DNA from: a virus
DNA: 28,204 nt
Virus record (IMG/VR): IMGVR_UViG_3300036885_000144
Coordinates: 1-28,204 of that record
Strand: one strand, 5' to 3'
Shown one piece after another: positions 1-28,204 of this stretch (position 1 is the first letter of the stretch; each line of letters begins with the position of its first letter). Position numbers and translations under genes: made by a program. The notes under the pieces were generated by a model. That model was not told the origin of the DNA. It did not search any database and worked only from the letters and a program-made list of their open reading frames with translations.

Positions 1-1
1 C

Positions 2-232
2 AGCATGGCAGACCTCAGAGGGGCAGACCTCAGAGAGGCAGACCTCGATTTTTCATGCTGGCCTATATGGTGCGGTTCAAAGGGCGCGAAAGTCGATTGC
101 AAACTCGTCTATCAGTTGCTCGCGCATGTAGCCGTTCTGGATTGCGCCGATTCGGAGTTCTCGGAAATCAAGGAAAAAATCATGCCATACGCAAAAAAAT
201 CACATCGGGCCTACGATTTGGGTTTAGATTAA
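2..232 (+). CDS. Pentapeptide-repeat protein, 3' part only
   Basis: The reading frame is open to the left edge, so the gene probably starts outside the window; an ATG at 5 is the first internal Met. Three pentapeptide repeats are visible (ADLRG, ADLRE, ADLDF), encoded by a 15-bp tandem repeat at 7-51. They are followed by a Cys/Trp-rich stretch (SCWPIWCGS) and a helical tail, an arrangement familiar from small phage pentapeptide proteins. Pentapeptide repeats form a right-handed beta helix; the role of such phage proteins is mostly unknown. Only three repeats are seen, which supports truncation by the window edge. The family call rests on the repeat; no function can be assigned. Confidence 0.7.
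   Translation, partial: SMADLRGADLREADLDFSCWPIWCGSKGAKVDCKLVYQLLAHVAVLDCADSEFSEIKEKIMPYAKKSHRAYDLGLD
7..51 (+). repeat. 15-bp tandem repeat coding pentapeptides
   Basis: Three 15-bp units starting at 7, 22 and 37 share GGCAGACCTC. They encode consecutive A-D-L-x-x pentapeptides, so the repeat is explained by the protein fold. Confidence 0.85.
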
Positions 233-273
233 CCGGCGGCGTGATCGAAACAAAAAAAATGAGAGGTGAAAGA

Positions 274-489
274 ATGAAACCAAATTTTCAAGAACCCTGG
301 AAAACCACAAACAGCCATTATGTAGATGATTGCTACGAAACCACGTTGTTTCACTCTCCGTATAGCGATGTAGTTGACAGGGCCGTTGCGTGTGTTAATG
401 CTTGTGAAGGGATGGAAAATCCAGCGAATGAAATTGCCAATCTTAAGAAAACGGACAAAAAGTACAGCGCGTTAAGGATGAAAATTTAA
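274..489 (+). CDS. Small phage protein with VACVNACEGM motif
   Basis: A 71-residue protein. I chose the ATG at 274, which follows GAGAGGTGAA as a ribosome binding site; the open frame runs further upstream but through the end of the previous gene. The central segment RAVACVNACEGM resembles a short motif found in many uncharacterised phage proteins, where an amphipathic helix with two Cys is followed by a short helical tail. It sits alone between the pentapeptide gene and the dyad region at 511-547. No function is known to me. The gene looks real because of its ribosome binding site and the recognisable motif. Confidence 0.7.
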   Translation: MKPNFQEPWKTTNSHYVDDCYETTLFHSPYSDVVDRAVACVNACEGMENPANEIANLKKTDKKYSALRMKI

Positions 490-510
490 TCGTTCGAGGC
501 GTCACAATTC

Positions 511-547
511 GCTACAAACCGCGTAGCAATGCTACAAACTGTGTAGC
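511..547. promoter_or_regulatory. Two tandem dyads, candidate operator
   Basis: GCTACAAACCGCGTAGC (511-527) and GCTACAAACTGTGTAGC (531-547) are two imperfect copies of a 17-bp dyad with GCTAC/GTAGC arms (six pairs in the second copy). Their spacing is 20 bp, about two helical turns. No T-run follows, so they are not intrinsic terminators. They lie in an intergenic region upstream of a small HTH-like gene (820-1080), which makes a repressor-binding pair plausible; the binding protein is inference. Confidence 0.5.
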
Positions 548-571
548 GAAAACGGCGGAACCGTGATAAAA

Positions 572-639
572 CCATGATGGAGCCATGATAAAGCCATGAT
601 GAGTGACGATTTGAAACGGAGTCGAGAAAAAGCCATGAT
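572..639 (+). repeat. CCATGAT repeats, 11-bp period plus 39-bp duplication
   Basis: CCATGAT begins at 572, 583 and 594, an 11-bp period, and again at 633. The last two copies are part of a 39-bp partial duplication: GGAG, then about 9 nt, then AAAGCCATGATGAGYGACGA occurs at both start sites of the next gene. Confidence 0.7.
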
Positions 640-823
640 GAGCGACGACGTTAAAAAGTGGACCATAGTCTATAACTGTATTCAGGTCCTGTCCTCGGAC
701 GCTCTGGATTATTCCGATAACCGGCAAATCTTGGGCGACGCGCTGTGCCAGATTGCAAAAAACATGATGGAAGTGAAAAGCGGTGAAATAACAGCCCTGC
801 GGGGCGGAAACGAGGGAAAATGA
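596..823 (+). CDS. Hypothetical small protein
   Basis: A 75-residue protein. Its first 18 residues hold two copies of MMSDD 13 codons apart, produced by the 39-bp duplication, so translation could begin at 596 or 635. Both starts have GGAG about 13 nt upstream, which is longer than usual. The rest is a helical acidic/basic protein without a motif I recognise. It overlaps the next gene by ATGA at 820-823, suggesting translational coupling with the HTH-like protein. Function unknown; start uncertain. Confidence 0.55.
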   Translation: MMSDDLKRSREKAMMSDDVKKWTIVYNCIQVLSSDALDYSDNRQILGDALCQIAKNMMEVKSGEITALRGGNEGK

Positions 824-1080
824 ACCGACTGAACATCCGGAACTGTAACCGTCGCTGGCTCGGATTAACCGGAAAAGATGTCGTGAGCCGAGTACCGGGC
901 CTCAGCAACGGCCGCTTGTCACTGTATGAGAGTTTCAAGCTGAACCTGCCCGTTGATGTCGAGACGGCGTTAAAAGCGTTCTACGAGGGCGAGAAGGCTC
1001 TTTTAAAGGAACGCTTGGACAAACTTGGGGAAGGCGAAAACCCCGACACCGTGGAGGTGGACAATGGTAGCGCTGACTGA
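820..1080 (+). CDS. Small putative helix-turn-helix protein
   Basis: An 86-residue protein whose residues 14-55 (LTGKDVVSRVPGLSNGRLSLYES and following) fit the pattern of a Cro/CI-type helix-turn-helix: a helix, a short turn with small residues, a recognition-like helix, then a further helix. The rest is a helical, charged tail. Start ATG overlaps the preceding stop, and the following gene starts inside its 3' end. If it binds DNA, the tandem dyads at 511-547 are obvious candidate sites. The match is by eye only and a non-DNA-binding helical protein cannot be excluded. Confidence 0.5.
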   Translation: MNRLNIRNCNRRWLGLTGKDVVSRVPGLSNGRLSLYESFKLNLPVDVETALKAFYEGEKALLKERLDKLGEGENPDTVEVDNGSAD

Positions 1081-1291
1081 GGAATATCTAAAAGGACGCA
1101 TTCAACGTCTGGAAACCGACTTGTCGGCGGCCCACGCGGTGACGGACGCGGCCCAGGCGTTTTTTGAGCACCCGACGAAAACCCAGATTGAGGCATTGCG
1201 CGTTGCGACGCAGTGGCACCTGAACTACCATGAGGCCCAAGACGCGGCCGACGCGAGCTTGACACCGGCGCCGGAAGCTGATAAAATCTGA
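1064..1291 (+). CDS. Hypothetical helical protein
   Basis: A 75-residue, mostly helical protein. I chose the ATG at 1064, preceded by the strong site GGAGGTGG at the end of the upstream gene; the longer reading from 1025 would lack one. It overlaps the upstream HTH-like gene by 17 nt in a different frame. Residues 5-35 could form a short coiled coil. No recognisable domain. It is the last gene of the first transcription unit, being followed by two hairpins, the second a strong terminator. Confidence 0.6.
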   Translation: MVALTEEYLKGRIQRLETDLSAAHAVTDAAQAFFEHPTKTQIEALRVATQWHLNYHEAQDAADASLTPAPEADKI

Positions 1292-1295
1292 TCAA

Positions 1296-1325
1296 CAACG
1301 GAAGAGACGCCGTTGAGTTTTTCGA
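1296..1325 (+). terminator. Weak hairpin terminator candidate
   Basis: Stem CAACGG (1296-1301) pairs with CCGTTG (1310-1315), followed by AGTTTTTC. The T-run is short and the stem only six pairs, so it is weaker than the hairpin that follows. Confidence 0.4.
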
Positions 1326-1351
1326 TTTGTTTGGCCTGTGTAAACGGCATT

Positions 1352-1378
1352 CGCCTCGGAAACGGGGCGCTTTTTTTT
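1352..1378 (+). terminator. Strong rho-independent terminator
   Basis: CGCCTCG (1352-1358) pairs with CGGGGCG (1363-1369) around a GAAA tetraloop, with one T-G wobble, and is followed after one C by eight T. This ends the first rightward unit, just upstream of a new promoter. Confidence 0.88.
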
Positions 1379-1387
1379 ATGTGGCGC

Positions 1388-1417
1388 TTGACATTCTCCG
1401 CACGGTTGTGATATGGT
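1388..1417 (+). promoter_or_regulatory. Sigma70-like promoter
   Basis: A perfect TTGACA (1388-1393) is followed after 18 bp by TATGGT (1412-1417), or after 17 bp by ATATGG. The -10 is weak but lies directly after a terminator. Transcription would begin near 1423-1425, at the first base of the structured leader element. Confidence 0.65.
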
Positions 1418-1424
1418 TTGCGGC

Positions 1425-1510
1425 ATGAACCTGCGACCACGGACACAACTATCACTGAAAACAACAGACAATCGGGGCAAGCGTGACGGGCTGTCACCTC
1501 GCAGGTTCAT
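1425..1510 (+). ncRNA. Structured leader RNA candidate
   Basis: ATGAACCTGCGA (1425-1436) and TCGCAGGTTCAT (1499-1510) form a perfect 12-bp stem. Directly inside the 3' arm is a second hairpin, GTGAC (1483-1487) with GTCAC (1493-1497), one nucleotide from the closing stem. The remaining interior is A-rich and apparently unpaired. The element starts at the predicted transcription start and ends 40 nt before the ParB-like start codon. Its 3' arm AGGTTCAT (1503-1510) is also complementary to the start region ATGAACCT (1551-1558), so two exclusive folds are possible. I do not recognise a known riboswitch class. A 38-codon open frame (1425-1541) also runs through it. Confidence 0.45.
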
Positions 1511-1539
1511 CCGTTGCGCTTGTCCTTTTTATTGTCTAT

Positions 1540-1559
1540 AAAGGAATATCATGAACCTA
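1540..1559 (+). repeat. Left arm of 20-bp perfect inverted repeat
   Basis: AAAGGAATATCATGAACCTA covers the ribosome binding site and start codon of the ParB-like gene. Its exact reverse complement is at 2051-2070. Confidence 0.95.
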
Positions 1560-2078
1560 ACGACCCCGTATGCCGACCTGATACCGCCGCTGAGACCCGA
1601 CGAATTATCCCTGCTCGAAGCCTCTATCATCGCCGAGGGTTGCCGCGACCCGCTGATTGTGTGGCGTGGAATTTTAGTTGACGGCCACAACCGGCATGAG
1701 ATATGCAAGCGCAACGGGATTGCATTCGAGACGCGGGAAATGAAGTTCAAGAATGAAAAGGACGTTCGGATATGGATATTCAACAACCAACTTGGGCGTC
1801 GGAACCTTGAACCTCTCCAGAGGGTTGCCATGGCGAAAATGAAAACTGATATTCTCAGGCCGATTGCGAAAGAACAAAAGGGGACACGGACAGACCTAAG
1901 TGCCAAAAGGAACTCAGGTTACAAACCAATAGATGTTACTCAGGAGATTGCCGATTTAGCGGGTGTGAGTCGGCACACCGCATCACGCGGTATTCAAGTT
2001 CTTGAAAAAGCCACGCCGGAAGAAATAAAAGAAATTGTATCGGGCGAAAATAGGTTCATGATATTCCTTTGTCGATAG
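1551..2078 (+). pseudogene. ParB-like nuclease/DNA-binding protein, frame broken near 3' end
   Basis: The current reading is 175 residues. Residues 8-90 form a ParB-like N-terminal domain (IVDGHNR-type box at about 42-48, then IWIFNNQLGRRNL); residues 130-152 look like a helix-turn-helix. Phage members of this family continue past the SGE motif, but here the frame runs into NRFMIFLCR and stops. The foreign stretch is the 20-nt inverted repeat at 2051-2070. Without those 20 nt the frame reads SGEKSIAGVHTEIKREE and continues to a stop at 2192-2194, giving about 207 residues. The start is supported by AAAGGA seven bases upstream of ATG 1551. The shortened protein retains both recognisable domains and may still act. 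Confidence 0.75.
2051..2070 (+). repeat. Right arm of 20-bp inverted repeat, an insertion
   Basis: TAGGTTCATGATATTCCTTT is the exact reverse complement of 1540-1559. It breaks the ParB-like frame; excision of exactly 20 nt restores it. No target-site duplication is visible. Confidence 0.95.
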
Positions 2079-2194
2079 CTGGTGTTCACACGGAAATCAA
2101 GCGGGAAGAAACGAAAGCGGCGCGCGTCGAAACCTTGTCAAAAACAAACAACCGTTATACGACGCTGTGCAAAGTGATACCATTTGATAATTAG
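2071..2194 (+). pseudogene. Disconnected C-terminal part of the ParB-like gene
   Basis: Read in the +2 frame relative to the upstream part, this stretch gives SIAGVHTEIKREETKAAR followed by VETLSKTNNRYTTLCKVI and a stop at 2192-2194. The segment resembles the normal continuation of phage ParB-like proteins after the SGE(K/I) motif. It has no ribosome binding site or start of its own. It is therefore best read as the tail of the disrupted gene, not a separate gene. Confidence 0.7.
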
Positions 2195-2210
2195 TCCTTC
2201 AAATACTTCT

Positions 2211-2239
2211 GTGACTTTAGCGGTTATCGAAACTATAAA
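2211..2239 (+). promoter_or_regulatory. Weak promoter candidate
   Basis: GTGACT (2211-2216) and TATAAA (2234-2239) are 17 bp apart in the AT-rich stretch 2195-2291, which holds no other gene I can support. It would serve the nuclease gene at 2292. Confidence 0.3.
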
Positions 2240-2291
2240 ATACCTTTGAAATGGGTTGATAAGAAATTGAAATCATTGGCACAGGTGACTC

Positions 2292-2828
2292 ATGACTGAG
2301 CAACCGCCTAAACGCAACCGCGTCATCGAGCCGCCAACGATAATCACCGATACCCGCGAGCAGGACAACCTATTTTCGCGTGGTCGGCGGGAACGTGGCG
2401 CGGAATGGACTTGCGACGTGACGGGCGCGCGGTGCGTGTCGGACTGCCTGAGCGAGGGGGATTATTCCGTTCGCGGCGTGTCGGCTTGCTGGTGCGCCGT
2501 CGAGAGGAAATCCCTACAGGACTTCATTGGCAGTTTGATTCAGGGGCAGGCGCGATTCATGGCCGAACTCGAACGACTCAAAAATTACCGCTATCCGCTT
2601 ATCATTGTCGAGGGAAATTTTCAGGAGCTTCGGACGGGCGAGTACCGTTCGGCGGCGGCGCCACAATCCATTACCGGCCTGATGTGCCGTGTCCTACAGG
2701 ACTACCGGATACCTATTCACCTGAGTGATTCACACGTCGGGGCGCGCGAGTTCTGTTTGCAATTCCTGATGAGGGCGAACCGCATGTATCACGACGCCAT
2801 GCACGGGGCGAAGCACCGATATGCGTGA
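2292..2828 (+). CDS. ERCC4-type (XPF/MUS81-like) nuclease
   Basis: A 178-residue single-domain protein. The metal-dependent nuclease signature of the ERCC4 family is visible: TDTREQ with D20 and E23, GDYSV with D57, then VERKS at 70-74, followed by the conserved helix DFIGSLIQGQ. Phage members of this family are thought to cut branched or single-strand/double-strand junction DNA during replication or recombination. The start ATG is preceded by ACAGGTGAC. It overlaps the primase-helicase gene by 8 nt, which ties it to replication. Codon use and spacing match the neighbours. Confidence 0.85.
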   Translation: MTEQPPKRNRVIEPPTIITDTREQDNLFSRGRRERGAEWTCDVTGARCVSDCLSEGDYSVRGVSACWCAVERKSLQDFIGSLIQGQARFMAELERLKNYRYPLIIVEGNFQELRTGEYRSAAAPQSITGLMCRVLQDYRIPIHLSDSHVGAREFCLQFLMRANRMYHDAMHGAKHRYA

Positions 2829-4548
2829 CGATCCTGACGACATCGACACGGAACATCCGCCCATGAGCGCGTATGAACAGGCGCAACCGCCCGCCGTGGA
2901 AATGCGCGACACGGGGCCAACGAAACCACCGCCGAAAACAAACCCACGAACGAGACTTCTGTGCAACCGCACCATAATGGAATTCTGCTATGACGATTTA
3001 TGCCACATTCTGTTCGGCCACACAATCACAAAATTGATGCTCAGTGACGATGAGGCACAACTAATCCTCGACGAATATGCCCGCGCGAAGGAAACCGAAA
3101 AAAAACCCTCGATAATGAAATCCATGTCGGGCCGCAAGCCACTTTACTGGCTCGATCAAGAAACTAACGAATTTCTGTCTAACAACGTGGTTATTTATCA
3201 CAGCGGCATGTGCCAGTGGTTCCGCTATGATTCGGGCGTGTGGGAAAAAGTCTCGGAGGAATCCATTCAACAGAAAGTTTTTCAGCAGTTGGGCGGGGCG
3301 TCCACGTTGAAGGATAGGCGGGAACTGATAGCCAGCGTGAAAATGCACGACGTGGTTTTTAGAGACGACTCAACGAAATTCGACGCGAAGCCGATATTGA
3401 CATTGAAAAACTGCGCGATAAATCTTGACACGCTCGACGTTGTGCCGTGGTCGCCAGATAATTTATGCACGAAACGCATTCCCATCAATTACGACCCGTA
3501 TCTATTCCCTGCCTGTGACCGTTGGCTACAGCATGTAGAAAGTACATTAGTCCCTGTCAAAACAGACGAAGAACGCAAAAAACCAGACCCTCTTGAAATG
3601 ACAAACGCGGATATTCTATGTGAGTGGTTCGGCAATAATTTATTGGTTCACAAGGCAATTTATAGGAAGTCGTTATTCATTGTAGGCCCGACCTCAAGCG
3701 GGAAGTCAGTTATCGCCAATGTTCTTATTTCGATGCTCAGCAATAAAAACAAAACGTCCGTGGATTGGGGCGTTCTCGGCACACGTTTCGGGGTTGAAAC
3801 GATGGGCGAAATGGCCAATATAGCAGGCGACACCACGGGTGAGAATGAAGACGCGGTGATGTTTCTGCGGCTCGTGGACGGTTCCGACGAGGGCGAAGAG
3901 GGCGGTGAGATTTGCGTCGATAGCAAATACGAGAAAAAGGTTGATAAGAAAATCTGCACGAAAATGACGTTCTGCTCGAACTTCTTGCCGAAAGCCCACG
4001 GCGTTGACGGGCAAGCATTCCTTGAGCGCGTGATACTTTTGCCGACGAATGACACCGTGCCGAGAGATAAGCGAAACCCATTTCTACTATCAGAACTGGC
4101 GCTTGAGAAGGATGGCATTTTCTGTTGGGCGCTGTTGGGCCTGCAACGTCTACAGGAACGGAAACGCTTCGCCGAAACGCCGTCGATGATGGAGGCCATT
4201 GAAGAAGCTGAGAAATCTTCCGATAACGTGCGCTACTTCGTGGATACAATGTGCGAACTTGACCCGACAGGGAAATTCTATACCGATACGTCAGACCTAT
4301 ACGCCGTATATCACGATTTCTGTCGCACGAATGGCTACAGGTATCCCGCCGCCGTAGTGACATTCTCTGAGAAAATTCAGTCCGTCGCCCGCTATATCAA
4401 AGAGAAAAACGATAAATATCAGGTGAATGGAAAGGATTGCAAGAAGAAAATCATGAAGGGTATCAAACTCACGGACGATTCGCGGATGCGGCTCGACGAA
4501 CTCAGGAAACAAGTCGGCGTTCAGACCACATTCCACGACATGAAATAA
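2821..4548 (+). CDS. Phage/plasmid-type primase-helicase (D5/P4 family)
   Basis: A 575-residue protein. Residues about 100-250 resemble the D5_N region (FRYDSGVW, then a stretch ending in YDPYLFPACDRW). Residues about 265-450 form a superfamily 3 helicase domain: Walker A GPTSSGKS at 289-296, a Walker B-like segment IAGDTTGEN near 334-342, the sensor-type KMTFCSNFLP at 381-390 and a likely arginine finger at R403 in FLERV. I do not see a convincing archaeo-eukaryotic primase catalytic motif in the first 100 residues, so the protein may be helicase only. It should unwind DNA at the phage origin. A later start at Met15 is possible. Confidence 0.85.
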   Translation: MRDDPDDIDTEHPPMSAYEQAQPPAVEMRDTGPTKPPPKTNPRTRLLCNRTIMEFCYDDLCHILFGHTITKLMLSDDEAQLILDEYARAKETEKKPSIMKSMSGRKPLYWLDQETNEFLSNNVVIYHSGMCQWFRYDSGVWEKVSEESIQQKVFQQLGGASTLKDRRELIASVKMHDVVFRDDSTKFDAKPILTLKNCAINLDTLDVVPWSPDNLCTKRIPINYDPYLFPACDRWLQHVESTLVPVKTDEERKKPDPLEMTNADILCEWFGNNLLVHKAIYRKSLFIVGPTSSGKSVIANVLISMLSNKNKTSVDWGVLGTRFGVETMGEMANIAGDTTGENEDAVMFLRLVDGSDEGEEGGEICVDSKYEKKVDKKICTKMTFCSNFLPKAHGVDGQAFLERVILLPTNDTVPRDKRNPFLLSELALEKDGIFCWALLGLQRLQERKRFAETPSMMEAIEEAEKSSDNVRYFVDTMCELDPTGKFYTDTSDLYAVYHDFCRTNGYRYPAAVVTFSEKIQSVARYIKEKNDKYQVNGKDCKKKIMKGIKLTDDSRMRLDELRKQVGVQTTFHDMK

Positions 4549-4566
4549 AAAGATTTTCAACCCCAC

Positions 4567-4594
4567 TTGACTTGTTGCTATATATTCATATAAT
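4567..4594 (+). promoter_or_regulatory. Strong sigma70-like promoter
   Basis: TTGACT (4567-4572) and a perfect TATAAT (4589-4594) are separated by 16 bp in a short AT-rich gap. The site AGGAGGA (4607-4613) and ATG 4619 follow directly, so the promoter opens the recombination-gene operon. Confidence 0.82.
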
Positions 4595-4618
4595 TGAGAC
4601 ATCGACAGGAGGAACCTC

Positions 4619-4858
4619 ATGGAAATATCCGAAGAAACGAGAATTAAATTGAAAGCTAAACGTCCGAACACGCGGCGCAAGGCCGAATTCACGCGGCATT
4701 TACAGGTGATGGTCACCCCCAAAATGCACGACTATCTCAGCGATTCCGTGCTCGAGGAACTCAGGAAGCCTCCGGACGACCGCGAATTTGCTAACATGTC
4801 CGAACTCGTTCGCCCGATGCTTGCGGCTGGAATTGCACGGCGGGAGGCGTTGAAGTGA
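4619..4858 (+). CDS. Putative ribbon-helix-helix-like small protein
   Basis: A 79-residue basic protein. A short strand-like segment (HLQVMVTPKMHDYL, residues 28-41) is followed by two helices with NMSELVRPMLAAGI, a pattern seen in ribbon-helix-helix DNA-binding proteins. The N-terminal 25 residues are rich in Lys/Arg. It is the first gene after the strong promoter at 4567-4594, so it may autoregulate that promoter; this is inference from position. The ribosome binding site AGGAGGA is close to consensus. Confidence 0.55.
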   Translation: MEISEETRIKLKAKRPNTRRKAEFTRHLQVMVTPKMHDYLSDSVLEELRKPPDDREFANMSELVRPMLAAGIARREALK

Positions 4859-5118
4859 GCGCGTCAAAACCAAAAGATAATGATAGGGGCGACACCATGA
4901 CCCCATCGGCCAAAGAGAACCGCATCGAGAAGCTGAACGCCATGTCGGCAATGAATAAAGCCGTCGCGTGGTATAGAGAGCTCGAAAAAAAAGGTTGGGA
5001 TCACTCATTCGCTATTCAAACAACATCGTATGGATACGACGTGCCATACGAGAAATTGCTGGCGGAACTCACGCGGCGGGCGGCGGCGAAGAACAAAAAA
5101 TGGACGGAGAAAAAATAA
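4855..5118 (+). CDS. Hypothetical protein
   Basis: An 87-residue helical protein starting at GTG 4855, which overlaps the previous stop (GTGA) and has GGGAGG upstream; an ATG at 4897 is the alternative. The core (residues 25-75) reads as two or three amphipathic helices with SYGYDVPYEKLLAELTRR. No domain recognised. It sits in the operon between the RHH-like protein and the coiled-coil protein. Confidence 0.6.
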   Translation: MSASKPKDNDRGDTMTPSAKENRIEKLNAMSAMNKAVAWYRELEKKGWDHSFAIQTTSYGYDVPYEKLLAELTRRAAAKNKKWTEKK

Positions 5119-5128
5119 GGGGGCAGTT

Positions 5129-6061
5129 ATGGAAAACAATGAACTAATCAATCCCGAATGCACCACGCTGGTAAAACTAACTGGCATGAATTACGTCGAG
5201 TTATTCACCGTCACCGGCGTCGAAGAATTGATTCAGCGCATAGAGGTAGCCGCGCGGTCATTGGTAATCGACGCATCAACCGAGGAAGGCCGCGATCGGA
5301 TCAAAGCCCACGCATACAAGGTGGCCAAGGCGAAGACATTCCTCGACGCGGAAGGCAAAGACCTCACGGAAGACTGGCGAGAAAAAACGAAACAGGTCAA
5401 CGCCGAGCGCAAGAAGATCGTTGAACGTCTCGACGCGCTTAAGGCCGAAGTCCGCCGCCCAGTCACGGAATACGAGGCCGAACAGGAACGCATAGAGGCT
5501 GACCGGCTCGCTGAGATAGCGCGTGTGGCCGAGGAAGCGCGTTTGGCCGAGGAATCAAGGGTTGCGGCCTTAGAAGCCGAAAACGAGCGCCTTCGGGAAG
5601 CTGAACGCCTTCGGGTTGCCGCTGAACAGAAGCGCGTCGAAGAACAGGAACGCGCCGAACGCGATAAACGATTACAGGCGGAAGCCGCTGAACAGACTCG
5701 CGTCTTTGAACAGAACAAGGCGGCCCAACAGATAGCCGACGCCAAAGCTGCCCAAGAGAAGGCTGAACGCGATGCCGCCGAAGCCGCCGAACGCGCCGAA
5801 CGCGAAAAACAGGAGGCCGTCGAAGCCGAACGTCGCCGCGCCAAAGCTGACGCCGACCGTAAGGAGCTTGAACGCCTCGCCGCCGAACGCAAAGAAAAAG
5901 AGGAAGCCGAGCGCAAAGCCGCGAACCAGCGCCACCGCAACAAGGTCCATACGGAAGCCATCATGGACTTTGTATCATGCGGCGTGTCGAAAGAAACTGC
6001 CATTGCCGTGGTGAAGTGTATCTCTGAGGGAAAAGTGGTCCATATCGCGATTCAATACTGA
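5129..6061 (+). CDS. Long coiled-coil phage protein, recombination operon
   Basis: A 310-residue protein starting at ATG 5129 behind AAGGGGGGCA; the frame is open further upstream but overlaps another gene. Residues 1-110 are a globular-looking region with LVKLTGMNYVELFT and a helical section. Residues about 110-275 form an almost uninterrupted Ala/Glu/Arg-rich coiled coil. Residues 280-310 form a short C-terminal domain. Similar proteins (DUF1351-like or wrongly labelled TolA) commonly sit beside Sak4-type ATPases in phages, as here, and may serve as a recombination or nuclease-inhibition partner. The order with the next two genes supports this, but the function is unproven. Confidence 0.7.
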   Translation: MENNELINPECTTLVKLTGMNYVELFTVTGVEELIQRIEVAARSLVIDASTEEGRDRIKAHAYKVAKAKTFLDAEGKDLTEDWREKTKQVNAERKKIVERLDALKAEVRRPVTEYEAEQERIEADRLAEIARVAEEARLAEESRVAALEAENERLREAERLRVAAEQKRVEEQERAERDKRLQAEAAEQTRVFEQNKAAQQIADAKAAQEKAERDAAEAAERAEREKQEAVEAERRRAKADADRKELERLAAERKEKEEAERKAANQRHRNKVHTEAIMDFVSCGVSKETAIAVVKCISEGKVVHIAIQY

Positions 6062-6074
6062 ACAGGGGAAACCA

Positions 6075-6884
6075 ATGAAATTGCCGGACACGAAAAGCGA
6101 AATTGTTTTCAACATGGCACTTGAGAAGATACTGCTCTACGGCCCGCCTAAAATCGGGAAGACACAACTCGTCAACGCGCTCTTTCAGCAGTTGGGCGTG
6201 AAGGGACTGTTCATTGCCACGGAGCGAGGCCATTCAAAAATCAACGCCTATGTGCAAGACGTGAATTCGTGGATTGAATTCAAGGACACCATTAAGGCCG
6301 TGCGCGAATCAAAAGAATTTCAGACTGTGGCCATAGATACCACTTCGGTGTTATGGCAACTCTTTATCCGTGATTGGTGTCAGGCCAAGGGCATCGACTA
6401 CGAGAACAGCGGCAAGGAATGGGGTTTCGGCAAGGGCCTCGTGGTATCCGTGCGCGAGTTCACACAGGAATTCATCCAGCTTCAGAACGTCGGAAAGGGC
6501 GTCATCTTCATCACGCATGAGTCCCGATGGGAAGAAGACTTTGAAGGCAAGGAACGCTCATTCTTTGGGCCGGACTTGCCTTACGATAAAAATTCCCTTA
6601 TCAAAGCAACCATTTGCGGCCTTGTGGATTCCATTATTTACATGACGATGGGGACATCCATAGACGGCGGCGCATTGCATACAAGCGTTCGGATGCTTCG
6701 CACGGCTCCGACGGCGAAGGGCGAGTATCTGGCGGGCGCACGGTTCAACTGGACTGACCCGATAACGCTGATTAACGACGACCCTGATGGAAGTGCAAAG
6801 CGGTGGGCGAATGCTTACCGACTGGCTCAAAAAGAACAGATGGAAAAACAGCAACCGAAACCAACGGAGGTTAAAAAGCCATGA
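6075..6884 (+). CDS. Sak4-like RecA-fold annealing ATPase (AAA_24)
   Basis: A 269-residue protein. Walker A is GPPKIGKT at 23-30, a Walker B-like strand TVAIDTTS is at 84-91, and GVIFITHES near 145-155 fits the sensor strand of RecA-type cores. The size and motifs match the AAA_24/Sak4 group of phage single-strand annealing proteins, which bind ssDNA and promote homologous annealing with a partner ssDNA-binding protein. It has AGGGGAAACC before the start. It overlaps the next gene by ATGA (6881-6884); that neighbour belongs to DUF669, the usual partner. Confidence 0.82.
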   Translation: MKLPDTKSEIVFNMALEKILLYGPPKIGKTQLVNALFQQLGVKGLFIATERGHSKINAYVQDVNSWIEFKDTIKAVRESKEFQTVAIDTTSVLWQLFIRDWCQAKGIDYENSGKEWGFGKGLVVSVREFTQEFIQLQNVGKGVIFITHESRWEEDFEGKERSFFGPDLPYDKNSLIKATICGLVDSIIYMTMGTSIDGGALHTSVRMLRTAPTAKGEYLAGARFNWTDPITLINDDPDGSAKRWANAYRLAQKEQMEKQQPKPTEVKKP

Positions 6885-7609
6885 GTGGACTCGGACAATA
6901 CGACAAATTTTGGAAAGAGCCGGAGGGTCAAGTGGAATCTAACAACATGCCGGACGGGGAATACGCCATCGAGATATTCAACCTGAAACACTATCCCAAA
7001 CCGGATGAAGGCAAAGATGTCTTTGTTCTCGAAGGGCTGGTCTGCGGTGGCGAATACAACAACGAGCCGATGACGTGTATTTGGTCTATCAGCGACCGAA
7101 AGAACATCGAATACACCATCGGCGACATGTTCCAGTTCGCGCAGGCGTGTGGCGTCCCACTGGCAGGCGTGTCGGATTTTGAAAGCAGCGAGGTAAGGCA
7201 GTTCTTCTGCGGAAAGAAGTTCAAGGCCACGAAGAAAAAGTCCGGCGAATATTCCAATTGGAAGTATTTCAAGGCCGTCGAGGGCGCGGTTGCCGAAAGA
7301 AAGAAAGATGAGATCGACCTTGATGAAGACCCTTTCAAAGAGGACTCGCCGCCGATTGAATCTTATGAGCCGTCCTCAAACGAAGACGTGCTGAAACCTG
7401 AACCCGATCCCGCACCGCCGCCGGTAGACCCCGAAACCCAGCGCAAGAACGCCGTAGCCCGCGCAATCGTGTACATGAACAGTCACCCCGACATTTTTGA
7501 CGATGCTTTGAAGGCCGCGAAGATTGCGCTCGACAAGTTTGAAGATGCTCGGATGTGCGACGCGTCGTTCGTGCTGACGTATTGCGAAGAAAGGACAAAG
7601 CAGGCATGA
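6881..7609 (+). CDS. DUF669 family protein, likely ssDNA-binding
   Basis: A 242-residue protein. Residues 1-135 match the DUF669 pattern (GQYDKFWKE, LPDGEYAIEI-like strand, GDMFQFAQACGV, FKATKKKSGEYSNWKYF). Residues about 148-190 are an acidic, proline-rich linker, followed by a short helical C-terminal domain that is longer than the usual family member. DUF669 genes almost always follow AAA_24/Sak4 genes in phages and are thought to encode an ssDNA-binding protein. Here the two overlap by 4 nt, so they are translationally coupled. Confidence 0.8.
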   Translation: MSGLGQYDKFWKEPEGQVESNNMPDGEYAIEIFNLKHYPKPDEGKDVFVLEGLVCGGEYNNEPMTCIWSISDRKNIEYTIGDMFQFAQACGVPLAGVSDFESSEVRQFFCGKKFKATKKKSGEYSNWKYFKAVEGAVAERKKDEIDLDEDPFKEDSPPIESYEPSSNEDVLKPEPDPAPPPVDPETQRKNAVARAIVYMNSHPDIFDDALKAAKIALDKFEDARMCDASFVLTYCEERTKQA

Positions 7610-7917
7610 CACCCAAAGAGGAAATGAGAATGCTGAACTACATGGATAGGATGACGCGGGCGTTCGAGAGCATCTATTCCGTGCTGAAATACCGGCTTGA
7701 GGGCATCGACGCTGGTATCTTGCGACTGTCCGAAACCATGCAGGACACCGCTACGACATCGAGGCCTACGCCCGCACACCGTGACTTCGCCGTGCGCTCA
7801 GTGAATGAAGTGTTGGGGCCGGTCATGGATAAATTGAACGACGTGCATGTGGCGGTGAATACCGTCGTTATGAACAGTACGCGCAAGCCTTATTACGACA
7901 TCCACAAGAAAGGGTGA
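7606..7917 (+). CDS. Hypothetical helical protein
   Basis: A 103-residue protein starting at ATG 7606, overlapping the DUF669 stop (ATGA). Residues 5-50 and 65-90 look like amphipathic helices that could form a coiled coil. No cysteines or known motif. Probably a small accessory protein of the replication operon; function unknown. Confidence 0.6.
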   Translation: MTPKEEMRMLNYMDRMTRAFESIYSVLKYRLEGIDAGILRLSETMQDTATTSRPTPAHRDFAVRSVNEVLGPVMDKLNDVHVAVNTVVMNSTRKPYYDIHKKG

Positions 7918-7920
7918 AAA

Positions 7921-8544
7921 ATGGCTGACAAAATTGTGAAGGATAAAGACTTCTATGAGGCGCTTTCGGCTTCTCTCGGGTGGGAACTCGACCGTCTCAG
8001 GGAACAGGTGGCGCATGAACTGAAGAACAACAAGAAGCTGTCCGACCGGCTCGCGGAGTATGACGCCGCTGACAACGACAAGATTGACAGGGCCTATTAC
8101 GAAAAAATGGAAGATTTTTACGAGGAAAGAATCAAAAATCAGTCGGGTTTAATCTCAAAACTTCAAGCCCGCATCGAGGAACTTGAGAACGCCGCCGCCG
8201 ACAGGGAACTGGACACGCCCGAAGCATACGCGCCTACTTCCGACTCCATCAACGCTCACAAGGCGGCGGGGCTGTCCGTGCCGGTAGAGGAACCGAAAGA
8301 GCCAGAGGAACGCATACGCTGCGCCGAACACGAACTGAACGCACAGGAACCGAAAGAGCCGCCGACACCCAACTTCCGAGAACTGGAAGGGATACTGAAA
8401 CCGGACGCACCCCTGGGCGACCCTGACTTAGCGCGGGAAGCAACAGGCGCTATAAACGGCCTGACGGACGCGCAGCGGGACTTGCAGAAGCGGGCAAAGT
8501 GCCTGAAGAATGAAGCGAACAAAATTGAAGGAGGGAATAAATGA
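7921..8544 (+). CDS. Hypothetical coiled-coil protein
   Basis: A 207-residue, very hydrophilic protein. Residues 18-52 and 65-95 are predicted coiled coils by heptad pattern. Residues 105-165 are proline/glutamate rich and contain two EPKEP motifs about 26 residues apart. The C-terminal 40 residues are helical again. It starts 3 nt after the previous stop and overlaps the next gene by ATGA. No family recognised; it could be a scaffold-like adaptor in replication, which is speculation. Confidence 0.65.
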   Translation: MADKIVKDKDFYEALSASLGWELDRLREQVAHELKNNKKLSDRLAEYDAADNDKIDRAYYEKMEDFYEERIKNQSGLISKLQARIEELENAAADRELDTPEAYAPTSDSINAHKAAGLSVPVEEPKEPEERIRCAEHELNAQEPKEPPTPNFRELEGILKPDAPLGDPDLAREATGAINGLTDAQRDLQKRAKCLKNEANKIEGGNK

Positions 8545-8966
8545 AGGGCATTCCATGCACGTTGAAAGAGCTTTCATTTAAGGAAGACAAGGTGATTATC
8601 ACAGTCACCACGTCGATGCCGTCACGCTTCGCGGAAGTGGCGGGCTACATCGGAGATGTAATCGTGGTAAACATCGAACCCTCACAGGGCAAGTTGCCGT
8701 TGTCCGAACTGGACGGCGAGCAGGTGGGAACCGGCGATGAACTGGTTCAGTTGCCGTTGACGATGGACGGCCAGATGCCTGAGAAGCCCGAAGGACTGGA
8801 CATGAAAGAAGTCGTCAAAGATATCCTGAAAGAGGTCGGCGAGGAAATGGCGAAAACGGAGGGTGTCACCACGTCCACGGACTGCGACGGAAAAACCCGC
8901 ATCAACTTCGACACGGCCTGGATAAACAAAAATCGCAAAAAACAAAAAGGGGGATCAAAAGCATGA
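8541..8966 (+). CDS. Hypothetical protein
   Basis: A 141-residue protein. Residues 1-75 are strand-rich (KVIITVTTSM, VIVVNIEPSQ) and could be a small beta barrel; the rest is helical with a basic tail. Small strand-rich proteins with this layout are common in recombination operons, but I do not recognise the family. The ribosome binding site GGAGGG lies just upstream, and the gene overlaps both neighbours by ATGA. Confidence 0.65.
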   Translation: MKGIPCTLKELSFKEDKVIITVTTSMPSRFAEVAGYIGDVIVVNIEPSQGKLPLSELDGEQVGTGDELVQLPLTMDGQMPEKPEGLDMKEVVKDILKEVGEEMAKTEGVTTSTDCDGKTRINFDTAWINKNRKKQKGGSKA

Positions 8967-9274
8967 GCGTGTTGTCGAAATGGTATCACAAGATTCAGGA
9001 GTATTTTTCAAAGCACCCCGTCAGCACGGATGATATGCTGAAGTGGGCGCAAATGGCCATCAAGGGGATTATGAAGTATCAACAGTACGAAAGCATGACC
9101 GACGACCAGAAACGCGCCGCCGCCGTGGACGGACTAAAAACACTGCTGTCCGGCGAAGGTCTGACGGTTTCCGATTCAATGATGAACTGGCTCGTGGAAA
9201 CGGCACTGCAACTGATGAAGAGCAATGCCGCCGTGACAGCCGCCGCGCCGGTCTCAGACACGGAAACGAAATAA
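8963..9274 (+). CDS. Hypothetical, resembles soluble part of LLH-type holins
   Basis: A 103-residue protein. Residues 50-92 (TDDQKRAAAVDGLKTLLSGEGLTVSDSMMNWLVETALQLM) follow the pattern of the C-terminal half of Holin_LLH family proteins, a helix-turn-helix arrangement after the membrane segment. No membrane segment is present here, so a holin role is not supported. It is the last gene before the tRNA-like gene, with AAGGGGGATC as its ribosome binding site. Confidence 0.55.
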   Translation: MSVLSKWYHKIQEYFSKHPVSTDDMLKWAQMAIKGIMKYQQYESMTDDQKRAAAVDGLKTLLSGEGLTVSDSMMNWLVETALQLMKSNAAVTAAAPVSDTETK

Positions 9275-9320
9275 GCGTTTTCACCTTCATCGTTGGCGCG
9301 GTGTGGTGAATTGTAATGGA

Positions 9321-9397
9321 AGCCCTGTAGCCAATATGGTAACGGCACCGCTCCATGAGGCGGCGGAAACAATGCGGGTTCGAGTCCCGTCAGGGCA
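9321..9397 (+). tRNA. tRNA-like gene with irregular anticodon arm
   Basis: Acceptor GCCCTG (9322-9327) pairs with CAGGGC (9391-9396). TA then a 3-bp D stem GCC/GGC with a GGTAA loop follow at 9328-9346. The T arm is textbook: GCGGG, TTCGAGT, CCCGT (9374-9390). The anticodon arm is odd: CCGCT (9348-9352) pairs with GGCGG (9359-9363), leaving a 6-nt loop CCATGA, or an 8-nt loop with one pair fewer. No standard 7-nt loop with U33 can be drawn, and the variable region is about 10 nt. CAT or CCA could be read as the anticodon. No CCA is encoded at the 3' end. It lies in an intergenic gap, as tRNA genes in phages do. Confidence 0.55.
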
Positions 9398-9435
9398 ATA
9401 AGCATAACGGCCACGGCCATATCGAGGCGGGAAAA

Positions 9436-9645
9436 GTGAAAGTCCAGATAGTTCACGAAGGAAGAAAATACACAATTAAATATCGACACACTACGGGGTT
9501 ATGTTCCCGCTTGTGCGGCTGGCTAATAGAAGTGGACGAAATCATGAAGTGCGCTCTTTTTAAAGAGGTTATCACCAACATGCACACCGGCCCGCGTTGC
9601 CAGCAGTGCATCGACGCGGAGAAAAATTCAGGAGGCGACAAGTGA
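9436..9645 (+). CDS. Small Cys-containing hypothetical protein
   Basis: A 69-residue protein with a proposed GTG start at 9436, preceded by GAGGCGGG; the longer open frame would begin inside the tRNA-like gene, which is unlikely. Cysteines at 23, 27, 39, 55 and 58 (the last two as CQQC) suggest metal binding. It overlaps the next gene at GTGA (9642-9645). First member of the run of small Cys-rich genes. Confidence 0.5.
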   Translation: MKVQIVHEGRKYTIKYRHTTGLCSRLCGWLIEVDEIMKCALFKEVITNMHTGPRCQQCIDAEKNSGGDK

Positions 9646-9998
9646 CACTATTCATAGGATACGCAGCAATAACAGCGCTGTTGTGCGCAGGGGTATGGGG
9701 ACTTGTATGTATTGAGCGAGATCGTGCGGCACAGCGAGAATCAGAGGCATGGAGTGGCGGCTATCAGAGTGGCTATGTGGACGGTAAGAAAATCACGGAC
9801 TTGGCGACCTCATACGCCGACGCTCACCCGCATGTCAAAGAAAACCCCATTCCACCGGCCGTTGAGAATGTTGCATGGCTGAACTACATGAAGGTAAAAG
9901 ATCACGTTGCCAATATGAAGAACGAGGGATACGACGTTCGGACGCACGAGGAAACGGGTCTGATGCCGGTCGAGGATGAACAGGAGGCCGAGGGATGA
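9642..9998 (+). CDS. Small membrane-anchored protein
   Basis: A 118-residue protein from GTG 9642 with AGGAGGCGAC upstream. Residues 3-24 (LFIGYAAITALLCAGVWGLVCI) form one membrane segment, followed by a long charged tail, so an N-terminal anchor with a soluble C-terminal domain is expected. A spanin-like or inhibitory role is possible, but no motif supports it. It ends in QEAEG, encoded by the ribosome binding site of the next gene, with which it overlaps by ATGA. Confidence 0.6.
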   Translation: MTLFIGYAAITALLCAGVWGLVCIERDRAAQRESEAWSGGYQSGYVDGKKITDLATSYADAHPHVKENPIPPAVENVAWLNYMKVKDHVANMKNEGYDVRTHEETGLMPVEDEQEAEG

Positions 9999-10162
9999 CC
10001 ACATTCAAAACGGGCGACGTAGTTTACAACGCGCTGGTGGATCAGTTATACATCGTCAAAGAAGTGGGCCCTAATGGAAAATTTATAGTTTATGAATGTG
10101 CTGGTTTTTCCATCCATTATGACCTCGACAGGCCATCAATGATAAAGGTGGGCAAACTGTGA
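9995..10162 (+). CDS. Small hypothetical protein, 55 residues
   Basis: ATG 9995 overlaps the previous stop, with AGGAGGCCGAGGG as the ribosome binding site, and the stop at 10160-10162 overlaps the next GTG. The protein (MTTFKTGDVVYNALVDQLYI and 35 more residues) is strand-rich, with the feel of a small SH3-like barrel (KTGDVVYN, YIVKEV, FIVYECAG). Position and coupling on both sides make it a convincing gene despite its length. Confidence 0.7.
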   Translation: MTTFKTGDVVYNALVDQLYIVKEVGPNGKFIVYECAGFSIHYDLDRPSMIKVGKL

Positions 10163-10362
10163 CCCGTGACCGAATCATCATCGACGAAATAGAGAACGGG
10201 CCGGTGAAAGACCACTATTGTTGTGAGCCAGAGCCGAATCCCACGCGGAAGTGTTATTACTGCGGGGACAAGTTCGACAAAGAGGAAATCTCAATCAACC
10301 CGCTCGACCACTGTTTTCAGTGTGACCAGTGCGCGAAGGAGAACGCCGATGCACAAAAGTGA
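10159..10362 (+). CDS. Small zinc-ribbon protein
   Basis: A 67-residue protein from GTG 10159, overlapping the previous stop by GTGA. CYYCG (C32, C35) and CFQCDQC (C52, C55, C58) provide a zinc-ribbon set of ligands. Phage zinc-ribbon proteins of this size often bind nucleic acids or host proteins; nothing here says which. The next gene starts 14 nt before its stop. Confidence 0.65.
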   Translation: MTRDRIIIDEIENGPVKDHYCCEPEPNPTRKCYYCGDKFDKEEISINPLDHCFQCDQCAKENADAQK

Positions 10363-11065
10363 CGCATGGAATGTGATAGATATTTACAAGGAACGTCTCA
10401 GCAAAATTGTTTATATAAACGACGTTTCGTCATTGTGCGCTAAACCATACGCCGGACACCCGAAAGGTTGCCCCAATTTTGGTAAGCGTCCAACATGCCC
10501 GCCCAATCTTGCCCCTCTTGATGCCGTGATAGATGTTCGACAGCCGGTATGGGTTATCGGTGCAAAATTCAACATGGCAAAACACTCAATGTCGATGAAA
10601 ATAAAACACCCTTCATGGTCTGAACGGCAGTGTGAATGTTGCCTGTATTGGCAGGGCCATGTTGTTTCTGTGTTGAAAAAAGCATGCGCTGGTTACGAGG
10701 TTGTTTTATATGTCCCAGAAGCCTACAGTGTTGACATTTCAGCTACGGTTATAGGTTGCGGGATTAAACTGCAATGGCCTCCGAAAGATTATGTTTGGAA
10801 AATTGCGTTTGCCGGGTTCAAAACGACGGCGGCTAAAGGGGATAAAGAATTGTCCGTTGCTATTCAGAAGCCGAAAAACGCGGAGGCTCCGATGACTGAA
10901 CTGGCGAAGAAACCGTGCTGTCCACAAGGTAACGCCCTTATACGTTTCAATGGTTTGGACTTCATAATGCGTGGAGTTTTTTCAGAAATCAACCTGCGCG
11001 AAGAGGAAGAAACAGATTGCCCTTACTGCGGGGCGCGGCTCGAAACCGTGGAGGGGGAGAAATGA
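10349..11065 (+). CDS. Predicted metal-binding protein with C-terminal zinc ribbon
   Basis: A 238-residue protein; I chose ATG 10349, behind AAGGAGAACGCC, since the frame upstream runs through the previous gene. A first cluster (C30, C41, C50 in a HPKGCPNFGK...TCPPN context) and a second (C95, C97, C98 in QCECCLYWQ) are followed by YVPEAYSV and LQWPP motifs. This looks like an uncharacterised phage family with probable iron-sulfur or zinc ligands, loosely like DUF2284. Residues 190-230 add a zinc ribbon (C190, C191, C224, C227). The overall function is unknown. It overlaps the following gene by ATGA. Confidence 0.6.
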   Translation: MHKSDAWNVIDIYKERLSKIVYINDVSSLCAKPYAGHPKGCPNFGKRPTCPPNLAPLDAVIDVRQPVWVIGAKFNMAKHSMSMKIKHPSWSERQCECCLYWQGHVVSVLKKACAGYEVVLYVPEAYSVDISATVIGCGIKLQWPPKDYVWKIAFAGFKTTAAKGDKELSVAIQKPKNAEAPMTELAKKPCCPQGNALIRFNGLDFIMRGVFSEINLREEEETDCPYCGARLETVEGEK

Positions 11066-11385
11066 GCGACGCGCACATGGAAGAATGGAAAATAGTAGAG
11101 AATAGCAGTGATTTGGTAATTGCATGTGGAGAACAACCACAAGAACGTGCTATTGGCCTCGTGTGGGGAAAGTCTGAATCGAGTAGAAAAGACGCCGCGC
11201 TTATCGCCGCCGCGCCGAGGACGGCAAGACTGCTCGCGGAGTTTGTGGAATTAACAAAGTCGATACATGCGTCTTTAAAACGTTCTGTTCACAACGTTGA
11301 GTTTAAGACTAAAAATGAATGTATCTACTGCCAGATGATGGAAAAAATAGAAACCAAACTCGCGGAAATCGAGGGGGCGAAATGA
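11062..11385 (+). CDS. Hypothetical protein
   Basis: A 107-residue protein from ATG 11062 (overlap ATGA; GGAGGGGGAG upstream). The first half is strand-rich with RKDAALIAAAPRTARLLAEF, a segment recurring in small phage and prophage proteins (the AALIAAAP motif). A CIYC pair lies near the C-terminus. The gene end and the start of the following gene share GAGGGGGCGAAATGAGCGAC with the junction before it. No function known. Confidence 0.65.
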   Translation: MSDAHMEEWKIVENSSDLVIACGEQPQERAIGLVWGKSESSRKDAALIAAAPRTARLLAEFVELTKSIHASLKRSVHNVEFKTKNECIYCQMMEKIETKLAEIEGAK

Positions 11386-11735
11386 GCGACGAACTGAAGG
11401 TGGGGGATGAAGTGCTGGTCAGGGCGCGTGTTCATGAAGTGCATAAGGTGTTCATAAAAGTTGTTCCGTTTGGCGACAACAAAATATGTTACACGCATCC
11501 GGGACAATTCTATACCGCCGCCGAGATCGACGCGCTGCGGGCCGCGCTAGCGAAGCACAAAGGAATGCTTGAATCTTCGGAGAATCAGTTGCACGAAACA
11601 TTGGCCGCGCTAGAGAAGGCGACTCTGGAAAAGAATATGTTAAAACATTCTTACAAGGCATTCATAAATGGCAATTGTAATTCAACAACTGCAAGGAATC
11701 TTATAAAAGAAATCGAGTCCGGAGGCGGCGAATGA
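11382..11735 (+). CDS. Hypothetical protein with C-terminal coiled coil
   Basis: A 117-residue protein from ATG 11382. Residues 5-45 look like a small beta barrel (KVGDEVLVRARVHEVHKVFIKV), followed by a coiled coil at 48-90. The layout, a barrel-like domain plus a helical hairpin, is seen in several small phage proteins of unknown role. Overlaps both neighbours by ATGA. Confidence 0.6.
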   Translation: MSDELKVGDEVLVRARVHEVHKVFIKVVPFGDNKICYTHPGQFYTAAEIDALRAALAKHKGMLESSENQLHETLAALEKATLEKNMLKHSYKAFINGNCNSTTARNLIKEIESGGGE

Positions 11736-11953
11736 AAACAAAACGAATACATGTTCAGCCACACGGCAATCACACGAGTATCGAAGGATTGCTTGGCAAA
11801 ACTGTAGAAGCAATATTGCCAACGCGAAAAGGTGGTGTCAACATTAGATTCAAAGGAAATGCGGGTAGAGAACCATTTTTGGAAATTTCAGAAGGCGTGT
11901 TTGAAAATGGGGCAAAGAAAAAGTTTCAAATCGCTTCCGGTTCCGGCGAATGA
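11732..11953 (+). CDS. Small basic hypothetical protein
   Basis: A 73-residue basic protein from ATG 11732, with GGAGGCGGCGA upstream inside the previous gene. Segments with TSIEGLLGKTVEAILPTRKG and NIRFKGNAG suggest a strand-rich fold. Ends with SGSGE, mirrored by SGGGE at the end of the gene before it. No family recognised. Confidence 0.55.
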   Translation: MKTKRIHVQPHGNHTSIEGLLGKTVEAILPTRKGGVNIRFKGNAGREPFLEISEGVFENGAKKKFQIASGSGE

Positions 11954-12002
11954 CTCGGCCCATCGCGGTGAGCGGCAACGTCAAATAAAAAGGGAGTTGA
12001 CA

Positions 12003-12215
12003 ATGGAGAAAACAAAGGAAGAGTTGATGGCAATGCTAAGACGCAATTACCGAGAAGATTTATGCAAAATGAGGAGAGCCGCAGTAGACGTGGTTGAAGG
12101 TCGCGGGAAAGACCGTATCCAGAATTACAAATACTTATCGGGTCGCGTTGATGCAATAGCAAGTTTTGCGAGGTGCGCCTTTCATTTGAATTTGTTTGAA
12201 GAGCCAGAAAATTGA
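12003..12215 (+). CDS. Small helical hypothetical protein
   Basis: A 70-residue all-helical protein from ATG 12003, with AGGGAG about 8 nt upstream. The longer reading starting at 11832 would overlap the previous gene. Segment NYKYLSGRVDAIASFARCAF resembles the dimer helix of small phage proteins of unknown role. A minimal 12-codon frame (11950-11988) precedes it and overlaps the upstream stop. Confidence 0.6.
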   Translation: MEKTKEELMAMLRRNYREDLCKMRRAAVDVVEGRGKDRIQNYKYLSGRVDAIASFARCAFHLNLFEEPEN

Positions 12216-12237
12216 AAAAGCCCAGCGGTGAGCGCCA

Positions 12238-12450
12238 GTGAACAATACTCCTACTGAATGGAATGTGTTCGCCAAGAAATGCAAACAGAGATATTTTATT
12301 GAGTCCGCCATAAAACAGATATACGATGAAAATGGCAATCGTAAAAAGAAGCATCTTGGACATGCGATGTGCGAACGCGATATTTTTCTTCCATTCCGTT
12401 GCATGTATCGGACATGTCCCTTCAGGGATGACTTTGAATCAAATCGGTGA
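12238..12450 (+). CDS. Small Cys-containing hypothetical protein
   Basis: A 70-residue protein from GTG 12238, with GGTGAG upstream. Cysteines at 15, 45, 55 and 60 and a His at 42 could bind a metal. Base composition and codon use are AT-richer than the replication genes. The GTG start is not certain. Confidence 0.5.
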   Translation: MNNTPTEWNVFAKKCKQRYFIESAIKQIYDENGNRKKKHLGHAMCERDIFLPFRCMYRTCPFRDDFESNR

Positions 12451-12477
12451 GCGCGCTTGCATCCGCGGAGTGAGGGA

Positions 12478-12636
12478 ATGATGAAGACAGAAGAAACCGA
12501 TAAAAGATGCACTAACGATTTTTGCCCTGTATATCAAAGCTATAAGTGTTGCAAAAGCTGCGATGACACAGATTGCCGATACAGATGTGTTAAAGAAATT
12601 AAAAAGAAAAAATGCAGTTATTGCATGGAGTATTAA
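12478..12636 (+). CDS. Cysteine-rich small protein, 52 residues
   Basis: Starts at ATG 12478 (or 12481) after GAGTGAGGGA. It has nine Cys in 52 residues (11, 16, 24, 25, 28, 33, 37, 46, 49) with YKCCKSCDDTDC and CSYC motifs, which resemble small Cys-rich proteins found in other phages, where a metal-binding or disulfide knot is assumed. No signal peptide is visible, so a zinc cluster in the cytoplasm is more likely. Confidence 0.6.
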   Translation: MMKTEETDKRCTNDFCPVYQSYKCCKSCDDTDCRYRCVKEIKKKKCSYCMEY

Positions 12637-12660
12637 CCCGCTGTCTCTTGATTTCGCGGG
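12637..12660 (+). other. Intergenic hairpin
   Basis: CCCGC (12637-12641) pairs with GCGGG (12656-12660) directly after a stop codon. No T-run follows, so it is not a classical terminator. Confidence 0.35.
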
Positions 12661-12687
12661 CTGAGGGAAATGAGTGGAGGCGTGACG

Positions 12688-12897
12688 ATGAAATTTGAAC
12701 TGTGGGAAATAATGCTTCTTGCCGTTACGTTGTTTCTTCAGGGAGTCATATTGGGGTACTACATCGGCACTGTGAGGGAGTCGAAGAACTGGATAAAGTG
12801 CGACAACGGACACATGCAAATAGGGGATGGGATATCATTGTCGGGCGCGTTTCAAGTGAGAAAAGACAAACGCAAGGAGGCCGACCGTGAGACCTGA
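12688..12897 (+). CDS. Small membrane protein
   Basis: A 69-residue protein. ATG 12688 has GGAGG at a good distance; ATG 12670 in the same frame does not. Residues 5-27 are one membrane segment, followed by a basic soluble tail. A single-span protein of this size could be a holin or spanin component, but it is far from the lysis genes and on the other strand. Its tail KEADRET is encoded by the ribosome binding site of the next gene. Confidence 0.55.
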   Translation: MKFELWEIMLLAVTLFLQGVILGYYIGTVRESKNWIKCDNGHMQIGDGISLSGAFQVRKDKRKEADRET

Positions 12898-13084
12898 ATG
12901 CCTTAAATGTGGACACGATATAAACTTAGATGAAGTTGAATTTCCTTATAGTGATGGCGTGGCATGTCCCGCGTGTGGTACCGAACATGAAACGGATTGG
13001 GAAATAATAAATGACGATGACGATGAAACGTGGTGGATTGCAGGAATAAAGGAGGCCGACCGTGGCGACGTACAAGGAAAGTGA
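12887..13084 (+). CDS. Small zinc-ribbon protein
   Basis: A 65-residue protein from GTG 12887 behind AAGGAGGCCGACC. CLKCG (C5, C8) and CPACG (C27, C30) form a clear zinc ribbon, followed by an acidic stretch DDDDE. Ends with a KEADRG stretch. Likely a nucleic-acid or protein-binding module; no specific function. Confidence 0.65.
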   Translation: MRPECLKCGHDINLDEVEFPYSDGVACPACGTEHETDWEIINDDDDETWWIAGIKEADRGDVQGK

Positions 13085-13478
13085 AGCTGGCGAATATATG
13101 TGTCCACCGCGTTCCAACATTGATGGTTGGATGCCGTGTATTGTTGATAAACGAAAGTGCGCGTGGTGGGAAAAGGTTGTTATCATTGCAGTTGGCCCCG
13201 ATCTCGGCCGAGCCGATGGATACCGGCAAGGGCCGTTGCGGGGCGGTGAGGGCGTGAGGCGCAAACCTTACACGGTTATCGGTATCCGGCGTATTCCCTG
13301 CTGTCGATGTGGGAAACCGTCTCATGCTTCATGGCAGATATGCGCGGATGGGAATCAGTATCGTGGCGTGTGTGAGAAATGTGACATTGCTCTGAATGAA
13401 CTGGTATTGAGGTTCATGAAAATCCCGAACGCGAAAAAGCTGATGGAAAAATATATCAAGGAGCAAAAAACACAATGA
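13062..13478 (+). CDS. Phage zinc-binding protein (ICADGNQYR motif)
   Basis: A 138-residue protein from GTG 13062; its ribosome binding site and start repeat the 16 nt used by the gene before. Residues 80-107 hold a Cys cluster (C80, C81, C83, C94, C104, C107) in the motif CxxCGxPxxxxWxxCADGNQYRxVCxxCDxxLN, familiar from phage proteins annotated only as hypothetical, followed by LRFMKIPNA. It may be a structural zinc domain of a nuclease-like fold; no catalytic His pair of an HNH domain is visible. Start and end overlap neighbours. Confidence 0.65.
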   Translation: MATYKESEAGEYMCPPRSNIDGWMPCIVDKRKCAWWEKVVIIAVGPDLGRADGYRQGPLRGGEGVRRKPYTVIGIRRIPCCRCGKPSHASWQICADGNQYRGVCEKCDIALNELVLRFMKIPNAKKLMEKYIKEQKTQ

Positions 13479-13735
13479 GCAAACCCCTACCGAATTGTCA
13501 TTATTGCGGGAAGACTGTCAAACGAAAGGCAAGAATCATATTTGACTTTCATGGTGACAAATTCGCATGGCACACGGACGACGGTTACAAATGCACGAAT
13601 AGCGACCCGGATTTTGCCATCGCCTGCGGAGTGTTTAGCGGCAAGGTTCTCGAAAGTGAGGGCGTGTGTTTGTTGAGCAAGATAGCGCACAAGCCTAAAC
13701 GTACTTATCTGAATTTAAAAAGCCGCCATTGCTGA
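13475..13735 (+). CDS. Small zinc-finger protein
   Basis: An 86-residue protein from ATG 13475 (overlap ATGA). CHYCG (C8, C11) with later Cys at about 40, 51 and 65 and His residues at 26 and 33 suggest metal binding. Basic overall. Function unknown. Confidence 0.6.
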   Translation: MSKPLPNCHYCGKTVKRKARIIFDFHGDKFAWHTDDGYKCTNSDPDFAIACGVFSGKVLESEGVCLLSKIAHKPKRTYLNLKSRHC

Positions 13736-13773
13736 CGGCCTTCTCACGCAAACAAATGGAAAAGGGGATTGAC

Positions 13774-14058
13774 ATGGATAAAACAATAGTATCTGTTGTC
13801 ACCGTAGACGTTCTTGCGACAATTGAATTTACATGCTGTCAATTATGTGGGAAACAGATACCCATGAATTCAAAATTTTATTATTTCGATATGAGGTTCA
13901 AAGTTAATGGTTTTTGGTGCGAATATGTAAACGGTTTTGCAATGGTATTGTGCAAAAAATGCAAGAAGAAAGCAATGGACAATGACTTTAGAGTGTTTAG
14001 AGATTTTGCAACATACACCGCATTGTCTCTCATAAATAAAAACGCCACCCATCGCTGA
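13774..14058 (+). CDS. Small zinc-binding hypothetical protein
   Basis: A 94-residue protein. ATG 13774 is preceded by AAAAGGGGA; the longer frame from 13729 has no ribosome binding site and overlaps the previous gene. CCQLCG (C21, C22, C25) and CKKC (C60, C63) give one zinc site around a strand-rich core. The last rightward gene; its stop lies inside the convergent terminator. Confidence 0.6.
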   Translation: MDKTIVSVVTVDVLATIEFTCCQLCGKQIPMNSKFYYFDMRFKVNGFWCEYVNGFAMVLCKKCKKKAMDNDFRVFRDFATYTALSLINKNATHR

Positions 14059-14069
14059 GTGACGCTTTT
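14038..14069. terminator. Convergent bidirectional terminator
   Basis: AAAAACGCCAC (14038-14048) pairs with GTGACGCTTTT (14059-14069) with two mismatches around a 10-nt loop. On the minus strand the hairpin GCGTCAC/GTGGCG is followed by TTTTTATTT, and on the plus strand by TTTT. It sits exactly where the two gene blocks meet. Confidence 0.65.
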
Positions 14070-14099
14070 CACTTCAACACATCAAAGCACTGTTCGTCG

Positions 14100-14357
14100 C
14101 TACTGTTTCTTCGCTTCCTCGATGACCTTGTTGACTTCCGGAAGTGTCAGGTGAACCATGTCGGTTATCTGCGTCGCGGTTTTGCCATCTTCGAGTGCCG
14201 TTCCGATCACGCCGAGTTCCCGCTTCATGTTCACACCCGCCTGAGACTTCACGTTCAGGTGCTTGGCGATCCAGCCGAGAACGTAGCCGAGCAGCGCAAT
14301 GGCCGCGCCGACAATCTCAGGGTTTTCCGCCAGCTTCACGAAGATTTTCCAGTTCAT
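14100..14357 (-). CDS. Small membrane protein, holin candidate
   Basis: An 85-residue protein with one membrane segment at residues 16-34 (VGAAIALLGYVLGWIAKHL) and a helical, charged C-terminal half. The size and its place after the M15 endolysin fit a holin or other lysis accessory protein. The start overlaps the previous stop by ATGA. No family recognised with certainty. Confidence 0.6.
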   Translation of the reverse strand: MNWKIFVKLAENPEIVGAAIALLGYVLGWIAKHLNVKSQAGVNMKRELGVIGTALEDGKTATQITDMVHLTLPEVNKVIEEAKKQ

Positions 14358-14539
14358 TTCTTTTTGTTTCCTTCCGTGTATAGATACCGCGCCGTGAACC
14401 GACCCGCCAGTTCATCCCCACACTCGATAAGACAGTCGGCCTGACGCCGTAGCCATGCCGCGACCTGTTTGCGGCTCTTCTTGGACATTTTAGCCGCGTC
14501 TTTAATGGTAACGATTGCCGCTGATTTTTCTTCGCTCAT
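14354..14539 (-). CDS. Small phage protein (AAWLRRQAD motif)
   Basis: A 61-residue protein. I chose the start at 14539 (MSEEKSAAIV), with GGGAAG upstream; the frame is open for 26 more codons without a site. RKQVAAWLRRQADCLIECGDELAGRFTARYLY is a pattern seen in short phage proteins encoded near the lysis or tail genes, usually as WLRxQAxxLxxxGxxxAxRFTARY. Helical; function unknown. Confidence 0.6.
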   Translation of the reverse strand: MSEEKSAAIVTIKDAAKMSKKSRKQVAAWLRRQADCLIECGDELAGRFTARYLYTEGNKKK

Positions 14540-14591
14540 TTGCACTTCCCGCCTTTCTTCGCTTTCTTCGCCATCGTGAATGTCACCCCCG

Positions 14592-14759
14592 TTATCTATT
14601 GTGTTTGCGACCCGCAACCGAGCGCCGTGTCATTTCCTTCTGGCCGAGTTCCTTGCGACCTGCGGCGGCGGCGATAGCGTTCGCCCGTTCCTGACTGATG
14701 CCTTCTTTCTTTGCGATGCTTTTTGCCACTGCCTTGAATCCGTGCGGTGCTTTTGCCAT
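14592..14759 (-). CDS. Small basic phage protein (GFKAVAKSIAKK)
   Basis: A 55-residue basic protein; ATG at 14759 follows AAGGGAAGTG. It begins MAKAPHGFKAVAKSIAKKEG and continues with ISQERANAIAAAAGRK, matching a class of tiny phage proteins in which a KxxAKKI..KxGxsxExAxAIxA pattern is conserved. The high Lys/Arg content suggests nucleic-acid contact. Convincing because of the pattern and the ribosome binding site despite its length. Confidence 0.65.
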   Translation of the reverse strand: MAKAPHGFKAVAKSIAKKEGISQERANAIAAAAGRKELGQKEMTRRSVAGRKHNR

Positions 14760-14776
14760 GACTTCACTTCCCTTGT

Positions 14777-15127
14777 TTATGTTTTATCCCACCGGCGACC
14801 GGCAGGCCCAACATCGACGTGAGTGAACGTGTCGTACTTCCCGACGCCGCCCTGGTGATTGAAGTCGAGCCATGAATAAACTTCCGTTGGCGATACACCC
14901 ACAACCTTTATATCGGCCGCCATGCCCTTCATGTGGTAACTGTTCGGTTCCCCGCCGACGGCCGCATTGTGAACCGCGCACCGGCAAGCATCGTCGATGA
15001 CCACCGCCGCCCCGAAGTGTGTTCGAATGGTTTCCAATGTGGCGAAGAGCGCGGGAACGCAGTCGGCGAATCCGCATCCGTCATGGCATTCTATCTCTGA
15101 ATTTTTGAAGTTTGGGCTTTCTTTCAC
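14777..15127 (-). CDS. Endolysin, M15-type peptidase
   Basis: A 116-residue protein from GTG 15127. The Zn-binding motif of M15A-like peptidases is clear: SYHMKGMAADI gives H65 and D72, and FTHVDVG gives H103 and D105. The core is complete and lacks a separate wall-binding domain. It should cleave peptide crosslinks of peptidoglycan at lysis. It overlaps the 3' end of the upstream gene by 47 nt, and membrane-protein genes flank the pair, making a lysis module. Confidence 0.85.
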   Translation of the reverse strand: MKESPNFKNSEIECHDGCGFADCVPALFATLETIRTHFGAAVVIDDACRCAVHNAAVGGEPNSYHMKGMAADIKVVGVSPTEVYSWLDFNHQGGVGKYDTFTHVDVGPAGRRWDKT

Positions 15128-15524
15128 CGTCAGAACCCCCGTATTCTATACTGGCCCTTTTCCACTTCTTAATGAGGTCAAATATTTTATTCGCCGTGTT
15201 TGTCTGTGACGACGCTGGCGTGAACCGCCATTGATTGTCGGGGCCAACAACCCATTGCCCGCCGACATTCTTTTGCCCCGTCGTGGGATTCACCGTTCCA
15301 TGATACTTGCTATCCGTGCTGAACGTCGGGTGAGAAGGCTTCTTGTAAGTGTCCGTGAAATGTCCATCGGGTGCATCGGCACCGTTGTTTTCAAGCCACC
15401 AACCGCGCAGGTCGTATACGGGAAGGTCTTTTGAATAGTCACGACTGGTCAACATCTGCTGACGAACGAGCCAGTTCTTGAACCGTTTCTCATTTTCTGC
15501 GTTAAGCGGCGTGTCGAAAGCCAT
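15081..15524 (-). CDS. Virion-associated phage protein (YDLRGWW motif)
   Basis: A 147-residue protein; ATG 15524 follows GGGGGTTGTG, with a GTG codon immediately before. The central pattern, YDLRGWW...GHFTDTYKKPSHPTFS...YHG, is shared with a family of small proteins encoded near the tail and lysis genes of podovirus-like phages. A virion or assembly role is inferred from genome position only. The gene overlaps the endolysin gene by 47 nt. Confidence 0.65.
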   Translation of the reverse strand: MAFDTPLNAENEKRFKNWLVRQQMLTSRDYSKDLPVYDLRGWWLENNGADAPDGHFTDTYKKPSHPTFSTDSKYHGTVNPTTGQKNVGGQWVVGPDNQWRFTPASSQTNTANKIFDLIKKWKRASIEYGGSDGERKPKLQKFRDRMP

Positions 15525-15593
15525 CACAACCCCCTATTTCCTATCTGTCGTCCCCGTGGAGCCACGAATCGGGCGCGAGGCAATGGTTGATAC

Positions 15594-15785
15594 CTATTTT
15601 ATCATTCTCATTACGAGCGCAGTGATAACAGGGCCGATAATTATAGCCAGAAGGCCGATGATGATGCCCCATGCTTTCAACTGCCCCTTGAAACTGGACA
15701 TCTCCATCATGAGATTCAGCATGTTATCGTTAACCGAAACGACAAATTCGTGAAATTCTTCGTGTGCGTCGCATTTTGCCGCCAT
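15594..15785 (-). CDS. XhlA-like small membrane protein, holin candidate
   Basis: A 63-residue protein with GGAGG about 10 nt upstream. An N-terminal amphipathic helix (residues 8-35) leads into one membrane segment (38-59, AWGIIIGLLAIIIGPVITALVM). This topology matches haemolysin XhlA-type phage proteins that help holins. It sits between tail genes and the endolysin, so a lysis role is likely. Confidence 0.65.
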   Translation of the reverse strand: MAAKCDAHEEFHEFVVSVNDNMLNLMMEMSSFKGQLKAWGIIIGLLAIIIGPVITALVMRMIK

Positions 15786-15801
15786 TGTGCGTGAGCCTCC
15801 G

Positions 15802-16527
15802 TTATCTGTTGATACAGCCGATGCCGCTATTCAATCCGAAAATCTTTCCGAACGGCGTTGGTTGGTCGAATGCAAGAATATATTTTGCCTTTGTGGTGAG
15901 GTGTTCAGTCCACCAGATTTTTCCCGCCTGTAATTGTATCTGGGCCGTGGCAAGCATGGCGGTCCAGTCGGTCACGCCGCCAGAGCTCTGGTCGAATAGA
16001 AAATAGACGGTCGAAACACCAGTCCCACAAAAAAGATTGACCGAACACGGTTGAGGAAAATTCTGCTGTCCCGTTCCGAAATATAAAAAACTATTTTGAA
16101 GATAAAGATTTGTATTCATTAACTGGTTAATCGCGCCTGGCTGAATGCGGTATAGGTCATACAGCGTTCCGCCATTGCTGATAATTTTCAGTCCCGTAAA
16201 ATTTCGGTTGTCCATAGCGAATGTTGCGTAATTAATATTGCGAAGAGTCGCGCCAGGTTGAAGCGTAAGCGTCGATGCGCCTTTGCCATCGAGTCCGCCG
16301 TGGGCCGCCGGATACATACTCAACTGAACCCCTGCGGCAATCTCGTGATGCCCCGTTTTATTTATGGCATTTCCGGAAGGATTGTCTCCTGCGTAAATTC
16401 GTTGTACCGATGTATTTACATCATAAATGATTCGCGCTCCCTCACTAGTCCACGGAACATCCGCCGACGTGAGCGCCGGAACCATTGCAGACGCGAGAGT
16501 ATCAACCGTGACGCTATAATTAGCCAT
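15802..16527 (-). CDS. Hypothetical tail-associated protein
   Basis: A 241-residue, strand-rich protein with little charge and repeated Gly/Asn/Thr-rich segments, as found in fibre tip or receptor-binding proteins. No family recognised. It starts inside the previous gene's end, downstream of the fibre-like gene, which supports a distal tail role. This is inference from composition and order. Confidence 0.55.
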   Translation of the reverse strand: MANYSVTVDTLASAMVPALTSADVPWTSEGARIIYDVNTSVQRIYAGDNPSGNAINKTGHHEIAAGVQLSMYPAAHGGLDGKGASTLTLQPGATLRNINYATFAMDNRNFTGLKIISNGGTLYDLYRIQPGAINQLMNTNLYLQNSFLYFGTGQQNFPQPCSVNLFCGTGVSTVYFLFDQSSGGVTDWTAMLATAQIQLQAGKIWWTEHLTTKAKYILAFDQPTPFGKIFGLNSGIGCINR

Positions 16528-16888
16528 TCAGTGCCTTCTGTATTTCGCTTTTCTCTTGGTCACACGAACGGTAGTTCGCCGGTCGCCAGTCTGATATTGT
16601 CTGCGCTTCCTTGTTATCGATATTCTTGGCGTCGTGAGCGACTGCCGTAGTGACAACAGGGTCTTCAGGATGAATCTCGCAAAGTGCATTCGTGGGAACC
16701 TCGCCGTCGTGTGTTTCCACCGTGGTATAGGTGTCCTGTGTATCGTCTACGAGTCGGTGTTCAACGTCACAGTCGTACACGAAATTCAGGAGTTTCGGAT
16801 TGACAACGACGGTGCCATCCGGCTGAACATAGATGCTGGTTGGGTCGCCGGTGAATTCCACTATTTTCGGAACGCGGTAATATGGCAC
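16520..16888 (-). CDS. Hypothetical tail-associated protein
   Basis: A 122-residue protein from GTG 16888, sharing its first G with the TAG stop of the previous gene; GGGAG lies upstream. Acidic, with PDGTVVVNPKLLNFVYD and HPEDPVV. No domain recognised. Lies between the fibre-like gene and a beta-rich gene, so probably a tail or fibre accessory protein. Confidence 0.55.
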   Translation of the reverse strand: MPYYRVPKIVEFTGDPTSIYVQPDGTVVVNPKLLNFVYDCDVEHRLVDDTQDTYTTVETHDGEVPTNALCEIHPEDPVVTTAVAHDAKNIDNKEAQTISDWRPANYRSCDQEKSEIQKALNG

Positions 16889-18018
16889 TATGATACTCCC
16901 TGTTGTCCAACTCTGATATTCGCTTGAATGGATGCGTTCAAATTGGTTATCCGAATCATGGCGAGTTTAACGCAGTTGGTAATAACAGATTCACCCGGGT
17001 AAATGGGTATCGTCGCTTTGAAGGTTGAATTGTCGTGACTGTATTCCACTCCGATTGATGCGCCCGTGTCGTTCTTTATCCATCCGTTGACGCCGTTGAA
17101 TCCCGTACATGCGAAAATTGAGAACACCATGGACACGCCGGACAGTATGACTGAATTGTAGTTCCACGAGTTGTTACACAGTGCCAATGGTGAAAGCGCC
17201 GACAATATTTGCGATGCGGTGACCTGAGTTCCGAGGCCCGCCAGTCCGGATAAAAGCCCTGATAGCGTTGCCTGAGTCCCCAATGTCGCGAACGCCGAAA
17301 GAATGCCGCTCAAAGTGGCCTGAGTCGCCAGTCCATTTATACCAGAAAGCATCTGAGAAAGAGTTGTCTGGGTCGCAAGCGTTCCCTGCCCGCTGAGAAT
17401 GCCGCTTAAGGTTGCCTGCTGAGCTAAACCACCCTGCAATGCGCTTAGAACGCCGCTGAGCGTTGCTTGTGTGCCAAGCGCCTGAAGATAGCTTAAAACG
17501 CCCGATAACGTGGCCTGAGTGGCAATACTCGTGATATTTGCCGTGTTGGACTGTATCGCTGAAAGATACGACTGGAATCCCATCGCCGAAAGAGTCCCGC
17601 CGCTGAACTGAACCGCTCCGACCGGCCCCTTCACGCGATTGATAAGTTCCGTCTTCAGCAAATCAATTTCCGTTTTCAGAGCAGTTATGGCCGTACTGAT
17701 GTCGTTCATGCGCGAGTTGGTAGCCACTGATCCGTTCAGCGTCGTGATAAGCCCGTTGAGCGTCAACAGCGTCGCGTCGAGCGCGAAGGCATTGTCCGCG
17801 TGAACCGTATTCTGAGTCGGGTCGATCTTTGTTACCAGGGTAAGTCCGGACGGAAGAACGCCGCTGAGGTAAACCGGGATAGCGCCACCGACCCAATAAA
17901 TCGAAGTCCCGTTTGAGTCCAGCAACTTCACTTGTGGTGCGTTCTTTATCCGGTTCACGTCCACGGTTCGGACGGTGCGCGGGTCTTCGGGGATTATCGC
18001 AGGGGGATTGTCAGCCAT
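16888..18018 (-). CDS. Fibre-like protein with ATQATLSG repeats
   Basis: A 376-residue protein. Residues 1-160 are N-terminal domains including a helical region (100-128). Residues 165-278 contain seven consecutive 16-17 residue repeats built on L-x-T-Q-A-T-L-S-G-x-L-S, typical of the rod-like coiled segments of phage fibre proteins. The C-terminal 100 residues are strand-rich with a YSHDNSTFKATIPIYPGES segment. It likely trimerises along the repeat and serves in host contact. The gene overlaps the internal virion protein gene by 8 nt; AAGGAATCC precedes the start. Confidence 0.65.
   Translation of the reverse strand: MADNPPAIIPEDPRTVRTVDVNRIKNAPQVKLLDSNGTSIYWVGGAIPVYLSGVLPSGLTLVTKIDPTQNTVHADNAFALDATLLTLNGLITTLNGSVATNSRMNDISTAITALKTEIDLLKTELINRVKGPVGAVQFSGGTLSAMGFQSYLSAIQSNTANITSIATQATLSGVLSYLQALGTQATLSGVLSALQGGLAQQATLSGILSGQGTLATQTTLSQMLSGINGLATQATLSGILSAFATLGTQATLSGLLSGLAGLGTQVTASQILSALSPLALCNNSWNYNSVILSGVSMVFSIFACTGFNGVNGWIKNDTGASIGVEYSHDNSTFKATIPIYPGESVITNCVKLAMIRITNLNASIQANIRVGQQGVS
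17185..17526 (-). repeat. Seven 48-51 bp coding repeats
   Basis: The DNA encodes repeats of ATQATLSGxLS with a 16-17 codon period; the codons differ, so the repeats are ancient and not recent copies. Confidence 0.8.
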
Positions 18019-21000
18019 TATTGGATTCCTTCAATATCTGTTCTTTGCGTTTAGCCATCCGTGCCGCATCGAGATAGTTCATGTTTTTCACCGAGCCGAA
18101 TTTTCGAAGTACGATGGGTCGCATCTGCGCCCGTTCACGCGGGTTATCCGAAGCGTCGTATACATTCAATGCCTCTTCGAGCGTCATGTACTTCATGCCC
18201 GATTCAAAAGTGTTCGCGGGCGGATTGTTTATCTTCGTGATGTCGCGGGGCCGGAACAGTCCTGATTGAACGTCCTTTTGAACCGCGTCGGATATGTCCG
18301 TGCCGTGCTCTTTCATATTCGTAAGCCGTCCGACTTCTTGTGACCGATTGAATTCCTGTCGGGTGCGCGGTGCGATTGAGCGTTTGCCCGCGAGAATTTC
18401 AGCCATCTTGTTTTCGGCGGGCGAGTTGGATACCGACTTCGGGGCCGGTGTGATACCCATGAACGACATGGCCGACTTCGCGGGAGATTCCCCGACGTTG
18501 CGCGAGTAGCCATAATTTTTAAGCGAGAACGGCACGAATTGCGACGCGGCATATTCAACGCCCTGTTTCGCCTGTTGAACCCACGGATCGTCTTTGTGTC
18601 TGATCTCAGTACCGTAGAAGTCCTTGTTCTGAATCATCCCGATTGCAGCCGTGATAAGTGGGTGCATTTTGTGGCTCAACGTCGTTCCAGGGGCTTTGCT
18701 ATATGCGTAGACGTCCTTCATGTAAGACGGCAATGAAACACGTTCCTCGTGGCCCTTAGCGTCCTTGTCGCCCGTCTTCGGGAAGAAGTAGTCTTTGAGT
18801 TCGGTCGGCCCCTTGCCCGTCATCAGATATTGGAACATGGCCCCATGGAGCGCAACCACGGTCGGAAGCGCAACTGCATATGCCATACGCGGGGTGAGTT
18901 CAAATCCTTTACCCGTGACCGCGTTCTTTGCCTGTGTCGCGAAGTCCAGTCCGGCGCCGCCGAGTTCCCTGAATGTGCCGATGTTCCAACCGAGTGAGCG
19001 CACGGACACGAAACCGATGTCCTTGAGCGTCTTGTTCCAAAAGAGATTATCGTACACCAACTGCCCCATGCGGTTATCGACTGAGTTCCACGCCCGTTGT
19101 GCCAGTTCGCGTTTTGCCTGTTCTGAAAGTGCTTCCCAATTCCCCTTTTCCATTTCCGACTTCATGAGATTGAAGAACACGCCCAACTTCATGCGCGGCA
19201 CAATCTTTTCCATTATAGGCCGTGACGCCCATTCAATCGCGGCGGGCATGGCCCTGAGTCCCGCGCCGAGCGCGTTCCCTGAGTGCAAGGCATTCCAGAA
19301 AGATTCGACGGAAGAATTCTTATAGAAGTCATCCATCTTCACGCGCCCGCCGCCACGAGTCACTTCATTGGCAATCTTGATGAAGTCACCGCCTACCGTA
19401 CCGGGCCTCGTGTATTCCGCTAAAAGTTTGTTTCCCTTGAGATAAGTCTGTATCGGCGCGGTGATGATGTTCCCATGCGCCATGTTTCTGAACCCGCTGA
19501 AATCGCCGCGTGTCACCTTTTGCAAGCCGAGGGCGAAATCAGACACCGCCGCGTCCATCGAGGTAAACCCCAAGTGGAACGCAGATAGACCCAACTGCAC
19601 CTGATTCATGAAATTTCCTGATTTACGCGCCGCCTGAAAGATTCCAGACTTTTCAAGGCCAGGTGAAAGGTAGTTGTTCAGCACCCGCGCCGCCGGTTCA
19701 GGAGCCATCCACCGGCCGCCCTTGCCCGCCCGTGCAATCTTATCATTGATGTTCGCGTATCCGATGGGGTTGACGCCGTGACGTACCTTGACGATGTATC
19801 CCGCGTCCTTGCCCTCTTTGAACGCCTCTTGCCCCATGATGAACCTATCCATTTCGGCAACCTTGTATTTCAGTTCTTCGATGGGGTTGTTGCCAAAACG
19901 CTTTGCCGGTTCAAGGTCCAAGTCAATGCCGTCTTGGAAGTTTTCGATACTGCGTTTTTTCATGAAAGACTTCGGGCCTTCAAGTGAACGCTTCAAATTG
20001 TAGTTCGCGAACACTTCCTTTGCCTTGTCGGGGTTTTCCCAAAGGTGTGGCGCATAATCCTCTTTCCATATCATTTTTTTCTTGCCGGATAAATCGTCAA
20101 TAATCACCTGCCGCTTTTTAAGTTCTGACTTTGCGAGATTCGCGGCCTGTTGAAGTCGAGGTGTCAACTGAGCACCACGTTTAGGGTCGTCCATTCTGGA
20201 ACGAAAGTCGTACCGTTGCTGTTCATTCAATTTCTGTATGTCCGGTTGATATTCGTCTATCTTTGCCGCAAACTGTACCGCCTTCTGCGCGTTCTCGCCG
20301 CCCTTCGTTTGAATGGAAGAACCCATGCGCTTTGCGAAGTCGCCGCGTGTGGCCGGCGCGAGTTGCTTCTGAATGTCACCACCGACGCCGCCCACCGTGT
20401 CCAACGCACCCTTGACACCAGGTACAACGTCTTGCCCGACAAACTGTTTCACCAGCGGAATGTTCGGGGTGTTCGCGTCCACCGTGTCGGCAACAGACTT
20501 CAAACGGTTAATCAGTCCGCCGCCCTGAAAGGAACGGTTGAACACGTCGCGCATGGCCGGTGAAATCTTATCATCAACGGTGGAATCCTTCACGCCGTCA
20601 TAGATGCCACTGAGCCATCTGCGATACTTGCTGAACGTATTTTCAAGGGCCGGTGTCGGTGACTTGCCCGTGCGGAGATAATTCGTGTAGGAATTTGCGA
20701 AGTCCTCTTCTTGCGCCTCAGTCCACTTGCCGTTGACCACGCCGAATTCGGTTTCAGCTTTTGACAGAAGTTCTGGTGCAAGGTTGCGTCGGAAGATGTG
20801 GCCTGTTTCGTGCATGAAGTCGTGGAAGTCCGCGCCCTCAAGTCCTGTGATAATTGCCCGTCCGTCTTTTGTGAAGTCCGTGTACGCCCTTCCGGACTGC
20901 GCATAGAGCCGTGTCGGGCCGGTGAAACCCTGCTCGGGTTGCGGTATCGTATCTGATAGTGACGGTTTCGGTTCGACTGCCGTGTTGGGGTCTATCGGCC

Positions 21001-22018
21001 CTGTCGGCACTCCGCGCAATTGCGCTTCTGTTTGATTTTCTATCGGCAATCGCGTCGAGGGAGGTTGTGTACCACCTTCAATAGTCCTCGTTGGGTTGAT
21101 TCTTTCCATTTTTGATAATGTATCATACGAAACGCCTTGCGCCTTTGCATCGCCCATCCGTTTTGCAACCGCGCCTATGACTTGTTCATCAGACATGCCC
21201 GTAAACGTAGAACGAATATCAGCCACGTCCTGAACGATTGCGGGGGAATTCTTCGACGCGAGCCACACTTCCGCTTCCGGCGTCTTCATGATGCCCTTGT
21301 ACGCGCCGATGCCGTGCCCGATAGCGCCCATTGCCGCCCACGCGGGTATCGCCTTTGCGCCTTCTACTGGGTCGCCGGTTTTTAATGTCGTGAGTGCGCC
21401 GCCGACAATGCCGCTTCGGATACCGGCCTTCCCCATCTCCGTACCGATGCCCCGCGCAATCGTACCCGCCATCGAGGGAGCCGCCGCCTGTGCCGCTTCG
21501 CCTGCCGCAACTTCGGTCGCCAGTGAACCCGCCGCATCAGTTCCGAATTCCGCCGCAACCTTTGAAGCAAGTTCTTCTGTGATCCGTGGTGAACGTGCAA
21601 TGATGCCTCGTGAGATAGCTGGTCCCAACGCGCCGATGTCGGACGCGAGTGACGGAACTAACTTCGCCAGTCCCAATTCGCCGCCCGCGATTGCCGCCAC
21701 GTCGGGAAGCGTTGCGCCGATGCCGGAATAAATGTCGCGGCCACCGAGATTGCGAATGTTGTTTTCTACAAAATCAGAAGGAGGAAGTGGTTTTGTTCCT
21801 GTTAAAAGGCCAACAGTTCCTTTTAATGTTTCGTCAACGGAACCTAACGCACCAAGTCCCAAACGCCCTACCGTTGCAAGCGCACCCTGATTCGGATGAA
21901 TCAAATCAAGACCACGTTCTTTTAAACCGGCGACAGAAGCGATGGGTGCGTTGACGTGCCACGGACGTTTTTGTTTTAACTCTTTGGAAATATAATCTTC
22001 GCCGCCAAGAATGGACAT
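18011..22018 (-). CDS. Large internal virion protein with HExxH metallopeptidase domain
   Basis: A 1335-residue protein, the largest in the window, starting one base after the stop of the SLT gene (AAAGGA upstream). Residues 50-240 are Ala/Gly-rich with hydrophobic helices, as in proteins that enter the membrane during DNA ejection. Residues about 395-470 contain FHDFMHETGHIFR, giving H403-E404-x-x-H407, with E437/E438 about 30 residues later and the LENTFSKYRRWL stretch, matching the metallopeptidase domain found in polyvalent phage proteins. The remainder is helical and coiled. By position and size it parallels the large internal core proteins of T7-like phages. No second transglycosylase domain is seen in it. 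Confidence 0.7.
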   Translation of the reverse strand: MSILGGEDYISKELKQKRPWHVNAPIASVAGLKERGLDLIHPNQGALATVGRLGLGALGSVDETLKGTVGLLTGTKPLPPSDFVENNIRNLGGRDIYSGIGATLPDVAAIAGGELGLAKLVPSLASDIGALGPAISRGIIARSPRITEELASKVAAEFGTDAAGSLATEVAAGEAAQAAAPSMAGTIARGIGTEMGKAGIRSGIVGGALTTLKTGDPVEGAKAIPAWAAMGAIGHGIGAYKGIMKTPEAEVWLASKNSPAIVQDVADIRSTFTGMSDEQVIGAVAKRMGDAKAQGVSYDTLSKMERINPTRTIEGGTQPPSTRLPIENQTEAQLRGVPTGPIDPNTAVEPKPSLSDTIPQPEQGFTGPTRLYAQSGRAYTDFTKDGRAIITGLEGADFHDFMHETGHIFRRNLAPELLSKAETEFGVVNGKWTEAQEEDFANSYTNYLRTGKSPTPALENTFSKYRRWLSGIYDGVKDSTVDDKISPAMRDVFNRSFQGGGLINRLKSVADTVDANTPNIPLVKQFVGQDVVPGVKGALDTVGGVGGDIQKQLAPATRGDFAKRMGSSIQTKGGENAQKAVQFAAKIDEYQPDIQKLNEQQRYDFRSRMDDPKRGAQLTPRLQQAANLAKSELKKRQVIIDDLSGKKKMIWKEDYAPHLWENPDKAKEVFANYNLKRSLEGPKSFMKKRSIENFQDGIDLDLEPAKRFGNNPIEELKYKVAEMDRFIMGQEAFKEGKDAGYIVKVRHGVNPIGYANINDKIARAGKGGRWMAPEPAARVLNNYLSPGLEKSGIFQAARKSGNFMNQVQLGLSAFHLGFTSMDAAVSDFALGLQKVTRGDFSGFRNMAHGNIITAPIQTYLKGNKLLAEYTRPGTVGGDFIKIANEVTRGGGRVKMDDFYKNSSVESFWNALHSGNALGAGLRAMPAAIEWASRPIMEKIVPRMKLGVFFNLMKSEMEKGNWEALSEQAKRELAQRAWNSVDNRMGQLVYDNLFWNKTLKDIGFVSVRSLGWNIGTFRELGGAGLDFATQAKNAVTGKGFELTPRMAYAVALPTVVALHGAMFQYLMTGKGPTELKDYFFPKTGDKDAKGHEERVSLPSYMKDVYAYSKAPGTTLSHKMHPLITAAIGMIQNKDFYGTEIRHKDDPWVQQAKQGVEYAASQFVPFSLKNYGYSRNVGESPAKSAMSFMGITPAPKSVSNSPAENKMAEILAGKRSIAPRTRQEFNRSQEVGRLTNMKEHGTDISDAVQKDVQSGLFRPRDITKINNPPANTFESGMKYMTLEEALNVYDASDNPRERAQMRPIVLRKFGSVKNMNYLDAARMAKRKEQILKESNNG

Positions 22019-23794
22019 TTAGAATCCTTTCATACCGGCAAAAGTAGGAACCCCTGAACCAATGGTGTTGAGCCTATCGCCCAACTGCCCAATGATATTA
22101 CTACGCTGTTTTTGCATCGCAGATGCGCGCTGTCTATTTCTTTCATTCCATATAGAGTCGTAAATGGAAATAACCTGCGGTGTTTCTCCATGTTTTTTCA
22201 TATTCGCAATAACCTGTTCTTTTGTTTGCCCTTGTTTTTCCCACATATCAATTTGGTTGTTGGCAAACTGAGTTACAGTGTCGGGGTCTGTTTGCAAAAT
22301 CGTGGAATTATATCTTCTAAGAATGCTATCCCTATAAATTCTACTTTCTTTTGGAATGTCTTTCATATTGACAGTTGGCCCAGCATTGTACCGAATCAAT
22401 GCAAGACCGAGAACATCTTCCGGCCTCATTGGTTTTCCCGTTTCCGGGTTCACCTTCATTTTCTTAACAGCATCCACTTGTTGCATCAGATACTTCGTTC
22501 CGCCGAACACATTTTGAACGGGGTCGTAAGCGTCTTTAACGCCAAGTCCCTGTGCCGTACCAGGCATCAACTGCATCAATCCCATTGCGCCTTTGTTGGA
22601 AAGCGCCCTTGCATTGTATCCAGATTCTTGTTTTATCATCGAGTCGATAAGTTTTTCATCGACGCCGGTATCTCCCGCAACTTGTTTAACCACGGTCTGT
22701 CTTATCGACTTAGGCGTGTCCATCGTAAGGCCAGAACGCAATTGTTGACCTTCCGGTGTCTTCAAATAATCGGCCGTTAATTGTGCGTGTGAAGGAAGTG
22801 TCGCGTCTTTTCCGAGTTCGTCCGAACGTGTCTTGATATATTTGTCCAATCCGGATGTAAAATCTGTTGTTCCTTTATTGTTTAAATCAGTTATTTCGCT
22901 CATTGTTTTTGCATATTTCATTTTGTAATCTAACGGATCCATCGCTAAAGTGTTCTGAGCGTGTTGCAATTCCACACCGGCCTTTGCATTCACCCTTGCC
23001 GCCGTCTGCATATCGAGATTCGCTTTTTGTTCCGTGAACGGAGCCGACTGAATATTGTCGTTCGCGGTTGCCTTCACTTTTGCAAGGTTGTTCCTCGCAT
23101 CCTTTTCTTTGTTGACAATGTTCTGCCGTTCCATGCGAGAATATTCGCCCGCGCTGGAGTTCATTGCGTTGACTTCGTTTTTGGCATCCGTCCAATCACC
23201 GTATGCTGTATTCACGGCGTCGGTATTGCTTTTAACAACACTTTTCATCCACGGCGACATTGACGAAATCTGCTTGTCGCTGATTCCAAGATTGAAAGTT
23301 TTCGACGGTTCAACCGCCGGAGTAATCGACGGGTTCTTTGTCTGCGGTGAAAGGAATTGAAACGCCGGTTGCAACGGAAGTTTCCCATTTACGAATTTGT
23401 CAGCCGCGTTCGGGTCGTTGTAGAGCCCCGCCGTGTAGTCGCGTTGCGCCGCCGCCACTTCGCGCTGAGTCTTTTCTTGTGGCGTGATATATCCCTGCGT
23501 CGAAAGTTTGTAGTCGATGTTTTTTACAATGTTATCGGCCTGCCCCATCTGCGTTTTCGCGGCGTTATCGAAAATGTCCCACTTCTGTTTTTGCGCCTCT
23601 TGCGCCTGCTGTGCCTCAAACTCTTTCTTCCCCTGTTCGGCCAACTGCTGAGAAAGCAAAAGATGCTGTTGAGCCATCTTGTTGTCGAAATCATCTTGTT
23701 TCCTCTGTTCCTTGACCTTGCTGCCCTGAAGGATAGCGTCCGCCAGAGTGCGGAAGGGTTCGCCTGGGTCGTTGAAATAAGGATTATCAGCCAT
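22019..23794 (-). CDS. Internal virion protein with SLT transglycosylase domain
   Basis: A 591-residue protein with GGAGGCG upstream. Residues 25-75 are a Gln/Lys-rich coiled coil. Residues about 365-490 form a lytic transglycosylase domain: catalytic E390 in KQESGYNARALSNKGAMGLMQLMPGTA, then the RYNAGP motif (468-473). Such domains in podovirus internal proteins open a hole in peptidoglycan during DNA entry. The rest of the protein is helical, as expected for an ejected protein. The next gene begins immediately after its stop, so the two are translated together. Confidence 0.85.
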   Translation of the reverse strand: MADNPYFNDPGEPFRTLADAILQGSKVKEQRKQDDFDNKMAQQHLLLSQQLAEQGKKEFEAQQAQEAQKQKWDIFDNAAKTQMGQADNIVKNIDYKLSTQGYITPQEKTQREVAAAQRDYTAGLYNDPNAADKFVNGKLPLQPAFQFLSPQTKNPSITPAVEPSKTFNLGISDKQISSMSPWMKSVVKSNTDAVNTAYGDWTDAKNEVNAMNSSAGEYSRMERQNIVNKEKDARNNLAKVKATANDNIQSAPFTEQKANLDMQTAARVNAKAGVELQHAQNTLAMDPLDYKMKYAKTMSEITDLNNKGTTDFTSGLDKYIKTRSDELGKDATLPSHAQLTADYLKTPEGQQLRSGLTMDTPKSIRQTVVKQVAGDTGVDEKLIDSMIKQESGYNARALSNKGAMGLMQLMPGTAQGLGVKDAYDPVQNVFGGTKYLMQQVDAVKKMKVNPETGKPMRPEDVLGLALIRYNAGPTVNMKDIPKESRIYRDSILRRYNSTILQTDPDTVTQFANNQIDMWEKQGQTKEQVIANMKKHGETPQVISIYDSIWNERNRQRASAMQKQRSNIIGQLGDRLNTIGSGVPTFAGMKGF

Positions 23795-23812
23795 CGTGAC
23801 GCCTCCCGTGGT

Positions 23813-24253
23813 TTACCATTTGCCCGAAGCAATCATTGAACCGCCGAGTCCGAGTATCCCGCCCACCAGCGAGTTCTTATTCTGAATACCCGCTTGCCAC
23901 TGTTGTAGCGCGTCCTGATTGCGTTGTGCCACCAAGTCCGCCTGCATCTGCTGTTTCTTGAGCCACATCTCATACGCACTCATTTCCGATGACTGGTTCG
24001 CCGCCGTCGTGTCGCCCTGAAGTTTGCGATACAGGTTTCCCAAGAGGCCGAACTGAATCCCTGAGCCGCCGATTCTTCGCGCTTGCATGGCGTCGGCAAT
24101 GTCATTCTGCCCCGTGAGCCAGTTCTGCGACATGTTGTAGTTGTTCGCCTTGAACGTGTCCTGAAGTGCCGTGTCCGTGGACGGGTCGTAATTTCCGATG
24201 TTGAACTGTTCCTGAATCGGAGCCTTGCTTCGTTTGAATGGATTCCAACCCAT
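23813..24253 (-). CDS. Small virion hypothetical protein
   Basis: A 146-residue protein with GGAGG upstream. It starts MGWNPFKRSK; the middle is helical and Gln-rich (coiled coil near 85-125) and the end is Gly-rich and hydrophobic (SLVGGILGLGGSMIA), the layout of a small ejection protein. The position just before the SLT gene supports this, as T7-like phages have a small internal protein there. Confidence 0.6.
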   Translation of the reverse strand: MGWNPFKRSKAPIQEQFNIGNYDPSTDTALQDTFKANNYNMSQNWLTGQNDIADAMQARRIGGSGIQFGLLGNLYRKLQGDTTAANQSSEMSAYEMWLKKQQMQADLVAQRNQDALQQWQAGIQNKNSLVGGILGLGGSMIASGKW

Positions 24254-24265
24254 GATGTGCCTCCG

Positions 24266-24997
24266 TTATTTAACTGCGTAAACTCGCATAGAATGTTGCG
24301 TACTTGCGATTGTTCCAGTTCCTGAAAGCGTCCCGAATCTCAGATACTGAACCTTTGTGAAATCAAGAATGGCACAGTTTGTTGCCTTTTTCAAAGTGAC
24401 AATCTTTCCGTTCGTGATGGATGTGTCCTCGTTCGTTATCGACTGATAAAGAGAGAATCGCGGGTCGGTATAAAGCGTTGTGAGATCTGAAAAACTACCC
24501 GTACCTGGGTCAAGTTCAAGGGAGATGTGCGTGTATCCGGTACCACCGGCGCTATAACTTCTGATATAAGCCGAGAAATCCACGTCGAGGGCCGTTATGG
24601 TTGCGTCTATTGGAATTGTCACCATGCAACTATTTGCCGTGTCTGAATACGAATCACCTATTTTGACCGCTGCACTTTCCCCGCTCACCGTCGGCAACTT
24701 CGGGACTATCTCCTCAAACGCCTTCTCAACATCTTCCGCCACACCGCCATTCAGTCCCGGTATCGCTTTCAGCAAAACCGCTTCTCCTGAGTGTCCGATA
24801 CTTGCGTGGTCTGCGCTCCAATTTCCGTGCGCTGTCATGTTGGAAACCAGCACCGCCCCCGGCGTCCAGTTGGTCGTGTCGAGGCCGCCGTTGACCACGG
24901 TCTTTATCTGGTTAAGGTTGTCCATGACGTCCGCGCCTTTGGCATTCATGTTCACGCCGTCAATAAATGTATGCAACCATGTGCCGATGAGTCCCAT
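24266..24997 (-). CDS. Virion hypothetical, fibre- or tail-like
   Basis: A 243-residue protein with AAGGAGAA upstream. Residues 1-90 are mixed; residues 90-243 are strand-rich and Thr/Ser/Gly-rich (GDSYSDTANSCMVTIPI, GTGYTHISLEL), like a beta-sandwich. No family recognised. It is encoded between the nozzle-like gene and the ejection proteins, so a tail component is plausible. Confidence 0.6.
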   Translation of the reverse strand: MGLIGTWLHTFIDGVNMNAKGADVMDNLNQIKTVVNGGLDTTNWTPGAVLVSNMTAHGNWSADHASIGHSGEAVLLKAIPGLNGGVAEDVEKAFEEIVPKLPTVSGESAAVKIGDSYSDTANSCMVTIPIDATITALDVDFSAYIRSYSAGGTGYTHISLELDPGTGSFSDLTTLYTDPRFSLYQSITNEDTSITNGKIVTLKKATNCAILDFTKVQYLRFGTLSGTGTIASTQHSMRVYAVK

Positions 24998-24999
24998 GA

Positions 25000-26574
25000 T
25001 TATGTTCTCCTTGTTTCGTCAACGTAGTATTCAATCGCCACGCGGTAAATCTCAATATCGTAAAGGGAAGTGGCCGTGAGATAAACCGAGAACAGGTTCC
25101 CGACAAGTCCGTCGTCGAAACGAATCTTGCCTATGAGCTTGCTGTTCCCGCCCCACACGCCGAGTCCCCAGATAAAACCGCCCCACACAATGCCCTTGTT
25201 TTCCACTGTGACGACTTTTGAGTCAATAACGTCCCCACCGTTCACGATGAGGTTTAACGTCATGGGCGTGGTCGTGGTAGTCTTCTGAAGCGTTTGTGCC
25301 GACCGGAACTGTTTCGTTACCTCAAACGCCTCAAAGTCAAAGTCCTTCGACTGATATTCCCATGTGAATGCCGATCCGTCATCCGTGATTCCATCGAGAT
25401 AATAGAGTTTGTTACTACCAGTCAACGCCAGATAGAACTTATTGTAGTCGATTGCCTTCCAACACCGCGCCATCGCCGCCGGCTGATAGGAAAATTCCGT
25501 CCATGCCCGCACGGGTTTTTCATCCCAATCCCGCGCCGCGATATTCCACACGAGGCAACCGTCCGGATAACTGATAATCACGCAGTCGGAAACCGCGTCG
25601 TACTCGCACACGGCATTCACCATGCTCTTGCCTGCAAAACGGTTCTTCACACGGTCGCCGATGGGTCGCATGGTTCCGTTGGTGAATTCAAAGATGTTGT
25701 CATTCCCAACGACAATCATGTCGCCTTCCGGTGTCACGCACACGCCGCGCGGCGACACGCATCCCGCCGAACCGGAAATGTTGATGAGTTGATAGTCCGA
25801 CGTGCCGACACCACTGAGAACCCAAGTATCATTCTGCCTGAATATCACAAGGTCATCGGTCTTGCCATAGTTCTGCATGGCCGTGATACCCACGTTGTCG
25901 CCGGAACGCAAGGGCATGTCGATGTAGTTCGCTAACTGGAATCTCATTGCGGAAGGGTCGCTTATCCACCCGCCGTAATCGCTCCAAAAGAACCGCTGGC
26001 GTCCGTATGTGCCTTCATTGGGTACGACAAAGACGCGGTCGTCGCATATCGCCTGAAGATACGGCGTGATCGCCGTGACGCCGCCACTGCCCGGGTCGGC
26101 CCCGATGTATCCTGGTGAATTGTAGAATCCGACGTCAGCTTTTGTGGCGCAATCCGTCGTGTACTGCCATTGCAACCCGTTGTAGATGAAAAGGTTTTCT
26201 TTGAAATCGCAGAATCTGACCTGTGAGAATGCCGCGAGTGCTGTTCCACCTGTCACCGCCGACCAACCCGACGTGCCTTCGAGTTGAATTGTGTAGACGC
26301 CCGACGTGGTTGTTACCGACGAAACCACCGTATAACTCGTACTGCCGCCGCCATAGAACCGGAAGACGTTATCTATGCCCTGACTGCCTGAAATCGCGCC
26401 AGCGGGCGAAGCAACGTATCCACGTCGAAGTTTAAGCGTCCCTTTTGATGTTATGATAAGGTTCTTGCAAAGTTGGGATTCATTGTCGCGTATAGCATAA
26501 GAGGAGTCCTTGACATTCAGGCCCCCCGACAAATCTTTTATCCGCAACCAATCAAACTGGTTTTCTTCCGTCAT
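25000..26574 (-). CDS. Tail nozzle/hub-like protein
   Basis: A 524-residue protein that overlaps the adaptor gene by ATGA. The N-terminus (IKDLSGGLNVKDSSYAIRDNESQLCKNL, LKLRRGY) is the pattern of the conserved opening of podovirus nozzle or stabilisation proteins. The middle has repeated strand pairs with FYGGG and VVGNDNIFEF, consistent with a beta-propeller. It would form the tail nozzle below the adaptor ring. Family assignment is by pattern and gene order; a P22 gp10-like or T7 gp12-like role is likely but not proven. Confidence 0.65.
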   Translation of the reverse strand: MTEENQFDWLRIKDLSGGLNVKDSSYAIRDNESQLCKNLIITSKGTLKLRRGYVASPAGAISGSQGIDNVFRFYGGGSTSYTVVSSVTTTSGVYTIQLEGTSGWSAVTGGTALAAFSQVRFCDFKENLFIYNGLQWQYTTDCATKADVGFYNSPGYIGADPGSGGVTAITPYLQAICDDRVFVVPNEGTYGRQRFFWSDYGGWISDPSAMRFQLANYIDMPLRSGDNVGITAMQNYGKTDDLVIFRQNDTWVLSGVGTSDYQLINISGSAGCVSPRGVCVTPEGDMIVVGNDNIFEFTNGTMRPIGDRVKNRFAGKSMVNAVCEYDAVSDCVIISYPDGCLVWNIAARDWDEKPVRAWTEFSYQPAAMARCWKAIDYNKFYLALTGSNKLYYLDGITDDGSAFTWEYQSKDFDFEAFEVTKQFRSAQTLQKTTTTTPMTLNLIVNGGDVIDSKVVTVENKGIVWGGFIWGLGVWGGNSKLIGKIRFDDGLVGNLFSVYLTATSLYDIEIYRVAIEYYVDETRRT

Positions 26575-27563
26575 GGCCAGTCCGTTACCGTTCCGATAAG
26601 TGGGTTGTAAAGGTCGGATACCGATCCGCCTCGTTGGTTGTTCATTTCATTGATTAGTGCATTCCGTTCCGACATTGACCGTGACATCCACTTGCGCCGC
26701 TGATTCTTCACTTCCGCTTGCCATGCCTGTTGATACCCGTTCGCCATGTTTTGATTCTTGTTCTTGCGCGAAAGGTGTTCCATCATCGGGTTCAGAAGTA
26801 ACGCCCTGTGCATCGTGTTCGGCAGTTCCGGATTGAAGAAATAGTTCTGGTCACGATATTTCGCGGTGAATATGTCCATCGCCGTGAATGTTTCAAGGGT
26901 TGAACATGGTGTAGACAACAACGCATCGGAACAAACCGTGGCAACACAGTTCGGGAAGTACGATACCAATGGCGTTCCGGCCATGAGGTTGATCTGTGCC
27001 ACAAGTTCCTGAACCGTGTCGTATGGGGCCGCTGTAATGTCGATGGTTTTTGTCCCTGCGTGTGTGCCGCCTGTCTGAACAAACGTAACCGTAGTGGCCG
27101 ACTTCGCTATCGTGCAGGCAGTCTCACCCGTTTCTGGAGTATGAATCAGTCTGAACGCATACGCGGGAGCGCGTTTGTAGTACCACAGATATATGATGAC
27201 AGAAGACGTCGCGGGCGTAGGATAAAACCCAATCTTCTGGTTGCTGATTCTGTATAGATACGGTGTTCCTGATGGAACCGTTGCCACTTGCGGGAACATG
27301 ACGCACTGGTCAAGAAACGACGTTGTACCATACCGCACGAGCCGCACGAGTTCGCAATCTACCGGAAGGTCGTACCACGCCGTGCCCGCCGTGGTTGTTA
27401 CCAGTGTCGCTTCATCGACTTCAAGACACCGGAGTTCGCCGGACACTTCATTCTGAACGCCCGACGCGTACAACTTCATCTGGTATTTTTTGTAGTAGTC
27501 ATCCTTTGAGATGGGTTCGCCCATCTGGTCGGCGGCTACGTTGCATAGTTCATCCCACAGCAT
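26571..27563 (-). CDS. Head-tail adaptor-like protein
   Basis: A 330-residue protein. The early part (DDYYKKYQMKLYASGVQNEV, then TAWYDLPVDCELVRLVRYGT, and IGFYPTPATSSVIIYLWYYKRA) matches the pattern of podovirus adaptor or gatekeeper proteins, in which a helical part docks on the portal and a strand-rich part follows. An insertion at about residues 165-215 contains PVTFVQTGGTH-like strands. It directly precedes the nozzle gene, as expected. Start ATG 27563 follows GGGGCGGTGAATC. Confidence 0.7.
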   Translation of the reverse strand: MLWDELCNVAADQMGEPISKDDYYKKYQMKLYASGVQNEVSGELRCLEVDEATLVTTTAGTAWYDLPVDCELVRLVRYGTTSFLDQCVMFPQVATVPSGTPYLYRISNQKIGFYPTPATSSVIIYLWYYKRAPAYAFRLIHTPETGETACTIAKSATTVTFVQTGGTHAGTKTIDITAAPYDTVQELVAQINLMAGTPLVSYFPNCVATVCSDALLSTPCSTLETFTAMDIFTAKYRDQNYFFNPELPNTMHRALLLNPMMEHLSRKNKNQNMANGYQQAWQAEVKNQRRKWMSRSMSERNALINEMNNQRGGSVSDLYNPLIGTVTDWP

Positions 27564-27598
27564 GATTCACCGCCCCTGTCTGTCTTATGTCGCGTTCG

Positions 27599-27625
27599 TT
27601 ACTTCAGAAGGACTTTGCACGTCGA
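27599..27625 (-). pseudogene. Relic of a duplicated decoration-gene 3' end
   Basis: Read leftward, this stretch ends ...TCKVLLK-stop, the same last seven residues and stop as the gene at 27875. The two DNA copies differ at four third-codon positions within that segment, so both were once under coding selection. No complete gene surrounds it now. Confidence 0.6.
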
Positions 27626-27657
27626 GGGCGCGATACCGAGTCGCCGATACCGCGCCC
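27626..27657. other. GC-rich hairpin with CGATACCG direct repeats
   Basis: GGGCGCG (27626-27632) pairs with CGCGCCC (27651-27657); the loop holds two copies of CGATACCG 14 bp apart in part of the stem. TTTT follows on the plus strand only, so it could stop antisense transcription but is not a terminator for the leftward genes. Confidence 0.5.
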
Positions 27658-27671
27658 TTTTCAATGGGACA

Positions 27672-27854
27672 TTACGCCTTCGGGATGAACGGAACCTCTG
27701 TTGACAGTTTTGCGCCGCCGTCGAGTCTCACATTCATCATGTCCGCTGAAATGCCGCCGATGATGGATGCGTGATTGATGCCCTCGATAGCTTCGCCTTT
27801 GAAGGACATTACGATGTTTCCATTCGGGTCTTTTGAGATTTCCAGATAAGCCAT
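27672..27854 (-). CDS. Small hypothetical virion protein
   Basis: A 60-residue protein with a strong ribosome binding site, GGGAGGCAACACA. Strand-rich with LEISKDPNGNIVMSFKGEAIEG; no family recognised. It lies between the decoration-like gene and the adaptor gene, so a small head protein is possible. Confidence 0.6.
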   Translation of the reverse strand: MAYLEISKDPNGNIVMSFKGEAIEGINHASIIGGISADMMNVRLDGGAKLSTEVPFIPKA

Positions 27855-27874
27855 TGTGTTGCCTCCCTATATTT

Positions 27875-28204
27875 TTATTTCAGAAGCACCTTGCATGTCG
27901 CGCCGTTGGAATATGCCTTTGTTTCAAGCGCACGTCCAATCATCTGCATGTAGTTTGCAATAAGAATAGGTTCCGTAGAATTATCGGCGTTGCCTGTTCC
28001 CTCAGAGCCGATGCCGCCGGTGTAAACCGGATACCCGATTGTACATCCGACGCCGAACGGGTCCATCAGGACGTCCACGATGCCCTTTGTGATTACAAGG
28101 CAGTTTGTCCCCGATGTGCAATTTGTGCGAACAACAACCCCAATCGCGGCGGTTGAACTTGCGGTAGCACTGGCAAACCCGTAATTTGATGAAGACAGCG
28201 CAAC
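27875..28204 (-). CDS. Capsid decoration-like protein, 3' part only
   Basis: The frame is open to the right edge, giving at least 109 residues; the GTG at 28078 is internal, not the start. The sequence is Gly/Ala/Thr/Val-rich with IGVVVRTNCTSGTNCLVITKG and ends IGRALETKAYSNGATCKVLLK. This fits the pattern of small capsid cement or decoration proteins (DUF2190-like), where a similar GRALE...G..v.VLL ending is common. Confirmation needs the missing N-terminus. A fragment of the same 3' end occurs downstream at 27599-27625. Confidence 0.5.
   Translation of the reverse strand, partial: VALSSSNYGFASATASSTAAIGVVVRTNCTSGTNCLVITKGIVDVLMDPFGVGCTIGYPVYTGGIGSEGTGNADNSTEPILIANYMQMIGRALETKAYSNGATCKVLLK

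What the first reader, a model, noticed from the sequence alone, without database searches (positions are those of the whole stretch)
9321..9397. tRNA-like gene with an abnormal anticodon arm
Acceptor, D and T arms are normal, but the anticodon loop is 6 or 8 nt and lacks a clear U33, and the variable region is about 10 nt, with a GGCGGCGG run that looks like a triplet expansion. It may be a decaying tRNA, an unusual frameshift-suppressing tRNA, or a decoy for host anticodon nucleases.
Basis: partly seen in the sequence, partly recalled or inferred. Interest (0 to 1): 0.55.

Follow-up and report, generated by a model that had tools for sequence, protein, structure and literature searches.

The report
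Phage tRNA gene with broken anticodon arm
A virus of bacteria carries one tRNA-like gene whose body looks sound but whose codon-reading arm is misshapen, most likely a degenerating tRNA gene of a kind also seen in other phages, so it is a modest curiosity and not a new system.

Summary
The tRNA-like element is real: window 9321-9398, +, ARAGORN call 'tRNA-???', Rfam tRNA 37.5 bits, E 1.2e-4, gathering score 29. It is the only tRNA found in the window and lies between a holin-like gene and a small ORF. The anticodon arm is abnormal: a 6-nt loop (5 bp) or 8-nt loop (4 bp) with a 10-nt variable region. A third register, using the second GGCGG, is more stable (-30.1 against -28.0 and -26.6 kcal/mol) and closes to an AUGA tetraloop. 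None has a U before a normal anticodon. GGCGGCGG occurs 17 times in this window, so it is no special expansion.

Among 173 other phage-record tRNAs, 5 also have 6- or 8-nt loops, so the kind is not unique. The closest sequence, Streptomyces phage NootNoot tRNA-Leu(CAA), is identical over 27 nt of the 3' half and has a normal 7-nt loop. No close relative of the phage covers the site. Best reading: a degenerate tRNA. Frameshift suppression and decoy are not excluded, but nothing supports them.

The parts
9321..9327 (+). acceptor stem 5' strand AGCCCUG; A1 opposes A72 (9397), the other six bases pair
9330..9346 (+). D arm, three G-C/C-G pairs, loop with GG and U15
9348..9363 (+). anticodon arm, register 1: CCGCU/GGCGG with 6-nt loop CCAUGA (or CCGC/GCGG with 8-nt loop)
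9348..9366 (+). anticodon arm, register 2 (more stable): CCGCU pairs with the second GGCGG, inner CC/GG, AUGA tetraloop
9359..9366 (+). GGCGGCGG run that allows the two registers
9364..9373 (+). variable region, 10 nt in register 1 (7 nt, 9367-9373, in register 2)
9374..9390 (+). T arm GCGGG-UUCGAGU-CCCGU, consensus loop, first pair G.U
9391..9398 (+). acceptor stem 3' strand CAGGGCA and discriminator A73; no CCA encoded
8963..9274 (+). upstream gene, holin-like (Pfam Phage_holin_6_1)
9436..9645 (+). downstream small ORF, no family; likely start GTG 9436 after a GAGGCGGG stretch, though the frame is open back to ATG 9355 in the anticodon loop

Best explanation
A degenerating phage tRNA gene (pseudo-tRNA). 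The phage once carried one ordinary short-variable-region tRNA, perhaps with anticodon CAU, since CAU sits in the loop. Small insertions or deletions in the anticodon arm (helped by alternative GGCGG registers), with losses at 1:72 and 15:48, left a body that should still fold, be processed and perhaps be recognised by tRNA enzymes, but no arm that can hold a normal anticodon in the ribosome. Shown: the structure by prediction, the abnormal arm, the mismatch, distant relatives with normal loops. Inferred: ancestry, direction of change, loss of decoding.
For: Abnormal in all three registers. Further departures outside the arm: A1.A72 (1:72 mismatches in 12 of 174 phage-record tRNAs, window included) and U15-U48 (148 of 173 others keep R15-Y48). 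Rfam score low: only 4 of 108 above-cut-off matches in five named phages are lower. NootNoot tRNA-Leu(CAA) shares 27 of 27 nt of the 3' half and most of the 5' acceptor strand, with a 7-nt loop. D-arm matches L005 (CAU) and L090 (CUA) have 7-nt loops. Other phage records hold tRNAs with 6- or 8-nt loops, 5 of 173; the 6-nt one in Aeromonas phage 65 is left unannotated by its depositors between two annotated tRNAs.
Against: All T-stem pairs, six acceptor pairs, three D pairs and the T-loop consensus are intact, so the damage is concentrated in one arm, which fits selection for a tRNA-shaped body as well as it fits recent decay. No close relative with a normal loop was found at this site, so the direction of change is not shown. 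The NootNoot match is partly the T-arm consensus that many tRNAs share, and its E-value is 4e-4. L087 and L102 also have 1:72 mismatches, with normal loops, so that mismatch need not be decay.
Confidence: 0.58

Rival explanations
1. A functional tRNA with an unusual loop. The 8-nt loop UCCAUGAG would present CAU with C33, or a four-base anticodon, and decode AUG or act as a +1 frameshift suppressor, like SufB2 with its extra loop base.
For: CAU is in the loop; acceptor has G2-C71, C3-G70 and A73, which I recall as methionyl-tRNA features. A phage tRNA(CAU) with C33 exists (L106, loop CCCAUAU). 8-nt loops occur in L106.
Against: The 4-bp, 8-nt form is the least stable of the registers compared (-26.6 against -30.1 kcal/mol). 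No frameshifted gene needing it was seen, though this was not searched systematically.
Confidence: 0.12
2. A non-decoding tRNA-shaped RNA kept by selection: a decoy for host anticodon nucleases or another tRNA-binding enzyme.
For: Damage is confined mainly to the anticodon arm while the body is kept. Phage tRNAs with anticodon-loop changes have been proposed to escape anticodon nucleases (PMC10264068, passages seen).
Against: In that paper the phage tRNAs are proposed to be insensitive to the nucleases, not to lure them; the word decoy does not occur in its main text. No conservation of this form was found anywhere.
Confidence: 0.1
3. Part of the leader of the next gene: an RNA fold or processing site (tRNA punctuation), with ATG 9355 in the loop in frame with ORF 9355-9645.
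For: Frame open from the loop ATG to 9645. In L102 and L087 an ATG in the anticodon loop is likewise in frame with the next ORF.
Against: No Shine-Dalgarno-like stretch just upstream of ATG 9355; codon score of 9355-9435 in frame (-0.07) is below the three nearby genes scored (0.06 to 0.32). L102 and L087 are syntenic with each other but not with the window, so they are at most one independent case.
Confidence: 0.1
4. Sequencing or assembly error in an otherwise normal tRNA.
For: The site is covered by one contig only; the second contig of this phage (L001) ends before it.
Against: The two contigs differ at 2 of 4045 aligned bases with no gaps, so several errors within 20 bases are unlikely.
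Confidence: 0.04
5. An attachment-site copy of a host tRNA carried by a temperate phage.
For: tRNA genes are common integration sites (recalled).
Against: No integrase among the window and L001 proteins scanned against PHROGs (not every ORF was scanned). The D-arm plus T-arm pattern has no match in 84,980 genomes. The 3' half alone was not searched there.
Confidence: 0.03

Closest known systems
Streptomyces phage NootNoot (Samistivirus) tRNA-Leu(CAA), MF347636 104033-104109
   Same: 27 of 27 nt of the 3' half identical, same acceptor pairs 2-7, short variable region, weak 1:72 (G.U)
   Different: normal 7-nt CUCAAAA loop, different anticodon stem, different D arm
Phage tRNA(CAU) in L005/L106 (IMGVR_UViG_3300020045_003677)
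   Same: nearly the same D arm (GUAGCCAA...GGUAACGGCACC), CAU in the loop
   Different: normal CUCAUAA loop, G1-C72, lies in a record with 22 tRNAs
tRNA(CAU) of L102 and L087 (records with a Sak4 relative)
   Same: lone tRNA, 1:72 mismatch (A.A and A.C), G2-C71, C3-G70, A73, G after CAU, no clear CCA
   Different: normal 7-nt CUCAUGC loop; sits between terminase-like and portal-like genes, not next to a holin
Phage tRNAs with 6- or 8-nt loops (L106 x3, Aeromonas phage 65, Synechococcus phage S-PM2)
   Same: tRNA body with a wrong-sized anticodon loop, ARAGORN 'tRNA-???'
   Different: lie among many normal tRNAs

Membership tests
tRNA gene (Rfam RF00005) | covariance score above the curated cut-off | tested here: met
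   37.5 bits against 29
tRNA gene (Rfam RF00005) | 7-bp acceptor stem | tested here: not met
   6 of 7 pairs; A1.A72 mismatch; the family itself tolerates this, 12 of 174 have a 1:72 mismatch
decoding (functional) tRNA | 5-bp anticodon stem and 7-nt loop with U33 | tested here: not met
   6-, 8- or 9-nt loop, no U before a normal anticodon; a few tRNAs work with C33 (recalled)
decoding (functional) tRNA | charged and used in infected cells | not testable with these tools
   needs RNA data
pseudo-tRNA | close relatives with an intact version of the same gene | tested here: inconclusive
   only distant tRNAs with normal loops found; the single near-identical contig L001 stops before the site
bacterial initiator tRNA | 1:72 mismatch | tested here: met
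   A1.A72
bacterial initiator tRNA | A11-U24 and three G-C pairs GGG:CCC next to the anticodon loop (recalled) | tested here: not met
   C11-G24 and stem CCGCU/GGCGG
frameshift-suppressor tRNA | extra base in an otherwise sound anticodon loop, and suppression shown | tested here: inconclusive
   8-nt reading possible but least stable; activity not testable
anticodon-nuclease decoy | binds or is cut by the nuclease in place of host tRNA | not testable with these tools
   none

The most novel reading that the evidence does not exclude
A lone phage RNA that keeps a methionine-type tRNA body with an initiator-like open 1:72 end, but has traded its anticodon loop for a closed hairpin, so that it occupies tRNA-handling enzymes (synthetase, formyltransferase or an anticodon nuclease that cuts initiator tRNA) without taking part in translation.
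Probability: 0.05. Interest if true: 0.65.

Novelty: new member of a known kind. Interest (0 to 1): 0.2.

Why it matters
If it is decay, it is one more example of how phage tRNA genes are lost, with the decoding arm hit while the body stays. If the form were kept by selection, it would be a phage tRNA mimic that does not decode, bearing on the open question of why phages carry tRNAs. The side result, that tRNA(CAU) genes in these phage records have an open 1:72 end more often than their other tRNAs (5 of 18 against 6 of 155), is a testable lead on phage-borne initiator-like tRNAs.

Tried and rejected
Searches for close relatives: the 8541-8966 protein gave none, the primase gave only L001, which stops before the site, the 591-aa protein gave none, a Sak4 piece gave 80 distant loci of 27-40% identity, terminase pieces gave only the L001 record again. 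DNA patterns: searches (4 stretches, one a tRNA; 0; 2 stretches, both tRNAs), and 48 and 49 in genomes (0 and 0). megablast of window 4001-28000 against phages: no match. Protein searches against phages gave only distant matches or none. Plasmids: only T-arm matches. The 5' part 9321-9376 against phages: 3 weak matches, E about 4.

Rejected: a recent 'triplet expansion' as the sole cause; by count, the arm without one triplet still has a 6-nt or an 8-nt loop, and GGCGGCGG is common here. Rejected: a true initiator tRNA, because C11-G24 and the anticodon stem do not fit. Paper searches with no hit. One paper mentions a phage tRNA of undetermined anticodon (PMC12933202, passages).

Full report
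What is there. The window is a 28,204-base virus record with phage genes: an ERCC4-type nuclease, DNA primase, Sak4-like protein, SSB, holin-like protein and a lytic tail or virion protein. At 9321-9398 on the + strand ARAGORN reports one tRNA with an undetermined anticodon, and Rfam reports tRNA at 37.5 bits, E 1.2e-4, above the gathering score of 29. In 200 dinucleotide shuffles of the window ARAGORN made 2 calls, so a chance call is unlikely. The element lies in the spacer between the holin-like gene (8963-9274) and a small ORF whose likely start is GTG 9436.

Anatomy. The acceptor strands are AGCCCUG and CAGGGCA: six pairs form and A1.A72 does not. The D arm has three pairs and the T arm five, with a consensus T loop; A73 follows and no CCA is encoded. 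The anticodon arm has alternative registers. With the first GGCGG it is 5 bp and a 6-nt loop CCAUGA (-28.0 kcal/mol for the whole molecule) or 4 bp and an 8-nt loop (-26.6), with a 10-nt variable region. With the second GGCGG it is 5 bp and a 9-nt loop (-26.9) that closes further through CC/GG to an AUGA tetraloop (-30.1), with a 7-nt variable region. The last is the minimum-energy fold of the isolated RNA. Over the 166-nt spacer the minimum-energy fold is a different one that does not form the cloverleaf, and it is no better than shuffles (z -0.56); the isolated element folds slightly better than shuffles (z -1.82, 12 of 200 as good).

How unusual. I compared 173 other ARAGORN tRNAs from phage records: L087, L088, L102 and L101 from Sak4-bearing records, L090, L105 and L106 from D-arm matches, four loci of named phages (L107-L110), and tRNA stretches of KVP40, CcrColossus, Aeromonas 65, S-PM2 and RaK2. 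The set was one of convenience, so rates are rough. Five of 173 have a 6- or 8-nt loop: three in L106, one in Aeromonas phage 65 and one in S-PM2. A mismatch at 1:72 occurs in 12 of 174, window included. R15-Y48 is kept in 148 of 173; the window has U-U. In five named phages 112 Rfam matches were found, 108 above the cut-off, and 4 of those 108 score below the window's 37.5 bits. The 6-nt-loop tRNA of Aeromonas phage 65 is not annotated in its record although the tRNAs on both sides are. In S-PM2 the stretch has no annotated tRNA at all, so it says nothing.

Relatives. I found no close relative of the phage that covers the site. L001, 99.95% identical over 4045 bases, ends inside the primase gene. 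Of the 80 distant loci with a Sak4 relative, all 80 records were searched for tRNA (9, 48, 23): 5 have a match. Three of these carry a single tRNA(CAU) with a normal 7-nt loop (G002, G004, G055), one has two tRNA-Ser, and one has a 94-nt match of 37.9 bits for which ARAGORN gave no call. The G055 and G004 tRNAs (L102, L087) have A.A and A.C at 1:72, G2-C71, C3-G70, A73 and CUCAUGC loops. They are syntenic with each other, between terminase-like and portal-like genes (the downstream L087 protein matches portal proteins, the upstream one and those of L102 were judged by reading only), but not with the window, so shared descent with the window's tRNA is not shown. The third, G002 (L088), has a paired end.

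Closest sequence. NootNoot tRNA-Leu(CAA) matches 27 of 27 nt of the 3' half (E 4e-4), shares acceptor pairs 2 to 7, and has a normal 7-nt loop. It ranks first among the 173 when the anticodon arm is left out, and the L106 tRNA(CAU) second. L005/L106 and L090 share the D arm and have 7-nt loops. A D-arm plus T-arm pattern had no match in 84,980 bacterial and archaeal genomes, so this looks like a phage-type tRNA and not a fresh copy of a host gene, within the limits of an exact pattern.

Interpretation. The simplest account is a degenerating tRNA gene: an abnormal arm in every register plus the changes at 1:72 and 15:48. What speaks against it is that the rest of the body is intact and that no near relative shows the intact form. 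A functional odd-loop tRNA, a decoy, and a role in the leader of the next gene remain open at low probability. The ATG in the loop is in frame with the next ORF, as in L102 and L087, but there is no Shine-Dalgarno-like stretch before it and the codon score is between coding and non-coding.

Literature. PMC10264068 (passages) proposes that phage tRNAs escape anticodon nucleases through loop mutations and notes that phages generally avoid tRNA-fMet where VapC targets it. PMC12482277 (passages) reports that neither methionine tRNA of phage Sf14 is classed as tRNA-fMet. PMC7803779 on SufB2 was seen in a search listing only. I found no paper describing a phage tRNA with an 8-nt anticodon loop by searches, which cover only the open-licence library.

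Side result. In the comparison set tRNA(CAU) genes have a 1:72 mismatch in 5 of 18 cases against 6 of 155 for all others (Fisher p 0.002). Three of those five also have A11-U24 (L087, KVP40, S-PM2). These are initiator features as I recall them; the records are not all independent, and the set is small.

Noticed in passing
L087 1501-1572, L102 1500-1572, L109 4136-4210, L116 c4261-4336, L122 1625-1701: Phage tRNA(CAU) genes with an open 1:72 end, three of them with A11-U24, look initiator-like; 5 of 18 tRNA(CAU) against 6 of 155 other tRNAs have a 1:72 mismatch.
   Followed up: partly
L102 and L087: A lone tRNA(CAU) with loop CUCAUGC sits at the same place, between terminase-like and portal-like genes, and an ATG in its anticodon loop is in frame with the next ORF.
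   Followed up: partly
L106 15243-15317, 15734-15809, 19447-19528: One phage record with 22 tRNAs has three with 6- or 8-nt anticodon loops and also a CUA-anticodon tRNA.
   Followed up: no
L090 c1291-1368 and c2644-2718: A 61.5-kb viral record carries two tRNAs with anticodon CUA, possible amber suppressors.
   Followed up: no
window, 17 places including 9359-9366: The word GGCGGCGG occurs 17 times on the two strands against 1.5 expected from shuffles.
   Followed up: no
L001 5922-6196: Several copies of a roughly 46-base repeat lie next to the start of the window's sequence.
   Followed up: no
MT135303 3478-3546, MT135311 1584-1652: Inovirus records hold stretches 74-78% identical to the L102 tRNA(CAU), not annotated.
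   Followed up: no
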